Positions 1 through 64,000 of a DNA stretch of 64,000 nt are shown here, piece by piece. The notes under the pieces were generated by a model. The model saw only the letters and a program-made list of their open reading frames with translations. It did not search any database and was not told where the DNA came from. The DNA comes from Natronorubrum sediminis. Its GTDB lineage: Archaea; Halobacteriota; Halobacteria; Halobacteriales; Natrialbaceae. Position 1 is the stretch's first letter, and every line of letters starts with the position of its first letter. The stretch lies in NCBI RefSeq assembly GCF_900108095.1, contig NZ_FNWL01000001.1:930001-994000 (forward strand). The letters run 5' to 3'. Position numbers and translations under genes: made by a program.

Positions 1-6
1 TGGCAA

Positions 7-336
7 TTAGACGTCGGTTCGAGCGCTGTCGCCTGACTCGACGCGAGCGGCTGTCGATTTGGAGACCGCTGTCCCATCGATCGCAATCTCGAGGCCGTTC
101 TCGACCTTGACGACGATGTCGTGTCCGTCGTAGCTGAATTCGAGGTGACCAGAGCGGGAGCCGTGTCGTCGGGTCGGTTCGAACAGGGCGTCCAGCGAAT
201 CGGGATCGATCCACTCGTACAGTGGTGGGAGTTCGGTTACGGGAACTTCCCGTCGGTCCGCGACCGCTGTGACGACCGCGACGCTTACGGATTCATCGAG
301 GCCGCTCTCAGTCGAACCGATGGATAGATCGCTCAC
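7..336 (-). CDS. HalOD1 output domain protein
   Basis: This is a 109-residue protein starting at GTG, with a GGGGTGA ribosome-binding-like stretch just upstream. The core reads SVAVVTAVADRREV, then TELPPLYEWIDPDSLDALF, then a glycine/serine loop and SGHLEFSYDGHDIVV. That order is typical of the haloarchaeal HalOD1 output domain, a small alpha/beta module found alone or attached to signalling proteins. Standalone members have no known biochemical activity, and there is no receiver or membrane segment here. The gene lies at the window edge, so its upstream neighbours cannot be judged. The family call is from pattern recognition. The function is unknown. Confidence 0.8.
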   Translation of the reverse strand: MSDLSIGSTESGLDESVSVAVVTAVADRREVPVTELPPLYEWIDPDSLDALFEPTRRHGSRSGHLEFSYDGHDIVVKVENGLEIAIDGTAVSKSTAARVESGDSARTDV

Positions 337-599
337 GCTTCACCCCAACGTTCGGGAAGGGAAAAATGTAGTGGCCGTGTGTCATGATTGATCAGCGGTT
401 TAGATGTCCCTGTATCGCTGTGAATTCGCCAGTAGTGGGTCGTTCTCGCTACAATAATTCCAACATCACAGCACTCGAGGTCGATTCCGGCGAGCGACTC
501 GAGGGACGCTCGAGAGGCAGGCAGTTCGAACTGGCCGGATCGAGTCGAATCCGTCGGAGATCAGAAACAGCAAAGACGACCGCGACACCTGCATCGACT

Positions 600-962
600 A
601 TGTTCGAGGTAACGTCGCTCGCTTTCGGCCTCCTCATCACCGTGTTGTTCGGTTCGTGGCTCGTGAACCGAGTACGTGGGGGGAGCAACTCGTCGGATCG
701 ACAGCAATCGTACGAACGTCACCGGGACGCTCAACAACGTGAAGCGCCGGTCGAAATCGGTGACAGCCACGACGTTGCCGTCCAGGAGTTTACCGAACAC
801 CACACCGGCGAGCGACAGGCCGTCTGCAAGGTCCAGGGATTCGTTGTCTTCGTCGAGAACATTCCCGACGGCCTCGCCGTCGGCGACGTAATCGAAGTCA
901 CGATCCTCTCGTTCAACCGCGGACACACCTCCGCGACGGCGACCTTCGAGCGCCGCGCCTGA
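600..962 (+). CDS. Membrane-anchored TRAM domain protein
   Basis: The likely start is the ATG at 600, giving 120 residues. The frame is open further upstream, but that extension is arginine/serine rich and unlike haloarchaeal protein. Residues 1-21 form a hydrophobic segment (FEVTSLAFGLLITVLFGSWLV), suggesting an N-terminal membrane anchor. Residues about 50-118 form a TRAM domain: VGDSHDVAVQEF-like start, GERQAVCKVQGFVVFVENIPDG, then GDVIEVTILSF and TSATATFE. TRAM domains are OB-like RNA-binding modules fused to tRNA-modifying enzymes. Haloarchaea also carry single-domain versions thought to act as RNA chaperones. Archaeosine synthase follows 79 bases downstream on the same strand, so an RNA-related role is plausible but inferred. 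Confidence 0.8.
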   Translation: MFEVTSLAFGLLITVLFGSWLVNRVRGGSNSSDRQQSYERHRDAQQREAPVEIGDSHDVAVQEFTEHHTGERQAVCKVQGFVVFVENIPDGLAVGDVIEVTILSFNRGHTSATATFERRA

Positions 963-1041
963 TTCGTCGCTGCCTGAATGGTCCCTCCTCCCGATGATCG
1001 CTATCGACAGCCTCTTTCGCGCGCCCCCGCCATAATCGAGT

Positions 1042-2799
1042 ATGACCGATTACTTCGAAGTCCACGAGCGCGACGGGGCCGCTCGAGTGGGCGAACTCCG
1101 CCTCGAGTCGTCCGTGACGACCCCGGCGCTCGTCGACGATGTCCTCGCTGACGCCGGCTCGCTCTGGAGCGGCGAACGGGAGGTCCCTACGGGAGACGAC
1201 TCCCAACTCACCGTACTCCCCCACCGGGCGTTCCCCGGCGGGACGGCCGACGAGGTTCAAGAATCGTTCGCCGTCGACCATCCGGACGTCGACTACCCGA
1301 GCGTCGCCGTCGTCTCGAGCGAGCACGTGAGGGCCCAAGAGACCGACGCCTACGCCGTCTCCGACGTGCAGTCGATTACGGGCCACGGGGCGGCGCTCGT
1401 CGACGCCGTCGTCTCCGTCCGCGAGGAGATTCCGACCGACACCGCGCTCTTTTTCTCCGGTGTCGCTACGCCTCGAAACGTTGCCCTCCTCGCCTACGCG
1501 GGCGTCGATTTGTTCGACGAGACCGCGGCCGTCGTGAAGGGAACCGAGGGACGGTATCTCACCACCGACGAGGCCTACTTCCTCGAGGACCTCGCGGAAC
1601 TGCCGTGCTCGTGTCCGGTCTGTCAGAAACCACGCGAGGAGTTCACTCGACAGGACTGTGCCGAACACAACGCCAACGCGCTCGCGGCCGAACTCGCCAT
1701 CGTCCGCCGTCGGATTCGAGACGGGCGACTCCGCGATTACGTCGAAGGACAGGCCCGCCAGGACCAGTGGCTCACCGCCGCCATGCGCGAACTCGATTCC
1801 CAGTGGGGCTACCTCGAGGAGCGAACCCCAATCTTGCGAGACGCCGAGATTTCGGCGGCGACCGAGGACACCCTGCGTCGCGTCGAGATCCAGCGCTACG
1901 CGGATCGCGTGACGAGTCGCTACCGCAACCGGTTCAAGAACCCGCTCGTTCTCGTCCCCTGCTCGGCCGCCAAACCCTACAGCGAGTCCCAGAGCCACCG
2001 CCAGTTCCACGACGCCATCCAGTGGCGCGCCCACCTCGTCTCGATGACGAGTCCCATCGGCGTCGTTCCCCAGGAACTCGAGACGACGTACCCGGCCCAA
2101 CACTACGACACCGTCGTCACGGGTCGCTGGTCCGAGGACGAAAAACAGTTCGTGAGCACGGTCCTCGAGCGCTACCTCGAGCGAAACGAGTACCCCGACA
2201 TCATCGCCCACGTTCCCGGCGAGGGCTATCGCGACATCGTCGGCCGCGTCGAAGACGAACTCGACCTCGAGATTACCTACACCGTCCCCGAGGGCGGTCA
2301 CCCGACCGACGAGGAGTCGCTCGCGAACCTCTCGAGTGCGCTGTCGGGAGAACTGAAGTACTCGAAGCGCGAGCGCGAGCACAACACCGTCCGCGCCCTC
2401 GCAGATTACCTGCTCGGCGACGGTGCCGGCGACGACCTCTTTACCGACATCCAGACGACCAGTCGGTATCCGAAAATTCAGGTTCGAAACGACGAGGAGA
2501 CACAACTGGCGACGATGGTGCCCCAGTACGGGACGCTTTCGTTCACCCTCGAGGGGGCGAAACGCTGGGTTGGGAGTGACGTTCCGACGAAACGAATCGA
2601 AATCGACGGCTTCGTTCCACACGGCAGCGTCCTCGCACCCGGCATCGTCGACGCCGACGAGGACATCCGCGTCGGCGACGAGGTCGTCGTCGAGGGGCCG
2701 AAGGCGTTCGGAATCGGCCGCGCGGAGATGTTCGGCCGAGAGATGAAAGAGAGCACGCGCGGCATCGCCGCCGAAATTCGACACGTCGAAGAGAAATAA
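1042..2799 (+). CDS. arcS: Archaeosine synthase ArcS
   Basis: The 585-residue protein belongs to the TgtA2/ArcS family, which acts after TgtA has put preQ0 at G15 of tRNA. ArcS attaches lysine to preQ0, and the radical SAM enzyme RaSEA then cleaves the adduct to archaeosine. Visible features are an N-terminal TGT-like domain (LFFSGVATPRNVALLAYAG near residues 133-155), a Cys-rich CSCPVC...DC...H zinc region near 188-215, and the diagnostic PCSAAKPYSESQSH motif near residue 306. A C-terminal PUA RNA-binding domain covers about 500-585 (KRIEIDGFV...GSVLAPGIVDAD...GDEVVV). It lacks the TgtA transglycosylase catalytic aspartates in their usual context, as expected for ArcS. The RaSEA gene lies in this window at 26505-27623. 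Confidence 0.93.
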   Translation: MTDYFEVHERDGAARVGELRLESSVTTPALVDDVLADAGSLWSGEREVPTGDDSQLTVLPHRAFPGGTADEVQESFAVDHPDVDYPSVAVVSSEHVRAQETDAYAVSDVQSITGHGAALVDAVVSVREEIPTDTALFFSGVATPRNVALLAYAGVDLFDETAAVVKGTEGRYLTTDEAYFLEDLAELPCSCPVCQKPREEFTRQDCAEHNANALAAELAIVRRRIRDGRLRDYVEGQARQDQWLTAAMRELDSQWGYLEERTPILRDAEISAATEDTLRRVEIQRYADRVTSRYRNRFKNPLVLVPCSAAKPYSESQSHRQFHDAIQWRAHLVSMTSPIGVVPQELETTYPAQHYDTVVTGRWSEDEKQFVSTVLERYLERNEYPDIIAHVPGEGYRDIVGRVEDELDLEITYTVPEGGHPTDEESLANLSSALSGELKYSKREREHNTVRALADYLLGDGAGDDLFTDIQTTSRYPKIQVRNDEETQLATMVPQYGTLSFTLEGAKRWVGSDVPTKRIEIDGFVPHGSVLAPGIVDADEDIRVGDEVVVEGPKAFGIGRAEMFGREMKESTRGIAAEIRHVEEK

Positions 2800-2812
2800 C
2801 GCGCCCGCACAG

Positions 2813-2828
2813 TCACTTCCCGAAGTGA
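2813..2828. terminator. Short perfect palindrome after arcS
   Basis: TCACTTC-cc-GAAGTGA is a seven-base inverted repeat with a two-base centre, starting 13 bases after the arcS stop codon. It could help end transcription or be chance. There is no strong T tract behind it. Confidence 0.3.
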
Positions 2829-2998
2829 TTCGCCGCCCGTGTTTTGTTCGCCGAGTTGGCTGTTGAAGAGTAATTGAACGAATACCGAGCCAATTAGCGA
2901 TTGACCTGGGTGAACCCGTCACTATCTGGGTTCAAGCGTATCAGTGCCGCTCCAAATGGTGCTCGTAACGAAGGGTGAAATTGCCGTGGACGTGGTAC

Positions 2999-3910
2999 AT
3001 GACGAAGCCGTCGACAGTTGGGATTTTAGCCGAACCGTTTCTCTACGAGTGGCAGGTGCGTGCGATCGAGCGGCTACAACGTGAGGCCGACGTGACGATT
3101 CCGCTGGTCGTCGTCAACTCGAGCACCGAGGAGTACGACGCCGAATCCTGGAACAAAAAGTCACGCCTCGAGTTCGAAGACGTCCGACAGTTTTTCAAAA
3201 TTGCCCAACGAGAGCGGGCGTGGGCGTTCGTCCTCGCGGAACGGACCCTCGGTCGAGTGGCCGGTGACGATCAGAAACGATGGCATCGCCACTCGATCGA
3301 GAACATCGACTGCCTCGCCGACGCCGAGCACGTCCGCTGTACGCCGCTGGCCGACGGCAACTGGAACGAACTGCCGGACGACGTCGTTGACCGTCTCGCC
3401 GCCGACTGCGACGTCGTCGTCCGCTTCGGCTTCGGCCTCATCCGCGGTGACGTCCTCACCGCGCCGGAGTACGGTGTCGTGAGTTTCCACCCGGCCGACA
3501 TTCGACGATACCGCGGCATGGGGCCGCCGGTCGCCTTCCACGACGGCAGAACTCGAGCCGGTTCGACACTCCAGCGACTGGACGAGTCGATCGATGGCGG
3601 CGAAATCGTCGCGTACGAAGACGTCTCTATCAGCAACTGTCACACGCTCTGGGAGGTTTTCGACCGCCTCGCAGCCCTCCAGGTCGACCTCCTGACGAGG
3701 GGCATCTCGAACCTACAAGATCCGACGTTCGACCCCGCGGTCGTTCCGGACCACCAACTCGGTGAGTTCTACTCCCGCGATCTGCGACGCTCTGGCGCGT
3801 TCGCCGGCCGTATCCTCGCGAAAAACTGCACCGGACGCCTCCAGCGGCGACTCGAGCGAAGCCAGTCCTCGAATCGAATCGTGGAGTATCTCAGCCGGTG
3901 GACGAACTGA
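2999..3910 (+). CDS. Formyltransferase-like protein
   Basis: The preferred start is ATG at 2999 (303 residues, MTKPSTVGILAEPFLYEWQ). A GTG at 2975 would add eight residues rich in Trp. The second half has the formyltransferase fold seen in methionyl-tRNA and GAR formyltransferases: VVSFHPADIRRYRGMGPPVAFHDGR near 167-190, followed by a QRLDESIDGGEIVA strand typical of the folate-type formyltransferase core. The His of SFHP corresponds to the catalytic His of the N...H...D set, and the Asp of ESIDGGEI may supply the acid. The N-terminal 100 residues are not standard. Substrate is unknown: sugar-nucleotide and amino-acid formyltransferases look alike at this level. It is convergent with the response regulator gene downstream. 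Confidence 0.72.
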   Translation: MTKPSTVGILAEPFLYEWQVRAIERLQREADVTIPLVVVNSSTEEYDAESWNKKSRLEFEDVRQFFKIAQRERAWAFVLAERTLGRVAGDDQKRWHRHSIENIDCLADAEHVRCTPLADGNWNELPDDVVDRLAADCDVVVRFGFGLIRGDVLTAPEYGVVSFHPADIRRYRGMGPPVAFHDGRTRAGSTLQRLDESIDGGEIVAYEDVSISNCHTLWEVFDRLAALQVDLLTRGISNLQDPTFDPAVVPDHQLGEFYSRDLRRSGAFAGRILAKNCTGRLQRRLERSQSSNRIVEYLSRWTN

Positions 3911-3922
3911 GTACTGCCTCGC

Positions 3923-5614
3923 TCACTCCTCGCCGAGAACCGAATCGAAGAACTTCCGTTCTGCCGTCCGCAGGTGCTGGTTGAACGTCGCCGGCGCGAT
4001 GCCGAGTCGCTCGGAAATTTCCTCGCCGGTGCTTTCGCGGGGCCAGTCGAAGTAACCCGCGAAGTACGCCGTCTCGAGTGCAGCACGTTGCTTATCGGTG
4101 AGGTCGTCGTCGAGGACCGACGTGGACCCCGACTCACTCGGCGTGTTTCGGTCGCTGGTCCGCTGGGCGAGGTAGGTGACGTCGTCGCGTTGCTCGTTGA
4201 TGAGTTCGATCATCTGGCGCGTGTCTCGGCCGCGAGGGAGTTCGACGACGAACCGGAACTCGCCGTCGTCGATCGTTGCCGACTGAACGCGCCCGCCGTG
4301 TGTCGCGATCGTCTCGAACAGCGAGACGGCCGCCGGGGCGACGAGTTCGAACTGGAACTCGTCGCGGCGCACGGTGAGGAATCGAACCTCACTGAACCCC
4401 TCGGTTTCCCCGATCGTCTCCTGGAACGTCTCCTGCTCGACGTTGGACGCCGAACCGTACGCGAGCAGCGTCTCGTCGCCGTGAATCAGCTGCTCGAGTT
4501 CGATCGTACACTCCTCGTCCGTCGACAGTTGCACGAGTGGCTCCGCTAACTCCTCGATCCGGAACTCGAGTTCGATGACCGCGTTGCTGACGAGCGCGTC
4601 CTTGCGTTCGATCGCCGTAATCGCGTGGGCGATCACGTCCCCGATCCGGGAGAGAATCGTCGTCTCCGGGCTGGTAAACGACCGCGGTGACTCGGCGTAG
4701 ATTCCTAACACACCATAGACGAGATCCTCGTGAATGAGTGGGATCGCCGCCACCGAGCGATACCCTCGCTCGAGGGCCTCCTCACTCCACGGGTCGAACT
4801 CGCTGTCTCGTTCGATATCGTTTACGACCTGAACCTGTCCGGTCCTGATCGCCGTTCCGGCCGGCCCCCGTCCGATCGGATCGTCCTCGTCGACGCTGAT
4901 CTCGACGGCGTCGAGATAGCCCGCTTCGACGCCCGCTGCGGCGGCCGGAACGACGTGATCGCTCCCCGGGTTGACGCTGCCGATCCAGGCGAAGCGATAG
5001 GCGTCGTCTTCGGCCAGTCGTTCACAGACGCGCTGTTCTAACTCCGAGCGCGTCTCGGTCGGGATGACGGCGTGCGTGATGTCGTGGCCGATTCGATTGA
5101 GGAGATTGAGCGCCTCTAACTGCTCGCGCTGGCGACGGCGTTCGCGCTCCTGTCGGGCGCGTTCGATCGCGTGGTGAATCGTCCGCACGAGCAACTCACT
5201 CGTCACCTCGTCTTTGACGAGGAAGTCCTGTGCGCCGCGTTGGATCGCCTCGACGCCGACTTGCTGATCTCGAACGCCGGTCAAGACGACGATAGGCGTC
5301 TCCTCGATCGCCTCGTGAACGGTTTCGAGCGTGTCCAACCCGCCACTGTCGGGCAAGTTCAAGTCGAGCAACACTACGTCCGCGTCACCCTCCTCGAGCG
5401 TCTCGAGTCCCTCCTCGAGTCGCGTCTCGCGGGTGATTTCGGGTGTCCGGCCCGCAGACTCGTCCGAACTGACCCGCTGGGCGAGTTCTTCGGTGTCACG
5501 GAGCATCTCCTGGATGAGTCGTGCGTCACCGGGGTTGTCCTCGATCAAGAGGACATCTAGCGTGGCCGTCTCTGTCGTGGCGTCGGATTCTGTCTGTGTA
5601 GATGGGTCGCTCAT
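3923..5614 (-). CDS. Response regulator with GAF and Bat-type HTH-10 domains
   Basis: The ATG at 5614 overlaps the stop of the upstream receiver gene by four bases (ATGA), which decides the start and gives 563 residues. A receiver domain covers about 18-150, with acidic pocket ED at 25-26, phospho-acceptor D84 in VVLLDLNLPD, T112 and K134. A GAF-like sensor follows (about 165-330), then a bacterio-opsin-activator-type region and a C-terminal HTH-10 DNA-binding domain about 505-555 (LTDKQRAALETAYFAGYFDWPR, then GIAPATFNQHLRTAERK). This architecture links phosphorylation by the neighbouring kinase directly to transcription. Most haloarchaeal receivers lack a DNA-binding output, so this is the likely effector of the operon. 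Confidence 0.88.
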   Translation of the reverse strand: MSDPSTQTESDATTETATLDVLLIEDNPGDARLIQEMLRDTEELAQRVSSDESAGRTPEITRETRLEEGLETLEEGDADVVLLDLNLPDSGGLDTLETVHEAIEETPIVVLTGVRDQQVGVEAIQRGAQDFLVKDEVTSELLVRTIHHAIERARQERERRRQREQLEALNLLNRIGHDITHAVIPTETRSELEQRVCERLAEDDAYRFAWIGSVNPGSDHVVPAAAAGVEAGYLDAVEISVDEDDPIGRGPAGTAIRTGQVQVVNDIERDSEFDPWSEEALERGYRSVAAIPLIHEDLVYGVLGIYAESPRSFTSPETTILSRIGDVIAHAITAIERKDALVSNAVIELEFRIEELAEPLVQLSTDEECTIELEQLIHGDETLLAYGSASNVEQETFQETIGETEGFSEVRFLTVRRDEFQFELVAPAAVSLFETIATHGGRVQSATIDDGEFRFVVELPRGRDTRQMIELINEQRDDVTYLAQRTSDRNTPSESGSTSVLDDDLTDKQRAALETAYFAGYFDWPRESTGEEISERLGIAPATFNQHLRTAERKFFDSVLGEE

Positions 5615-6075
5615 GAGTACTCTCCGTGGTGTGGCAATCGAACGGCCGAGAGCCAGAACCGCTCGAATGCGTGGACGGTCTCGATGAACTCGTCCGGATC
5701 GACCGGTTTCGTCAGGTACGCGTTCGCGTGCAGTTCGTACGATCTGAGCACGTCCGCTTCGGCTCGAGAACTCGTCAAGACGATGACTGGAATCGAGCGG
5801 AGATCCGGATCGGATTTGAGTTCCTGGAGGACCGCCTCGCCGCTTTTTTGTGGCAAGTTGAGGTCCAACAGGATGAGGTCCGGCTGCGGCGCGTGTTCGT
5901 ACTCGTTTCGCTGGTAACAAAAGTCGAGGGCTTCAGTTCCGTCCGGAACGACGTGTAAGTCGTTCTCGATCTGTGCTTGTTTGAACGCTTCTTCGGTCAG
6001 TCGAACGTCACCCGGGTTGTCCTCGACGAGGAGGATCTGTGCTGACTCGAGAGAAGACTGTCTGCGATTAGTCAT
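5611..6075 (-). CDS. Stand-alone response regulator receiver (Rcp1-like)
   Basis: The 154-residue single-domain receiver has acidic residues ED at 19-20, phospho-acceptor D71 in LILLDLNLPQ, switch Thr in VIVLTSS and Lys in AYLTKPVD. The long LNLPQKSGEAVLQELKSD version is typical of the Rcp1/CheY-like proteins encoded beside phytochrome-like and PAS/GAF kinases. It overlaps the kinase upstream and the receiver-HTH gene downstream by four bases each (ATGA on both sides), indicating translational coupling. It may accept phosphate from the kinase and act as a shuttle or sink. Confidence 0.92.
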   Translation of the reverse strand: MTNRRQSSLESAQILLVEDNPGDVRLTEEAFKQAQIENDLHVVPDGTEALDFCYQRNEYEHAPQPDLILLDLNLPQKSGEAVLQELKSDPDLRSIPVIVLTSSRAEADVLRSYELHANAYLTKPVDPDEFIETVHAFERFWLSAVRLPHHGEYS

Positions 6076-8951
6076 TTGCTTACAGGTGTAGTCGTGGATG
6101 CAGTTTCCGGCGGTGCTGGCAACGTCACGGTAAACCTCGCCCCCTCACCAGGCTCCGAGACGACGCGAATGTCGCCATCGTGTCGTTCGACGATGCGCTG
6201 ACAGAGTGCGAGTCCGATTCCAGTTCCGGCGTACTCGTCGACGCTGTGTAATCGATCGAACACCTGAAAGATGCGATCTGCGTTGTCCGGATCGATCCCA
6301 ATCCCGTGGTCTCGAACTGAAATATGCCACTCGTGACCGTCTCTTTCGGCGAACACAGCTATCTGTGGTGATTGCTCACCGGAGTACGTGAGTGCATTAT
6401 CGAGCAAGTTTTGAAACACTTGCCGAAGCTGTCCCGGATCGCCATATACCGACGGGAGTGACTCGATGGTAATAGCAGCCCCGGTTTCCTCGATTCGAAC
6501 CTCGAGATCGGTCACTACGTCCTCGAGGATGACCTCACAGTCGACGACCTCGAACGGATTTCCTTGCGTGTCGACTCGCGAATACGCGAGCAGCCCGTCG
6601 ATCATCTCTTGCATCCGCGAGGCCCCATCGACCGCGTACTCGATGAACTCGTCTGCGTCCTCGTCCAGTTCCTCGGCGTAGCGATGCTCGAGGAGCGTCA
6701 GGTAACTCGTGACCATCCGCAACGGCTCCTGTAGGTCGTGAGAGGCGGCGTAGGCGAACTGCTCGAGGCGTTCGTTCGACGACTCGAGTTCGTCTACGAG
6801 CTCCTCGCGCCGGCGTTCGTCTGCTCGTCGATCGGAGATGTCGCGCCCGACGCCGGTCAACACCGGCTCTCCGGAAGGGTCCTCGAGCGTACTCGCGATG
6901 AACTCGTAGGGGATCGTCTCACCGGATTTCGTCACGAGGTTTGTCTCGGCCCGCGCGTACCCGGTCTCGAACGCCGTTCCGATCACTTCGATCATCTGCT
7001 CGTGATCATCCTGGTCGAAGACGTCCATCGGCGTCATCGAGGCGATCTCCTCGTCCGTGTACCCCGTTACGTGACACAGCGTCTCGTTCCAGCGTTGGAA
7101 CGACCCGTCCTCGTCGACAACGTAAAAGACGTCGTCGATCGCGTCCAGAATGTCGTCGGTATACGCTTTGAATCGCTCGAGGTGGGCCTCGCGCTCGCGG
7201 AGTTTTTCCTCTTGTTCCTTGCGGGCGGTGACGTCCTGGACCATCACCATGCCGGCGAACACCGTTCCGTCGTCGTCTTCGACCGGGAGCGCGTACGCAA
7301 GCCACACTCGACCGTGAAGGTGGTACTCGAACCGTCGACGCTCACCCGAGAGCACGGCCCTGAAGTTCGACTCGAACGCCTCGCGCGTCTCACCCTCGTA
7401 TCGCTCCTCGACCGTCTGTCCGACAAGCGTCTCGATCGACACGTCGAGATCCTCGAGTACCCCGCCTCCGGCGAGCGTGTATCGGAGGTCGTCGTCGAAC
7501 AGTGCGACCATTCCGTTGGGGAAGTGTTCGATCAACGTTCGGTAGCGCTGTTCGCTCACCTCGAGTTCTCGTTTTCGTTGCTGGCGCTCGAGTTCGTAGC
7601 TCAGCCACTGCGTGAGCAACTCGACGAAGCCCCGCTCGGCGGGCGTAAACGCGACCGATCGAGGGTCTTCGTCGGCAAAGCACAGCGTTCCGAACAGGTC
7701 GTCGTCGACGTGGATCCTGCTGCCGAGGTAGCTATCGAAGTCCCACCTGTCGTAGGCGCGGTCGTCGGTCCACCCCTGTACGGGTGCGTTCGTGAGCACG
7801 AGCAACTCGTCGGAGTCGACCGTCTTTCGACAGTACGTTTCAGAGAGCTCCGTCACCGTCCCCGGCCGCAATCGCTCGTCGTCCCCGCTCGAGTGGACGA
7901 CCTCGAATCGATCGTTCTGTGGTTCGATATCGGCCATGAACCCGACCTCGAGACCGAGTCGTTCGCGGCCGATGTCGAGGAGTTCCTGAACCTTCTCCTC
8001 GAAGGTCCGCTCTCGATCCGCCGTGATCGCGTACAGTTGCTGTAACGTCTGGTTGGTCCGTTGGAGTTCCCGTTCCGTCTGCTTCCGGCTGGTAATATCT
8101 CGGAAGTAGATCGACAGTCCCGTCTCGGAGGGATACACGTTGACCTCGAACCAGGTCTCGAGTGGCGGGTAGTATTCTTCGAACGCCGTCGACTCCTGTG
8201 TCTCCATCGCCCGCCGGTACTCCTGGCCGAACGTCGAATCGATGGTCTCCGGAAACGCCTCCCAAAAATTCGTCCCGTGCAAATCTGCGTCCTCACAGTC
8301 GAGAAGTTCTCGAGCCCGGTCGTTGGCGTACGTGAACTGCCACTCCGTATCGAGACCGACGACCGCATCCGAGATCCGATCGACCGTCGTCTCGAGTTCC
8401 GTCTCGAGACGCTGGTGTTGTCGACGGTTCTGGACCGCCGACGCCAGCAGAGACGCGACGTCTTCGAGAAAGGCAACGTCGTGGTCGGCGAACTCCCGGT
8501 GTTCCGCCGTATACACGACGAACACACCCCACGGACCGCCATCAGATTCGATCGAGACGCCGACCCCACCGACGGCGTCGTGGGCGACGCTGAGCGACGA
8601 CTGCATTACGGTGTCGGCAGCATCGATATCGTCGACGATGACCGCCATATCGGTCTCGAGGGCGGTTCCAACAACCGTATCCGAGTCGAGGGGACCAACC
8701 TCCGTTCCGACGACACCGTTTCGCCACCCCTCGTCCGCTCTCATCACCATCGTTTCGCCCCCGTTTCGTGACTCCAGAACGCCACAATACGCGACGTCGA
8801 GGATGTCTCGAGTGGCACTGGTCGCCGCCGCCAATAGCGACTCGAGTTCGGTCGACTCGAGCGCGAGTTGACTCAGTTCTGCGACCACCTCCTGCTGTCG
8901 AATTCGAGATCGAAGTTGCCCTGGTGGCGGGTTGGACGCTGCCATACTCAA
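6072..8951 (-). CDS. Multi-sensor PAS/GAF histidine kinase
   Basis: The 959-residue cytoplasmic kinase has no membrane segment. Domains in order: GAF about 45-190, PAS about 200-295 ending DITSRKQTE, GAF about 305-460, PAS about 470-590 ending DVTARKEQE, PAS about 605-720 ending DISDRRADE. Then comes HisKA with phospho-acceptor H738 in AASHDLQEPLRMV, and a HATPase with N box NLLDNALTYS, G1 DHGIGI and G2 GTGIGLAL. The HDLQEPL box places it with phytochrome-like kinases. It starts a three-gene operon with two receivers. A TATA-like element lies about 25-33 bases upstream of the start. Its catalytic end is very like that of the kinase at 49537-51909. Confidence 0.93.
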   Translation of the reverse strand: MSMAASNPPPGQLRSRIRQQEVVAELSQLALESTELESLLAAATSATRDILDVAYCGVLESRNGGETMVMRADEGWRNGVVGTEVGPLDSDTVVGTALETDMAVIVDDIDAADTVMQSSLSVAHDAVGGVGVSIESDGGPWGVFVVYTAEHREFADHDVAFLEDVASLLASAVQNRRQHQRLETELETTVDRISDAVVGLDTEWQFTYANDRARELLDCEDADLHGTNFWEAFPETIDSTFGQEYRRAMETQESTAFEEYYPPLETWFEVNVYPSETGLSIYFRDITSRKQTERELQRTNQTLQQLYAITADRERTFEEKVQELLDIGRERLGLEVGFMADIEPQNDRFEVVHSSGDDERLRPGTVTELSETYCRKTVDSDELLVLTNAPVQGWTDDRAYDRWDFDSYLGSRIHVDDDLFGTLCFADEDPRSVAFTPAERGFVELLTQWLSYELERQQRKRELEVSEQRYRTLIEHFPNGMVALFDDDLRYTLAGGGVLEDLDVSIETLVGQTVEERYEGETREAFESNFRAVLSGERRRFEYHLHGRVWLAYALPVEDDDGTVFAGMVMVQDVTARKEQEEKLREREAHLERFKAYTDDILDAIDDVFYVVDEDGSFQRWNETLCHVTGYTDEEIASMTPMDVFDQDDHEQMIEVIGTAFETGYARAETNLVTKSGETIPYEFIASTLEDPSGEPVLTGVGRDISDRRADERRREELVDELESSNERLEQFAYAASHDLQEPLRMVTSYLTLLEHRYAEELDEDADEFIEYAVDGASRMQEMIDGLLAYSRVDTQGNPFEVVDCEVILEDVVTDLEVRIEETGAAITIESLPSVYGDPGQLRQVFQNLLDNALTYSGEQSPQIAVFAERDGHEWHISVRDHGIGIDPDNADRIFQVFDRLHSVDEYAGTGIGLALCQRIVERHDGDIRVVSEPGEGARFTVTLPAPPETASTTTPVSK

Positions 8952-8974
8952 TTGCTATCCACAAATCGACTCGC

Positions 8975-8985
8975 GAGTATAAATG
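8975..8985 (-). promoter_or_regulatory. TATA-like promoter of the kinase operon
   Basis: Read on the minus strand the stretch is CATTTATACTC, about 25-33 bases before the kinase ATG at 8951. That spacing fits a leaderless or nearly leaderless haloarchaeal transcript. Confidence 0.55.
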
Positions 8986-9067
8986 TGGTGCCCCGAAATC
9001 ACCGTTTGGAGGCACTATCACAGCCATAATACAGTTTCATCTACGGAACAGACGATGGGATGGTCAG

Positions 9068-11395
9068 CTAATCGAGAAATGAGGTGAGCCGCGTCACTGC
9101 CACGCCAGAAACGTGCCGACGGATCCGCGTTCGATCCCACCCGAGCGGTGACAACACACTCTCACAGGCCTCGACAAGTTTGCCTTCGTAGAACTCGAGA
9201 TCGTACTCGTCGATCGATTCGACCGGAATGCGAACGCGGTCTGCAGTTCGCGCCTCGTCGTCGACCACGACGTATCGGACCGACTGACCGGGGTGGCGCT
9301 CGATTCCGTGACGCTCGTATCGCTCGAGCGCCCCCACGGTTCGGGTCCGCTGACGATACGCCGAGCGCGGCTTCGAGACGCGGGTCGTGATCTCGAGGTC
9401 GCCGGGGTCGACGTTGCCGCGTCGAAGCATCCCTAATCGACGGGAGAGCACGTCACAAACGGCAACTGGGTCCCGCTCGCGGTCGAGCGCCTCGACGAAC
9501 GCGCGTTGGCTCTCGGCGACGAACGCCGGCGTGCTCCGCTGGCGCACCTCGATGCCGCGAAACTTGTACGACCCCGACTCGCGCTTGCCGAAGTATCGGG
9601 TGAGCGCGCCCGCCGTCGCGGACGAGTGTGGCGTCTCGGCGTCGCCCGCCGCCTCACCCTGATCCGTCGCCGCCTCTCGGCCGCGAACCGACTCGCGCAA
9701 CGGGACGAAACAGACCCACTCGTAGCTGCCGTCGTGTTCGAGCGGAATGCCGACCGCGGCCGACACGTCGGCGATCACCGACTCGAGTGGCTCCGGGTCG
9801 ACACCCTCTCGCGGCGTCACCCAGAGGCTATCGACGATGCCGTGAACGATCCGCCAGCCGCCGTCCTCGAGTCGACGCTTGGCCGTCAAGGCGATGTCGC
9901 GAGCGTAGGCGTTGATAGCCTCGTGACACTCGATTCGGCCGTACTTGGCGTTTCGATAGCCCTGATAGCCAAAACAGGAGACGAGCACCCACTTGATCGC
10001 ACCCGATTCAGCTCGAAGGCGACTCGCCGTCGCCTCCGGCGGGTCGTCCGCGAGTCGGCGTTTTCTGTCGGCTCGATCCGCGAGCAAGGGCTCGAGAACC
10101 GACGGGAGAAACGGCGTCTCGGCCGGGCCGCCCGAACAGAGTTCGTACTCGAGATCAGGAACGCGGCGAGTGTCCGCCGCAGTGTCGGCTGACTCGTGGG
10201 CGCAGCCGACCGTTTCCGGACTGATGCCGTACTCGCAGATGATCCGAGGGTACAGCGAGGCGAAGTCGATCTCGTGAACGCGCTCGTGAAAGCCCACGTC
10301 GGGGGCGAACGTGAACCCGCTCCGATCGGCCGCGTGGAGCGTCCGAACGTCGGAAAATCGCTCCGGTTCCCACTTGTTCTGTGGCGCGAGGACGTCCCAC
10401 TCGCGACGGGCGAGTCGAATCTGTCTCGAGGTCAACAGCGTCCCGATGCTCCCCCAGGCGGTCTCCTGGAGCGGGCGGCCCGTTCGCTCGACCATGTACT
10501 CGAGGCCGGCCAGCCCCGACTGCTGCCAGAGGAAGCTGTTCGAGGTGTCGACGATCGCCCGACCCGGCACTCGATAGCGCGCGGGCGAGTGACCAACCCG
10601 CCCGTAGCTCTCGTACGTGTTCGATCCAGCGAGTCTCGTCCACCCCGGCAGCCGCCCCAGCGCGAACGACTCGAGGCCGACCTCGGACGCCCGCCGGGAG
10701 AGCAACGGCACCAACTCGGCGTGGCTGACGACGAGCACGTCCGGGTCGTCACGCCCGAGTCGCCACTGGAGGGTCTCGAGCGTCGCTCGCGCGTCGTCTG
10801 GCCCACTACCGACCGTTCGCGCACCGTCTAACCCACGACCAGCCGCTCGCGCACCGTCTGCGTCACGATCACGATCGGGCCTCCGCTCATCCTCGAGGAC
10901 GGACTCACCCTCAAGTCGAATCGCGGTCACGTCGCCGTCGGCCAGCGCGGTGTCGTCGATTTCGATGTGCAGGGCACGCAGTTCCCGGGTCGGCGTCGGA
11001 TCGATCCCCCGGTCGAGACAGTATCGGAAACCGGGCTCGAGGTCCACGTCGTACAGCCGGAACGTGCCCGGCGCGTGCGTCTCGCGCTCGTGAACGCCCC
11101 GAATCTCGCGGGCGAGTTGGCGAACGTCATCGACACGCTCGAGGTCGACGCGCAACAGCCGGCTTCGCTCGCCGACGTGGGCCTCGTGGAGGTCCCTCGC
11201 CCAGCGTTCGGTTCCTAAATCGTCCACCTTCGGATCCGACTCGAGGCGCGAGCGCAGGTCCACGAGCGCGTCGTCGGGCCCCGAGACGAACACCGACGGC
11301 GCGTACGCCTCGACGAGCGTCGGCTCCGCCCCCGACTCAGTGAGTGACCACTCACGGACCGAACCGTCTGCGAACTCGAACGTGTAGGGGCTCAT
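9068..11395 (-). CDS. polB2: B-family DNA polymerase, PolB2 type
   Basis: The 775-residue polymerase keeps motif A as DFASLYPRII (D377), motif B as KWVLVSCFGYQG (K468) and motif C as HGIVDSLWV (D522). Compared with the usual YGDTDS, the first motif C Asp is Ile, but the second Asp, the metal ligand in B-family structures, is kept. Exonuclease motifs are absent: the DIE position reads LHIEIDD, and the region that should carry N-x-x-x-F-D reads VVSHAELVPLLS. Proofreading is therefore probably lost. Arg/Gly/Ala/Asp-rich repeats (about 170-210) interrupt the N-terminal region. The start overlaps the upstream gene by four bases, and this is the last gene of a three-gene cassette. Crenarchaeal PolB2 has been linked to damage tolerance. 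Family call is strong; activity is inferred. Confidence 0.9.
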   Translation of the reverse strand: MSPYTFEFADGSVREWSLTESGAEPTLVEAYAPSVFVSGPDDALVDLRSRLESDPKVDDLGTERWARDLHEAHVGERSRLLRVDLERVDDVRQLAREIRGVHERETHAPGTFRLYDVDLEPGFRYCLDRGIDPTPTRELRALHIEIDDTALADGDVTAIRLEGESVLEDERRPDRDRDADGARAAGRGLDGARTVGSGPDDARATLETLQWRLGRDDPDVLVVSHAELVPLLSRRASEVGLESFALGRLPGWTRLAGSNTYESYGRVGHSPARYRVPGRAIVDTSNSFLWQQSGLAGLEYMVERTGRPLQETAWGSIGTLLTSRQIRLARREWDVLAPQNKWEPERFSDVRTLHAADRSGFTFAPDVGFHERVHEIDFASLYPRIICEYGISPETVGCAHESADTAADTRRVPDLEYELCSGGPAETPFLPSVLEPLLADRADRKRRLADDPPEATASRLRAESGAIKWVLVSCFGYQGYRNAKYGRIECHEAINAYARDIALTAKRRLEDGGWRIVHGIVDSLWVTPREGVDPEPLESVIADVSAAVGIPLEHDGSYEWVCFVPLRESVRGREAATDQGEAAGDAETPHSSATAGALTRYFGKRESGSYKFRGIEVRQRSTPAFVAESQRAFVEALDRERDPVAVCDVLSRRLGMLRRGNVDPGDLEITTRVSKPRSAYRQRTRTVGALERYERHGIERHPGQSVRYVVVDDEARTADRVRIPVESIDEYDLEFYEGKLVEACESVLSPLGWDRTRIRRHVSGVAVTRLTSFLD

Positions 11396-11799
11396 TCGGG
11401 ACCCTCGCGCGTCGCGTCCGGTTCGTCGTCACGCGTTGCGTCCGGTTCGCCGTCACTCGTTGCGTCCGGTTCGTCGGTCGAACCGGAAATCCGACCCATC
11501 GACCTCGAATCGGGCACCTGTCCGTCCGACTTCGAACCGGAAATCCGCTCCTCCATCTCCTCGAGTTCACCTCGCAACCGGCGGATCTCGACCTCGTGGG
11601 CGAGCAACAGCGAGAGCACGAACGCGCGTTCTGGATCCATCGGGTTCGCGTGGCCCGCCGCGTCGGCGAACGTGCGACCCCGGTCGAACAACCGATCGAA
11701 ATCCAGTTGATACTCCCGGCGTAGCGCCCGTCGCATCGGCCCCCACTCGGACTCGAGCGCCCGCAGCGAGTCGCGGTAGGTCGGGTTCGTTCGCCCCAT
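11392..11799 (-). CDS. Small PolB2-associated protein with repeat tail
   Basis: The ATG at 11799 shares one base with the stop of the preceding gene (TGATG), giving 135 residues. Residues 1-85 look like a compact helical domain: YRDSLRALESEWGPMRRALR, then DRLFDRGRTFADAAGHANPM, then a leucine-rich helix LSLLLAHEVEIRRLRGELEEMEERI that could form a coiled coil. The last 50 residues are low complexity, with two RISGS units and three EPDAT-x-x-x repeats. I do not recognise a named family. Tight overlap on both sides with the RecA-like gene and polB2 argues that it acts with them, perhaps as an adaptor. That role is inference. Confidence 0.75.
   Translation of the reverse strand: MGRTNPTYRDSLRALESEWGPMRRALRREYQLDFDRLFDRGRTFADAAGHANPMDPERAFVLSLLLAHEVEIRRLRGELEEMEERISGSKSDGQVPDSRSMGRISGSTDEPDATSDGEPDATRDDEPDATREGPE
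11414..11476. repeat. 24-base tandem repeat inside coding sequence
   Basis: Units begin at 11414, 11438 and 11462, with the core GCGTCCGGTTCG. They encode the EPDAT repeats at the end of the small PolB2-associated protein. The period is a multiple of three, so copy number can change without frameshift. Confidence 0.8.
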
Positions 11800-12542
11800 C
11801 AGGGCGTCACCTCGAGGAGACCGCGGTCGTGGGCGTCCACGACGGATCGCACCTCGTCGACAGCGCCGTAGCACTCGACCCAGTAGGGAATCGTCGTCTG
11901 CCAGTACTCCTCGTGCCAGTAGCCCGCCGTCTCGTCGATAGTGAGACCCTCGTCCCTACCCGCACCGCCGTTCGCGTCGCTTCCCCGATCCGAATGTGCG
12001 GCCTCGAGTCGAATTCCTTCGCGAGTGTGCACGCACTCGATTCTCGTCGTCGCGTACTTTGCAATCGTATCGGCGTGTTCGTCGACCGCACTCGTCACCA
12101 ATACGGGGCACTCGAGGACCCGCCCCAATTCGGCGAGCGTCTCGAGGGACGCGGCGAGGAGGTCCTCGCGCTCCCACTCGGGCAGATCCGCGTCGTGATA
12201 GAGGCTGGCGACGTTCGGCGAGACGAGCAACTCCGTACTCGCGTCGACACGGTGGGTAACCTTCCGGACCAGCGAGTGGTGCTGGTAGGCCGTGAACGCC
12301 CGTGCGACCTGCAGGGACTCGAGGTGGCGCGGACTCGTGGCACACTCCGAGAGGATTCGTGGCGCGGCCGCGTTTCGCGCGTCGATCCAGTACGCCGTCG
12401 CGTTCGCCTTCCTCCCGACGGTGTCGTGTCCGGTCATTTCCGCCAGCCTCGCACAGGCGAGTCGGTGTCCGATCGTCGATCGCGGCGACGGTACCTCGAG
12501 AAGTACCATCCCGGTTCCAAATTCGAATCCGTGTGTTTGCAT
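11799..12542 (-). CDS. RecA-fold protein lacking Walker A (inactive RadA/RadB-like)
   Basis: The chosen ATG at 12542 gives 247 residues. The open frame extends further upstream but that part is Arg/Ser-rich. The order of segments follows RadB/RadA. GTGMVLLEVPSPRSTIG (9-25) sits where GxxxLLxGPPGSGKT is expected, with the P-loop Lys-Thr missing. YWIDARNAAAPRIL, LQVARAFTAYQHHSLVRKV and TELLVSPNVASLYHD follow, the last lacking the Walker B Asp. Then come a long helix with LETLAELGRVL, the strand CPVLVTSAVD, and TTRIECVHTREGIRLEA as the final RecA strands. ATP hydrolysis is therefore unlikely. It opens the polB2 cassette, so a scaffold or recruiter role similar to bacterial ImuA is plausible. The fold assignment is from motif order, not a search. 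Confidence 0.68.
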   Translation of the reverse strand: MQTHGFEFGTGMVLLEVPSPRSTIGHRLACARLAEMTGHDTVGRKANATAYWIDARNAAAPRILSECATSPRHLESLQVARAFTAYQHHSLVRKVTHRVDASTELLVSPNVASLYHDADLPEWEREDLLAASLETLAELGRVLECPVLVTSAVDEHADTIAKYATTRIECVHTREGIRLEAAHSDRGSDANGGAGRDEGLTIDETAGYWHEEYWQTTIPYWVECYGAVDEVRSVVDAHDRGLLEVTP

Positions 12543-12817
12543 AGGCGATTCCTCGTGGGAGCCCCGCATAAGCATCGGAACACCGTTTCCGAAATTCCGA
12601 AACGACTCGAGCGAGCGATATCGGCCTGCAGCAGGCCGAATGCGACGGGAGAGCGGATACCGAAACGACGTTCCGAAACTTGAATCAGAGGAAAGACAGA
12701 TGACTCGAACTCGCTGAAAGAATGGAGCTTTGCTGAAAGAAGGGGCTCGAGTCGCGTGCGAACGCGCAACCAATAATGTGCGACCTCTTCGAATCGGAAA
12801 ACCCAGCGAACCCGCGG

Positions 12818-13840
12818 TTACTCTCCGTCGACCGCGCCGTCGTCGACGGCCCGGTACGTCCGCCCGCGGCGCTCCCCGACGGCTTCGATCAGGTCGTAGT
12901 GGACCATCTTCGTCAGGTAGTTTCGCAGCGTCCGGTTCGTCTTCGGATCGTCGACTCGACGTTCGTACTCGTCGTACAAATCGCCGGGTTCGATCTCGTC
13001 CGCTTCGGCGACGATATCGTAGAGCACTCGCTGATGTTCGATCAACCCCTCGACGGTCTTGCGCCGGATCGCCGTCCGCGCGTCCGGAATCGCCGCCTCG
13101 AGAACAGGGTCGGTCACGCGCTCGTACCCTTGCTGGGACGCTCGTCTGGCCGCCGAGCGAAGGATGCCGATTCCCACGCGGGCGTCCCCGGACGCGGCGT
13201 CGGCGATGGTCCGTCGCTGGGCATCCGTGATGACACCCGGCTCGAGGGCGTTGTCGGCTCGCTCGGCGAGGATCGCGGCGAGTTCGTCAGTTCCGTAGCG
13301 ATCGAATCTGACCCGCGTTCCCGCCCGCAGTCGCGAGCGCACCCGGTCGTCGAAACTCGCGAACAACTCCTCCTCGCGGTTGGCGATCAGGACGAGCGAG
13401 ACGTGTCCCAGCCGGTGGAGGTCGTAGAGGGCGGCCGTTTCCTCGAGTTGGTCGACTTCGTCTAAGATGACGACGATCGGGCTGTCGTTCGTCTCCCGTA
13501 GTCGCCCGAACAGTTCGTCTTTCGGCGTCGATCGGTGGATGTCGACCGTTCGTCCGACCGACTCGAGGATGCTGTAGAGCACTCGAAACCGGGTGTACTC
13601 CTGCCAGCAGTTGACGTAGGCGACCGAAACCGCGGGTTCCTGTTCGCACAGCTGTGCGAGGGTGTATCGAGCGATGCAGGTCTTTCCGACGCCCGTCGGA
13701 CCGAAGCAAAACGCCGGATCTGCTCGCTGCCCGTCCAGTATCGGCTCAAGGGACTCCGAGAGGAGGTTCACCTCGTCGTGGCGATGAACCACCTCGCTGG
13801 GGACGAAATCCTCGCGCAGGACGCGGTCGTCGACGATCAC
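12818..13840 (-). CDS. Orc1/Cdc6-type replication initiator paralogue
   Basis: The 340-residue AAA+ protein has Walker A GPTGVGKT (47-54), Walker B VVILDEVDQL (ILDEVD at 125-130), sensor-1 region LVLIANRE, then helices with DARVGIGILRSAARRA and a C-terminal winged-helix segment (TNRTLRNYLTKMVHYDLIEAV). The order matches archaeal Orc1/Cdc6 proteins, which bind origin recognition boxes and load MCM. Haloarchaea carry many paralogues, often plasmid-like or accessory. At 340 residues this one is at the short end of the family. No convincing origin recognition box was found next to it, so it may be an accessory paralogue rather than a main initiator. Confidence 0.88.
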   Translation of the reverse strand: MIVDDRVLREDFVPSEVVHRHDEVNLLSESLEPILDGQRADPAFCFGPTGVGKTCIARYTLAQLCEQEPAVSVAYVNCWQEYTRFRVLYSILESVGRTVDIHRSTPKDELFGRLRETNDSPIVVILDEVDQLEETAALYDLHRLGHVSLVLIANREEELFASFDDRVRSRLRAGTRVRFDRYGTDELAAILAERADNALEPGVITDAQRRTIADAASGDARVGIGILRSAARRASQQGYERVTDPVLEAAIPDARTAIRRKTVEGLIEHQRVLYDIVAEADEIEPGDLYDEYERRVDDPKTNRTLRNYLTKMVHYDLIEAVGERRGRTYRAVDDGAVDGE

Positions 13841-13949
13841 GATCGCTGATTTGTCGCCAACCTTTGTAAGCGATAGCGTCTCGGTTCCGATACTTCCGAA
13901 ACCGCGGACGCCAACTCGCCGCGCATCGATGGACGCCGGTCTTGGCAGG

Positions 13950-13965
13950 TATACTTATATATTAG
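13950..13965 (+). promoter_or_regulatory. TATA box for the 14004 gene
   Basis: The stretch TATACTTATATATTAG is strongly AT-rich in a GC-rich context and lies about 40-50 bases upstream of the ATG at 14004. This supports that ATG over a GTG at 13980, which would fall at or before the likely transcript start. Confidence 0.6.
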
Positions 13966-14003
13966 CCGACCAATAGTTTGTGTATCGTTCACAGAGACCA
14001 CAC

Positions 14004-14339
14004 ATGGACGATGACCAACCACTGCAGTCCACGACCGTAGACGAACTGCTGACAGTGCTGGCCAATCGCCGCTGTCGCAGCATCCTGTGGTACTTCCGTG
14101 AATCGTCGACAACAGTCGCCTCGGTTGACGAACTCGTTCGCACACTCAGCGATTACACGAGCGAAGACGAAGCACAGCTAGTCGTTCAGTTACACCACTC
14201 GGCACTCCCACGACTCGACGAACTGGGGGTCCTCGAGTACGATTCACGCAGTCGAACCGTTCGGTACTGGGGAAATTCGGCCGTCGAATCGATGATGGAC
14301 GCGATCGCAGCGACCATCCCACAGGCTGTGGAAGCGTAA
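14004..14339 (+). CDS. DUF7344-type winged-helix regulator
   Basis: The start ATG at 14004 (MDDDQPLQSTTVDELL) gives 111 residues. The pattern TVDELLTVLANRRCRSILWYF, SVDELVRTL, LHHSALPRLDELGVLEYDSRSRTVRYWG is the haloarchaeal small wHTH family often called DUF7344. These proteins resemble ArsR-type regulators with the DNA-binding helix in the middle and a beta wing near the end. There is no sensor domain. It is divergent from the Orc1/Cdc6 gene and shares its upstream region, so it may control that gene or itself. A similar protein occurs at 63174-63548. Confidence 0.78.
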   Translation: MDDDQPLQSTTVDELLTVLANRRCRSILWYFRESSTTVASVDELVRTLSDYTSEDEAQLVVQLHHSALPRLDELGVLEYDSRSRTVRYWGNSAVESMMDAIAATIPQAVEA

Positions 14340-14383
14340 GCACGTACGCAAGCGGGTTGCACTACTGGCCGGTGCGACGAATA

Positions 14384-14398
14384 CTATTTTTATAGATA
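14384..14398 (+). promoter_or_regulatory. Orphan TATA-like element
   Basis: TACTATTTTTATAGA stands out in the surrounding GC-rich DNA and is a good archaeal TATA candidate, but no convincing open frame begins within the next few hundred bases. It may drive a non-coding transcript. Confidence 0.4.
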
Positions 14399-15210
14399 TC
14401 AGCCGTCGAGTGCACGCCCGTCGAATGCGGTGTCGTCACCGTCGTAGTTCGACTGCCGAGCAATTCACTCGTCGAGGCAACAGGACTCGAGTACCGTGAC
14501 GAACCCACGTTCAACGTGACGACCCAACATTCGATATCGCACTATGGACTTTATTTCCCCGTCGTATCGTGCTCAAGGCGCTCGAGACGCAATCGCGAAA
14601 CGCGATCGAACGCAGCGACCGAAGACGAACGCGACTCGAGGACGGAGAGCGCGCGATGACGGATCGGTCGCGAACGATCTAAGGAACGCCGAATTCGTCG
14701 CGCGTCGAGCGGACAGTTCGATGGCGTCGGGACCGCCTCGAGTCTCCGAACCCAGTGTCGCTGAGAGATTGCTTCGTCAAGCGCCTTTTCAACGCGACCG
14801 AGAGACGAACATCCGATCGACGACCGGTACGGTCCCAAATTCCAGTTGGTCGAAATCACAAGTCGATCCATCGGACGTCGATAGATCGTCTCAGTGTGCA
14901 CTCCTCGAGCGAAAATGACATGGCAGAAACGGAGGGAGTCTGGAGATGGCCTCAACTGACGTGCGTGAGAGGCCCGCCCGAATTGCCAGTGAAGACGTGC
15001 TGGACCTCGAACTGAGGTTTCCCACAGGAGTCAGCGAACACCGAACTGAGAGTTCGAACCCCCGGAGTAGAGCGTCGATACGCCACTCCCCAGCCGGCGG
15101 TTCGCGTTCTCGGGAACGATTGACAGCCAAAATTCGCCACACGGAAAGGAAGACGCCACTACAGAGTGTTGCCCGTTTGGGACACCGTCGATGGTATCGG
15201 TTCGATGAAG

Positions 15211-15234
15211 CAGCCCCGAAAACGACCGGGGCTG
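15211..15234. other. Perfect hairpin in the gene-less stretch
   Basis: Arms CAGCCCCG and CGGGGCTG are exact complements around an eight-base loop. The stem is very GC-rich and would be stable in RNA. Confidence 0.55.
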
Positions 15235-15377
15235 GCAAAGTAGTGTGAATGCACCTCGAGAGCGATAACTCCGGGGCGACAATCGAAACGGGGAACAGCA
15301 AAGTCGAAGAGACGTTGATCAGTCGAGGGTTCACTGCTGTCGAAGAGCGACCTCGTTCGCCGGTCGACAACACGGGA

Positions 15378-15396
15378 CCACCTCGACACGAGGTGG
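15378..15396. other. Second perfect hairpin in the gene-less stretch
   Basis: Arms CCACCTCG and CGAGGTGG are exact complements around the three-base loop ACA. It lies 144 bases after the first hairpin. Confidence 0.55.
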
Positions 15397-15756
15397 CAAC
15401 GTTGAGTGCGAACGACCCACCGAGTCGCTCGAGGTTCTATCCGACTCGAAACCACCACTCGGAACGAGACGGCCCACCGATCGGAAACGATGCCGATGCG
15501 GTTGGGAATCGATGAGACGCCCGCTTACTCGAGTGACAGTGACGGACGATCAGACCCGACGATTTGTGGAAAGAGCGGACACGCCGGGGGAGGATCGAAG
15601 GAGCTGGCGGAGAACGGGGTCGTTGGGGGGCGGCACCGACGGGAGATAAACCACATATCGCGCTATCAAATGAAGGGGAGGAACGATGGAGTGCGTCGAA
15701 CGGAGCATTCGGCTCGTCGTCCGTAGTTTCTTGCCAGACGGCGTCCTACAGCCGGT

Positions 15757-16143
15757 ATGGACGAACTCTCACTCGGCGTACCAAAGCCGGTACTCGAGCG
15801 ATTGCCCGACGACGACGACCACGTCGCGTCGGATATGCAGACGGCTGTTGCAGACTGGGAACAACGGTTGAACCGGGCGATTGCGGACGCCGAAGACGAC
15901 CGCGAAGCGGCAAGTCGGGTTCTCGAGGCGATCGATCGATTCGAGGAGCGATACGAGCGATACGACGAACTCGTCCCGGAGTTACGAGCGTGGGGCCAGT
16001 CGCCGATTTACGCGATTTCCTGGCGGACGCTCTACGCGGACGTGATCGCGCAGTTACACGCACACGAAGGGTTAGGCGAGCATCTCGAGCGCGAGCGAAA
16101 CGCACGGTTGGTCGAGGACGGCATTCGACTACAGGATCTATAG
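15757..16143 (+). CDS. Hypothetical acidic helical protein
   Basis: The 128-residue protein begins MDELSLGVPKPVLERLPDDDD. It is predicted to be mainly helical, with an acidic middle (NRAIADAEDDREAASRVLEAI, DRFEERYERYDELVPELRAW) and no Cys pairs or membrane segment. Its composition is clearly haloarchaeal, unlike the open frames just before it, so it is very likely a real gene. I do not recognise the family. It is followed on the same strand by another small hypothetical gene and a SAMP-like gene, with gaps of about 75-115 bases. Confidence 0.7.
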   Translation: MDELSLGVPKPVLERLPDDDDHVASDMQTAVADWEQRLNRAIADAEDDREAASRVLEAIDRFEERYERYDELVPELRAWGQSPIYAISWRTLYADVIAQLHAHEGLGEHLERERNARLVEDGIRLQDL

Positions 16144-16257
16144 CGGGCAGTGGGAGTGACAGCCTGCCATAGATGGGCGACGGCCTACCGGCGAAAGCGA
16201 TCGAGAGAATCTGAGAACGAAGCCAGCGTTCACGAGCGGGGGGCGCGTACGCAATGT

Positions 16258-16599
16258 ATGGAGGTTACAGTGTCTCGAACCGGACGGTGTCGGTGGACGC
16301 TTCACAGCGGCAGCGAGACCACGGCGCGAGAAGACGCACGCAAAGAACTCGCGACGGGCCTCGAGGAACAGGATGAGATTTCCGACTGGGAGATCGGGAG
16401 CGTCGAGGTGGACGAACACCCGACAGCACCCTTCGAGCCGTATACGATCGCATTCGACGTCTCGGTGACCGTCGAAATCGACGTCGGCGAGCGCGAGGCG
16501 GCCGCCGAGATCGGTGCGGACACGATCGACGACGTGCTCGAGCGGGCGGGGGTCGACGGGGTAACGTACACGGCCGAGGCGACGGTGTCCTCGATCTGA
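16258..16599 (+). CDS. Hypothetical protein
   Basis: The ATG at 16258 gives 113 residues starting MEVTVSRTGRCRWTLHSGS. An upstream in-frame start at 16150 would add Arg-rich, non-acidic sequence and is less likely. The pattern of alternating beta strands and one helix (EPYTIAFDVSVTVEIDVGER, then AAAEIGADTIDDVLERA, then TYTAEATVSSI) suggests a small alpha/beta sandwich. No catalytic motif is evident and the family was not recognised. It lies 76 bases upstream of the SAMP/MoaD-like gene. Confidence 0.68.
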   Translation: MEVTVSRTGRCRWTLHSGSETTAREDARKELATGLEEQDEISDWEIGSVEVDEHPTAPFEPYTIAFDVSVTVEIDVGEREAAAEIGADTIDDVLERAGVDGVTYTAEATVSSI

Positions 16600-16674
16600 G
16601 TGCTTCCGTCGCCGTCGAGTGCGTGCAAGTCGGCGGCCACCCGAACTTATGCTCTCGAGCAACAACCGTGTGGT

Positions 16675-16965
16675 ATGGAACTCGAGTTGCGCTTTTTCGC
16701 GACCTTCCGCGAGGCTGTTGGGCAAAAAGAAAAACAGGAGACGTTCGACGACGGCGCGTCCGTCGGCGACGTGCTCTCGACCCTCGAGGGCGAGTACGAA
16801 GGACTCGATGGGCAGTTACTCGACGACGAGGGTGAGCAACGCTCGATCCGGCCACAACTGAGCGTCTTGAAGAACGGCCGCGATGTGACCCATATGGACG
16901 GGCCGGAGACACCACTCGAGGACGGGGATCGACTGTCGGTGTTCCCGCCGGTGGCGGGTGGGTAA
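16675..16965 (+). CDS. SAMP/MoaD-type ubiquitin-like protein
   Basis: The ATG at 16675 gives 96 residues (MELELRFFATFREAVGQK...). The sequence has the MoaD beta-grasp signature: FFATFREAVG, TVGDVL-like SVGDVLSTLE, LKNGRDVTHMDG, then the C-terminal tail SVFPPVAGG ending in the di-glycine needed for adenylation by UbaA/MoeB. Haloarchaeal SAMP proteins serve both as sulfur carriers for molybdopterin and thiouridine synthesis and as protein modifiers. This one most resembles the SAMP1/SAMP3 group from memory. The tungsten aldehyde oxidoreductase at 21505-23427 would need a molybdopterin cofactor, so a sulfur-carrier role is possible. Confidence 0.88.
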   Translation: MELELRFFATFREAVGQKEKQETFDDGASVGDVLSTLEGEYEGLDGQLLDDEGEQRSIRPQLSVLKNGRDVTHMDGPETPLEDGDRLSVFPPVAGG

Positions 16966-17050
16966 CACCGTGAGAGGAGTCGAGTTGCCGTATTATCCAC
17001 CAACGGTAGAGACAAAAGTATGATAAGATAGAGAATAGTCGATCGAACAA

Positions 17051-17248
17051 ATGGTCCTCGACCTACTCGTCGACATCGTCTCGAACGTTCACGATCGACC
17101 CAAACACCGAACGCGATTCGAGCAGGCGTGTGTCTTTCTGGGACTCACGGGCGTACTGGTTGGTGCCGTCGTATTCCTCGTGAACCAACGGTGGTACGGG
17201 CCACTCATCGTGATCATCAGCGCGGTTCTCTTGTTGTACGGACGGTAG
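17051..17248 (+). CDS. Small two-helix membrane protein
   Basis: The 65-residue protein has a short N-terminal part (MVLDLLVDIVSNVHDRPKHRT) and two hydrophobic stretches, CVFLGLTGVLVGAVVFLV and PLIVIISAVLLLYG, separated by NQRWYG. This predicts a hairpin in the membrane. No family was recognised. It lies between the SAMP-like gene and azlC. It is short, so the call rests on hydrophobic pattern and on the good start codon context. Confidence 0.6.
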   Translation: MVLDLLVDIVSNVHDRPKHRTRFEQACVFLGLTGVLVGAVVFLVNQRWYGPLIVIISAVLLLYGR

Positions 17249-17343
17249 AAACGGGCGGCGAAACCGGGCGAAATCACCCACCGGAAGCCCGACAGCGGGC
17301 CGGTTTCGAGAACGATTTAGGCGCGCGAGCGTCACCTCCGCTA

Positions 17344-18132
17344 GTGAGTGCGAACGACAACGATCCGGACGACTCTCTCTCGAGCGTCTCGAGTGACCAC
17401 GCGGTCGACGGCGAGACGACGGATCCGGTGAAAACGCCATCGGACGACGACGTGACATTTCGATGGGACGGAATCCGCGCGGGAATCCTCACCGGCACGC
17501 CGATCGCGATCGGCGTCGGCGGCTACGGAATCGCGTTCGGCGTCCTCGCGAATCAGGCCGGCTTGAGCGTCGCGGAAGCCGCGTTGATGAGCGCGACGGT
17601 GTTGGCCGGCGCATCCCAGATCATCGCCGTCGAACTCTGGGCGGACCCGATTCCGATCGCGGCAATCGTCGCGACCACGTTCGCGGTCAACCTGCGCTAC
17701 TCGTTGATGGGGGCGGCGTTACAGCCCTGGTTTCGCCACCTCTCGCCGACGCAAATCTACGGCAGCCTGCTCGTGATGGCCGACGAGAACTGGGCGCTGA
17801 CGATGCGTGAACTCAAGTCCGGAGGCGGCCGCGGCGCATTCTTGCTCGGGAGTGGCATCGTCCTCTGGCTGTTCTGGGTTGGCTCGACCGTCCTCGGCGT
17901 CTTCGCCGGCGAGTCGGTCGGCGAACCCGAACGCTACGGCTTCGACTTCATCCTCGCGGCGGTCTTCGTCGCACTCGCGGCCGAACTCTGGGAAGGGAAG
18001 TCCTCGCTCGTTCCGTGGCTCGTCGCGCTCGCAACGAGCATCGTCGCCGCGAACGTGTTGCCGGGCCGATGGTACATCCTCATCGGCGGATTAGCTGCCG
18101 CCGCCCTCGAGGTGGTCCGCCATGATCGCTGA
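17344..18132 (+). CDS. azlC: AzlC family branched-chain amino acid export permease
   Basis: The likely start is GTG at 17344 (262 residues). The open frame extends further upstream, but that part is Arg-rich and overlaps the small membrane gene. An acidic N-terminal 40 residues precedes the permease, which has the AzlC signature GYGIAFGVLANQAGLSVAEAA and the internal FAVNLRYSLMGAAL. Several hydrophobic helices follow (FILAAVFVALAAEL, GGLAAAALEVV). AzlC is the large subunit of an exporter for branched-chain amino acids and analogues. Its partner AzlD begins at 18122, overlapping the azlC end by 11 bases, so the two are co-transcribed and probably coupled in translation. Confidence 0.88.
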   Translation: MSANDNDPDDSLSSVSSDHAVDGETTDPVKTPSDDDVTFRWDGIRAGILTGTPIAIGVGGYGIAFGVLANQAGLSVAEAALMSATVLAGASQIIAVELWADPIPIAAIVATTFAVNLRYSLMGAALQPWFRHLSPTQIYGSLLVMADENWALTMRELKSGGGRGAFLLGSGIVLWLFWVGSTVLGVFAGESVGEPERYGFDFILAAVFVALAAELWEGKSSLVPWLVALATSIVAANVLPGRWYILIGGLAAAALEVVRHDR

Positions 18133-18541
18133 GACCAGTTCGTCCGTCCGTACGGGGTCGCCAACGGAGGCGGTGAGCTCGGCGCAGACGGTGAGTATAG
18201 CCGGATCGACACCGCTCGAATCCGTCGTTCCGAGCGCGCTCTCGCTCGATCCGCTCGTCGTCGGCGTGATTCTGGCGATGACCATCGTCACGGTGATCGC
18301 GAAGGTTGGAGGCATCTGGTTCATCCGCAAAATCGAGGTGAGCGAGCGCCTCGAGGCCGGACTCACCGTCTTGCCCGGTGCGGTCGTGATCGCTGTGCTC
18401 GGACCTGAGCTCGCGGCCGGCGGGCCGGCGGAGTGGGGCGCAGCGGGGGTCGTCCTGGTGGTGATGTGGAAAACCGAGAGCATCCTGCTGGCGCTGTGTG
18501 CGGGCGTTCTCGGCGTCGTCGCGTTCAGAGCCGTCCTCTGA
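18122..18541 (+). CDS. azlD: AzlD family transporter subunit
   Basis: The 139-residue membrane protein has about 45 polar N-terminal residues, then PLVVGVILAMTIVTVIAKVGGIWF, LEAGLTVLPGAVVIAVLGPELA, VVLVVMWKTESILLALCAGVLG. Four hydrophobic helices and small size fit AzlD, the partner of AzlC. It overlaps the end of azlC by 11 bases. No regulator of the Lrp type is adjacent, though a haloarchaeal Lrp homologue sits at 25790-26296. Confidence 0.84.
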   Translation: MIAETSSSVRTGSPTEAVSSAQTVSIAGSTPLESVVPSALSLDPLVVGVILAMTIVTVIAKVGGIWFIRKIEVSERLEAGLTVLPGAVVIAVLGPELAAGGPAEWGAAGVVLVVMWKTESILLALCAGVLGVVAFRAVL

Positions 18542-18626
18542 TCGACGACGGAGGTGGGACAGCGTGAAACGGAGACATCGCGAGGTAGCGGGCGGATTTA
18601 TCGGGACAGCCGCCAAACGAAAGTGT

Positions 18627-18899
18627 ATGACAACGCGCGTCGAGCGATCGTTTCGGGGCATCTCCGAACGACTCGCGATTCGGTACCTGGGGAATCTCGG
18701 TGGCGAACAGGTCGCCGACGATACCGTCGAGGGACCGGCGTGGACGGCTACGATTTCCTCGGAGACGGTCGGTATCGGGCCCTCGCTGACGCTGACCGAA
18801 GTGACAGTTGTCTTCGAAGCGACGAGCGAGGGAGACGCTGACGACCTCGAGTCGCTCGTCGACCAGTTCGCACAGAAAGCGATGCGAGCGGGTGGCTGA
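18627..18899 (+). CDS. Hypothetical small alpha/beta protein
   Basis: The ATG at 18627 gives 90 residues starting MTTRVERSFRGISERLAIRYLGNLGG. The upstream in-frame extension is Arg-rich and unlikely. An N-terminal helix is followed by beta strands (WTATISSETVGIGPSLTLTEVTVVFEA) and a C-terminal helix DLESLVDQFAQKAMRAGG. I do not recognise the family. The stop codon is followed at once by the ATG of the next gene (TGAATG), so the pair is surely co-transcribed. Confidence 0.72.
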   Translation: MTTRVERSFRGISERLAIRYLGNLGGEQVADDTVEGPAWTATISSETVGIGPSLTLTEVTVVFEATSEGDADDLESLVDQFAQKAMRAGG

Positions 18900-19298
18900 A
18901 TGCCTGGAGAACCGATCGAGGGGCAGGTACTCCTGCTCGCGGCTGCCAAGGCGAGCGTCCCCCCGGAGCGACTGCCGACGCTCGTCGATCAGGTCCAGGC
19001 CACGCTGGGACCGGCACTCGAGCGATACCGTCGGTCGTACGAACGCTGTTACGCAAGCGACGAACGCGAGGTGTTTTTGGTCGACTCAGATCACTGGGCG
19101 GACATCGGTGCGGAACTCGAGTTCGGTGATCGAGAGCTTGCAGCGGTACGACGCGCACACGAGGAGCAATTCGGACGAATTGGCCGCCGGAGCGACCGCG
19201 AGGCGGAGTTCGAGACCGCACTCGAGATTCGTGCGCCGGTTTGTATCGCGACGGGCGACCCGTCGGGGTCGTCGGAGCCCACGGATTCGACGGCGTAG
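18900..19298 (+). CDS. Hypothetical acidic protein
   Basis: The 132-residue product starts MPGEPIEGQVLLLAAAKASVPPERL. Two amphipathic helices (LPTLVDQVQATLGPALERYRR and RELAAVRRAHEEQFGRIGRR) flank a beta segment REVFLVDSDHWADIGAELEF. A second beta segment ALEIRAPVCIATGDP ends the fold. There are no obvious catalytic residues and the family is unknown. It follows the previous gene with no gap, so the two probably act together. Confidence 0.72.
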   Translation: MPGEPIEGQVLLLAAAKASVPPERLPTLVDQVQATLGPALERYRRSYERCYASDEREVFLVDSDHWADIGAELEFGDRELAAVRRAHEEQFGRIGRRSDREAEFETALEIRAPVCIATGDPSGSSEPTDSTA

Positions 19299-19335
19299 CG
19301 TCTCACGGGGGTAGAACGCCGGCGGACGGCGATGA

Positions 19336-19347
19336 CAACTATAAAGA
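19336..19347 (+). promoter_or_regulatory. TATA box for the PPOX-type gene
   Basis: CAACTATAAAGA lies about 32-43 bases before the ATG at 19379, leaving only a few bases of leader. It supports that ATG rather than the GTG further upstream. Confidence 0.55.
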
Positions 19348-19378
19348 GCGTGTTCTTCCATCGTCCCACACTGAGACG

Positions 19379-19828
19379 ATGGCTATCGACCAGGAAACCG
19401 AGATGTCCGACGCGGCGGTTGACGACTTCCTCGGCCGTCACGAGACGGGTGTCCTCTCACTCGCGCGGACCGACGATCCGTACGCGATCCCTATCTCCTA
19501 CGGCTACGACGAGGAGGAGCGAGCCTTCTATCTGCGGTTAGTGTCGACGCCGAACAGCGAGAAACGGGAGTACCTCGAGTCCGCCCCGAGTGCGCGACTC
19601 GTCGTCTACGACGAACACGACTCGACCTATCGAAGCATCATCGCCACGGGGTCACTCGAGAACATTCCGCCGTCAGCGTTGACGCCCGAACAAATCGCCC
19701 AGTACGGCGAGGCGAAGCGTCCGCTGTTCGAAATCTGGGCGCAGGCGAAAGCCGACCTCGACATCGAGCTGTACCGACTCGAGCCGGACTCACTGAACGG
19801 CCGACGAACGGACGTCGAGCGAGACTAA
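19379..19828 (+). CDS. Pyridoxamine 5'-phosphate oxidase family protein
   Basis: The ATG at 19379, supported by a TATA box, gives 149 residues. The split-barrel flavin-binding pattern is clear: VDDFLGRHETGVLSLARTDDPYAIPISYGYD, RAFYLRLVSTPNSEKREYLES, ARLVVYDEHDSTYRSIIATG. Families of this shape bind FMN or F420 and reduce or oxidise small molecules, but the haloarchaeal versions are uncharacterised. The C-terminal half has IWAQAKADLDIELYRLEPDSLNG. Its end overlaps by three bases with the convergent zinc-ribbon gene. Confidence 0.83.
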   Translation: MAIDQETEMSDAAVDDFLGRHETGVLSLARTDDPYAIPISYGYDEEERAFYLRLVSTPNSEKREYLESAPSARLVVYDEHDSTYRSIIATGSLENIPPSALTPEQIAQYGEAKRPLFEIWAQAKADLDIELYRLEPDSLNGRRTDVERD

Positions 19829-19998
19829 TCGCGAGCAGGAGATTGTGATTGCGACTGTGACTGTCTGGCGTCGAAGGCTGCCGGCGTGACGTCCGCAGCG
19901 CAAACTGGACAACCGTGTGTCAGCGTCGCTTCTCGCATCGAATCGTTGATCTCAATTACTTGCGTGCAGTCGGGGCAGGTGAATTCGAATCTGCTCAT
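19825..19998 (-). CDS. Small zinc-ribbon protein (DUF7560-like)
   Basis: The 57-residue protein reads MSRFEFTCPDCTQVIEINDS, then MREATLTHGCPVC, followed by a Ser/Gln-rich tail. Two CxxC knuckles (C8-x2-C11 and C30-x2-C33) and the phrase EFTCPDC...MREA...L..GCPVC match a common haloarchaeal zinc-ribbon family. A TATA-like element (CTATATAC) lies at about 20058-20066 on the minus strand. It converges with the PPOX-type gene, sharing three bases. Such microproteins often bind RNA, DNA or other proteins. The function here is unknown. Confidence 0.78.
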   Translation of the reverse strand: MSRFEFTCPDCTQVIEINDSMREATLTHGCPVCAADVTPAAFDARQSQSQSQSPARD

Positions 19999-20133
19999 GA
20001 GAGAGGCGAGGGTCCGAGGTACCGTGACGTGTCTCTGTTCATAGCTGTGCGGTCAGTGTATATAGGGTTAGGGTCCACCACCGAATTCCAGTAGCTCCCG
20101 AAGCGTTCTTGATTCCTCGTGTGTGCGTGGGAG

Positions 20134-20796
20134 TTACTCGTCATAGGCAAGAATTGCATCGAGGAGTTTCGTCTGGGCTGCTGCGAGGTGTTCAGTGAAC
20201 GTGGTACTGGTGATATCGAGCGCCGCCGCGACCTCGCCGGCGTTGGCCCGTTTGGGGTGCTCGAAGTAGCCCATCCGGTGGGCCGTTTCCAGAACCTCGA
20301 GTTGGCGCGTCGTCAGCGTGTTCCGATCGACGTAGACGAGGTGCTGTTCGGTCCGGCCCTGTTGGGTTTGAAGCAGTCGTTGCACGTCGAGGTTCGAACA
20401 ATTGGTTTTGAGGTCGCCGATGATCGCCTGCAGTGCGCTCATATCCGCGGCGTGAAACGTGAGATACAGCGCACTCCCCCGTGCGCGGACGTCGACGACG
20501 GGCGAGTCGTGTCGTTCGATCCACCCGCAGGGACACTCCCGCTCGAGCGAGCGCGTGAATCGGTAGACGTCGCTCGAGCCGTAGGAGAAAATCGACGAGA
20601 GGTCGACGTCGGTGTCGATTGAGTCGACGTCAGTTTCGCTCTCGAGCATGAACTCCTCGGTAACGCGCTCAGGCGCGTCGGGATTCACGCTCTTCGAGAC
20701 GGTGTTGACGGACCCCTCGGTGGAACCGGCGGCTGCCGTGACGACACAGCCGTCCGGATCGTCGATCTTCACTTCGGCACGGATCCCTGACGCCAT
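20134..20796 (-). CDS. HTH-10 (Bat-type) transcription regulator
   Basis: The 220-residue regulator begins MASGIRAEVKIDDPDGC. An N-terminal beta-rich sensor of about 150 residues includes ECPCGWIERHDSPVVDVRA, which places a CxC pair before a beta strand. The C-terminal HTH-10 domain follows: LTTRQLEVLETAHRMGYFEHPK, NAGEVAAALDITSTTFTEHL, AAQTKLLDAIL. The Cys pair is also seen in redox- or metal-responsive haloarchaeal regulators such as the DmsR/NarO group, so sensing of oxygen or metal is possible. It is divergent from an ArsR-like regulator at 21013, and the aldehyde ferredoxin oxidoreductase gene is nearby. Confidence 0.82.
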   Translation of the reverse strand: MASGIRAEVKIDDPDGCVVTAAAGSTEGSVNTVSKSVNPDAPERVTEEFMLESETDVDSIDTDVDLSSIFSYGSSDVYRFTRSLERECPCGWIERHDSPVVDVRARGSALYLTFHAADMSALQAIIGDLKTNCSNLDVQRLLQTQQGRTEQHLVYVDRNTLTTRQLEVLETAHRMGYFEHPKRANAGEVAAALDITSTTFTEHLAAAQTKLLDAILAYDE

Positions 20797-20949
20797 CGAG
20801 TAGTGGTGGGAAGGCGAGCCTCCTAAACGCTGTGCCCGGCGCTGGAGACCGACGACGCTCGAGTCGCGAGGCGGATCGCGTGGTCGCTATCGGCGCCGAC
20901 GCTCTCTCAGCGCCAGTACTCCCCAATCCTGGGCCAGATAGGCGACCCC

Positions 20950-20958
20950 ATATAAATC
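20950..20958 (+). promoter_or_regulatory. TATA box for the 21013 gene
   Basis: ATATAAATC lies about 55-63 bases before the ATG at 21013 in the divergent region. Its position makes the upstream in-frame ATG at 20971 unlikely, since the transcript would start after it. Confidence 0.5.
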
Positions 20959-21012
20959 ACCCTGTATTTAATGGGAGACGACTCGTGGTGGCCCACTTCG
21001 TACGATGATGTA

Positions 21013-21402
21013 ATGACAGCCCCGACAATCACCACGACGGAGCGAGATGAGAGTGCACTCGAGGACGAAATCGACGCCGAAACGGTACTCGAGGTGCTCA
21101 GCGACGACGCGTGTCGAGCGATTCTCGAGGCGACGGGCAGGGAGTCACTCACCGCGACGGAGCTCTCAGAGCACTGTGAAATTCCGGCTTCGACAGCGTA
21201 CCGGAAAGTCGAGCAACTGACCGATGCAGGGCTCCTCGAGTCGTACGTTCGGATCAACACCTCGGGCAAGCACGCGACGGAGTACCGAACCTGTTTCGAC
21301 GACGTGCAGGTGTCGGTCGGCGGCGGCACCATCGACATCGAAGTGACGGGACCGACGGTGCACGCAGACTCCGAACCGTCGTTCACCGTCGCCGACGACT
21401 GA
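21013..21402 (+). CDS. ArsR-like winged-helix regulator
   Basis: The start at 21013 gives 129 residues (MTAPTITTTERDES...). The winged helix is plain: ETVLEVLSDDACRAILEATGR, LTATELSEHCEIPASTAYRKV (recognition helix), EQLTDAGLLESYVRIN, then a beta wing and a C-terminal beta sandwich (DDVQVSVGGGTIDIEVTGPT). The family is common in haloarchaea and often controls metabolic genes nearby. The closest candidate target is the aldehyde ferredoxin oxidoreductase gene, which is convergent with it about 100 bases downstream. The ligand is unknown. Confidence 0.82.
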   Translation: MTAPTITTTERDESALEDEIDAETVLEVLSDDACRAILEATGRESLTATELSEHCEIPASTAYRKVEQLTDAGLLESYVRINTSGKHATEYRTCFDDVQVSVGGGTIDIEVTGPTVHADSEPSFTVADD

Positions 21403-21504
21403 GGAACGATCGCTGCGTGAGGACACCGTCGCAGAGTTGACGTGGAGCAGTTTCGATTCGTCGAGGAATCCAAAAACAGAGGCGTTCAGGGGCGTGAGAC
21501 GTAT

Positions 21505-23427
21505 TCAGTCGTCGGCTGGCGCCGCGGAGTCGCCAGACGAGACGCCTGTTCCGGGTCCGAGGTCGATGCCGAGTTCGTCGAGTTTTTCCTCCGGGACGAC
21601 GCCGTCGACCCAGCCGCGGTGGTCGTAGTACTCTTCTTTCATCTCCTCGAGTTCGCAGTACTCGCCCTCGCTGGCACCCTGGCCGCGGATGCCGTCCTCG
21701 AGGAAGCGCTCGGGCAGCGAGTCGTCGTCGCCATCGAAGCCGACGAGGTTGTTGTAGTACCGTTCTAAGTTATAGATCCGTTCGCCGGCCTCGAGGAGGT
21801 CGTCTTCGCTCACGTCCAGGCCAGTCATGCCGTTGTACTGGAGGACGTACTCCTCGATTCCCTCTGCGAAGGCGTTGAACTTGCAAATGTCGAAGCTGTC
21901 GGAGATGGCGTGGAGGTCCTGGAAGGCCGCCGTGAGTTCGCCTTTCCCCTCGTACTCGTAGGGGTCGACCTTCTCGGGGATGCCGAGGATTTCGGCTGCG
22001 GGAGTGTAGCCGCGCAGGTGGCAGGCTCCGCGATTTGAGGTGGCGTAGCCGATACCCATCCCTTTGAGGGCTCGTGGGTCGTACGCCGCGATGGTCTGGC
22101 CCTTGACCGCCAGTGAGTTGTCGTGGGCGTCTTTCGCCTCGGCGACCCGGCGTGGCCCTTCTGCGAGGAGGTCCGCGAGGTCACCCTCACGGTGGGCTAT
22201 TTGTTCGATCATGTCGATCATCGTCTCGTAGTCGCCCCAGTCGAGTTCGCCGACGCCCTCGAGTTTGTCCTGCTCGGTCATCTCCATCGCCATGGCCATC
22301 ATGTTGCCCGCCTCGATGGTATCCAGTCCCATGTCGTTACAGCGGTCGATCATGAGGGCGACGGCGTCGCGGTCCGTGTGTCCGGAGTTCGGCCCGAGCG
22401 CGTAGGCGGATTCGTACTCGTAAGACTCCGTGCGGACGTTCATCTCCTCGCCTTTGTGCATCGTCGTGACTTCGACTTCCTTCTTGCAGGCGACGGGACA
22501 AGAGTGACAGGTGGGTTCGTCGACGAGGATGTTCTCGCGGACGTTCTCGCCGGAGACGCGTTCGGCGTCGATATCGACACCTTCGGCGTCGCGCATGGCC
22601 TCTGTCGAGGTGTATTGAGCGTTTTTCGTCGGGAGGCCGTCCATTTCCTCGCCGACGTTCATCAGGACGTTCGTGCCGTACATCGAGAGTCCGCCCTCGT
22701 TAGGTGCCGTGACTTCGGACTCCGTGATCGCCTGCATGGCCTGCTGGTGGCCTTCCTTGAACGTCTCGGGGTCCGCAGGCTGGGGCATCTTCGTGGTGGA
22801 CTTGACGACGACGGCTTTGAGATTCTTCGAGCCCATGACACAGCCCGTTCCGCCCCGACCCGAGGCTCGGTCGTCCTCGTTCATGATGCAGGCGTACTTC
22901 ACCTCGTTCTCGCCGCCGGGGCCGATCCCCATGATACTCAGGTTCTTGCCGTAGGAACCGTCTACTTCTGCCTCGAGCGCGTCGCGAGTCTCGTGGAAGC
23001 CACGTCCCCACACGTCCGAGGCGTCCCGGAGTTCGACCTCGCCGTCCTCGACGACGGCGTACACGGGTTCATCGGCCTCGCCTTCGAAGAGTAAGCCGTC
23101 GAAACCGGCCCATTTGAGTCGCGCGCCGGACCAACCGCCGTGGTGGCTGTCGGTGACGGTCCCGGTCAGTGGTGATTTCGTACAGACGGCGATTCGACCG
23201 CTCATCGTCACCTGCGTGCCCGACAACGGGCCGTTCATGAACGCGAGCAGGTTGTCCGGTCCGAGCGGGTCGACGTCGACGCCCTGTTCGAACACGTACT
23301 TGACCCCCAGTCCGCGCGCGCCGATATACTGTTTCGCGTCGTCCTCGTCGATCGATTCGTAAGCGACCGAGCCATCCGAGAGGTCGACGCGGGCGACCCT
23401 GTCTTGGAATCCGCCGAGTTCAGTCAT
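21505..23427 (-). CDS. aor: Aldehyde ferredoxin oxidoreductase (tungsten type)
   Basis: The 640-residue enzyme oxidises aldehydes to acids with ferredoxin as acceptor, using a tungsten (or molybdenum) bis-pterin and a 4Fe-4S cluster. The N-terminal domain has YIGARGLGVKYVFEQG, then LAFMNGPLSGTQVTMSGR and TDSHHGGWSGARLKWAGFDG, which are classic AOR pterin-binding phrases. The cluster ligands fit C307-x2-C310-x3-C314 and C515 (DICKF), as in the hyperthermophile enzymes. DYDPRALKGMGIGYATSNRG-like segments occur near the end of the third domain. It is a single gene with its own upstream palindromes. No ferredoxin gene is adjacent. A SAMP/MoaD-like gene is at 16675. Confidence 0.93.
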   Translation of the reverse strand: MTELGGFQDRVARVDLSDGSVAYESIDEDDAKQYIGARGLGVKYVFEQGVDVDPLGPDNLLAFMNGPLSGTQVTMSGRIAVCTKSPLTGTVTDSHHGGWSGARLKWAGFDGLLFEGEADEPVYAVVEDGEVELRDASDVWGRGFHETRDALEAEVDGSYGKNLSIMGIGPGGENEVKYACIMNEDDRASGRGGTGCVMGSKNLKAVVVKSTTKMPQPADPETFKEGHQQAMQAITESEVTAPNEGGLSMYGTNVLMNVGEEMDGLPTKNAQYTSTEAMRDAEGVDIDAERVSGENVRENILVDEPTCHSCPVACKKEVEVTTMHKGEEMNVRTESYEYESAYALGPNSGHTDRDAVALMIDRCNDMGLDTIEAGNMMAMAMEMTEQDKLEGVGELDWGDYETMIDMIEQIAHREGDLADLLAEGPRRVAEAKDAHDNSLAVKGQTIAAYDPRALKGMGIGYATSNRGACHLRGYTPAAEILGIPEKVDPYEYEGKGELTAAFQDLHAISDSFDICKFNAFAEGIEEYVLQYNGMTGLDVSEDDLLEAGERIYNLERYYNNLVGFDGDDDSLPERFLEDGIRGQGASEGEYCELEEMKEEYYDHRGWVDGVVPEEKLDELGIDLGPGTGVSSGDSAAPADD

Positions 23428-23428
23428 G

Positions 23429-23446
23429 GTAACGTCTCACCGTTAC
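23429..23446. promoter_or_regulatory. Inverted repeat just before the AOR start
   Basis: GTAACG and CGTTAC form exact six-base arms around a six-base centre, only two bases upstream of the AOR ATG. With the larger palindrome at 23485 it may be an operator or mRNA-level control site. Confidence 0.5.
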
Positions 23447-23484
23447 ACTTCGTCGCCTATCCTGTTAGGTATTCCCACTCACCA

Positions 23485-23502
23485 GTAACCAACGTTGGTT
23501 AC
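23485..23502. promoter_or_regulatory. Perfect 18-base palindrome upstream of AOR
   Basis: GTAACCAACGTTGGTTAC is fully self-complementary and lies 58 bases upstream of the AOR start. Palindromes of this length are unusual in the window and fit a dimeric regulator. Both this site and the nearer one contain GTAAC, suggesting the same binding protein. Confidence 0.6.
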
Positions 23503-23676
23503 CTGACAGCCGTTGCCGGGTTCGAGTCGCAAGCGGAGTTTCTAAAACGATAAATCGTCCGAAGCGATGGCAAGCTACCGCAAATGCTGCCAATACGTAA
23601 CTGATGTTGGTCTCGGCGTCACGCGAACGACGGAAGCTCTCGAGCGACGGTCGCTCGAGTCGTCACTCGACGCACG

Positions 23677-23892
23677 CTACAACAGTAACGCGACGACCGC
23701 GAGGATGATGAAGACCAAGACGAAAATCCGGGCGATCTCCATCGAAATGCCGGCGACGCCACGAGCGCCGACCGCGGCGGCGACGACCGCGAGCACGAAG
23801 AAGATCAGCGCCCAGTACAGGAAGTCGCCGCCGCCGACTTGTAGCGCGACGTCGGTTACGTGCAGTGGGATCGTCGGTACGATCTCGAGCAT
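23677..23892 (-). CDS. DUF1328 family small membrane protein
   Basis: The 71-residue protein ends with GDFLYWALIFFVLAVVAAAVGARGVAG, then EIARIFVLVFIILAVVALLL, matching the DUF1328 family of tiny two-helix membrane proteins. The start at 23892 adds about 20 residues (MLEIVPTIPLHVTDVALQV). These proteins are widespread in bacteria and haloarchaea, with no known activity. The flanking open frames on the other strand are non-coding shadows. Confidence 0.83.
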   Translation of the reverse strand: MLEIVPTIPLHVTDVALQVGGGDFLYWALIFFVLAVVAAAVGARGVAGISMEIARIFVLVFIILAVVALLL

Positions 23893-24020
23893 AGTCGTCG
23901 CTACTACGAGGGAGATGATAAACGTCGGCGACCGTCCACGATGCTACGCTCGGATTACAGGCCAGTATGGCGTGCATTCAGGCGAACGTGTCAGTCACTG
24001 TTACTGGATGACCCTAACTG

Positions 24021-24027
24021 TTATACC
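24021..24027 (+). promoter_or_regulatory. TATA box for the 24050 gene
   Basis: TTATACC lies 23-29 bases before the ATG at 24050, consistent with a leaderless transcript. Confidence 0.5.
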
Positions 24028-24049
24028 CTACCACGATATATGATAGCAC

Positions 24050-24238
24050 ATGTCTACGTACCGCTCCCCATTCGAGCAACTTCGAGCAAAGTTCGACGAA
24101 TCGGACCCGCAGTGTTCGGCGTGTGGGTACGTCGACGACGACGGGAGTTGGCGAGTGACGACCACCGGGAGTCGCGTGCGTTACCAGTTCGTCTGTCCGA
24201 CTTGCGACGCGATCGATACGCGCGAGATGCGACTGTAA
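24050..24238 (+). CDS. HVO_0649-type zinc finger protein
   Basis: The 62-residue protein MSTYRSPFEQLRAKFDES has C22-x2-C25 (CSACGY) and C49-x2-C52 (CPTCDAID) as a zinc ribbon around a short beta sheet (GSWRVTTTGSRVRYQFVC). This matches the haloarchaeal family named after HVO_0649. Zinc microproteins of this kind are numerous in haloarchaea and some affect biofilm, motility or stress growth. No role for this one can be read from its neighbours. Confidence 0.83.
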   Translation: MSTYRSPFEQLRAKFDESDPQCSACGYVDDDGSWRVTTTGSRVRYQFVCPTCDAIDTREMRL

Positions 24239-24505
24239 TGCGAGCACCGAGTGGTGACCAACGGACGGGACGGGCAGACCAGCCATCGACCCGTCGATAC
24301 TACTTCCTCCGTGAAGACGTTCGGTAGCCACAGGGCCACCCATAGCACCTCGAGCAACCCCAGAACGCAGAACACGCGGAACACAAAATAGACGCAGTAT
24401 CGGACAGCAATACACTATTTCTCATCGATAGGTTATCTCACAGTAAATTACCAACCAAAGACAACTTGGGTCAGTATTTTACGGTGAACGCTCTCACTCG
24501 AGGGT

Positions 24506-25735
24506 ATGATCGAACTCGACCGAGACAGGTTCGTCGACCTGCTGAACGAGCAGTCGGCGATCGGCGAGACGGCTGACGGCGGGTTGCACAGATTGGCGCT
24601 CTCAGCGGACGACCGAGCCGCTCGAGACTGGTTTCGCGAGCACCTCGAAGACGCCGGACTCGAGGTTCGCGTCGACGAGTTCGGAAACACGTTCGGCCGA
24701 CGCGCGGGGACGGACCCGGATGCTTCCCCCGTATTGCTCGGGTCCCACCTCGATTCACAACCCAACGGCGGGATCTACGACGGCGCGCTCGGCGTCGTCG
24801 CGGCACTCGAGTTCGTCCTGACGTTGAACGACGAGGGTATCGAGACTACCCACCCGATCGAGGTCGTCAACTGGACGAACGAGGAGGGATCGCGCTTTCA
24901 GCCGGCGATGCAAGGTAGCGGCGTCTGGGCCGGCGCACACGACCTCGAGACCGAGTACGAGAAGACCGACACCGACGGCGTGACCCTCCGCGAGGAACTC
25001 GAGCGCATCGGGTATCGAGGCGACGTTCCGGCAGAGCCCCAGGAGACGTACGAATCCTACCTCGAGTTACACGTCGAACAGGGGCCGAAACTCGAGGCGG
25101 CGGGTTCGGACGTCGGCGTCGTGACCGGCATCGTCGGCTTCACCTGGGGAAAACTGACCTTCGTCGGCAACCCTGATCACTCGGGGCCGACGCCGATGGA
25201 TCACCGAAGCGACGCGCTCGTCGCGGCTGCGGACACGATTCAGGCGGTTCGACGCATCGGGAACTCTCTCGGCGCGGAGACCGTCGGCACCGTCGGTTCG
25301 ATCGACGTGAGTCCGAACTCGGTGAACATCATTCCCGGCAAAGTGACGATGACGTGGGGGTTCCGGGATTCCGACGACGCCGTCGTTCAACGCGCCTACG
25401 AAATGGTGCTGGCGGAGGCGAACGACGCCGCCTCGCGGGAGGGCGTGGAACTCGAGTCCGAGGAGACGATGCGCGCCGAGAGCGTCGATTTCGCGGATCG
25501 GTGTATCGAGGCCGTCCAGTCGGCTGCCGACGACCTCGAGTACGACAGTCTCCAGTTAGGTTCGGGTGCGGGCCACGACGCGACCCACCTCGCGTCGGTG
25601 ACGGACACGGGGATGGTGTTCGCGGTCAGCGAGGACGGGAAGAGCCACTCGCCGGCGGAGTACACGAGTTGGGAGGATTGTTATGCGGCGGCGAACACGC
25701 TTGCGAACGCTGCGCTCACCCTCGCACACGAGTAG
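24506..25735 (+). CDS. M20 amidohydrolase (N-carbamoyl amino acid hydrolase / allantoate type)
   Basis: The 409-residue enzyme belongs to the M20 dinuclear-zinc peptidase family branch that includes L-N-carbamoylase, ureidopropionase and allantoate amidohydrolase. Metal ligands are visible: H81 (LLGSHLDSQPNGG), D92 (YDGALGVVAALE), E126/E127 (NWTNEEGSRF), the HVEQGP segment near 194 with a catalytic Glu, and a late His (GAGHDATHLA, near residue 360-365). The dimerisation domain is the FVGNPDHSGPTPMDHRSDAL region. Substrate preference within this group cannot be read from motifs. No uracil, hydantoin or allantoin pathway genes are adjacent, so it may use an exogenous N-carbamoyl compound. Confidence 0.88.
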   Translation: MIELDRDRFVDLLNEQSAIGETADGGLHRLALSADDRAARDWFREHLEDAGLEVRVDEFGNTFGRRAGTDPDASPVLLGSHLDSQPNGGIYDGALGVVAALEFVLTLNDEGIETTHPIEVVNWTNEEGSRFQPAMQGSGVWAGAHDLETEYEKTDTDGVTLREELERIGYRGDVPAEPQETYESYLELHVEQGPKLEAAGSDVGVVTGIVGFTWGKLTFVGNPDHSGPTPMDHRSDALVAAADTIQAVRRIGNSLGAETVGTVGSIDVSPNSVNIIPGKVTMTWGFRDSDDAVVQRAYEMVLAEANDAASREGVELESEETMRAESVDFADRCIEAVQSAADDLEYDSLQLGSGAGHDATHLASVTDTGMVFAVSEDGKSHSPAEYTSWEDCYAAANTLANAALTLAHE

Positions 25736-25789
25736 GTTGATTACTGGAGACGACGAGAATGTCCCCACCCCCGTGAGGCAAGCCCGAGA

Positions 25790-26296
25790 TCAGAGTTCGT
25801 CGGCGGTCGCGTCGATATCGTGAGCCGCAAAGAGTGTCTCGAGATCGTAATTGGAGAACACGTTTCCACCCGTTTTCATGGTCGAGATCGTGTACTGGGA
25901 ACTGGTCCGTTCGACTTCGTCGATCCCTTCGAACGAACTGATGAGGTCCTCGACGTGCTCCTGATCGGGAAGTTGTGAGATGACGATGAAGTCGGTATCG
26001 CCCATCATGAAGTACACTTGTGAGACGCCGTCGATGTTGGCGAGTTTCTCGCCGACTGTCGTGTGGTACTCCGCGTCGTATGTCGCGATTACTTCGGAGA
26101 TGATCGTAATACCAAGGCCAGCCAGATCGTTGTCGAGGTCGAAGATTTCGTTTCTGATCGTCCCGTCCTCTTTCATCTTGTCGATTCGGTAATAGATAGT
26201 CGATTTGGGAATGTTCGTCTGCTCTTTGATGTCGTTTGGACTCACCGTCCCGTGGTCTGCCATCGCCTTCAGAATGCGAACGTCAGTTTCGTCCAT
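25790..26296 (-). CDS. Lrp/AsnC family transcription regulator
   Basis: The 168-residue regulator starts MDETDVRILKAMADHG. The N-terminal HTH covers 1-50 (TVSPNDIKEQTNIPKSTIYYRIDKM). A RAM/ligand domain follows about 65-145 (LGITIISEVIATYDAEYHTTVGEKL, then DGVSQVYFMMGDTDFIVIS). Members respond to amino acids and bind as octamers to repeated AT-rich sites. The start is preceded by a perfect ACTATT-cca-AATAGT inverted repeat that overlaps its own TATA-like sequence, which fits autoregulation. The M20 hydrolase gene is convergent. Confidence 0.9.
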   Translation of the reverse strand: MDETDVRILKAMADHGTVSPNDIKEQTNIPKSTIYYRIDKMKEDGTIRNEIFDLDNDLAGLGITIISEVIATYDAEYHTTVGEKLANIDGVSQVYFMMGDTDFIVISQLPDQEHVEDLISSFEGIDEVERTSSQYTISTMKTGGNVFSNYDLETLFAAHDIDATADEL

Positions 26297-26310
26297 CGAT
26301 TGACAATCTG

Positions 26311-26352
26311 TCTAACTATTCCAAATAGTTTCGGAATTTTGCTATTTAGACA
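26311..26352 (-). promoter_or_regulatory. AT-rich operator and TATA of the Lrp-type gene
   Basis: ACTATT-cca-AATAGT (26315-26329) is a perfect six-base inverted repeat, followed by a further half-site CTATTTAGAC. The outer words GTCTAA (26310-26315) and TTAGAC (26346-26351) are also inverted. The position, 20-55 bases before the gene, covers its promoter. Confidence 0.6.
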
Positions 26353-26504
26353 CGAGAGGAATGCACGTATTTGAGAGCGTTCTGCGCAGCCACGATGACT
26401 CGAGCCTCGAGCGGCGGTAGTGTTCTCCCTCCTCGAGACGCCGCGTGCGAGTAACCGACGCGCCAACGAAGGCGCTTTAGGCGCTGAGCCGTTTTGTCTC
26501 TCCA

Positions 26505-27623
26505 ATGAGTCAACCCACGCCCGAAGTCTACGAGCAGGGCAAGGGCATGGACGCCCACAACCAGGCAATGCGGGAGATCCGCTCGCGCAAGGAGGCGAGT
26601 TACGACCCCCACGAGCCGACCCGCGTCTGGCTCGACGAGGACAACACCCCCGACGGTGTCAAACAGAGTCTAACGATCATCCTCAACACTGGCGGTTGTC
26701 GCTGGGCCCGCGCCGGCGGCTGTACGATGTGTGGCTACGTCGCCGAGAGCGTCGACGGCGGCAGCGTCTCCCACGAGGCACTGATGGACCAGATCGACGT
26801 CTGTCTCGCACACGAGACAGAACACGGCGACGAGCCGGCGGATCTGATCAAGATCTACACCTCCGGATCGTTCCTCGACGAACGCGAGGTCGGCGCAGAG
26901 ACTCGAAAAGCGATCGGTGAGACCTTCGCGGATCGGGAGCGCATCGTCCTCGAGTCCCTCCCCGACTTCGTCGACCGCGAGAAGATCGGCGACTTCACCC
27001 GCCACGGTATCGACACTGACATCGCGATCGGCCTCGAGACGGCCACGGACCGCGTGCGCCACGACTGCGTGAACAAGTACTTCGACTTCGCGGATTTCGA
27101 AGACGCCTGCGCGGAGGCCGTCGCGGCCGACGAGGCTTCGGGTGACGCCGAATCCGAAGCCAGTGGCGCAACGGCTGGCATCAAGGCCTACCTCCTGATG
27201 AAGCCGCCGTTCCTCACGGAATCCGAAGCCGTCGAAGACATGATCTCCTCCATCGAACGCTGCGCCGACGTCAAGGGCTGTCACACCGTCTCGATGAACC
27301 CGTGTAACGTCCAGCGCTACACGATGGTCGACGAACTCTACTTCAACGACGGCTACCGCCCGCCGTGGCTCTGGTCGGTCGCCCACGTACTCGAGGAAAC
27401 AGCCGATATCGACGCCATCGTCGTCTCGGACCCCGTTGGGCACGGTTCCGACCGCGGCCCGCACAACTGCCAGGAGTGTGACGACCTCGTCCAGAAGGCA
27501 ATCAAGGACTTCGGCCTCCGACAGGACCCGACCGTCTTCGAGCAGGTCTCCTGTGAGTGTGAGGCGACGTGGGAGGTCGTCATGGAACGCGAACGGAGTT
27601 TCAACCAGCCATTGACGCGGTGA
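26505..27623 (+). CDS. Radical SAM archaeosine enzyme RaSEA
   Basis: The 372-residue protein has the variant radical SAM cluster motif C65-x7-C73-x2-C76 in NTGGCRWARAGGCTMCGY, typical of RaSEA. RaSEA takes the lysine-preQ0 adduct that ArcS makes on tRNA position 15 and cleaves it by a radical mechanism to give archaeosine. Later features are IKIYTSGSFLDE, IAIGLETATDRVRHDCVNK, and IKAYLLMKPPFLTESEA with conserved Pro residues. The C-terminal CQECDDLVQKAIKDFG and CECEATWE hold additional Cys. The ArcS gene is in this window at 1042-2799, about 24 kb away, so the pair is near but not in one operon. Confidence 0.93.
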   Translation: MSQPTPEVYEQGKGMDAHNQAMREIRSRKEASYDPHEPTRVWLDEDNTPDGVKQSLTIILNTGGCRWARAGGCTMCGYVAESVDGGSVSHEALMDQIDVCLAHETEHGDEPADLIKIYTSGSFLDEREVGAETRKAIGETFADRERIVLESLPDFVDREKIGDFTRHGIDTDIAIGLETATDRVRHDCVNKYFDFADFEDACAEAVAADEASGDAESEASGATAGIKAYLLMKPPFLTESEAVEDMISSIERCADVKGCHTVSMNPCNVQRYTMVDELYFNDGYRPPWLWSVAHVLEETADIDAIVVSDPVGHGSDRGPHNCQECDDLVQKAIKDFGLRQDPTVFEQVSCECEATWEVVMERERSFNQPLTR

Positions 27624-27720
27624 CGAAGGGGGGTGTTCGACGGAGTAGGCGGTACCACAGCCGGCTATTCGACATGCAAGTAGCGAAACAGTTACGGCGA
27701 ACTACTGTCTGGTCTCGACA

Positions 27721-28095
27721 GTGACCACGACAGAACGATACCGTTCTCACCTGAAGACGTCGGTGGCGGCCACCGTCGGCTGTCTCGCCGTCGTCGCGGT
27801 CGTGACCACGGTTACGGGCAGGGGCCTCACGTTCGTCGCCGACGCGTTGTTCGTCCTCGCGATGGGGTGTTTTGGGATTACCGTCGTCTTGACCCGGCCG
27901 TCCGTCTCGCGGCGGCGGACGATTCAACGAGCGGAAGCGGCCGATGAGTCCACTGGCGACGACCGTGAACCCGACGACGGACGGTCGCGAGCGCGGGATC
28001 CGAACGCCCAGTTTCACGCGGGCATCCGACTGGGACTCGTCGCGACGACGTTACTCTGCGTGTCGTTGTTCGTTCAGTACGCACCCCTTCGGTGA
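27721..28095 (+). CDS. Hypothetical membrane protein
   Basis: Starting at GTG 27721, the 124-residue protein has hydrophobic segments AATVGCLAVVAVVTTVTG and FVADALFVLAMGCFGITVVLT in the N-terminal half. A charged middle (TIQRAEAADESTGDDREPDDG) leads to a C-terminal segment LGLVATTLLCVSLFV. This predicts three membrane helices with a cytoplasmic acidic loop. It follows RaSEA on the same strand. No family was recognised. Confidence 0.65.
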   Translation: MTTTERYRSHLKTSVAATVGCLAVVAVVTTVTGRGLTFVADALFVLAMGCFGITVVLTRPSVSRRRTIQRAEAADESTGDDREPDDGRSRARDPNAQFHAGIRLGLVATTLLCVSLFVQYAPLR

Positions 28096-28192
28096 ACCGC
28101 GCTGGCGAACTGTGGCTTCGCCGACCGACTCGCCCCCGAGAGACAAGGTGTGTATTTTGAGAGAGGTGTACTGCGAATGCACGATACAGATA

Positions 28193-28214
28193 GTGAACGA
28201 ACAGTATCGTTCAC
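28193..28214. promoter_or_regulatory. Inverted repeat upstream of the ABC importer
   Basis: GTGAACGA and TCGTTCAC are exact eight-base arms around a six-base centre, about 80 bases before the first gene of the importer. A TATA-like ACTATACTT lies at 28241-28249. The repeat is a good candidate operator for substrate-responsive control. Confidence 0.5.
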
Positions 28215-28292
28215 CAATGGATGATTTAGCACTGAGTGTAACTATACTTGTAAAGCTACATTCGTGGAAAGTGTTATGTAATACCACACCAA

Positions 28293-30071
28293 TTGTTGCT
28301 CGTGCGATCCGAAAGCAAGTTAACAGGTAACAAGCGGCGAACAGTGCTGAAGTCGATAGCGGCTGGTGGTGTTGCGTTTCTAGCGGGTTGTGTCGGGGAC
28401 TCTCCAGAGGACTCAGACACGAAGCACTGGATCGGTGCCCAGGGAAGCGAAGCTCCGAACTACAACGTGTTCCGCATCACGGACACGACGTCCGGAGACC
28501 GGGTCACTCGCGTCATGGACCCGGCGTACGTGTTCGACGAGAACGACGAGTTCGTGCCTCGATTGATTCGGGACTACGAGGTCAACGACGACTACACCGA
28601 GTGGACGTTCACGCTCACCGAGCACGGCGAGTGGTCCGATCCCTACGGAGCGATGACCGCCGAGGACTGGGTATACTCGATCACCGAGATCCTCCAAGGT
28701 GAAGACAACTGGGCCAACGCCTCGATGGCCGACGACTGGCGAATGTCCGTCGACGAGGTCCCGGACGGGTTCGAAGCGGCCGACGAAGACGGCGAGCAGG
28801 CCTGGTTCAACGTCGAGGAGACCGGCGAATTCGAGTTCACGGTCGAGATGCCGCTGCCATTCCCCGGTTTCCTCGAGGAACCGATTCTCTGGGGCTTCCA
28901 GGAGGTCATCCCCAAGGACCTCGCCGAGGAGTTCGTCGAGGACCAGGACGGCGACGCGATGAACGAAGACGACGAGATTCAGGAACTGTCCTACACCGGA
29001 AACCTCGGTGCGTTCACCGTCGAGGTGCTCGAGATCGAAGCGCGAATGAATGCCACTCGCAACGACGACTACTACCTGCGAAACTACGACGGCTTCGAGG
29101 ACGCTCCTTTCATCGAAGAGTGGACGTACCAGGTTATGAGCGAGGAGTCGACCCGACTGTCGGCCCTCCAGTCGGGCGAGATCACCCACTCCGGCGTTCC
29201 GCCACGTCGCGCCGAGGAGTTCGATGACGACATAGACGACGTCAACATCTTCGAGAACCCGACAGTCTACTGCCAGAGCATGTTCTACAACATGCGTGAC
29301 GACGGCTGGGAGGGCCTCCAGGTCCCGGAAGTGCGTCAGGCGCTCACGATGGCCGTCGACCGGGAGGAACTCGTCGAGGAAGTCCAGTACGGGTACGCAA
29401 CGGTTGCTCACACGCTTTCGCCGGAGTACTCCGATTTCTACGACAACTCCGAGGTCGTCGAGTGGGACTACGACCCGGACGCTGCCCGCCAACAACTCGA
29501 GGACAATCTCCCTAGCCCGTACGGCTACTCCGACGGCCGTGTCGTCGACGGCGACGGTGAAGAAGTCGTCCTCAACTTCGTCTTCAGCGACTCCGCGGAC
29601 GACACCGAACTCACCGCTCGAATCATTCAAGAAGAGATGGACGAAATCGGTCTCGAGGTTGAACTCGACGAGGTTCCGTGGAACACGATGCTGGACGACT
29701 ACCTGTACAAGGAACCCGGCGAAGCCCAGGAATGGGACTTCATGTCAGGTATCGGCCGAAACGCGTATCCCCGCGCACCCGAGGCGACGGAGGGCTTCTG
29801 GCGGCCCGGCGAGTCAGCCAACGGCTACGGCTACGACGACCCACACGGCGTCGCCGATATGCTCTCCGACGCCGCAAGGATGGCGGACGCCGACGAGCGA
29901 CAGAGCCAACTCGCGGAGGTGTTTGGCATCCTCAGCGAGGACCAGCCGTGGAACTTCCTCTACTTCCCCGAGGATATCGAAGGCTACCGAGACCACGTCG
30001 AACCGAGCGAAGACTCGAGCATCGCCTGGGAGTACGACATCAACCGATGGGAGATCGAACAAGAGCAGTAA
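28293..30071 (+). CDS. Peptide/nickel-type ABC substrate-binding lipoprotein
   Basis: The 592-residue extracellular protein begins with a TTG-type start (a GTG nine bases further in is an alternative) and a Tat signal with KRRTVLKSI, then AGGVAFLAGC with the lipid-anchored C33. A family 5 substrate-binding domain follows: TRVMDPAYVFDENDEFVPRL, then MTAEDWVYSITEIL, then EVRQALTMAVDREELVEEV and FVFSDSADDTELTARIIQEEM. It should bind oligopeptides or related solutes outside the cell and deliver them to the permeases encoded next. Its acidic surface suits a high-salt milieu. The substrate is not determinable. Confidence 0.9.
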   Translation: MLLVRSESKLTGNKRRTVLKSIAAGGVAFLAGCVGDSPEDSDTKHWIGAQGSEAPNYNVFRITDTTSGDRVTRVMDPAYVFDENDEFVPRLIRDYEVNDDYTEWTFTLTEHGEWSDPYGAMTAEDWVYSITEILQGEDNWANASMADDWRMSVDEVPDGFEAADEDGEQAWFNVEETGEFEFTVEMPLPFPGFLEEPILWGFQEVIPKDLAEEFVEDQDGDAMNEDDEIQELSYTGNLGAFTVEVLEIEARMNATRNDDYYLRNYDGFEDAPFIEEWTYQVMSEESTRLSALQSGEITHSGVPPRRAEEFDDDIDDVNIFENPTVYCQSMFYNMRDDGWEGLQVPEVRQALTMAVDREELVEEVQYGYATVAHTLSPEYSDFYDNSEVVEWDYDPDAARQQLEDNLPSPYGYSDGRVVDGDGEEVVLNFVFSDSADDTELTARIIQEEMDEIGLEVELDEVPWNTMLDDYLYKEPGEAQEWDFMSGIGRNAYPRAPEATEGFWRPGESANGYGYDDPHGVADMLSDAARMADADERQSQLAEVFGILSEDQPWNFLYFPEDIEGYRDHVEPSEDSSIAWEYDINRWEIEQEQ

Positions 30072-30107
30072 CGCGGGGATCGTCTCGTTCGGTTTGAACG
30101 ACCACTC

Positions 30108-30123
30108 TCCCCGACAACGGGGA
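30108..30123 (+). terminator. Hairpin between binding protein and permease genes
   Basis: TCCCCG-acaa-CGGGGA is a perfect stem of six pairs in the 89-base gap between the binding-protein gene and the first permease. Such intercistronic stems commonly stabilise the binding-protein mRNA or partly stop transcription, giving more of it than of the permeases. Confidence 0.55.
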
Positions 30124-30160
30124 TTTCCGACATAGACATTGATATGCATTCACACGACAA

Positions 30161-31135
30161 ATGAAAGCGTACATCGCAAAGCGCCTCGCGTGGACCGTTT
30201 TCGCGACCTGGGTCACGCTGACGATCACGTTCCTGCTTATCGACTTCTCGCCGATCTCGGCCGCTGGTGCCGAGTTCGTCGACCAGCAGGTCCAGTCAGG
30301 GATGGACGCGGACGAAGCGAGGGAACTGTACGAAGACCAACTCGGCCACGGCGACACCGTCTGGGAGCGATACACCAACTTCATGATCGGGCTGGTGACG
30401 TTCGACTGGGGGCTGTCGACGACGTACAACCAGCCGGTGACCGACGTCATCATGGGCTCTTGGATCTACTCGTTCCAGTTCGTCCTCCCGGCGACGATCA
30501 TCTCGGTCGTCCTCGGATTCGCGATCGGCCTGTACTCGGCCACCCACCAGTACACGAAAGAAGACTACGCGGCGACGCTGTTCGCGTTCACGGGCGTCAG
30601 CCTACCGAACTTCTGGTTCGCGATCATGCTGATCCTGGTCGGCGGCGTCTACCTCGACTGGTTCCCCATATACTACACGACGAACGTTCCCGGGATTCTC
30701 TCCTGGGAGAACGCCCATCAGTTGATACTTCCGGTGATCGTCCTCTCGACGTCGGCGATCGCCAGCGAGATGCGCTACGCTCGGGCAGAGTCGCTCGAGT
30801 ACGTCCACGCGGAGTTCGTCAAGACGGCGCGGGCGAAGGGACTCTCGGAGAACGAGGTGACCGTCAGACACATCTTCCGACCGGCGATGGTGCCGCTGAT
30901 CACGATCCTCGTCGGCGACATCCTCGGCTTGCTGTTCGCCGGGGCGTACGTCATCGAGTACATCTTCCAGATACCCGGACTCGGTTTGATCAGCTACAAC
31001 GCGATTATTCAGCAGGACACACCGCTCGTGCTGGCGACAGTGTTGATTCCGGTGTTTATCGCCATCATCGGCAACCTCGTACAGGATATCTGTTATACCA
31101 TGCTCGATCCACGAATCGAATTCGGTGATCGCTAG
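30161..31135 (+). CDS. ABC transporter permease, DppB type
   Basis: The 324-residue permease has an N-terminal helix (AKRLAWTVFATWVTLTITFLLID), an extracellular loop, five further helices and the DppB EAA-type motif VKTARAKGLSENEVTVRH (near 226-243). Segments FVLPATIISVVLGFAIGLYSA and VPLITILVGDILGLLFAGAYVIEYIF are characteristic of the peptide/nickel class. Its stop overlaps the GTG start of the second permease by one base. It forms the channel with the DppC-type permease. Confidence 0.92.
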   Translation: MKAYIAKRLAWTVFATWVTLTITFLLIDFSPISAAGAEFVDQQVQSGMDADEARELYEDQLGHGDTVWERYTNFMIGLVTFDWGLSTTYNQPVTDVIMGSWIYSFQFVLPATIISVVLGFAIGLYSATHQYTKEDYAATLFAFTGVSLPNFWFAIMLILVGGVYLDWFPIYYTTNVPGILSWENAHQLILPVIVLSTSAIASEMRYARAESLEYVHAEFVKTARAKGLSENEVTVRHIFRPAMVPLITILVGDILGLLFAGAYVIEYIFQIPGLGLISYNAIIQQDTPLVLATVLIPVFIAIIGNLVQDICYTMLDPRIEFGDR

Positions 31136-32298
31136 TGAGTTCAGACACGCAGACGGATGCCGTTCACGACGACGTCAGCTTCGAGGACATCGACTGGGAC
31201 GAGTACGGCGGCGGCGTCACGTTGACCCGGGCCCGAATCGCGGCCCTGCTTACGATGGGCGCCATCGTCGTCGGCTGGGTTCTGGACTATCTGTTTGGCC
31301 ACCACCGACAGCCCCTCGTCGAGTACGATCTGGGGCCGATCGAATTTGCCCCGAATCCGGGGAACGTCGAGTGGTTGTTCGCACTCACCATCGCGGTGTT
31401 GTTCTTCTATGGAATCGTCCCCCTGTACCAGAACCCGCGGATGACGAGACACTACTGGACGGAGTTCAAGAAGAACAAAGCCGCCGTCTTGAGCCTGTTC
31501 TTCCTCGCGTTCGTCTTCCTGGTCGCGGTGTTCGGCCCGTTCGTGTTCGGACGCCCTGATATCGACGTCACGAACGCCTACGAGCCGCCGGTGTTCTATC
31601 AGTACGTCCCGGGCTGGGAGGGTGGCACGTGGGCTCACCCGTTCGGAACCATGCAGTCGGGAGAAGACATCCTGCAGGTCGTCGTCATCGGCGCTCGCGT
31701 GAGCATGATGGTCGGCCTCATCGGCTGTCTGATGATCATCGCGCTCGCGAGCGCCGTCGGAACGACGGCCGCCTACTTCGGCGGACTGGTCGACGAGGTG
31801 CTGATGCGGTTCGTCGACATCATGCTCACGTTCCCGACGTTCTTCCTCATCCTGTTCGTCGTCTACCTCTACGGCGGCGACCTGTTCACGATCATCGTGA
31901 TCCTCGGACTGACGACGTGGACGGCAACCTCGAGAATCGTCCGCTCGGAAGCGCTCCAGCGCAACGAGGAGGCGTACATCGACGCGGCGAAGAACGTCGG
32001 TGCGAGCGAGCGCTGGATCATCACGCGCCACCTCGTGCCGAACGTCTCGAACACGATCATCACCGCGGCGACGCTCGTCATCCCGTCGCTAATCCTTTAC
32101 GAGGCGGTGTTGGCGTTCCTCGGCTTCGGCGATCCGAACGTCTGGTCGTGGGGGCGGGCGATCTCCGTCGGTCGGGGCGACCTCCAGAATGCCTGGTGGG
32201 TCTCGACGATCCCCGGCGTGTTCTTGTTCCTGACGGTACTGGCGTTCAACTTCCTCGGCGACGCGTTGCGAGACGCGCTCGACCCTCGACACCAATAA
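31135..32298 (+). CDS. ABC transporter permease, DppC type
   Basis: Starting at GTG 31135, the 387-residue permease is longer than most DppC proteins. An acidic N-terminal region (DDVSFEDIDWDEYGGGV) and extra helices (IAALLTMGAIVVGWVLDYLF) precede the core. The core has FGTMQSGEDILQVVVIGARVS and the EAA loop AAKNVGASERWIITRHLVPN, followed by helices with VIPSLILYEAVLAFLGFG. It pairs with the DppB-type protein. The start codon overlaps the stop of the previous gene. Confidence 0.9.
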   Translation: MSSDTQTDAVHDDVSFEDIDWDEYGGGVTLTRARIAALLTMGAIVVGWVLDYLFGHHRQPLVEYDLGPIEFAPNPGNVEWLFALTIAVLFFYGIVPLYQNPRMTRHYWTEFKKNKAAVLSLFFLAFVFLVAVFGPFVFGRPDIDVTNAYEPPVFYQYVPGWEGGTWAHPFGTMQSGEDILQVVVIGARVSMMVGLIGCLMIIALASAVGTTAAYFGGLVDEVLMRFVDIMLTFPTFFLILFVVYLYGGDLFTIIVILGLTTWTATSRIVRSEALQRNEEAYIDAAKNVGASERWIITRHLVPNVSNTIITAATLVIPSLILYEAVLAFLGFGDPNVWSWGRAISVGRGDLQNAWWVSTIPGVFLFLTVLAFNFLGDALRDALDPRHQ

Positions 32299-32300
32299 CG

Positions 32301-33332
32301 ATGACCGACGAACCACTACTGTCCATCCAAGACGTACAAACCTACTTCCACACCGACGACGGTCTCGTCAGAGCGGTCGACGGCGTTAGCTTCGATGTCG
32401 ACCGCGGCGAGACCGTCTGCGTCGTCGGTGAGAGCGGGTCTGGAAAGTCCGTGACGTGCGAAACGGTGACGCAACTGATCCCGATGCCGCCCGGCGAGAT
32501 CGCCGGCGGCGAGGTGTACTTCGACGGCGTAGACATGACCGCGCTCCCCGACGACGAGTTGCGCGAACTGCGCGGCGGCCGGATCGGTCACGTCTTCCAG
32601 AACCCACAGGGGGCGCTCAACCCCGTCTACACCGTCGGCTACCAGATTCGGGAGGCGATCGACGCCCACCACGACGTCTCGAAGGCGGAGGCTCGCCAGC
32701 GGGCGGTCGACCTCCTCGAGGCCGTCGGCATCCCCGAGGCCGCGACTCGCGTCGACGACTACCCCCACGAGTTCTCCGGCGGGATGAAACAGCGCGTCGT
32801 GATCGCGATGGCGCTGGTCTGCGAGCCGGATCTGCTGATCGCCGACGAGCCGACGACGGCACTCGACGTGACGATCGAAGCCCAGATCCTCGACCTCTTT
32901 CGCGACCTCCAAGACGAGTACGACATGGGCATCGTGTTCGTGACCCACGACCTCGGCGTCGTCGCCGAGATCGCCGACACGGTCGTCGTCATGTATGCGG
33001 GGAAAGTGATGGAATCCGGGTCGGTCGAGGACATCTTCGAGAATCCGGCTCACCCCTACACGAAGGCACTACTCGAGTGTCTCCCCGGCCAGTCGAATCT
33101 GGAGCCGATTCCCGGGAGCCTCCCAAGCACGACCGATCCGCCGGATGGCTGTCGGTTCCACGACCGGTGTGAGTACGCCACCGAGGAGTGTCGTGTCGGC
33201 GAGCAACCGCCGCTGTACGAGATTGGCGACGAACACCAGGTGTCCTGTATCCACTGGCGCGACGATATCGACGAACTCCCCGATCCGGCGGAGGTCCACG
33301 ATGCGACCGTCAGCTTGGAAGGTGAACTATGA
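32301..33332 (+). CDS. ABC transporter ATP-binding protein, DppD type
   Basis: The start is the ATG at 32301, two bases after the permease stop; the open frame reaches further upstream but that is a shadow of the permease. The 343-residue protein has Walker A GESGSGKS (43-50), signature [16 protein letters not shown], Walker [14 protein letters not shown] and switch His in FVTHDLGVV. The C-terminal oligopeptide-transporter region carries [15 protein letters not shown] and VSCIHW. It drives import with the DppF-type partner. Confidence 0.93.
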
Positions 33333-34660
33333 GCCCCGGTCGAGCCCTGCTCGAGGTCGACGGCCTCAAGAAACACTTCCCGATGACTCGAGGTGTGATG
33401 AAAGAAGAGATCGGCCGGGTACGGGCCGTCGACGGGATCTCCTTCGAGGTCGAGGCGGGCGAGACGTTCGGTATCGTCGGCGAATCCGGCTGTGGCAAGT
33501 CGACGGCAGCCCGATCTATCCTTCGTCTCGACGATCCGACGGACGGCGCCGTTCGGTTCGACGGCCGCGACATTACCGAGTACGGCCGAACGGAGCTCAA
33601 GCGCTTCCGTCGGGAAGCGCAGATGATCTTCCAGGACCCCGACTCGAGTTTCGATCCGCGTATGAGCATCGGCGAGTCGATCGCCGAACCGCTGATCGTC
33701 CACGGGATGACAGACCGCGAGCTTCGCCGGTCAATCATCGAGAAACTCCTCGTCCGCGTCGGGTTGCAGGCAGACGACATCGACCGGTACCCACACGAGT
33801 TCTCCGGCGGGCAGAAACAGCGAATCGGGCTCGCTCGAGCGCTCGTGTTGAATCCGCGGCTGCTCGTCGCGGACGAACCGGTCAGCGCGCTCGACGTCTC
33901 GATTCAGGCGGAGATCCTCAAGCTTATGGAGGACCTGCAGGCGGAATTCGGTCTGAGCATCCTGCTCATCAGCCACAATCTCGGCGTCGTTCGACACATC
34001 TGCGATCGCGTCGGAGTCATGTACCTCGGGGAACTCGTGGAGGTCGGGCCCACAGAAGATCTCTTCTCGAACCCGGAGCATCCCTACACGCGTGCGCTCA
34101 TCTCGGCGATTCCCTCGACTGACCTCTCGGAGCGGGGAGAACGGGTTCGACTCAAGGGGTCCGTCCCCGATCCCGCGAATCCACCACGCGGCTGTCGGTT
34201 CCACACCCGCTGTCCCGAGGTCGTCCCTCCGGACGAGTACGACGTCGACCAGTCGACCTGGCGATCCCTGCTCGACTTCAAACAACGGGTCGAAGACGGG
34301 ATGGAGATCGACGGGCTCTACGAATTCCTCTATCCCGAAGAACCACTCGACGAGAACGAGGTTCCCGAGGAACTACCCGTCGATGCGGTCGAGAATGCGC
34401 TCCGGTCGGAGTACGAACTCGATGCCCGAATCGAGGACGCCGAGGCCGAGTCAGTCTTCGAACGCACGGCCGAACGGCTCGCGGCCGGCGACGGCGAGGC
34501 GGCACGCGAGTTGCTCGACGAGGAGTTTACAACAGTCTGTCAACGGTCGAAGCCAAAACTCCGCACGGAGCAGAACGGTCACCGAGTCGCCTGCCACCTC
34601 GTCGGCGAGTCGACGGCCCGCGAGGAACTGGCGGCGGAGACGACGGGAACGACCGACTGA
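33329..34660 (+). CDS. ABC transporter ATP-binding protein, DppF type, with insertion
   Basis: The 443-residue protein overlaps the DppD stop by four bases (ATGA). Walker A is GESGCGKS (51-58), signature [16 protein letters not shown], Walker [14 protein letters not shown], and switch His in LISHNLGVV. The C-terminal Cys/His region starts [11 protein letters not shown] but then carries about 100 extra acidic, helical residues before ending [12 protein letters not shown]...GHRVACHL. So the insertion splits the usual oligopeptide C-terminal motif. Similar insertions occur in haloarchaeal homologues from memory. No sixth gene follows on the strand. Confidence 0.9.
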
Positions 34661-34955
34661 ACGAGCCGACCACCGCGAGTGACGGTCGACGATGCTTGTT
34701 TCGAACGTTTTCAGTCGACGGCAATGGTCGTGACCGTTCCGACGACTCACGGAGATCACCCGTCCCACGGCGTCGCTCACGTCGGATCCGACGGAGACGA
34801 GACGTGTTTCAGATTCCGTGTACCCTCACCTTTGGACTCATCCTCGTCGACGAACCGTCACGCCAGTACTGTTTGAGCCAACGCAGAAACGGAGTGGTCC
34901 CGGGAACCGCCACGAGTCGCCACCAAATTCGCCGAGAACTCCCGATAGCGTGCTA

Positions 34956-35648
34956 CTACGCACCAGGTTCGACCGCCTCGAATCCGCGAAGGACACCCTG
35001 TCCATCGGTCCGTCCGACGTCGGGCAACGTCGCACGTTCCGGGTGGGGCATCAACACGGCGACCGTCTCTCGATCACCGAGAATGCCCGCGACGTTGTGC
35101 TTCGAGCCGTTCGGATTCGCGTCCGCACTCGGCTCGCCGTTCTCGTCGCAGTACCGAAAGAGCACGCGGCCGTCGTCCTCGAGCGCCTCGAGTCGTTCCT
35201 CGCTGATCTCGTAGCGACCCTCTCCGTGAGCGATCGGAATCTCGATGACGTCGCCCTCCTCGTAGGCTGCCGTCCACGGCGTATCCGCGCGCTCGACGCG
35301 GAGGAAGACGTGTTCACACTGGAAGCGAGCGCGCTCGTTCGTCGTAAACGCGCCGTCGGTGAGTCCGGACTCACAGCCGACTTGTGCGCCGTTACAGACG
35401 CCGAGGACGGGCGTGCCGTCGGCCGCCGCTTCGCGCACCTCGTCCATAATGGGCGAACGCGCCGCCATCGCACCCGCGCGCAAGTAATCGCCGTAGGAGA
35501 ACCCACCCGGCAGGACGATGCCCGACGTGTTCTCCGGAAGCCCATCTTCGTGCCAGACGATGTCGGCCTCGATGTCGAGGTGAGAGAGCGCGCGCTCGGC
35601 GTCTCGGTCGCAGTTCGAGCCGCCAAAGCGGATGATCGAAACGGTCAT
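34956..35648 (-). CDS. purQ: Phosphoribosylformylglycinamidine synthase subunit PurQ
   Basis: The 230-residue class I glutamine amidotransferase supplies ammonia to PurL in the fourth step of purine synthesis. Features are MTVSIIRFGGSNCDRDAERAL, VLPGGFSYGDYLRAGAMAA, the nucleophile Cys in GVCNGAQVG, and the His-Glu pair late in VLMPHPERATLP. It starts immediately after the PurS stop codon, so the two subunits are translated together. PurL is not in the window. Confidence 0.95.
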   Translation of the reverse strand: MTVSIIRFGGSNCDRDAERALSHLDIEADIVWHEDGLPENTSGIVLPGGFSYGDYLRAGAMAARSPIMDEVREAAADGTPVLGVCNGAQVGCESGLTDGAFTTNERARFQCEHVFLRVERADTPWTAAYEEGDVIEIPIAHGEGRYEISEERLEALEDDGRVLFRYCDENGEPSADANPNGSKHNVAGILGDRETVAVLMPHPERATLPDVGRTDGQGVLRGFEAVEPGA

Positions 35649-35900
35649 CTACCGCTCGTCGACCTCCACGTCGTAGTCGTGGATGGTCGGGTTCGCGAGC
35701 AGGCGTTTCGCCATCTCGCTCGCGCGCTCGCTCGCGTTCTCGGGCGATTCGGCCTCGAGGTCGATCTCGAAGCGATCCGCCGAACGGAGATCCTCGAGGT
35801 CGAAATCGAGCCGCTCGAGGGCTTGCTTGGTGGTCTCGGCCTCGGGGTCGAGGACGCCGTGTTTGAGTCGGACGGTCACCGTCGCGGTGTAGGCGCTCAT
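35649..35900 (-). CDS. purS: Phosphoribosylformylglycinamidine synthase subunit PurS
   Basis: The ATG at 35900 gives 83 residues (MSAYTATVTVRLKHGVLDPEAE). The family signatures are VRLKHGVLDPEAETTKQALERL, EIDLEAESPENASERASEMAKRLLANPTI and the end HDYDVEV. PurS joins PurQ and PurL into the active complex. Sequence upstream of 35900 in frame is not conserved-looking. PurS and PurQ abut without a gap. Confidence 0.95.
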   Translation of the reverse strand: MSAYTATVTVRLKHGVLDPEAETTKQALERLDFDLEDLRSADRFEIDLEAESPENASERASEMAKRLLANPTIHDYDVEVDER

Positions 35901-36008
35901 CACGTGAAACCCCGTAACCGTGCTCAAAAACGCTTTCGGGTTTGCTCGGTGATACACGAACGTGGATACTGTCGCCGTGGGCGACTGTTGGCTGCCTCGA
36001 GTCCGCCC

Positions 36009-36377
36009 TCAAACTAACTGCCGAAGGAACGACGAGAGGCGGTAGCCCAGTGACTGATTTCTGTACCCCGTCCAGCCGCGGATGCCACCAGCGAGCGTGA
36101 GCGCGTCGTAGCCTTCCGACTCGAGGAGGTCGGTCGCCTTCGTCGCGACGACGCCGGCTTTACAGACCGTGACGACGGGCCGGTCGTCCGGGATCTCCGA
36201 AAGCGAGTCGCGAAGGGCGGCCTCGTCGCCGCGTCGCAAATCGTCGTACACGGGGACGTTGTGGCTTCCGTCGATGGACCCGCGCTCGTAGGCATCGCTC
36301 GGACGGATATCGAGAACGGACGGCGGGTCGTCGCTCGAGAGTCGCTCCTCGAGTTCCGAGGGACTGATCTTGCTCAT
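36009..36377 (-). CDS. Rhodanese-like sulfurtransferase
   Basis: The 122-residue single-domain protein has the rhodanese start PPSVLDIRPSDAYERGSIDGSHNVPV and the active loop VVTVCKAGVVATKA with catalytic C72. The end TLAGGIRGWTGYRNQ is typical. It likely transfers sulfane sulfur, and an anion-binding loop of six residues follows the Cys. No thiosulfate or sulfur-relay gene is adjacent. It lies on the minus strand between purS and a flavoprotein gene. Confidence 0.88.
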   Translation of the reverse strand: MSKISPSELEERLSSDDPPSVLDIRPSDAYERGSIDGSHNVPVYDDLRRGDEAALRDSLSEIPDDRPVVTVCKAGVVATKATDLLESEGYDALTLAGGIRGWTGYRNQSLGYRLSSFLRQLV

Positions 36378-36473
36378 GAGTCACACTTGTGAGCACACAG
36401 CCAAAACAGTGCGGATAGCGCATAACTCGCCGGCTGGAAACGGGAGTCGATGTGGAGACGCGCGAGACCCGAG

Positions 36474-37721
36474 TTAGTCGGCCGGGATAGCCTGGTTTCT
36501 GACCGCGGCGATCGCAGGTGCCAGCCGATCCGCCGCTCGACGCGCGCCAGCGATGTTGCCCGCCAGCGGGCCGACGGTACCCGCCGCCAGGGCACCAGTG
36601 ACGAATAGTGACGAGGGCTGGCCGTCGGTTCGAGTCCACGCCAGCGTCTCGTCGTCGAGAACTGGCATCCCTCGATGCCCTCGCTCGAGGGCGAGTTCGT
36701 CGGCCACGCGGTCGACGAACGGGTGCTCGAAGACGGGGTCGAATCCGGTCGCCAACACGGCACGATCGGCGGAGAGACAGCCGCCGTCTGCGAGAAAGAG
36801 CCGGACGCGGCCGTCGCAGTCGACCGCGCGAGCCGAGCGAACGTCGCCGCGTCGGACCGAGAGCGACTCGTCCTCGCGGGCCGTCTCGAGGCGCTCGAAC
36901 AGCGTGGGCGGAATCGTCCCATCGTTTCGCGCCTCGCTGACGGTCTCGAGTCGCTCGCGCGATCCCGGCGGGTGTCGGTGGAGGTGTCGGCCGATGTGGT
37001 TCCAGTTGATCCAGCGCGGGTCGGCTTCGATCGCTGCGGTCTCGAGTTCGTGTCGTGGACAGAGCGTGACCGATTCCCTGGGGGCGAGACAGGTCGCGAG
37101 TTGGGCCGCGGTGATTCCGCCGCCGACGACGACGGTCTCGTCGACGGATCGCTCCGGATCGAAATCGCTCCAAACGTGCGTGATCGAGTCGACGCCCTCG
37201 GCCCACTCGGGTTCGCGATAGCGGCCGCCGTGACCGATCGCCAGTACGCAAGAGCGGGTTCGGATTCGGCCATTGAGCCCTGAACCCGCCGCTCGGTCTT
37301 CGGCCGTCGTCTCGAGAACGAGGTGCCCATCGCCTCGGTTCGACCGGCGAATTGAGTCGACGGTCGCTCGCCGGTGGAGCGACGAGAGATTCGCGCGTTC
37401 GATCACGTAGTCTGCGTAATCCAGGAACAACGACAGCGTCGGTCGACGCGGATAACCCGGCGTCGGCCGGAGTTCGTCCTCGCGGTCGTGGCCTTCGGCG
37501 AAGCTCTCGAGGCCGAACGGCTCGGTGCCGACGTGGTGGACGAACGTCGATCGGAGTTCGTCCATGTCGCAAGCTGCTGCCTTCCGGCGAAACGACGCGA
37601 GCAGCCGTTCGTTCGGGTCGACGATCAGGAGATCCTCGCGCTCGAGGTCGGTCTCCTCGAGGACCTGTTGACAGCAGTAGGTACCGTGGATGCCACCGCC
37701 GACAATGACGCACTCGTACAT
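36474..37721 (-). CDS. FAD/NAD(P)-binding monooxygenase-like flavoprotein
   Basis: The 415-residue protein begins MYECVIVGGGIHGTYCCQQVL, an FAD-binding Rossmann motif. A second dinucleotide motif is ETVVVGGGITAAQLATCLAP near 195-215, and the ATGFDPVFEHP motif near 340 is the late FAD signature. The overall order resembles lysine/ornithine N-monooxygenases and other group B flavoproteins. HVWSDFDPE sits between the two nucleotide domains. Its promoter region carries GTTATTACT, a word found upstream of the 43602 flavoprotein and, inverted, near cobW. Substrate unknown. Confidence 0.75.
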   Translation of the reverse strand: MYECVIVGGGIHGTYCCQQVLEETDLEREDLLIVDPNERLLASFRRKAAACDMDELRSTFVHHVGTEPFGLESFAEGHDREDELRPTPGYPRRPTLSLFLDYADYVIERANLSSLHRRATVDSIRRSNRGDGHLVLETTAEDRAAGSGLNGRIRTRSCVLAIGHGGRYREPEWAEGVDSITHVWSDFDPERSVDETVVVGGGITAAQLATCLAPRESVTLCPRHELETAAIEADPRWINWNHIGRHLHRHPPGSRERLETVSEARNDGTIPPTLFERLETAREDESLSVRRGDVRSARAVDCDGRVRLFLADGGCLSADRAVLATGFDPVFEHPFVDRVADELALERGHRGMPVLDDETLAWTRTDGQPSSLFVTGALAAGTVGPLAGNIAGARRAADRLAPAIAAVRNQAIPAD

Positions 37722-37739
37722 GGACGCCCGGTACGCCGC

Positions 37740-37775
37740 GTTATTACTTTAGTTCTTTGTGTTGTTAACTACTGG
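37740..37775 (-). promoter_or_regulatory. AT-rich upstream element of the 37721 flavoprotein
   Basis: The stretch starts GTTATTACTTTAGTTC and continues to GTTAACTACTGG, directly upstream of the gene. GTTATTACT also occurs upstream of the 43602 flavoprotein gene. The element could be a shared operator as well as a promoter. Confidence 0.4.
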
Positions 37776-37898
37776 TATTTGTGAACCCCGAATTCACAGA
37801 CTGGGCGCTGCGTTCAGTGTGAACCCTCGAGCGATTTCGCGTTTGGTACGCCTGTGGCGAACTCGAGCGGTCCGCCGAGTGACCCACCGACGGCAGAG

Positions 37899-39562
37899 TT
37901 AGAACACCAATTGGCCGCCCCAGGCGATGGCGAGTGCGAATCCGACCGCGGCGGCGGCCTGCCGGGCGAGCATCGTCGCGACGAATCGGATCGAGACCTC
38001 CCGTGCGATCGTAATAGCGGTGACGAGACAGGGAAGCAAGACCCCGGCGAGGTAGACGGCGACCAGCACCTCGAGCGCCGAGAGCGAGGCGACCCCCGTC
38101 GTGTCCGCGGTGAGCAGCGCGATGCCGTCCTTGCGGATCGCCGCGAAGACGACCGGCAACGCGGTCTCGGCGGGCAGTCCAAACACGGCCATCGCCGGCT
38201 CGAGAACGGTCCCGAATCGCTCGAGCGCGCCGACGTACTCTAAGAGCGCGGCGACGACGCAGATTCCCGCGAAGACGGGGAGTGCCGTCGTGAGGAAACT
38301 CGCGAGCGACCGACGCGCCTCGCGCCAGATCGCACGAGGTCGGGGCCACTCGAGAAACGTTCGGCGGCTGACGGCGAGATCGGTCGTTCGGGCCTCGAGT
38401 GGCGCAATCAGGCGAACGTAGAGGAGCGTCGTCGCGACGAGAATTGCGAGATAGGGGCCGACGAGCCAGGGCATGCCGACGGCGGCGAAGACGGCGAGGG
38501 TGGCGGGGAACTGGTAGGAACACGCCGACCCGAACGAGATGGCCGAGATCGTCGTACAGCGCGTGCAGTCCGAGCAGCCGCGGGTACTCGTCACCGCTGG
38601 GACGTTACAACCGAATCCCATGACGACTCGAACGAGGTCTCGCCCGGTGAGTCCAATCCGGCGCATAACCGGGTGAAGCGCCGTCGTGACGCGCATCGTC
38701 AGCCCACTCGCCGAGTACGCACCCATGAACAGGGCGAAGATGAGCATGGTCGGCAGCGCCCAGACGAACAGGAACGGCCCCATCGCGAGCAGGCCGTACT
38801 CACCGCCCAGCACGGCCGCGAGCGGTCCCGGCAGTGACGTCGCGTACGCGATTGGTCCCTCGAGTGCGCTGTCGACGAGCGGGTCGAGTTCTCCAGCGAC
38901 GGTGTTCGCGAACCAGACGGCGACCAGCGCGGGCAATACGAGGACGAGTGCACCCGCCATCGGGCCGAGGTACGGACGGTCGAAGACCCGTTTTCGTGGG
39001 TCGATTTCCCAGTCCGCCCGGACAGCAGTCTCGGCGGGGAACTCACCCGCGTGCTCGAGCGCGGTGATCACGTCGCGACCGTCCGCAGTCCGCCCCGACC
39101 CGTCCGTCGTTCCCACACCGCCTCCCGCTCGGACCCCACCGTCCGCCGCGACGCGGCCGAGACGTCGCGCATCGACGGGCATCACGGGAACGCCGAGGTC
39201 GGCCTCGAGGGACGCGACGACACCGCTGGCCTCGTCGATCGACTCGACTTTGTCCCAGTGAGTGACGACTACTGCACCCACCCGTCCCTGCACGAGCGGA
39301 AGCAAGTCGGCGAGATCCCGGTCGAGATCCGTCGCGGGGACGACGAGAACGACCGTCGCCGCACACTCGAGGGCGGCGAGCGCGTCTCGAGTCGTTTTCG
39401 TGTCCGCGTCGAGGGTGATTCCGGGCGTATCGACCACCTCGAGGGAGTCACTTCGATGGCCGTCGCGGCCGGAGCCGCGTCCGTCAACCCAGCCGCGAGC
39501 GCCGACTTCCCGACGCTCTCTTTGCCGATCAGGACGACGCGGTCGCGATTCGTTCCAGTCAT
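37899..39562 (-). pseudogene. feoB: Frameshifted ferrous iron transporter FeoB
   Basis: The 5' part (from 39562) encodes the GTPase P-loop as RVVLIGKESVGKSALAAGL. The remainder, in a different frame, begins near VVDTPGITLDADTKTTRD (from 39437) and carries G4-like VVTHWDKVES and about 9 membrane helices including the Gate-type Cys-rich RGCSDCTRCTT segment. No single frame joins them: the reading frame changes between about 39440 and 39500. The switch I (G2) segment expected between them is missing as well. So the gene has either a small deletion with frameshift or an assembly error. A shorter protein could start at GTG 39437 but would lack the P-loop. Confidence 0.72.
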
Positions 39563-39670
39563 TCAGCGTCGCTCCTCGTCGTTCTCGGGACCTGTCGTCC
39601 TCAGCGACCCTCGTTTCACTCGAGCGGTACAGGCTGTCTCTTGGATCATTCGTGACCGCATCTCAAACGC

Positions 39671-39714
39671 ACACTTAATAATTCTACTGCTATAGATAAT
39701 AACTACTATTAGTA
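39671..39714. promoter_or_regulatory. AT-rich divergent control region of feoB and cobW
   Basis: The 44-base stretch contains TAATAATTC (39676-39684), TAATAACTA (39697-39705) and ATTAGTA (39708-39714). The first of these words and the inverted forms of the others also occur upstream of the 43602 flavoprotein. It lies in the 174-base region between divergent feoB and cobW and may control both. Confidence 0.5.
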
Positions 39715-39736
39715 CAGAGTCAATATTGTTAATCGA

Positions 39737-41179
39737 ATGCCCGATAACTCGATTCCCGTCACGGTACTATCCGGGATACTCGGTGCGGGGAAAACGACCG
39801 TTCTGAACCACGTCCTCCGCGAGAGCGGCGAGAGAGAGCTCGCCGTTCTCGTCAACGACATGGGTGAGGTGAACGTGGACGCCGAACTCGTCGCCGAGTC
39901 TTCGGATATCGCGGACGAAGACGAAGAGCTCGTCGAACTTTCGAACGGCTGTATCTGCTGTGAACTCCGCGGCGACTTACTCGACGCCATCGGCGAACTC
40001 ACTCGAGCGCGCGAGTTCGACGCCATCGTCGTCGAGTCGACCGGCGTCGCCGAGCCCCTTCCCGTCGCCCAGACGCTGACGCTCGGATTCGATCAGGCCG
40101 ACCTCGATCCGACCGAGTTCTACGAGGAGACCGGCATCGAGCCACTCGAGGGCTGTCACCTCGATACGGCCGTCACAGTCGTCGACGCCCACCAGTTCCA
40201 GACGGCGATGGAATCAGACGAACTGCTCGACGACGACGGGACCGAGAAGCACCTCGGCGACCTCGTCGTCGAACAGGTCGAGTTCTGTGACGTCCTCCTC
40301 CTGAACAAGTGCGACCTCGTCGACGACGACACGCTCGCGGAAATCGAAGCGACGCTCGAGGTGCTCCAGCCGCGCGCCGGAATCGTTCGCACCGAACACG
40401 GCCGCGTAGACCCGACACACCTCGTCGACACTGGCCGGTTCGACTTCGACGCCGCCAGCCAGTCTGCGGGCTGGATCCGCGAACTCGAGGAGCCCCACGC
40501 GTCGGCCGAGGAAGAACACGGCGTCACCTCGTTCGTCTTCGAGGCGCGCCGGCCGTTTCATCCCGAGCGTTTCGCCGACCTCCTCGATAGATTCCCCGAC
40601 GCAGTCGTTCGAGCGAAAGGTCACTTCTGGATCGCGAGTGGCGGGGACGAACGGAGCGAGTCCTCGAGTGAGCGAACGAGGGCTGCGGGGTCCGAGCAAC
40701 GCGAGGACCCCGGTGAAGAGAGCGGTGCAACCGCGAACGCGGAACGGATCGTGAGCCGCGAGGACGAGGCGTTTACGTTCAACGTGGCCGGGCAGTCGAT
40801 CCGCGTCGGCCCCGGCGGGCGATGGGTCGATTCACTCCCGGCCGAGGAGCGTCGCGAGCACCTTGAGGAGAATTCCGAACTCGAGGCCCACTGGCACGAG
40901 CGCTGGGGTGATCGCAATACACGACTCGTCGTCATCGGCACCGAGATGGATCACGACTCGCTTCGAGCCGACCTCCGTGCGTGTCTGGCTACCGACGACG
41001 AACTGGCGTCCGACTCGACGTTCGAGGATCGGTTCCCGACGTTCGAGCCACCAGAAGCCGATCTCGAGGCCGAAACCGAAGCAGACACCGATGGCAGCGA
41101 GATGGCGGACCGACCCGAGAACGACGACCAGCGTGAGCACGCACACGACCGCACGGAGGAACTCGGCATTGCAGACTGA
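39737..41179 (+). CDS. CobW/COG0523 family GTP-dependent metallochaperone
   Basis: The 480-residue GTPase starts MPDNSIPVTVLSGILGAGKTT, Walker A GILGAGKT (13-20). The metal-binding GCICC motif is C72-x-C74-C75. Later it has VVESTGVAEP, LLLNKCDLVDD (NKxD), and a C-terminal CobW domain with FVFEARRPFHPERFADLLDRFP, RAKGHFWIASG and HWHERWGDRNTRLVVIGTEMD. COG0523 proteins deliver zinc, cobalt or iron, often under metal starvation. An Arg/Ser/Glu-rich insert (about 305-340) matches the dispersed repeat of the window. The acidic C-terminal tail has an alternating Glu/Asp run. It is divergent from feoB, which supports a metal role. Confidence 0.9.
   Translation: MPDNSIPVTVLSGILGAGKTTVLNHVLRESGERELAVLVNDMGEVNVDAELVAESSDIADEDEELVELSNGCICCELRGDLLDAIGELTRAREFDAIVVESTGVAEPLPVAQTLTLGFDQADLDPTEFYEETGIEPLEGCHLDTAVTVVDAHQFQTAMESDELLDDDGTEKHLGDLVVEQVEFCDVLLLNKCDLVDDDTLAEIEATLEVLQPRAGIVRTEHGRVDPTHLVDTGRFDFDAASQSAGWIRELEEPHASAEEEHGVTSFVFEARRPFHPERFADLLDRFPDAVVRAKGHFWIASGGDERSESSSERTRAAGSEQREDPGEESGATANAERIVSREDEAFTFNVAGQSIRVGPGGRWVDSLPAEERREHLEENSELEAHWHERWGDRNTRLVVIGTEMDHDSLRADLRACLATDDELASDSTFEDRFPTFEPPEADLEAETEADTDGSEMADRPENDDQREHAHDRTEELGIAD
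40648..40711. repeat. Dispersed repeat fragment and hairpin within cobW
   Basis: The segment has ACGAACGGAGCGAG and GAGTGAGCGAACGAGG, similar to the intergenic repeat at 48584-48860. GGGGTCC and GGACCCC form a perfect seven-base stem at 40687-40711. It encodes the Ser/Arg/Glu-rich insert of the CobW protein, so a repeat seems to have been taken into the reading frame. Confidence 0.5.
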
Positions 41180-41191
41180 CTCACTCCCACG

Positions 41192-41476
41192 ATGACCGAC
41201 GGAAACACCGACGGCGAAACCGAGCCAGACGCCAGCTCCAACAGTACCGGTAGTACTGATAGTACCAATAGGACCGAGAGGATGCACTCGAGGACGGCTT
41301 CCGAGCCAACGTCGCCGGATGGCGACGTGTCGCCGTGTTATCAGGCGTACGTCGAGCGAAACGAAACGCGTCCCGACACCTGTACCATCTACTCGTCGGT
41401 GACGGCCGCCACGCTCGAGGAGACGTGGATCCGGGCAACCGGTTCGGCGTTCGTCTCTCGAGACGAAATTCGATAG
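41192..41476 (+). CDS. DUF7511-type small haloarchaeal protein
   Basis: The 94-residue protein has a disordered Asn/Thr/Ser-rich N-terminal half and a conserved C-terminal part: YQAYVERNETRPDTCTIYSSV, then ATLEETWIRATGSAFVSRDEIR. The phrase RPDTCTIY...TWI.A.GSFV recurs in a haloarchaeal family of unknown function. It begins 12 bases after the cobW stop, so it is likely in the same transcript. Confidence 0.72.
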   Translation: MTDGNTDGETEPDASSNSTGSTDSTNRTERMHSRTASEPTSPDGDVSPCYQAYVERNETRPDTCTIYSSVTAATLEETWIRATGSAFVSRDEIR

Positions 41477-41499
41477 CCGGGGACGTATCGAACACAGAA

Positions 41500-41583
41500 C
41501 AGCCAACGCGACGAACCCTACAGCCAACCCAACGAACCCTACAGCCAACCCAACGAACTCAGCAGCCAACCCAACGAATCCAC
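41500..41583. repeat. Four 21-base tandem repeats before a start codon
   Basis: Four copies of a 21-base unit beginning CAGCCAACCCAACGAAC start at 41500, 41521, 41542 and 41563. The array ends one base before the ATG at 41585. Two helical turns per unit would put sites on one DNA face, so it could be a regulatory array. It could also be slippage-prone leader DNA. Confidence 0.75.
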
Positions 41584-41584
41584 G

Positions 41585-41842
41585 ATGTCAACGCCATTCC
41601 AGACCGCCGTCAAATCAGCTGTCCACCACACCACCCGCCGTGAGGCCATCGATAGGCTGGCCGAACGGGACGAACACAGAAATCTCGCGTTGCTCGTCCA
41701 GATGGGCGGCCTTCGCGGGGAGTTTCGCCGTCAGGCACTCGAGTGCCTGAACGATCGGAACGCGAGTAACGAACTCGAGGAACTGGCCGAGGATACGACG
41801 CTCGAGCCGTCGTTGCAGCGTCGAGCGGCGGACCTCGTCTGA
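41585..41842 (+). CDS. Hypothetical HEAT-like small protein
   Basis: The 85-residue protein starts MSTPFQTAVKSAVHHTTRREAID. Its core has a helical repeat look: RDEHRNLALLVQMGGLRGEFRRQALECLNDR, then NELEELAEDTTLEPSLQRRAADLV, in the style of HEAT/PBS-type helices. No family name can be given with confidence. It is preceded directly by the 21-base repeats and followed by a zinc finger gene. Confidence 0.7.
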   Translation: MSTPFQTAVKSAVHHTTRREAIDRLAERDEHRNLALLVQMGGLRGEFRRQALECLNDRNASNELEELAEDTTLEPSLQRRAADLV

Positions 41843-41871
41843 GCACATTCAAGACGCCGGCGATGTACCGG

Positions 41872-41886
41872 CCGTCCTTTTTAAGA
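41872..41886 (+). promoter_or_regulatory. TATA box for the zinc finger gene
   Basis: CCGTCCTTTTTAAGA contains the AT-rich TTTTTAAGA about 25-33 bases before the ATG at 41909, a leaderless arrangement. Confidence 0.5.
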
Positions 41887-41908
41887 GTGTCTGTCATAGA
41901 CACGCACG

Positions 41909-42061
41909 ATGTCCTATAACTGCTCGAACTGCGACGAATCGTTCCGATCCGCTGCCGGTGTGACCCAGCACGTCGCACTGCACCACAACACCTGCGCCGT
42001 CTGCGACGACTCGTTCACCGAAACCGACGAGCTTCGCGAGCACATACACACGACGCACTAA
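41909..42061 (+). CDS. Two-finger C2H2 zinc protein
   Basis: The 50-residue protein begins MSYNCSNCDESFRSAAGV, then HVALHH. C5-x2-C8 with H21 and H25/H26 forms the first finger. A second finger is C29-x2-C32 with H45 and H47/H50 (CAVCDDSFTETDELREHIHTTH region). Classical C2H2 fingers of this kind are unusual in bacteria but common as microproteins in haloarchaea. Nucleic-acid or protein binding is expected. Genomic partners are unclear, though cobW upstream suggests a zinc-related setting. Confidence 0.8.
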   Translation: MSYNCSNCDESFRSAAGVTQHVALHHNTCAVCDDSFTETDELREHIHTTH

Positions 42062-42216
42062 CAGTCGGCCGACGGTCACCCCTCGCCGACTTCGCTGTTT
42101 CCGTCACTTTCGCGCCTTCGCAGCCGTCGCTGTCGTCGCTACTGTCGTAACGTCTTCGGCGAGTGTGAAATCCGGGTCAACAGTCGCGGTTTCGGTCCGC
42201 TCGAGACTCGAGGCTC

Positions 42217-43602
42217 CTAGCAGTCACAGTACGACGGTTCACAGCACTCGAGGTCCTCGATGAACATCCGTTTCTCGCGATAGGCATCGAGTGGAGTCGT
42301 GTCGACCTCGAGTCGGTCACCAATGGCCTCGGCGACGACGGCGAAGCGCTGGCGGAACTTGTAGATGAAACAAAACTGCTGGCCCTCGTGAGCGACCTGC
42401 GGGCCGACGAGGAACAGGCCGGACGTCGCAGTCGATTCATCCTGGTCGGTGAGTTCGGGGAATCCGTGTTCGTCGACCTCGAACAGGTCGTCGACGAGCG
42501 TGAGACCCCCCTCGAACCCTGTCGAGAGAACCGGTGGCGTGCGCGAGTGAATCCGATCCCCGTCGTCGGTGACCACCGCGTAGCCAGCGCGCTCGACGGT
42601 CGAACCGGGCGTCTCAGGTCCGTCAGACGGGTCAGTTCGCGTCCCGACCCTCGCTTGACTCGAGAAATCCGTACCCGTTTCCTCGCGTTCGATTCGCTCG
42701 ACGCGAGCGTCGGTGACGAGGGTTATCGGCTGCTCGGCGTCGAGTGCGGCCTCGAGTCGGTCCGTCGTTCGCGGGGAGAGAACCTCACTGGGGTCGGGGC
42801 TGCGATACTGCCACGGGCCGTCGGGATCTACGACGGTGACGGAGAGGCCGGCATCCGCCAACCCGAGTGCAGCGTCGATACCACTCTCTGCGCCGCCGAC
42901 GATCACGACATCGTCAGCAGTCGGGGCGCTGACACCAGCGCCGTCGGCCGCAAGCGACGTCGCTTCGGGTTGGGAGGACACGGACGGCGTCGACTCCGTC
43001 ACAGTCCGGTCGCTTTCGTCCGGCGAACCGCCCTCGCCCGGCCACTGATCAGCGTGGGCCGTCCACGAATCGATCGTCGACACGTGAATCGCATCGGACG
43101 CGCCGGGGATCGGCCCACTCGAGGGATACTGGTACTGTCCCGCTGCCCAGACGACGGACGCAGCCTCGAGTCGACCCTCGCTCGTCTCGAGGGTGAACCC
43201 GTCCGCGGCTGTCGCGTCGTCTCCGTCCGATGACTCCGACGATCCGGCGTCGGGGACGACGGCCTCGACGTCGACCCCCGTCTCGATCGGGAGTTCGTGA
43301 AACTCGGCGACGGCCTCGAGGTACTCGGCGTACTGGTCGCCGGTCGGGTGCTCGCTGTCGAGGGCGAGCGCCGGCGAGGTATCGAGCGTGATCGCGTTCA
43401 AATCACGAACGCCGAACGCGTTGGCCGGAAACGACGGCGTCAACAGCTCCATTTCCGCGGGCCACTGTCGAAACGAGGCACCGATACACTCGCGCTCGAG
43501 GACGACGTATTCGACGTCGAGTCGCTCGAGTGCGACTGCCGTACCGATGCCTGCGGGTCCAGCACCGACGATCGCGACGTCGAGTGTGCGTGAAAGCGTC
43601 AT
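42217..43602 (-). CDS. FAD-dependent pyridine-nucleotide oxidoreductase with Cys tail
   Basis: The 461-residue flavoprotein has FAD motif VAIVGAGPAGIGTAVALERL (9-28), a substrate-domain start ECIGASFRQWPAEMELLTPSFPANAFG, a second dinucleotide motif VVIVGGAESGIDAALGLADAG near 235-255 and the late motif LVGPQVAHEGQQFC. It resembles Baeyer-Villiger/flavin monooxygenase and YpdA-like reductases. The C-terminal tail ECCEPSYCDC has four Cys and may bind metal or form a redox disulfide. It has AT-rich upstream DNA shared with the cobW control region. Substrate unknown. Confidence 0.8.
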   Translation of the reverse strand: MTLSRTLDVAIVGAGPAGIGTAVALERLDVEYVVLERECIGASFRQWPAEMELLTPSFPANAFGVRDLNAITLDTSPALALDSEHPTGDQYAEYLEAVAEFHELPIETGVDVEAVVPDAGSSESSDGDDATAADGFTLETSEGRLEAASVVWAAGQYQYPSSGPIPGASDAIHVSTIDSWTAHADQWPGEGGSPDESDRTVTESTPSVSSQPEATSLAADGAGVSAPTADDVVIVGGAESGIDAALGLADAGLSVTVVDPDGPWQYRSPDPSEVLSPRTTDRLEAALDAEQPITLVTDARVERIEREETGTDFSSQARVGTRTDPSDGPETPGSTVERAGYAVVTDDGDRIHSRTPPVLSTGFEGGLTLVDDLFEVDEHGFPELTDQDESTATSGLFLVGPQVAHEGQQFCFIYKFRQRFAVVAEAIGDRLEVDTTPLDAYREKRMFIEDLECCEPSYCDC

Positions 43603-43626
43603 TCGGTACTCGCACTAGCCGACGCG

Positions 43627-43664
43627 TTATTAATAAATCTATTCTAGTTATTACTAATAATTCG
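43627..43664. promoter_or_regulatory. AT-rich upstream element of the 43602 flavoprotein
   Basis: The stretch from TATTAATAAATC to TACTAATAATTCG contains TAATAATTC (43655-43663) and TAGTTATTA (43645-43653), the latter being the complement of TAATAACTA near cobW. GTTATTACT (43647-43655) is also found upstream of the 37721 flavoprotein. Confidence 0.5.
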
Positions 43665-43791
43665 TAGAAGTGGACCACATCATGGTATCGTTCTATTCTC
43701 AGACTCGTCCACAGAAAGCAGGACTTTTGACCACACGTCGACTGAATCACGTAGTGATGACTACATATCCGCTCGATCGGAGGTGGCTGCG

Positions 43792-44742
43792 ATGACGACC
43801 GATGTCACTGAAATCACCGTCATTGGAGACGACGACACCGGGCTCATCGCTCGCGTGACCAGCCTCCTCTTCGAGCGCGGCATCAACATCGAAGACCTCG
43901 ATCAGGCCGTTCGCGACGGCGTCTTTCGAATGTATCTGGCCGTCGACACCGAGGAGATGGTCTGTACGAAGGAGACGCTCCGGGCGGACCTCCACGACCT
44001 CGGCGACGACCTCGGACTCGACGTGCAAGTTCGCTTCCCCGCCGACCGCGACCACCAGCGAATCGCCGTCCTCGTCACGAAAGAGAGCCACTGTCTCGAG
44101 GCGATGTTCGAGGCGTGGGCCAACGACGAACTGGGGGCAGATATCGGCGTCGTCATCGGCAACCACGACGACCTCCAGCCACTCGCCGAACATTACGACG
44201 TGCCGTTTCACGACATCGGCGACGACGGCGGCCAACAGAACGAGGACGAACTCCTCGAGTTGCTCGCCGACTACGACGTCGATCTGATCGTCCTCGCCCG
44301 GTACATGCGGATCCTCAGCCCCAACGTCGTCTTTCGCTACGAGGATCGCATCATCAACATCCACCCGTCGCTGCTGCCAGCCTTCCCCGGCGCGGAAGCC
44401 TACCGGCAGGCCGTCGAAGAGGGCGTCCGCGTGGCCGGCGTCACCGCTCACTACGTGACCACCGACCTCGATCAGGGCCCGATCATCTCCCAGCGCGCGT
44501 TCGACGTGCCCGACGACGCCGACTTGGAGGTGATGAAAAACCGAGGGCAGCCACTCGAGGCGGATGCCCTCCTCGAGGCCGTCAAACTCCACCTCAACGG
44601 CGACGTCTCGGTCCACCGCGGCCGAACCTCTGTCAGAGAGAACGGCACCGAGTACCAACTCGGCCTCCCCGAAGAACTCGAGGAGTTCACGCCGGATCGA
44701 CCGGTCGACGGTATCGGCAGCGCCGTCGCGAACAACCAATAA
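43792..44742 (+). CDS. purU: Formyltetrahydrofolate deformylase PurU
   Basis: The ATG at 43792, with GGAGG about ten bases upstream, gives 316 residues. A GTG at 43783 would add three residues. An ACT domain occupies about 5-80 (EITVIGDDDTGLIARVTSLLFERG). The formyltransferase fold has RIAVLVTKESHCLEAMFEA, VIGNHDDLQPLAEHYDVPFHDIG, and the catalytic cluster IINIHPSLLPAFPG plus VTTDLDQGPIISQ. PurU hydrolyses 10-formyl-tetrahydrofolate to formate and THF, feeding formate-dependent steps. The C-terminal tail is acidic. The gene is not linked with purS/purQ. Confidence 0.92.
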   Translation: MTTDVTEITVIGDDDTGLIARVTSLLFERGINIEDLDQAVRDGVFRMYLAVDTEEMVCTKETLRADLHDLGDDLGLDVQVRFPADRDHQRIAVLVTKESHCLEAMFEAWANDELGADIGVVIGNHDDLQPLAEHYDVPFHDIGDDGGQQNEDELLELLADYDVDLIVLARYMRILSPNVVFRYEDRIINIHPSLLPAFPGAEAYRQAVEEGVRVAGVTAHYVTTDLDQGPIISQRAFDVPDDADLEVMKNRGQPLEADALLEAVKLHLNGDVSVHRGRTSVRENGTEYQLGLPEELEEFTPDRPVDGIGSAVANNQ

Positions 44743-44846
44743 CAGGAGAGAGTAGCGCGGTTTCTACATTTGGGAGTGTCGTCGAACTCGCGTTCAGGAC
44801 AGACAGAGACCGTATTGCACCTGCTCGATCATCCAACACGCGGTGG

Positions 44847-44899
44847 CGCGTGCTGTCGACTGGCCGAACAACGGTGAGGTCAGTCGACGACAGCACGCG
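44847..44899. other. Long stem-loop
   Basis: Left arm CGCGTGCTGTCGACTG and right arm CAGTCGACGACAGCACGCG complement each other for about 16 pairs with a three-base bulge in the right arm and an 18-base loop. It is the strongest inverted repeat seen in the window. It could be a repeat element, a terminator for purU or a structured RNA. Confidence 0.65.
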
Positions 44900-44935
44900 A
44901 GGGATGAGTGAGCGAACGCAGTGAGGGAGCGAATC
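44898..44935. repeat. Dispersed repeat fragment
   Basis: The stretch GATGAGTGAGCGAACGCAGT and the following GAGGGAGCGAATCGG match the repeat at 48584-48860 and, in reverse orientation, at 60236-60358. Confidence 0.6.
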
Positions 44936-45093
44936 GGCTGGGGAGGACGTGGAACTCCCTCGTGTCCACGATAGCAGGTAGTCTTACTCCAGCCATTCTC
45001 TCTGCGAATGCCACACCCAACTCGCACGTGTCGTTGCCGAGCCTATCTTTTCAAGATAAGCCGATCATTTCAATATTGACCGAGAGGGGTCGT

Positions 45094-45148
45094 GTTGCCA
45101 ATTGAAAGCCACGTTACCAACTGAAAGCCACGTTACCAACTGAAAGTA
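45094..45148. repeat. 19-base tandem repeat
   Basis: Three near-identical units with the core CCAACTGAAAGCCACGTTA begin at 45098, 45117 and 45136. The last is incomplete. Nothing nearby explains it. Confidence 0.7.
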
Positions 45149-45269
45149 CACCGAGTGGCTCCGCGAATGACGGCCACAGTCGATACATTTCGTCGGACGA
45201 AACAGATTCGTCTTGAGTGTATCCAGTCACTGATTCGCGACAGTGAGAGTAGCCGACTGGGTCTGATAC

Positions 45270-45428
45270 CTACGCCGTCCACTCCTCGAGGCACGTCTCG
45301 CTACAAAAGTGTCGATACACCGCCTCACCGTCCTCGAGCGCGGGGACGACCCGTTGGTCGACAGCCGATGTAATCGGGTCACGACACGCCAGACACTCGA
45401 GTGAATCTTCGTCCGTCGAATCAGCCAT
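45270..45428 (-). CDS. Small treble-clef zinc protein (DUF7576-like)
   Basis: The ATG at 45428 gives 52 residues: MADSTDEDSLECLACRDPIT, a middle loop, then YRHFCSETCLEEW. Four Cys (C12-x2-C15 and C42-x3-C46) and a HFC phrase give a treble-clef/TRASH-like zinc site seen in haloarchaeal DUF7576 proteins. A TTAAACTT promoter-like word lies about 25-30 bases upstream on the minus strand. Function unknown. The open frame continues upstream but as Arg-rich sequence. Confidence 0.75.
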   Translation of the reverse strand: MADSTDEDSLECLACRDPITSAVDQRVVPALEDGEAVYRHFCSETCLEEWTA

Positions 45429-45778
45429 AGAGATTGATGGGACAAAACCAAGTTTAACGGATCTGTTCCGGCAGATACAGCCATCGACGACAGACCAGCG
45501 TCTGTGGACGTCACTCGGACGGTTTACTCGAGACGTGATTTGTCGCCCTCTGTCTCGGAGCGCGTTCGGTAGGTGGGGAGGTGGGTAGATTGGTGGTCGA
45601 AACGGCCTCGAGTGTGAGGCGTCAATCCCTCCTGCTCGAGGCGTACTCGCCCACCGTCGAGCAAGAGGGGTCGAAATCAGAGGTGGGGAGTTACGGCTCA
45701 CTGATGGCCTCGAGTGTGGAGTGTGCCGGTAAGTTGAGCAGCAGGCTTATCGCCGTTACCGACGAAGATTGCTATGGT

Positions 45779-47086
45779 ATGTCACAGCAAGAAGTGCAAC
45801 AGGAACTCGCGGTCGATCAGTACACGCTGGGACTCGTCGGTCCGGACCAGGAGTGGGCGGGGACCGTCGCGGACGGTGGCACGATCCGAACGTACACGCC
45901 GCCTGGGTGTTGGGGTCCGATGATTACACCCGACTTCCGCGGCGGCCACGAGGTGACACGGCCGATTCGGGTCGAAGGCGCGAGCGTCGGCGACGCCGTC
46001 GCGTTGCACATTCGCGACGTCGAGGTGACGAGCATGGCGACCAGCACGGGGTCGATGGCCGAACGCGAGGAGGCCTTCGGCGACGATCCGTTCGTCGACC
46101 ACCGCTGTCCCGAGTGTGGAACGACGTGGCCCGAGTCGGTCGTCGAGGGGACCGGCGAGGATGCCATCAAGTGCGCAGAGTGCGGCGCGAACGCCTCCTC
46201 CTTCGGCTTCGAGTACGGCTACACCGTCGCGTTCGACGACGACCACACGGTCGGTATCACGCTCGACGAAGACAGCGCACACGAACTCGCCACAGACGCT
46301 GCTGAAGTGATGGATATCCCCGAAAACTCCCGACAGCACCCGATCTTGCTGTACGAACCCGGCGAGATGCCCGGCACGCTCGGTCGGCTCCGACCGTTCA
46401 TCGGCAACGTCGGAACGACGCCACCGGTCACGATACCCGACTCGCACAACGCGGGCGACTTCGGCCAGTTCCTCGTCGGTGCCGACCACGACTACGGGAT
46501 CGAAACTGCAGCCGACCTCGAGGATCGGACCGACGGCCACATGGACGTGCCACAGGTCCGTGCGGGTGCGACGCTCATCTGTCCCGTCGCGGTCGACGGC
46601 GCGGGCGTCTACGTCGGCGACCTCCACGCGAATCAGGGCGACGGCGAACTCTCCTTGCACACGACCGACGTGAGCGGTACCGTCACGATGGACGTCGAAG
46701 TCATCGAGGGCCTCGAACTCGACGGTCCCGTCCTCCTACCCAACGAGGAGGACCTCCCCTTCATCAGCCAACCGTACAGCGACGACGAGCGCGAGGCCGG
46801 CCAAAACCTCGCCGAGCAACACGGCGTCGAACTCGAGGAGGACATGGGCCCAATCCAGGTTATCGGCTCCGGGGCGACGGTCAACGACGCGACTCAGAAC
46901 GCGTTCGACCGCGCGACTGGCCTCCTCGAGATGAGCGAGGGCGAGGTCCGCTCGCGGTGTACGTTCACCGGCGGGGTCCAGATCGGACGGCTGCCGGGCG
47001 TCGTGCAACTCGATCTCCTCGCGCCGATGGACGTCCTCGAGGATCGCGGAATCGCCCACCTCGTCCGCAAACAGTACGGACTGTAG
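45779..47086 (+). CDS. Acetamidase/formamidase family protein
   Basis: The ATG at 45779 (435 residues) is preferred over the long upstream extension, which is not acidic. A TATA-like CTTATC lies about 30 bases upstream. The family hallmark is RIRTYTPPGCWGPMITP near 40, GGHEVTRPIRVEGASVGDAVALHI near 60-80, and VGTTPPVTIPDSHNAGDFG near 225. The late GVQIGRLPGVVQLDLLAPMDVL is also typical. A zinc-ribbon-like insertion has C110-x2-C113 and C132-x2-C135. It probably hydrolyses short amides to acid and ammonia. Substrate is unproven. Confidence 0.85.
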   Translation: MSQQEVQQELAVDQYTLGLVGPDQEWAGTVADGGTIRTYTPPGCWGPMITPDFRGGHEVTRPIRVEGASVGDAVALHIRDVEVTSMATSTGSMAEREEAFGDDPFVDHRCPECGTTWPESVVEGTGEDAIKCAECGANASSFGFEYGYTVAFDDDHTVGITLDEDSAHELATDAAEVMDIPENSRQHPILLYEPGEMPGTLGRLRPFIGNVGTTPPVTIPDSHNAGDFGQFLVGADHDYGIETAADLEDRTDGHMDVPQVRAGATLICPVAVDGAGVYVGDLHANQGDGELSLHTTDVSGTVTMDVEVIEGLELDGPVLLPNEEDLPFISQPYSDDEREAGQNLAEQHGVELEEDMGPIQVIGSGATVNDATQNAFDRATGLLEMSEGEVRSRCTFTGGVQIGRLPGVVQLDLLAPMDVLEDRGIAHLVRKQYGL

Positions 47087-47182
47087 GCGAACGGCGGAGC
47101 GAGGGAGGGCGACCCGGCTCTCGTTTTCGACGTGGCACCTGCGACCGGAAAGACGTAGTAGGCGGCCGCTCGAGCCACCAGT

Positions 47183-47785
47183 ATGGGAACGATGGACGAC
47201 GACGAACTCTGCGTCACCGAGTGTACTCGCTGTCCGGCGCTCGTGGACTCTCGCACGCAGATCGTCAACGGAACCGGTCCCGAAGACGCCGATTTGCTGT
47301 TCGTCGGTGAGGGGCCCGGCGCGAACGAAGACGAGCAGGGCGAACCGTTCGTCGGCCGCAGCGGAACGGTCCTCGACGACGGCCTCAGGAACGTCGGCCT
47401 CGCACGCGGAGACGTCCGCATCACGAACTGCGTGCGCTGTCGGCCGCCGGAGAATCGCGACCCCTCGACGGACGAACTCGAGAACTGTCGTGGCTACCTC
47501 GAGCACGAAATCGACCTCCTCGATCCCGACGTGATCGTCACGCTCGGGAAGGTGCCGAGCGAGCACCTTCTCGGACGCTCTGTCGCGGTGACGAAGGAAG
47601 CGGGCTCGCTCGAGGAGGTGCGAATCGAGGGGACGCCCCGTCGCGTATTACTCTGTGTCCACCCCGCGGCCACGCTGTACGACCGAAGTCAGGAGGAGAC
47701 GTTCGCGAATGCACTCGACCGGGCGGCGGATCTCGCGGACGTGGACGGCAGCGAGGGCGGGCAGTCTCGACTCGACGGCTTCTGA
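47183..47785 (+). CDS. Uracil-DNA glycosylase, family 4
   Basis: The 200-residue enzyme removes uracil from DNA. The 4Fe-4S ligands fit C14-x2-C17, C86 and C102, with the last two 16 residues apart as in bacterial family 4 enzymes. The active motif LLFVGEGPGANEDEQGEPFVG covers about 38-60, and HPAAT near 160 is the second motif. ITNCVRCRPPENRDPS is typical of this family. The tail DVDGSEGGQSRLDGF is short and disordered; a PIP-like ending is possible but not certain. A start nine bases in (MDDDELC) is possible. Confidence 0.9.
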   Translation: MGTMDDDELCVTECTRCPALVDSRTQIVNGTGPEDADLLFVGEGPGANEDEQGEPFVGRSGTVLDDGLRNVGLARGDVRITNCVRCRPPENRDPSTDELENCRGYLEHEIDLLDPDVIVTLGKVPSEHLLGRSVAVTKEAGSLEEVRIEGTPRRVLLCVHPAATLYDRSQEETFANALDRAADLADVDGSEGGQSRLDGF

Positions 47786-47903
47786 GCGCGCGACTGTGAG
47801 GGGCGGATCGGCACTCGAGACGTGAGGCAGACAGGCACTCGAGACGCGAGTCCACAATCGCCCGAACAGCAATACACTTGAACGCGCCCCACCCAACGTC
47901 GGT

Positions 47904-48566
47904 ATGAACGCTGTTTCGGCTTCTCACGACCAATCGCTCGCATCGGTCGTCATCGTCGACTACGGACTGGGGAACCTCCGAAGCGTCACGCGCGGCCTCG
48001 AGCGCGCGGGTGCCGACATCGAGATCACGGACGATCCGGACGCTTTCGCCGACGCCGATGGTGTCGTCCTGCCGGGCGTCGGGGCCTTCCGCGAGGGTGT
48101 CGAGAACGCCGACCCACTTCGAGCGGATTTACTCGAGGTCGCAGAGAGCGATACGCCGCTCTTTGGCATCTGTCTCGGCATGCAGATGCTCCTGACGACC
48201 AGCGAGGAAGGAGAGAACGACGGTGAATCCGCCGTGCGAGGCCTCGATCTGATTCCGGGGACGAACGTTCGATTCGCCGAGGGCCAGAAGGTCCCCCACA
48301 TGGGCTGGAACGAACTGACCGTCGAGCGCGAGCATCCGCTCGTCGAGGGAGTCGATGGGAACTACGCCTACTTCGTCCACTCCTACTACGCGGCACCTGA
48401 CGACGATCACGCATCAGTCGCGACGACCGACTACGAGCGCGAGTTCCCCTCGATCGTCGCCAACGAGGACGGCACCGTCTTTGGCACCCAGTTCCATCCG
48501 GAGAAGAGCGGCGAGACTGGCCTCCAGATTCTGCGGAATTTCGTCGAAATCTGCGCTGAGGAGTAA
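47904..48566 (+). CDS. hisH: Imidazole glycerol phosphate synthase subunit HisH
   Basis: The 220-residue glutaminase provides ammonia to HisF in histidine synthesis. It has VVIVDYGLGNLRSVTRGLERAG, VLPGVGAFREGVEN, the nucleophile C90 in FGICLGMQMLL, and the His-Glu pair H198/E200 in TQFHPEKSG. Ten N-terminal residues precede the family start. HisF is not in the window. The end of the gene is followed by repeats that include a partial copy of its last 30 or so bases. Confidence 0.94.
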   Translation: MNAVSASHDQSLASVVIVDYGLGNLRSVTRGLERAGADIEITDDPDAFADADGVVLPGVGAFREGVENADPLRADLLEVAESDTPLFGICLGMQMLLTTSEEGENDGESAVRGLDLIPGTNVRFAEGQKVPHMGWNELTVEREHPLVEGVDGNYAYFVHSYYAAPDDDHASVATTDYEREFPSIVANEDGTVFGTQFHPEKSGETGLQILRNFVEICAEE

Positions 48567-48583
48567 CCGTCCCGCGAACGACC

Positions 48584-48860
48584 ACGGGGAGTGAGCGGTT
48601 TTTTGGTCCAGGTTTTTGCGCGACGGGTGAGCGAACGCAGTGAGCGAACTCGAGCGGAAAAAGGTGGCTGTCGGAACTTCGTCGAGATTTGCGCTGAGGA
48701 GTGAGCGGCTTTTTGGTCTCTTCGCGAACGGAGTGAGCGAAGGTCAGCGAGAGCATCGCTCTCGTCAGACAGGTTTTCGCGCGACGGGTGAGCAGAGCGC
48801 GGTTCGAAGCGAACGGAGTGAGGGAGAAACGCACCAGCGAGCTCGAGTGGAAAAGGTGGG
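48584..48860 (+). repeat. Cluster of dispersed repeats after hisH
   Basis: The 277 bases have words such as GTGAGCGAACGCAGTGAG, GCGAACGGAGTGAGCGAAGG and CAGCGAGAGCATCGCTCTCG (itself an inverted repeat). GAGTGAGCGGTTTTTTGGTC occurs at 48589-48608 and again with one change at 48700-48719. Parts recur at 44898-44935, in cobW, and reversed at 60236-60358. No gene is seen. Confidence 0.65.
48677..48712. repeat. Partial copy of the hisH 3' end
   Basis: Sequence from CTTCGTCGAGATTTGCGCTG through GAGGAGTGAGC matches the last bases of hisH (48538-48566 and onward) with two or three changes. It is untranslated and probably arose by local duplication along with the repeat cluster. Confidence 0.6.
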
Positions 48861-49032
48861 TGTGTGAGACGAGACTCCGTGTTCTACGGTCCCGTTGAAA
48901 TATCTGCCTGTCGATAAAAGTTGGCTGCCGAATACAGAGGGTAAAAACAGCAGCTATAAAAACGAGCCTACAATTGTGTCCCCACGATTAACAGCAGTAG
49001 GACGCAAATGAACGAGGGGAGGTGACAGAATC

Positions 49033-49263
49033 ATGAAAAAGAACGTAGGCGGTATAGACCGTCTCGGGCGAATCGTCATCGGCGGTATTCTAGCCATCGC
49101 AGGCATAGCCGCTCTTGGTGGGTTCTGGGCTATTGGTGCCGTTATCGGCGTTGTGGCATTCGTCCTTGGGATCGTTCTCCTCGTGACAGGAACGACCCAA
49201 AAGTGTCCTATCAACGAGATGGTCGGAATGGATACCACCGAGCACGTAGAGAAGAGGGAGTGA
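49033..49263 (+). CDS. DUF2892 family membrane protein
   Basis: The 76-residue protein begins MKKNVGGIDRLGRIVIGGIL and has two hydrophobic helices, IVIGGILAIAGIAALGGFW and IGAVIGVVAFVLGIVLLVTG, followed by TTQKCPINEMVGMD. This matches DUF2892, small inner-membrane proteins often linked with rhodanese or sulfur genes. The CPIN motif is conserved in the family. The sequence has lower GC and less acid than neighbouring genes, which may hint at transfer. Confidence 0.85.
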   Translation: MKKNVGGIDRLGRIVIGGILAIAGIAALGGFWAIGAVIGVVAFVLGIVLLVTGTTQKCPINEMVGMDTTEHVEKRE

Positions 49264-49502
49264 ACGACCCCTTTGATCGTTTATTTCGCGTAGTCGGCAT
49301 ACGCGTTGTATCTTGCACGTCACGCTCAACCTATTCAGAAGCTGGCAGAAAGTGCGTGCGAGATACAGAGGATGGATGCAGCATCGAACTTGCGTGAACA
49401 CCGACCCCAGCAGTAGCGTCCCAGACATCGTAGAGCCCGTTCCTTCCGTAAATCACGAAGTCGGCGAGCCATCTTCGAGGATTCGTTCGACCGTACGACT
49501 CC

Positions 49503-49520
49503 CTCCAACAGTGGAGGGCT
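49503..49520. terminator. Perfect hairpin before the HTH kinase gene
   Basis: CCCTCCA-acag-TGGAGGG is a seven-pair stem with a four-base loop followed by CTTATTT, 17 bases upstream of the kinase ATG. It may end upstream transcription or act as a control site. The following CTTATTTGG could be part of a promoter. Confidence 0.45.
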
Positions 49521-49536
49521 TATTTGGCCAGGGCGC

Positions 49537-51909
49537 ATGAACGAGGCAATGAGTTCGACACCGTTGACAGACACCCTCCAAGAAACACTCGCAATCTTCG
49601 AGGAAGGCGGGGAACCTCGGACGACGACCGAGGTCGCAGAACAGTTCGACCTCGGCCGGCGGAGCGCCTACGAGCGACTGGAACGGCTCGTCGACCACGA
49701 CCAACTCGAAACCAAGAAGGTCGGAGGCAACGGGCGCGTCTGGTGGCAGCCAGCGACGGACGGAGATGCGACTACACGAGATGCAGTAGATAGCGACCTC
49801 GGCGAGGTCTTCGATCGAATTTCGGACAGTTTCTACGCCCTCGACGAAGAGCTCCGCTTTCGCTATCTGAACGACACCGCAGTAGACCTGTTTGGACTGG
49901 ATGAGACCGCCATTGGATCGGATATTCGTAACGGAAATCTCACGGAGACGTTCGAGAACGCGCTGTGTGAAGCTCTCGAAACGAAAGAGCTCGTGACCTT
50001 CGAAGACTACTATCCTCCGTGGGACAAGTGGTTCCACAACGCCATCTATCCCTCAGAATCAGGCCTGTCGGTCTTCACCCGCGACATTACCGAACGGAAG
50101 CGACGCGAACAGGAACTGGCCCGCTACGAAACGGTCGTCGAAACGAGTCCGATCGGCATCACGATCGTCGGCAGCGACGGCGAGATGCGATTCGCGAACA
50201 ACCGTGCCGAGGAAATATACGGTCGGAGCAAAGACCAGGTCAACACCCTCAGCTTCGACGATTCCGAATGGAAGGAAATCGACGCTGACGGCGAACCGCT
50301 CACGCGCGACGAGAACCCCTTTCCGCGGATCATGGAGTCCGAGGAACCGCTGTTCGATCAGATCAGCGGCGTGTCACGGCCGGACGGAGAGCGCATCTGG
50401 ATTTCCGTCAACGGGGCGCCGGTCTACAACGATCGCGGAGAGATCGAGAGCGTCGTGTTCAGTATCGAAGACATCACTGAACGAAGGGAACAACAACGCA
50501 CTCTCGAGGAGTCCGAACGTCGTTACCGGACGCTCGTCGAGAACTTCCCGAACGGGATCGTCACTCAGTTCGACGAGGAGCTTCGGTACACGCTCGCCGA
50601 GGGTCAGGCGTTCGACTACCTCCCCCACTCGCCGGACGACGTCGAAGGAAACCACCTCCACGAGGTTTGGGCCGACGACGTAGCCGAAACGATCGAACCC
50701 GTGTATCGGGTCGCACTTGAAGGCGAGAAGCAGTCGATAGAGGGCAGGTCCGAGGGGCGCGAGTGGATCCTTCATGTCGTACCCCTATCAGACCAAGATG
50801 GCGAGATCCACGGGGGAATGACGATAGCACTAGACATCACCGAGCGCAAAGAACGCGAACGAGCGCTCGAGGAGTCCGAACGCCGTTACCGGACGCTCGT
50901 CGAAAACTTCCCAAACGGTGCAGTCGGCCTCTTCGACGATGACCTGCGGTACACGGCCATCGGCGGGGAGTTCCTGGACGTGGTCGGTGTCGCCCCGGAA
51001 GATCGGATTGGAAACAGCGTCTACGACATTTACGCGGACGATATCGTCGAAGAGATCGAACCATACTTCGAGGCCGCGCTGGAGGGCGAGGCGAACTCGT
51101 TCGAGCTCGAGTATCTCGATCGAAACCTGTTCGTCTATAGCGTGCCCGTCAGAAACGCCGACGACGAAGTCTACGCAGGGATGATCGTCGTGCAAGACGT
51201 TACCGAACGACGGAAGTACCAACGCAAACTCGAGGCGTCGAACGAACGCCTCGAACAGTTCGCCTACGCGGTCTCACACGATCTTCAGGAGCCACTGCGG
51301 ATGGTGACGAGCTATCTCCAGTTGCTTGACCAACGGTACGGTGATGCGCTCGAGGATGACGGCGAGGAGTTCCTCGAGTTCGCCGTCGACGGCGCCGAGC
51401 GGATGCGAGAGATGATCGAGGGCTTGCTCGAGTACTCGCGAGTCGAAACGCGAGGGGAGCCGTTCGAACCGGTCGATCTCGACGCGATCCTCGATGAGGT
51501 TCGGGACGATCTCCAACTTCGGATCGACGAGACGGACGCCGAGATTTCGGCCGACGACCTGCCGACGGTGGTCGGTGACCCCAGCCAGTTGCGCCAGGTG
51601 TTCCAGAACCTGCTGGACAACGCGATTGAATACAGCGGCGACGAGCCGCCCCGGGTCGACATCACCGCCGAACGTGCCGATAGTCGGTGGCGCATTACAG
51701 TCCACGACCACGGGATCGGGATCGATTCTGACAATCAGGATCGCGTGTTCGAGGTGTTCCAGCGGCTCCACACGAGCGACGAACACCCGGGAACCGGCAT
51801 TGGCCTGGCCCTCTGTCAACGGATCGTGGAACGTCACGACGGTGAACTATGGGTCGAGTCCGAACCGGGCGAAGGATCGACGTTCTCGTTCACGCTTCCT
51901 GTCTCGTAA
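49537..51909 (+). CDS. Histidine kinase with N-terminal HTH and four PAS domains
   Basis: The 790-residue protein opens with a winged-helix/HTH-like domain (about 8-75: TLQETLAIFEEGGEPRTTTE, VAEQFDLGRRSAYERLERLV, then KVGGNGRVWWQP). Four PAS domains follow, each ending in DITERK/DITERR/DVTERR-type linkers (about 85-200, 200-320, 325-440, 447-562); the third and fourth start with nearly the same EESERRYRTLVENFPNG phrase. HisKA has H581 in AVSHDLQEPLRMV and the HATPase has NLLDNAIEYS, DHGIGI and GTGIGLAL. An ATG five codons in is also possible. No receiver gene adjoins it. Confidence 0.92.
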   Translation: MNEAMSSTPLTDTLQETLAIFEEGGEPRTTTEVAEQFDLGRRSAYERLERLVDHDQLETKKVGGNGRVWWQPATDGDATTRDAVDSDLGEVFDRISDSFYALDEELRFRYLNDTAVDLFGLDETAIGSDIRNGNLTETFENALCEALETKELVTFEDYYPPWDKWFHNAIYPSESGLSVFTRDITERKRREQELARYETVVETSPIGITIVGSDGEMRFANNRAEEIYGRSKDQVNTLSFDDSEWKEIDADGEPLTRDENPFPRIMESEEPLFDQISGVSRPDGERIWISVNGAPVYNDRGEIESVVFSIEDITERREQQRTLEESERRYRTLVENFPNGIVTQFDEELRYTLAEGQAFDYLPHSPDDVEGNHLHEVWADDVAETIEPVYRVALEGEKQSIEGRSEGREWILHVVPLSDQDGEIHGGMTIALDITERKERERALEESERRYRTLVENFPNGAVGLFDDDLRYTAIGGEFLDVVGVAPEDRIGNSVYDIYADDIVEEIEPYFEAALEGEANSFELEYLDRNLFVYSVPVRNADDEVYAGMIVVQDVTERRKYQRKLEASNERLEQFAYAVSHDLQEPLRMVTSYLQLLDQRYGDALEDDGEEFLEFAVDGAERMREMIEGLLEYSRVETRGEPFEPVDLDAILDEVRDDLQLRIDETDAEISADDLPTVVGDPSQLRQVFQNLLDNAIEYSGDEPPRVDITAERADSRWRITVHDHGIGIDSDNQDRVFEVFQRLHTSDEHPGTGIGLALCQRIVERHDGELWVESEPGEGSTFSFTLPVS

Positions 51910-52277
51910 CCCATCGATCGTTCGTTCAGCTGTTCCGACCGACCTCGATTTCTTCACTATGTGGTCTCGACGCATGCCGCTTTCGCGCCGTGTATCTTGC
52001 AGAGACTCCACGAACTACCCGTGTTGAGCCACATTGACATCGGTTTCTTGTCCTGATTGGTTAGATCGTCTCGTCTGGCCATACCTTAGCCGCATATGCA
52101 TTTCCGCAGTCGAGACATTCAGCGATTCTCCGTTCGTCGTCTAATTGAGCATGCTTTGTAGGATATTCGCCCTTTACTCAGGAGAATTTCCAAAATCCAT
52201 CACTTGTCAAATGATTCAATAGAGCAGATCTGCGGAACGTCGTCGAGAGCTGCACTGACAATGACCGCGACGTACCT
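51910..52277. other. Intergenic stretch, nothing recognised
   Basis: These 368 bases between convergent kinase and SWIM protein genes have no acidic open frame and lower GC than the neighbouring genes, with stretches such as CAAAATCCATCACTTGTC. No RNA gene, repeat or promoter was identified. Confidence 0.5.
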
Positions 52278-52679
52278 CTACAACAGTTCGCGAACCTCTG
52301 AGTACCACATATCGTGGTAATCGACGTGACCGACCCGGCGAGCGATCGCGACGGCGAGGACGTGCCAACACTGTTCGGTCGGATCATCGTCGTCTAAATT
52401 GTACTCGCTATCTTTGCAAGTACAGCCCTCGGCTTCGACGATGTACTCGTCTTCGTAGCCGACGACGATCGTAAAGTCCTGGTAGGCCTTCACCCGACCC
52501 TCGCCGACAGCTTCGATCGCACGGACCCCCCGGTCGTCGTGCACGCCGGTAATCTGCTCGACGAGTTCCGGCGTGAGTTCGCCCGCTTCCTCGAGGGCGG
52601 CCTGCCACTGTTCGACTGGGTTAGCCTCCGGCACGACCGGAACTGTGTTCGCAACTGTAAAATCGGTTCGGTTGTCCAT
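52278..52679 (-). CDS. SWIM zinc finger protein
   Basis: The ATG at 52679 gives 133 residues. The C-terminal half holds the SWIM ligand set: C-x-C in [10 protein letters not shown], then a spacer of acidic residues (LDDDDPTEQ), then C-x-H in [11 protein letters not shown]. The N-terminal part is acidic and helical ([23 protein letters not shown]). SWIM domains bind DNA or proteins. The gene is divergent from trm1, with only 55 bases between starts, so the promoters overlap. Confidence 0.84.
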
Positions 52680-52734
52680 CGTCGATGTCGAGCGAGACCA
52701 CACCGTTTTTCGCCCGCTACCCTCGAGAGAGTGT

Positions 52735-53853
52735 ATGCGCGTCACCGAGGGTGGGGTCGAACTCGAGGTCCCCGGCGAACAGACCGAAGGCGTCGAGGAG
52801 TCGGTGTTCTACAACCCCCGACAGGAGTTGAACCGAGATCTAACGATCGCGACGCTGCGTGCGTTTCGCGAGCGCGAGGATCGCGCCGACTCGTACCTCG
52901 ACGCGATGGCGGCGAGTGGCATTCGCGGGGTTCGGGCGGCCGACGACGGCTGGGACGTGACCTGCTGTGACGTCGAACCCGACGCTGTCGACCTCGCTCG
53001 AGCCAATCTCGAGCGAAACGGCCTCGAGGACGCCTGCGTCGAACACCGAAACGTCACCGCCCTCATGCACGAGTCGATGTTTGACGTGATCGACCTCGAT
53101 CCCTACGGGACGCCGATGCCCTTCGCTGACGCTGCCTTTTCTCGGTGTCGGGATCTGGTTTGTGTGACCGCGACCGACACCGCGCCGCTGTGTGGAGCAC
53201 ACTTCAATAGCGGCGTGCGTTCCTACAGCGCCGTCCCACAGAACACGGACTACCACCCCGAGATGGGCGTGCGAATCCTCCTCTCCGCGCTCGCTCGCAG
53301 CGCCGCCCGCTTCGACGTCGGCGTCGAGCCAATCCTCACCCACGCGACCAGTCACTACGTGCGAACCTACCTCGAGTTAGATCGCAAGCCAACCGCGGCC
53401 GACGCCGCACTCGAGCACCTGGGATACGTCTCGAGTTGTGAGGACTGTCTCTACCGGGAGGCCGAACACGGCCTAATCGCGAACCCACTCGAGACCTGTC
53501 CGAACTGCGGGGGCGAACGGCTTCTCGTCGCCGGGCCGATCTGGCTCGGCCCGTATCGCGACCGCGAGTTCGTCGCCGACGTTCGCGAGCGAATTCCCGA
53601 CGCGTTCGGAACCGCCGAGAAGGGCCGTGAACTCTGTGTAATGCTCGAGGAGGAACTCGACGAGCCGACCCACTACGATCAGCACAAGTTGTGTAAGAAC
53701 TGGGGGCTGCCCGCGAACGCGATGGACGACTTCCTCGCTGACCTCCGAAAAGCCGGATACGAGGCGTCACCAGCGCACTACGGGGGGACGACGTTCAAGA
53801 CGGACGCGAGCGTCGGCAAAATGTTCGACGCGACGAGCGACTCGCTCGAGTAA
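52735..53853 (+). CDS. trm1: tRNA (guanine-26-N2) dimethyltransferase Trm1
   Basis: The ATG at 52735 gives 372 residues. Family features: [35 protein letters not shown] site [14 protein letters not shown], the catalytic DLDPYGTP, and [23 protein letters not shown]-terminal zinc segment has C-x2-C in [14 protein letters not shown] and [11 protein letters not shown], and the late [11 protein letters not shown]-like region with [15 protein letters not shown] is present. The enzyme methylates G26 in most archaeal tRNAs. It is divergent from the SWIM gene. Confidence 0.94.
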
Positions 53854-53957
53854 GTACGTTCGCGCTGGTCAGTGGCCGATGGTGCGAGCCAACGCCGGTT
53901 CGCCCCAGAGTATGCCACAGAACGACATACGTCGCTGGCCCTCGTAGGGGGTCAGTA

Positions 53958-55274
53958 GTGCTCGATCGCAACCAGCTCCTCGAGGTCGCACGCGAACTAA
54001 TCAGCGTCGCTCGTCACCAACAGCTGACGCTGCTCGCGGCCGCCGTCGCCTTCTATGGCTTCATTTCGCTCGTGCCGATGTTGCTACTCGGGTTGGGGAT
54101 CGCCGCCTCGATCGGCGGCGAAGCGCTCGCCTCCCAGCTGACGGCTGCGGCGAGTGACATCCTCACGCCCTCAGCACAGGAACTCCTCGCGGAGACGGTG
54201 CTCGACGAGACGAACCGCCAGAGTGCCACCGTCTTCGGCGCGCTCGGATTGTTGTGGGGTGCCAGTCGCGTCCTGCGCGGTCTCGATCGAGCGTTCTCAC
54301 AGATTTACGGCACCGCCGCCTCGAAGTCGTTCGTCGACACCGCCTGGGACGCGATGATCGTCTTCCTCGCGATCGCGTTCGGGCTGACGATCGTCGGCGG
54401 CCTCGAGTATCTCTTCCGCGTGCTCCCCGTTTTCGGGACGAGCGTCGTCGGTCCCCTGTTCATCGTCCTCGGACTGGTCGTCACGTTCTTACCGCTGTAC
54501 GTCATCTTCCCGGACTCGAACGTCAGCCTATGGGAGGCGCTGCCGGGGACGGTAGTCGCCGCAATCGGCTGGTTCGCACTGAGTCGAACGTTCTCCGTCT
54601 ATACCGAGTTGACGGGTGGATACGCCCTCTACGGCGCGATTGGTGTCGTCTTCCTCGTGCTCATCTGGCTGTACGTCGGAGCGATCATCCTCGTCTTCGG
54701 TGCGGTGCTCAACGCGGTCCTCGCCGACCGTGAAGCGGATCGGCAGCTACAAAGTCCCGGCCGACGACAGGTTTCCATAGAAGCGATGACCGACGACGCC
54801 ACGGGTGCCGACGAGGGGACGACGGAGGAGGAGGCAGCCACGGCCACGCAGCCGTCAGAAACCGACTCGAGTCCCCGACAGCGCGCTCGGACTCGAGATC
54901 GATCCGACGATCCCGAAGCCCTTCGAGAGGAGATCGAACGGCTTCGCGACCGAGTCGACTCGTTCGAGGATAACGTCGAGCGCCGAACCGTCGAAAAGGA
55001 CTCGCTCGAGGGTGATCTCAAACGCTACGTTCGCCGAAAACTCCGTCGCGGCCACGCCCACGACTGGGGACCGTACCTCGTCTTGTTGTACGGCACGGCG
55101 ATGTCCATCGCGGCGTTTTACTTCCTTTCGGGCGGCTGGGCCGTCCTCGCGATGTTCGTCGTCTGGACCTCGACGCTCGGCGTCTACGCGCTGATGGTCC
55201 TGTTCGGCTTTGGAATCTCCATCCTCGGACTCCCCGGGCGCCTCCGCGATGCGATCGGCGACCGACGCTCCTGA
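53958..55274 (+). CDS. YihY/RNase BN-type membrane protein with C-terminal extension
   Basis: Starting at GTG 53958 the protein has 438 residues. Residues 1-260 match the YihY (formerly RNase BN) family: LTLLAAAVAFYGFISLVPMLLL, WGASRVLRGLDRAFSQIYG, DTAWDAMIVFLAIAFGLTIVGG, and TGGYALYGAIGVVFLVLIWLY. A 60-residue acidic linker follows. The C-terminal 110 residues add a coiled coil (EEIERLRDRVDSFEDNVERRTVEKDSLEG), then a basic stretch, and two membrane segments. That part looks like a separate haloarchaeal domain fused on. True YihY proteins are probably not nucleases; transport or lipid roles are unproven. Confidence 0.82.
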   Translation: MLDRNQLLEVARELISVARHQQLTLLAAAVAFYGFISLVPMLLLGLGIAASIGGEALASQLTAAASDILTPSAQELLAETVLDETNRQSATVFGALGLLWGASRVLRGLDRAFSQIYGTAASKSFVDTAWDAMIVFLAIAFGLTIVGGLEYLFRVLPVFGTSVVGPLFIVLGLVVTFLPLYVIFPDSNVSLWEALPGTVVAAIGWFALSRTFSVYTELTGGYALYGAIGVVFLVLIWLYVGAIILVFGAVLNAVLADREADRQLQSPGRRQVSIEAMTDDATGADEGTTEEEAATATQPSETDSSPRQRARTRDRSDDPEALREEIERLRDRVDSFEDNVERRTVEKDSLEGDLKRYVRRKLRRGHAHDWGPYLVLLYGTAMSIAAFYFLSGGWAVLAMFVVWTSTLGVYALMVLFGFGISILGLPGRLRDAIGDRRS

Positions 55275-55332
55275 GCACCCACGAGACCGGCTGTTATCCA
55301 CCGTTCACCCGACTCGAGACATCCACGAGCCC

Positions 55333-56130
55333 TTACTGCGTCGTGACGACGCGCTGGCGCAGGAAGCGTCGAACACGATCCGTGTACGTCGCCGGTCGGT
55401 GGAGATTGCAGATGTGACCGACGCCTGCGAGCACCTCAAGCCGGGCGTCCTGGGCCGCGCCGGCGTGCGCTCGTTCTCCTCGTCGCATGATTTTGTCGTG
55501 CTCGCCGTTTAGCACGAGCGTCGGGCCGGGATACGTCGAGAGTTTCGCGCGAAAATCTTCGCCGGCGATCTCCGGACCGGCGTTGCCGAACTGTCTTGGA
55601 TAGATCCCCGCCTCGATAATCGCCGCTTCGACGTCTGTCGGGAGGTCCCGATTTCGAACCCACCGCTCCCCTAGTCGCTGGACGGCGCGTTCCCCGACGT
55701 CCGGGTTCGTCGCGAGACGAGCCAGCGTTCCAACCCCTCGAGTAAGCGTCTCCATTCCGCCGACGGGGTTCGCGCTCGAGCCGGTCAAAACCAGTCCGTC
55801 GACGTCGTCGGGGTAGCGATAGGCGTACTCCGTGGCGACGTACCCGCCGAGCGAGAGGCCGACCACCACCGCGCTGCCGTCCGTTTCCGCCTCGATCACG
55901 TGCTCGAGGACGGCGATTGCCGGGTTCATCCGAAACGGTTCGTTCGCGCGGTCACCGTGACCGGGGAGATCGAACGCGACCGTGTGATAATCGTCTGCGA
56001 GCCCGCGAACCTGCGGGAGCCAGAGTTTTCGCGTGAACATCGCGCCGTGAACGAAGACGACCGACTGGTGCTCGTCCGAGCCGGCGTCGTCGACGGCGCT
56101 GTGTCCACTGTCGGCGTCTCGTCGTGACAT
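55333..56130 (-). CDS. Alpha/beta hydrolase
   Basis: The ATG at 56130 gives 265 residues starting MSRRDADSGHSAVDDAG. Features are the oxyanion phrase VVFVHGAMFTRKLWLPQVR, the nucleophile elbow VVVGLSLGGYVATEYA (Ser), a cap region, LVLNGEHDKIMRRGE supplying the acid, and the catalytic His in AGVGHICNLHRP. It lacks features that would define substrate. Many small-molecule esterases and C-C hydrolases look like this. It is convergent with the YihY-type gene. Confidence 0.83.
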   Translation of the reverse strand: MSRRDADSGHSAVDDAGSDEHQSVVFVHGAMFTRKLWLPQVRGLADDYHTVAFDLPGHGDRANEPFRMNPAIAVLEHVIEAETDGSAVVVGLSLGGYVATEYAYRYPDDVDGLVLTGSSANPVGGMETLTRGVGTLARLATNPDVGERAVQRLGERWVRNRDLPTDVEAAIIEAGIYPRQFGNAGPEIAGEDFRAKLSTYPGPTLVLNGEHDKIMRRGERAHAGAAQDARLEVLAGVGHICNLHRPATYTDRVRRFLRQRVVTTQ

Positions 56131-56279
56131 ACCCCCTCTAATCACGACCAACGGTGTAATTTCCGGGCCGGAACACGCAACACGGATCGGCCGAAGGGGT
56201 GGAGGGCGACCGTGTACTTCGTCCAATAAGGAGGCGCGCTCGTCCGCGTTGTGTCCCTACCGTGGCAGTCACTACGCCG

Positions 56280-56582
56280 TTACGCTTCGTCGGGCGAGCC
56301 CCCGCCGTCGAGGGCGGGAGTAACGGTATCGTCGGTCGACGGTAACTCGCCTTCGAGTCGGATGGCATCGTCGGTAACCTCGCGGACGGCATCGCTTTGC
56401 AGGCCGTGGCTTTGCTCGACGATGCCGTCCCAACCGATCGACGAGGTGGTCGACTCGAGTGAATCGGTAGCCGGCCTGACGTACGCGATATCGCGGTCGA
56501 CCGAGGTGACGACGGCGACGCGTTCCCCCGCGGCGTTTTCGACGGGTTTCCCGACGTCGTTCGGCGTAAGACGAGCGCTCAT
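56280..56582 (-). CDS. PRC-barrel-like protein A
   Basis: The ATG at 56582 gives 100 residues: MSARLTPNDVGKPVENAAGE, VAVVTSVDRDIAYVRPATD, SSIGWDGIVEQSHGLQSDAV, then RLEGELPSTDDTVTPALDG. The start V-G-K-x-V-x-x-x-x-G-E-x-V-x-x-V is PRC-barrel-like, a small beta barrel in RNA processing and photosynthetic proteins. It is paralogous to protein B, which lies 71 bases upstream, with shared positions such as the GW pair and the charged last strand. Function unknown. Confidence 0.7.
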   Translation of the reverse strand: MSARLTPNDVGKPVENAAGERVAVVTSVDRDIAYVRPATDSLESTTSSIGWDGIVEQSHGLQSDAVREVTDDAIRLEGELPSTDDTVTPALDGGGSPDEA

Positions 56583-56652
56583 AGCGAAGACTACTCGGAC
56601 GCCGGGCAAGCCGATGGTGCCTGCAAGCGGCAAGTCGACTCGAGTGGACACC

Positions 56653-57009
56653 TCAGGGATCCGAGCGATTCCGGGGCTCTTCGGGACCAGGAGTCGACTG
56701 ATCAGTGGCTCGCACCTCACCGTCCGACGCGTCGTCTGCCGTCTCACCGGTTCGGTCGCGGTCGCTCGGCCGAAACCCCTCTTCGAGGTGAACGCGGGTG
56801 TCAGACGTCTCTCGAACGTCGCTCTCCTCGAGCGTGAACGGTTCGCCGAGGTCACCCCACCCGAATCGGGCCTTGATGGTGTCGAGTGCGTCGGGCGCTG
56901 GCTCGACGCGAACCGTTCCTCCCTCGAGCGAGTCGACGGTTCCGATCACCCGGCCGTCGGCCCGTTCGACGAGTTTGCCGACGTCTTCGTCTGTCAACGA
57001 TGCACACAT
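56653..57009 (-). CDS. PRC-barrel-like protein B
   Basis: The ATG at 57009 gives 118 residues: MCASLTDEDVGKLVERADGR, VIGTVDSLEGGTVRVEPAPD, ALDTIKARFGWGDLGEPFTL, and VHLEEGF. The first half has the same fold pattern as protein A, so the two form a tandem duplicate pair. A charged disordered tail of about 45 residues (RTGETADDASDGEVRATDQS) follows, which protein A does not have to this extent. Confidence 0.7.
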   Translation of the reverse strand: MCASLTDEDVGKLVERADGRVIGTVDSLEGGTVRVEPAPDALDTIKARFGWGDLGEPFTLEESDVRETSDTRVHLEEGFRPSDRDRTGETADDASDGEVRATDQSTPGPEEPRNRSDP

Positions 57010-57118
57010 GATCGGTGGTTCACCGTCGGGGAAAAAGCAGATACTGCCTGCAAGAGCCACGACCGATCGATTACTCGAGGAGACGAACGAGCCGCGGCCA
57101 GCGTCCACGACCAGCGTA

Positions 57119-57496
57119 TTACTCGAGGACGCGAATGCTCGAGCCGAAGTACTTCGAAAGGACAGAAGAGACGTCGTCGGCGTTGAACGCCTCAAGGTCG
57201 CCCGCGATTTCGTCTTTGAACGCCTCGAAATACGCCTCGTCGACCTGCAGTTCCCGAAACGAGACGGATTCAACCGGTTCGCCGAGCCACTCCTCGAGGA
57301 GGGTCCGACCGTACGCCTCATCGTTCACCTCGCCGCGCCACAGCGTCTCTCGGAAGAATTTCCAGCCGTCGGTGCCCGGTTCGGCGGCATCGAAGAAGAC
57401 GGTCACCGTCGGTTCGGCGGTCGACGGCTCGAGGTGAACGTCGGGGCGCTCGGACTCGAGGTGGAGTCGGGCGCGAAAGACGTACTGGGCCTCCAT
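57119..57496 (-). CDS. LWR-salt protein
   Basis: The 125-residue protein has the LWR signature at 52-54 (ETLWRGEVND) after TVTVFFDAAEPGTDGWKFFR. The flanking GEPVESVSFRELQVDEAYFEA and DVSSVLSKYFGSSIRVLE also fit this haloarchaea-restricted family, named for the conserved Leu-Trp-Arg. Its activity is unknown. It starts only four bases after the pterin dehydratase stop codon (57501), so it is probably in the same transcript. Confidence 0.87.
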   Translation of the reverse strand: MEAQYVFRARLHLESERPDVHLEPSTAEPTVTVFFDAAEPGTDGWKFFRETLWRGEVNDEAYGRTLLEEWLGEPVESVSFRELQVDEAYFEAFKDEIAGDLEAFNADDVSSVLSKYFGSSIRVLE

Positions 57497-57500
57497 CGCC

Positions 57501-57782
57501 TCAGGCGTTTCGCTCGGATTCGATGAGTTCGGCCATGTCGATATCCTCGTCGGTAATGCCCCCTTCCTCGTGGGAGGTCAGTCGAATTTCGACTTCCTCG
57601 TAGCGGATGATGGTTTCGGGGTGGTGAAACTGCGCTTCGGCGATTTCGCCGACCATCTGGGCGAAGTTGACGCCGCGGAGGTAGTCGTCGAACTCGTACG
57701 TTCGAACGATTTCGTCTCCCTCACGCGTCCACTCGTCGGGCAGCTGCGCCTCGATTTCGTCGTCGGAAAGCAGGTCGGCCAT
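57501..57782 (-). CDS. 4a-hydroxytetrahydrobiopterin dehydratase (PCD)
   Basis: The ATG at 57782 gives 93 residues. The active-site pattern is EAQFHHPETIIRYEEVEIRL with H53-H54 and then H71 in SHEEGGITDED, matching the PCD/DCoH consensus. The enzyme recycles hydroxylated pterin or dehydrates pterin-4a-carbinolamine. A partner aromatic hydroxylase is not in the window. It precedes the LWR-salt protein with a four-base gap. Confidence 0.9.
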   Translation of the reverse strand: MADLLSDDEIEAQLPDEWTREGDEIVRTYEFDDYLRGVNFAQMVGEIAEAQFHHPETIIRYEEVEIRLTSHEEGGITDEDIDMAELIESERNA

Positions 57783-57891
57783 ACGCACTCGAACGGAATC
57801 CATCCAAATAATGATTGCGTGTCGACGGATCGCGCGAATCGTGTTCACCGACAGGGACTTACCATCGAGACGGCTATGGAGAGATGTTCGT

Positions 57892-58071
57892 ATGTGTGAC
57901 CGGTCTGGAACGTGTTCAGATACTGACACCTGCCAGCTCGTGCTCAGAAACGAGCGCACCGGGATCGAGACCACCGAATACTACTGTAAGGCACACCTCG
58001 TCCTCCGGATCTGGGAAGTCGACGCCGACGACGATCTCGAGGTCGTCGACGCGACGAAGCTCTGGCACTAA
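57892..58071 (+). CDS. Small Cys-containing protein
   Basis: The 59-residue protein starts MCDRSGTCSDTDTCQLVLRN and continues with GIETTEYYCKAHLVLRIWEV. Cys at positions 2, 8, 14 and 32 plus a following His could hold zinc, but the spacing matches no family I know. It ends VVDATKLWH. The composition is acidic and fits a real haloarchaeal gene. It is divergent from the PCD gene. Confidence 0.6.
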   Translation: MCDRSGTCSDTDTCQLVLRNERTGIETTEYYCKAHLVLRIWEVDADDDLEVVDATKLWH

Positions 58072-58186
58072 CGCTCGAGTGGTGGTCACACAAAAACTGG
58101 CTGGTTACTCGAAAGCCAGCTACTCTCTCGGAAAACTTCCTCATTACGTGCCAATCGTTCACACACCGTGACGAGTCCGTTCCGCG

Positions 58187-59554
58187 TTAATCGTCGTCCG
58201 TGGCCTCGAGTCCGGATTCGGTCGCGACCGTCTCGGTCGGCAACGGTGGCGCGATCGGGCCGTCGTCGCCGCCGAACTCCGGATCGAACAACTGGAGTGC
58301 GGTGTTGATCGTGCTCCAGTCGTCTTCTGCAGCGGCTTCGCGGAGGCTCTTGGTTGGCGGCGCGAGCAGTTGATTGACTAACGCGTCGGCCATCGACTCG
58401 ACGATTTCTCGCTGAGCGGGTGAAAACTCCTCGCCCTCGAGTCGCGAGAGCGCCGTCTCGAGTTCGCGCTGTTTCATTCGCTCGGCGGATTCGTACATCG
58501 CGGCGATGACCTCGTCCGCGCGAGCACGTTTGTACTGCTCACAGAGCAACTCGAACTCGGCATCGACCATCGATTCGACCTCGAGAGCCGCGTCGGCGCG
58601 TTGCTCGCGGGTGGCGGCCGTAATCGACTCGAGGTCGTCCAGATCGTAGACGCTCACCGACGGGAGGTCGTCGGCTGCCGGCGCGACGTCTCGAGGTTGG
58701 CCGAGGTCGACGACGACTCGCGTCGAATCGTCTCCGGCAGTCGAACAACTGTCCGCGCTCTCGGCGGAGCCGCCGGATTCGAAGTGCGTCTCCTCGAGTA
58801 CCGGTTCGGCGCTCCCGGTAGCCGTGACGACGACGGCGACGTCGCTTGCGAGGGACTCGAGTGCCGACAGCGACGTCGCACTGGCCGTTGCCTCGAGTTC
58901 GCTCGCGAGGTGTTCGGCGTGGTCGACCGTTCGGTTGGCGACCACGACCTCCGAGACGCCCGCGTCTGCGAGGTTTCGAGCCGCGAGTTGCCCCATCTCG
59001 CCGGCCCCGACGACGAGCGCGCGAACGCCCTCGAGCGAGCGTTCCTGTGCGGCGAGTTGGGTCGCCGCCGAGCCCAGCGAGACGATTCCCTCGTTGATTT
59101 CGGTCTCGGTTCGCGCTCGTTCGCCGACGTGGATAGCCTTCGTGACGGCAGCCTCGAGCATTTCGCCGATGCCGCCGGCGCTCTGGGCGTCCTCGTAGGC
59201 TGTTCGAACCTGGCCGAGAATCTGGTCTTCGCCGAGAACGACCGACTCGAGGCCGGCCGCGACGGAGAGGAGGTGTCGAAGGCTCTCGTCGTGGTCCGTG
59301 ACGACCACGCTGTCGTCGTCGACATCGTCGAAAAACTGGGAGACGGCGACACGACCGACGGCGGCGTCACTGGCGACGACGTACGCTTCGACTCGGTTAC
59401 ACGTCGAGAGGACGTACGCCTCTTCGATCGCTGGGACGGAGCGCAGGTCCGTCACGCCGTGTCGTTGACTCTCGGGGCTCGCGGCGGCGAGGTCGTCGAC
59501 ACTCCCGCTTTCGTGGGTGACGCGTGCACCGGTTACGACGCCGGACGGGATCAC
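58187..59554 (-). CDS. hemA: Glutamyl-tRNA reductase HemA
   Basis: The 455-residue enzyme makes glutamate-1-semialdehyde, the first step of C5 tetrapyrrole synthesis. Catalytic C52 is in VLSTCNRVEAYVV. GEDQILGQVRTAYEDAQSAG follows, then the NADP site GVRALVVGAGEMGQLAARNL and the shikimate-dehydrogenase-like VVVANRTVDHAEHLASELEA. The C-terminal dimerisation helix has LETALSRLEGEEFSPAQREI. It overlaps the SirC stop by four bases (ATGA), so translation is coupled. It sits in a haem operon. Confidence 0.95.
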   Translation of the reverse strand: MIPSGVVTGARVTHESGSVDDLAAASPESQRHGVTDLRSVPAIEEAYVLSTCNRVEAYVVASDAAVGRVAVSQFFDDVDDDSVVVTDHDESLRHLLSVAAGLESVVLGEDQILGQVRTAYEDAQSAGGIGEMLEAAVTKAIHVGERARTETEINEGIVSLGSAATQLAAQERSLEGVRALVVGAGEMGQLAARNLADAGVSEVVVANRTVDHAEHLASELEATASATSLSALESLASDVAVVVTATGSAEPVLEETHFESGGSAESADSCSTAGDDSTRVVVDLGQPRDVAPAADDLPSVSVYDLDDLESITAATREQRADAALEVESMVDAEFELLCEQYKRARADEVIAAMYESAERMKQRELETALSRLEGEEFSPAQREIVESMADALVNQLLAPPTKSLREAAAEDDWSTINTALQLFDPEFGGDDGPIAPPLPTETVATESGLEATDDD

Positions 59555-60207
59555 GATCGATCACCCTCAGTAGGCAGTTCTTCGCTCAGCACGTCCTCAA
59601 TCACTTGCCCACAGTTAGGAGCACCCGTACGTAAAGCTGTCCAAACGCCAGGACGTTCGACGACGTCGGTGACGATCTCCCGACGGCGTTCGGGCGACAC
59701 GTCTCGCGATTTGAGTTCCCCCCTGAGTTCGCCACAGAGTCGAGCCATCTCGCCCGCTCCCTCGAGCGTCTCTTCGAGTTCCCGTCGGAGATGTTTGCTC
59801 ACGGCGGGTGCCGTCCCGCCGGTCGCGATCGAGACGACGACCGGGTCTTCCCGAACGGTTGCAGGCACGACGACGCTTCCCGCGTCGCGTTCCCCCGAGC
59901 GATCCGCGCGGTTGAGCAAGATACTGCGGGTTCGAGTCGCTCGTTCGATCGCGTCGTTGATCGCCTCGTCGCTCGTCGCGGCGACGACCAGTGCGGGGTC
60001 GACGCGCTCGAGCCAGTCGTCGATCTCGGCTGGCTCGGGTGCGGCCCGAACCAGGGACGCGCCGCCGAAGGACTCGTCGGTGAACTCGGGGCTCACGACG
60101 ACGACGTCGGCCTCTCGAGCGAATCTGCGGGCCTTTCGTGCGCCGACCGAGCCGCCGCCGAAGACGAGAACGCGAGCACTCGAGAAATCGTGCAGCAGTG
60201 GAATCAT
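59551..60207 (-). CDS. Precorrin-2 dehydrogenase / sirohydrochlorin ferrochelatase-type SirC
   Basis: The ATG at 60207 gives 218 residues (MIPLLHDFSSARVLVFGGGS). The NAD-binding start VLVFGGGSVGARKARRFARE is followed by VVVSPEFTDES, VVAATSDEAINDAIERATRT and the catalytic-type Asp context SGERDAGSVVVPATVREDPVVVSI. The protein lacks the methyltransferase half of CysG, so it is the single-domain dehydrogenase form. It converts precorrin-2 to sirohydrochlorin for sirohaem. The next gene upstream holds the sirohaem decarboxylase. Confidence 0.87.
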   Translation of the reverse strand: MIPLLHDFSSARVLVFGGGSVGARKARRFAREADVVVVSPEFTDESFGGASLVRAAPEPAEIDDWLERVDPALVVAATSDEAINDAIERATRTRSILLNRADRSGERDAGSVVVPATVREDPVVVSIATGGTAPAVSKHLRRELEETLEGAGEMARLCGELRGELKSRDVSPERRREIVTDVVERPGVWTALRTGAPNCGQVIEDVLSEELPTEGDRS

Positions 60208-60235
60208 CCGTGCCCACCGTTTTTCGACTCGGGTC

Positions 60236-60358
60236 CGCGGAGCGGACCACTCGCGCAAAAACTCTGTCCGGCGAGAGCAGCGCTCTCGCTGACCTTCGCT
60301 CGCGCCGCTCGCGAAGAGACCAAAAAACGCCGCTCGCTCCCTGCGGTCGCTCGCGGAC
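60236..60358 (-). repeat. Reversed copy of the dispersed repeat
   Basis: Read on the minus strand the segment has words like TTTGGTCTCTTCGCGAGCGG and GCGAAGGTCAGCGAGAGC followed by GCTCTCGCCGGACAG, matching 48700-48790 closely. The AGAGC...GCTCT stem is kept. It fills the gap between ahbAB and sirC. Confidence 0.6.
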
Positions 60359-60361
60359 AAA

Positions 60362-61477
60362 TCATGTTTGCAGTTCGTCACCTCCCGTTGTGTTCGCGTC
60401 CGCTCGCTCCGCGAGCCGAATACCCGTTTTCTTCAATATTTGCGTCGAAAACAACGAATCCCAGTCGTCATCGTCGACGTCCCAGTACTCGGCCATCGTA
60501 TCGCGAACCTGCTCGATGCGCCGGTCGCTTTCGGCCTCGCTGCGGCCGTGTGTCATCGCGAAGAAGTTGTACGGCCAGACGCCCTCGTGGCGCGGCCGTT
60601 CGTAGCAGTGCGTGACGAACGGCAGCGAGGCAACTTCGGGGCCGACCTCGCTCACGAGTTCGTCGGGGACGTTCCAGACGGTCATCCCGTTTTCCGTGTA
60701 GCCGAGCGCGTAGTGATTCGGGACGACGCCGATGCGTCGAATCTTGCCCTCTCGATCGAAGCGTTTCGTGGTCTCGAGTACCCACTCGCGGTCCTGGTCG
60801 ATCGCGTCGGCCACGTCTGCGTATGGGGTCTCGGTAAGGGGCAGTCCGCCCTGAACCTCGAGGACGAGGTCGCGTTCGGCGGGAGTCAACGTGGACGCGT
60901 CCGTCGGGGTTACGTCGGGACCGAGGGCCGAGCAGTCGATGCCCGGTGTGGTCGACTCGCTCGAGTTCGAGTTCGAGTCCGAGGGGCCGAGCGGCCCGTC
61001 GACGTAGAATTTGGCTTCGACGCGAAACTCCTGTTGTTTGGGCAGGTTGTACGTCTCCTGGCCGGTTTCGGTCTCGATCTGCTCGAGGACCGCCTCGACC
61101 CGTTGGGCTTTGGCAACGCTCACGACGAACCAGACGTTCAGGTACGGATGCTCGCGTTCGTAGTTGTGTGCGACCTCGCGGTGGTCGTTGACGGTCTCGA
61201 CGACCTCGTCGAAACGCTCGTCGGGGGCGTGCATGGCGACCAGTGTCGCCGCACCGCCGATCTCCTGTGCGTTGACGAGCGGGCCGAAACGAGAGAGTAC
61301 GCCGCGCTCGTCTAGGTCACGAATCGTCTCGAGCAGCGCCGTCGCGTCGATGTCAATCCCCCGGTCGCGCATGGCTGTTGCTGCGGGTTCGAAGGGACGT
61401 TCTGTGACGGGAAAGCCGCCCTGAAAGGCGTTGACGACCGCCCGTTCGCGTTCGGTGAGGTCGACGTCCGAAGTCAT
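60362..61477 (-). CDS. Fused sirohaem decarboxylase AhbA-AhbB
   Basis: The 371-residue protein has two Lrp/AsnC-like AhbA/B modules in one chain. Module one (about 5-160) has TERERAVVNAFQGGFPVTERPF, RGVLSRFGPLVNAQEIGGAATLVAM, HNYEREHPYLNVWFVVSVAKAQR. Module two (about 195-371) has TPAERDLVLEVQGGLPLTETPY, KIRRIGVVPNHYALGYTENGMTVWNVPDE, THCYERPRHEGVWPYNFFAMTHGRSEAE. The paired YNRE...WP-type phrases are typical of the decarboxylase. It converts sirohaem to 12,18-didecarboxysirohaem in the alternative haem pathway. The linker is Ser/Asn-rich. Confidence 0.9.
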   Translation of the reverse strand: MTSDVDLTERERAVVNAFQGGFPVTERPFEPAATAMRDRGIDIDATALLETIRDLDERGVLSRFGPLVNAQEIGGAATLVAMHAPDERFDEVVETVNDHREVAHNYEREHPYLNVWFVVSVAKAQRVEAVLEQIETETGQETYNLPKQQEFRVEAKFYVDGPLGPSDSNSNSSESTTPGIDCSALGPDVTPTDASTLTPAERDLVLEVQGGLPLTETPYADVADAIDQDREWVLETTKRFDREGKIRRIGVVPNHYALGYTENGMTVWNVPDELVSEVGPEVASLPFVTHCYERPRHEGVWPYNFFAMTHGRSEAESDRRIEQVRDTMAEYWDVDDDDWDSLFSTQILKKTGIRLAERADANTTGGDELQT

Positions 61478-61517
61478 ACCTCTGCTCGGTACTGCTCGCT
61501 GATAAACAATCCGTCCT

Positions 61518-61922
61518 TTAGTCGCCGCGAACGCCCGTGACGTCGAAGCCGAGGTCGCGGATGTCGTCGAGAATCGCCTCGTGATCGGCGCTCGCTCGGT
61601 AGTAGATCACGATGTCGAAACTCCCCTCTCGCAGGAGTTGCTGGCACTCCCAGACGAATTCCTCGTCCTCGAGTGTCAGCCCCTGGTGCTGGTTCGAGGA
61701 AAAATCGGTATCGTCGTTGCCCGAGTAGACGTAACAGTCGGTCGGGTCGTGGCCCGAGTGAGTAGCGATAACGTCGCCGACGTCGATTGTCGCCTGCATC
61801 ATCTGGACGTCCGCTTGCCCGTCGTAGTCGGTGTGGACGATCGCACCGTTGAGGTCGATTTCGCCCGGCTCGAGCAACGCCTTGGTCCGCCGATAGAGGT
61901 CGTCGTCGATGGTGTCTGCCAT
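61518..61922 (-). CDS. DUF5778-type haloarchaeal protein
   Basis: The 134-residue protein has the phrase LYRRTKALLEPGEIDLNGAIVHTDYDGQADVQMMQATIDVGD, HDPTDCYVYSGNDDTDFSSNQHQG, and EFVWECQQLLREGSFDIVIYY, all strongly conserved in haloarchaea under DUF5778 as I recall it. It is a soluble alpha/beta protein with a single Cys cluster. It is upstream of ahbAB by 40 bases on the same strand and may join the haem transcript. Function unknown. Confidence 0.85.
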   Translation of the reverse strand: MADTIDDDLYRRTKALLEPGEIDLNGAIVHTDYDGQADVQMMQATIDVGDVIATHSGHDPTDCYVYSGNDDTDFSSNQHQGLTLEDEEFVWECQQLLREGSFDIVIYYRASADHEAILDDIRDLGFDVTGVRGD

Positions 61923-62047
61923 TGTTCACCGCGAAGCACGCCGAACTGATAGCCGTCACGATTTCCCCCGTTCGTAACGCCCCTTTCGTTCTCATGGTGT
62001 CGTATACCACACAAGACACATAGGGATCGCTGACCTTTTGTTCGCCA

Positions 62048-63004
62048 ATGAAGCGCTGGCTCCGGCAACGCGTCGATGCAGTCTACGAGGAGGTGCTCTC
62101 GAGAGAGGTTTCCGGCGCGCCGACGCACGTTGCAGTTATTCAAGACGGGAACAGACGGTACGCCCGTCGGAAGGGTGACGACGCGACCGACGGCCACCGC
62201 GAAGGCGTCCAGACGACCGAACAGGTCCTCGAGTGGTGTCAGGAAATCGGCGTCGAGGAACTCACGCTGTACACGTTCTCGACGGAGAACTTCGACCGCC
62301 CGGAAGAAGAAAACGAGGCGCTGTTCGACCTGCTCTGTGAGAAACTCCGCGAGTTCGCCGACGCCGATAGGGTTCACGACAACGGCGTCCAGATTCGCGC
62401 CCTCGGCGAGGTCGAACGCCTCCCCGAACGCGTCCGCGACGCCGTCGAGTACGCCGAACGCCGGACCCGAAGCTACGACCAGTTCGTTCTCAACATCGCC
62501 CTCGCCTACGGCGGCCGGTCACAACTGCTCGAGGCGGTTCAGGGCGTCGCGACGGACGTCGAGCGCGAGGGGCTCGAGCCCGGAGAGATCACCGTCGAGA
62601 CGATCGAAAACCGACTCTACGACCGCCCGGTTCGCGACGTCGACTTGATCATCCGAACGGGCGGGGACGAACGGACCTCGAACTTCCTGCCGTGGCACGC
62701 CAACGGAAACGAAGCGGCGGTCTTCTTCTGTGCACCCTACTGGCCGGAGTTCTCCAAGGCGGACTTCCTCCGCGGAATTCGGACCTACGAGCACCGCGAG
62801 GAGTCCTGGCGACGAACCCGCGCACGGCGAGCCATCGCCCTCCTCGGAGCCGTCAGCGATCCCGAACTCGTCGAAGCGAAATCGGTCGTCGAACGATTCC
62901 GCGACTCACTGCCCTCCGGCGAGCAACCTGATCCAGAAGAGTTCGAGACGGCCGAGAACGCCCACGCCGACGGACTCGACTCGAGCGGGCAGGCCGCGGA
63001 CTGA
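62048..63004 (+). CDS. cis-prenyltransferase (UppS family)
   Basis: The 318-residue protein starts MKRWLRQRVDAVYEEVLSRE. The active signature is HVAVIQDGNRRYARRKG (D33, N35, R36, R37), then a hydrophobic-tunnel strand LTLYTFSTENFDRPEEE with conserved Ser-Thr-Glu-Asn, and RTGGDERTSNFLPWHA near the end of the core. It makes long-chain Z-polyprenyl diphosphate used as glycan carrier. In archaea this gives dolichyl-type lipid. The C-terminal 40 residues are an acidic tail. A second member of the family is at 63559-64000. Confidence 0.92.
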   Translation: MKRWLRQRVDAVYEEVLSREVSGAPTHVAVIQDGNRRYARRKGDDATDGHREGVQTTEQVLEWCQEIGVEELTLYTFSTENFDRPEEENEALFDLLCEKLREFADADRVHDNGVQIRALGEVERLPERVRDAVEYAERRTRSYDQFVLNIALAYGGRSQLLEAVQGVATDVEREGLEPGEITVETIENRLYDRPVRDVDLIIRTGGDERTSNFLPWHANGNEAAVFFCAPYWPEFSKADFLRGIRTYEHREESWRRTRARRAIALLGAVSDPELVEAKSVVERFRDSLPSGEQPDPEEFETAENAHADGLDSSGQAAD

Positions 63005-63173
63005 GGGGCTGTTGTGGTTCTTTATCGGTGGTCGCTGCCTCCGGAGGAGATTATCGGAAACCGTTACAACACCCGTTTGAGGCGCCTCAGACGACAGTTT
63101 CGCAGTAGTCTCATGCTCGACGTGACAGCATTGTTCCACAAGAGCTATAGTTGTCATTCGTGCATCAGTAACC

Positions 63174-63548
63174 ATGTCACCGTCCCACATTCGTATCGAC
63201 ATCGACAGATTTGCACGGGTGGCCGATCTGTCCGTCGAGACGGCGTACTCCATCCTCGCAACCGGTCGGACACGGATCAGCATCTATCTCCTCTCGAGGG
63301 CCGAGCCGACACTCACACTCGAGTCTCTCGCGTCGGGAATGACGCGTCTCGACGGAGTCTCACTGGAGCGTGCACGCGTGTCACTCGTCCACGAGATACT
63401 GCCAAAACTCGAGGATTATGGCGTTCTCGGCTACGAATTACAGGGCGAGGAGTTGTCCGTCGACGGGCCGATCGTCGGACTCGAGGACCCACTCGGTGTG
63501 GTAGTGGAAACCGTCGAGACGCCGGTGCGCACAGGGGTAGATCGGTAA
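63174..63548 (+). CDS. DUF7344-type winged-helix protein
   Basis: The 124-residue protein reads MSPSHIRIDIDRFARVADLS, then ATGRTRISIYLLSRAEPTLTLES, LVHEILPKLEDYGVLGYELQG, and a divergent tail of beta strands. The HEILPKLEDYGVLGYE phrase fits the small haloarchaeal wHTH family seen at 14004-14339, but the first helix region is more variable. It lies between the two cis-prenyltransferase genes. It converges with the second, 10 bases apart. Confidence 0.7.
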   Translation: MSPSHIRIDIDRFARVADLSVETAYSILATGRTRISIYLLSRAEPTLTLESLASGMTRLDGVSLERARVSLVHEILPKLEDYGVLGYELQGEELSVDGPIVGLEDPLGVVVETVETPVRTGVDR

Positions 63549-63558
63549 CCGACGTTCC

Positions 63559-64000
63559 TTATCGACCGAACCGTCGAGAGCGATTGCAGTACTCTCGAAC
63601 GGCACGCAAGAAGTCTCGTTTGCGGAGATCGCGCCAGTTGACGTCGGTGAAGTACAGCTCCGAGTACACCGATTGCCAGATCATGAAATCGGAGAGTCGC
63701 TCGGCACCGGTTTTGACGACGAGGTCGGGTTCGGAGGGAAAGATCAGATGTTCTTCGACCTGCTCGTCGTCGATCTCGTCGGGCTCGAGTTCGCCGTCTT
63801 CGACCCGCGTCGCGAGCGTCCTGACGGCGCTGGTGAACTCGTGTTTTCCCCCGAGACCGATCCCGATCCGAATCGGCGCGTCGGCGCGCGTCCGGTCGTC
63901 CGGTCCGCGAACGGCAACCGGTTGCGGTGCCTCGATCGTCTCGAGTTCTCGTCGTAACGCCGGAACGGCAGCCGTGTCGAGAACGCTCACGTACACCGTT
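63559..64000 (-). CDS. Second cis-prenyltransferase (UppS-like), 5' truncated by window end
   Basis: At least 147 residues are visible; the reading frame stays open to the last base, so the gene starts beyond the window. The visible part is the C-terminal half: PIRIGIGLGGKHEFTSAVRTLA, DLVVKTGAERLSDFMIWQSVYSELYF, and VNWRDLRKRDFLRAVREYCNR, which follow the RTGGDERxSNFLxWxxxYAE signature in divergent form. The expected Arg pair becomes K-T-G-A-E-R. It is more diverged than the gene at 62048 and may have a distinct chain length or be a regulatory paralogue. Confidence 0.82.
   Translation of the reverse strand, partial: TVYVSVLDTAAVPALRRELETIEAPQPVAVRGPDDRTRADAPIRIGIGLGGKHEFTSAVRTLATRVEDGELEPDEIDDEQVEEHLIFPSEPDLVVKTGAERLSDFMIWQSVYSELYFTDVNWRDLRKRDFLRAVREYCNRSRRFGR

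Follow-up and report, generated by a model that had tools for sequence, protein, structure and literature searches.

The PolB2 mutasome operon of Natronorubrum sediminis and a predicted tandem operator shared with the adjacent orc/cdc6 gene

The archaeal iRadA-PPB2-PolB2 operon and its arORC2 neighbor were published in 2014 (Makarova et al., PMC4104785) and 2025 (PMC11791011), and an iRadA-PPB2(3)-PolB2 complex was modeled in the latter study (Timinskas et al.), with Pol V (UmuD′2C-RecA) as the structural parallel. The N-terminal sequence MGRT is the hallmark of PPB2, formerly arCOG07300 (PMC11791011). In S. islandicus, damage-targeted mutagenesis depends on the Sulfolobus enzyme Dpo2 alone (PMC7390963). 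Halobacterium has a polB2 that it does not require for viability and that is linked to an orc gene (PMC1906834), and deletion of polB2 is possible in Haloferax (PMC7776575). Among damage-associated promoter elements, ANTTTC is bound by Sulfolobus Orc1-2 in its own promoter as part of its control of the damage response (PMC9738581), and TTTCACTTTCA is the UV-B promoter motif of Halobacterium radA1 and top6B (PMC2556686).

The window (the whole stretch analyzed, 64,000 nucleotides of the N. sediminis genome) contains the trio iRadA, PPB2 and PolB2 on the minus strand at positions 9068–12542, with neighboring genes overlapping by 1 and 4 bases; the coordinates and overlaps given by the initial annotation were exact. 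The first gene (11799–12542) encodes iRadA, a 247 aa protein with a RadA/Rad51 fold that lacks both Walker A and the N-terminal helical domain (ORF, profile, AF2, Foldseek), the second (11392–11799) the small helical 135 aa protein PPB2 (arCOG07300) with an MGRT N-terminal arm (ORF, alignment, model), and the third (9068–11395) the 775 aa PolB2 polymerase (Pfam, NCBIfam, alignment). The iRadA/PPB2 junction is TGATG, with a 1-base overlap at 11799, and the PPB2/PolB2 junction is ATGA, with a 4-base overlap at 11392–11395. Further in-frame ATGs upstream of iRadA overlap or adjoin a TATA-like element, so the start at 12542 was the better choice. An Orc1/Cdc6 paralogue of 340 aa adjoins the cassette on the same strand at 12818–13840, as previously noted (ORF, Pfam, NCBIfam); its Walker motifs are intact (A, GPTGVGKT; B, VVILDEVD), and it is a candidate regulator. 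The locus is very probably explained as the iRadA-PPB2-PolB2 mutasome operon of a haloarchaeon, with translational coupling between its genes and a tandem operator in common with orc, Orc being the putative activator.

Assignment of the 247 aa protein required a family profile because Pfam and NCBIfam searches with it gave nothing significant. Searches with the single sequence barely detected RadA (NCBIfam TIGR02236, E = 0.043; PDB RadA, E = 0.014), and a profile built from 60 members matched PDB RadA with E = 8.9e-13. The AlphaFold (AF2) model had a pLDDT of 85 and a pTM of 0.80, and comparison with the PDB by Foldseek returned 444 matches with E ≤ 0.001 (best, 2.4e-10), of which all 50 listed were RadA/Rad51/DMC1 family structures. 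At the position of GxxxxGK[ST] in P-loop proteins is EVPSPRSTIGHRLA, and GxxxxGK[ST] was found within the first 70 residues of 0/60 aligned homologues. By profile, fold and absence of Walker A, the protein is iRadA; the initial annotation, which had read it as a RecA-fold protein without Walker A and had named structure prediction beforehand as a possible refutation, was thereby borne out.

The PPB2 N-terminus is MGRTNPTYRD. Its MGRT codons (11788–11799; alignment and published model), which share 1 base with the iRadA stop codon, specify the arm that contacts PolB2, iRadA and DNA in the published model. Across 54 homologues, M1, T4, L26 and R27 never vary, and conservation of G2, R3, N5 and P6 is at least 90%. 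The model of PPB2 is mainly helical, as had been proposed, consisting of a set of helices and a disordered tail. Neither Pfam nor NCBIfam gave a significant match with PPB2, and Foldseek with the model gave none either, the top match, a sigma factor, being not significant. The acidic tail (11395–11472; alignment) contains EPDAT three times; the repeat tail proposed earlier is thus real, but it is present in the closest relatives only and is lineage-specific rather than conserved.

The order iRadA-PPB2-PolB2 was found upstream of polB2 at 64/80 haloarchaeal loci (3 of the remaining 16 have no upstream sequence), with the iRadA stop and PPB2 start overlapping by 1 or 14 bases at most loci, and PPB2 was present in 94/145 genomes of the class; related species among the compared genomes are not independent samples in these counts. 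Lack of the other two genes beside polB2 in related genomes had also been set beforehand as a possible refutation, and the trio withstood this check. Because this order recurs at polB2 loci and the subunits have already been described, the cassette belongs to the published system as an ordinary example. It has the same three subunits, order, MGRT arm and orc/cdc6 neighbor, the same losses of ATPase and exonuclease and the same alteration of DxD, and differs in having D-T for D-K/R, the EPDAT tail on PPB2 and acidic insertions in PolB2 (PMC11791011, PMC4104785). The proposal of an archaeal translesion-type unit made of PolB2 and an inactivated RadA is supported by the RadA fold and the recurring trio, whereas the "third, undescribed subunit" is PPB2. 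The parallel drawn to ImuA-ImuB-DnaE2 holds as an analogy only. Like those proteins and the Pol V mutasomes of bacteria, the cassette combines a RecA-family protein, an error-prone polymerase and a small subunit and is probably damage-linked, but the polymerase families and small subunits are others: its polymerase is B-family, and it contains no ImuB (Y-family-like), DnaE2 (C-family) or UmuD.

Comparison of upstream regions identified a tandem direct repeat, TTTCGGAA-N-TTTCGGAA, before both the mutasome operon and orc. The mutasome (iRadA) copy, TTTCGGAATTTCGGAA(AC), also noted as TTTCGGAATTTCGGAAAC, is at 12587–12602 on the minus strand, 14 bp upstream of a TATA-like CTTAT (12568–12572; position scoring, footprint), and a second, single TTTCGGAA element lies further upstream at 12671–12678 (footprint). 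The orc copy, TTTCGGAAGTATCGGAA, also noted as TTTCGGAAGTATCGGAACC, is at 13885–13901 on the same strand, 44 bp from the start codon and likewise 14 bp upstream of a TATA-like CTTA (13867–13870; position scoring). In a footprint of 11 family members, the repeat and GCTTAT were conserved and most flanking sequence was not. The core across haloarchaea is two [CT]GGAA units 8–9 bp apart. The operator ended 14 bp before the TATA-like box at 39/46 sites with the box scored, and in orc promoters the core begins 53–67 bp before the start codon. No promoter operator is described in the main texts of PMC11791011 and PMC4104785, and the literature searched (open-licence papers) yielded no previous description of the TTTCGGAA operator.

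At these loci, 38/65 iRadA genes, 30/42 orc genes and 2/428 other ORFs had the operator in the 130 bp upstream, counts obtained with a strict pattern that undercounts, since some loci scored as negative show degenerate repeats. A composite of operator and TATA-like box (TCGGAAN2-4CGGAAN14-16TTA) matched the genome (3.78 Mb) at exactly two sites, each of them at the mutasome/orc cluster, and had 52 sites in 41 family genomes versus 0 for a reversed-pattern control. Several TCGGAA repeats inside coding sequence of this genome were discarded. Exact operator 17-mers occurred at 24 sites in the family (control, 0), of which 13 preceded orc and 3 iRadA, with integrase modules or small ORFs behind the others; at the order level, six more preceded orc and one more iRadA, and a few copies fronted unrelated genes, such as a methyltransferase. 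The operator was also found at 5/6 loci of orphan PPB2 genes (MGKT type), which are far from any polB2; the orphan on contig 3 of this genome (L033) is among these operator-bearing loci.

Loci without the tandem operator often have the published UV motif, TTTCACTTTCA, in the same place, and TTTCACTTTCAC precedes the mutasome operon at the operator's usual position in other clades. Genes fronted by TTTCACTTTCA also include top6B, RPA, endonuclease IV and radA, as named by eye from the start of each protein. The motif lies upstream of radA in this genome; radA, which carries the TTTCAC type, was rejected as a member of the TTTCGGAA regulon. The Halobacterium UV-B motif is a tandem TTTC repeat upstream of the TATA box (PMC2556686); several other haloarchaea have it before their mutasome operon, whereas the window operon has the TTTCGGAA type instead, and TTTCACTTTCA was absent upstream of its TATA-like box.

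Judging from these upstream regions, a short shared switch probably turns the mutasome on after DNA damage. By analogy with Sulfolobus, we infer an Orc-linked damage-response circuit in which the Orc paralogue would use the tandem site to activate its own gene as well as the mutasome; the operator lies ahead of the TATA-like box, a placement in keeping with activation. As in the Sulfolobus Orc1-2/DDRE system (ANTTTC; PMC9738581), an Orc paralogue whose ATPase motifs are intact goes with a site found both in its own promoter and in those of damage genes. The difference is that the site predicted here is a tandem TTTCGGAA fixed 14 bp from a TATA-like box, with ANTTTC in one of the two window operators: AATTTC lies inside the iRadA operator, and ANTTTC is absent from the orc operator. 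In its fullest form, to which we give an even chance, the reading is that TTTCGGAA-N-TTTCGGAA, 14 bp before a TATA-like box, is an undescribed damage operator bound by the adjacent, autoregulated Orc/Cdc6, and that it acts jointly on the PolB2 mutasome, on orphan PPB2 genes of other replicons and on some mobile-element integrase modules, as an analogue of the SOS box that swaps with TTTCACTTTCA between clades.

A different regulator, either a dedicated TFB paralogue or an unknown repressor, may instead bind the operator, with orc as one more target, possibly for replication restart after damage. The operator does lie upstream of iRadA with no orc gene found nearby in some genomes, and no protein is known to bind the UV motif shared by radA, top6B and vng17 (PMC2556686). 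Against this, no other target is as frequent as orc, at 13/24 exact family sites, and Orc1-2 has exactly this autoregulatory role in Sulfolobus (PMC9738581). We regard a different regulator as a serious but tentative possibility, somewhat short of even.

The polymerase is of the PolB2 type (NCBIfam NF004418, E = 5.8e-234); DNA_pol_B was the only Pfam family found. Its exonuclease-I region is LHIEID, a near-mimic of DxE, and across 81 homologues the Exo I and II motifs showed no conservation, in agreement with the earlier description of a B2-type polymerase without proofreading motifs. A further change, overlooked in that description, is in motif C (9827–9841; alignment), where DTDS has become IVDS; the first Asp of DxD is replaced by Ile, and GIVDS is found in 79/81 homologues. 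Motif A (IDFASLYP; DxxSLYP in the haloarchaeal set) and the motif B Lys are retained.

These changes bear on whether PolB2 is catalytically dead and the complex structural, acting for example at stalled forks or in origin firing, the view of 2008 and 2014. Replacement of the first motif C Asp in virtually all homologues, loss of the exonuclease and the inactivation predicted by early papers (PMC4104785) all favor it, but a change of this kind (IID) in Sulfolobus Dpo2 is compatible with activity, and that enzyme is active and needed for targeted mutagenesis (PMC11791011, PMC7390963), and motif A and the motif B Lys are kept in the haloarchaeal set. A dead polymerase is therefore unlikely. At the C-terminus, VTRLTSFLD (9071–9097) resembles the PCNA clamp motif by eye, as a weak PIP (compared with QxxLxxFF; PMC11791011), and the loose pattern occurs in 51/81 PolB2 homologues. 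As a separate observation, at the D(K/R) motif that contacts PPB2 before the palm in Sulfolobus, PolB2 has IVDTSN, with Asp retained and K/R replaced by T. This counted against the main reading, tempered by the variability of haloarchaeal PolB2 at the position after the contact Asp (R, E, G, T or A).

The TTTCGGAA repeats were also considered as origin-recognition boxes (ORBs) of a replication origin beside orc/cdc6, instead of a transcription operator, and GGAAAC, which resembles an ORB core, was counted for that reading. Predicted origins with ORB repeats do adjoin most haloarchaeal orc/cdc6 genes (PMC3528665), but the repeats here are direct rather than inverted, lack the G-string required by that study, keep a fixed distance to the TATA-like box and start codon, and occur before iRadA where no orc was found within reach (e.g., at locus L055) and before orphan PPB2 genes on other replicons, so that an origin was disfavored by ORB criteria, TATA spacing and orphan PPB2 sites and is very unlikely.

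With the operon read as a mutasome and the repeats as its operator, the subunits would act as follows. Following the published model (PMC11791011), one of the MGRT arms of a PPB2 trimer would reach into the PolB2-iRadA cleft, and iRadA would dock on PolB2 in the manner of adjacent RadA subunits of a filament, but with no use of ATP. PolB2, without proofreading, would extend primer ends that are distorted and so get past lesions, with mutations as the price. The Orc paralogue would bind the tandem operator, activating its own gene and the mutasome, and this activation would make translesion synthesis damage-inducible, as Orc1-2 does through a different site in Sulfolobus. The present data establish the identity of the genes, the RadA fold, the loss of motifs, and the conservation of gene order and coupling; we infer that the three-subunit complex forms and is active in N. 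sediminis.

The cassette is a new haloarchaeal example of a mutasome already known, and its third subunit is not the undescribed one it had been taken for; the new part is the operator circuit, which is testable. For work in tractable haloarchaea the circuit provides a 17-bp site, a predicted regulator and a short list of targets, and it suggests how mutagenic DNA synthesis might be switched on in archaea other than Sulfolobus.

A variant of the haloarchaeal PolB2 mutasome, in which the genes for iRadA (a RadA fold without Walker A) and the small helical protein PPB2 are followed directly by a stand-alone 214-aa RNase_H_2 exonuclease, was found at compared loci L040 (3988-5785), L041 (511-4527), L049 (4099-5899) and L133-L149. 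The exonuclease matches RNase_H_2 (PF13482, E 2.7e-8) and keeps the DxE, FDLPFL and HxxxD motifs. PPB2 adjoins its gene in 17 of 18 matches at 64% identity or more. At L041 a PolB2 gene comes next after the exonuclease gene, and none was detected near the variant at L040 or L049; gene order is iRadA-exonuclease-PPB2-PolB2 at L095 and PolB2-exonuclease at L065. The enzyme is possibly a separate proofreader for PolB2, whose own proofreading was lost.

PolB2 of the window lineage carries two acidic or glycine-rich insertions (window 9590-9690 and 10790-10890) without counterpart in the other nine aligned haloarchaeal PolB2 proteins. Immediately downstream of the cassette, on the same strand, lies a gene (window 6072-8951) whose 959-aa product looks like a sensor histidine kinase of the multi-PAS/GAF type.

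Orphan PPB2 genes whose products begin with MGKT, preceded by a mutasome-type operator (tandem [CT]GGAA-type repeat) and TATA-like box, were located at L033 (6148-6423), L034 (5016-5321), L036 (4999-5304), L038 (4567-4839) and L039 (7168-7440), with neither iRadA nor PolB2 detected nearby; a small ORF with MRHPQDDLLIV lies near some.

Elsewhere in the N. sediminis genome, the near-match operator TATCGGAAGTATTGGAA precedes a stop-interrupted iRadA-like frame (L164, 1500-1700; contig C6:35334), apparently a decayed second mutasome, and TTTCGGAAATCGGAAAC is located 59 bp upstream of a gene whose 184-aa product matches no Pfam family (L155, 1498-2112; C1:258130). The mutasome-type operator precedes tyrosine-integrase modules at L163 (1500-2906; N. 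sediminis C2:225054), identified by a Pfam Phage_integrase match, and L196, assigned by sequence resemblance; at L175 it stands before a similar small Zn-type ORF. Mobile elements may be linked to the damage signal.
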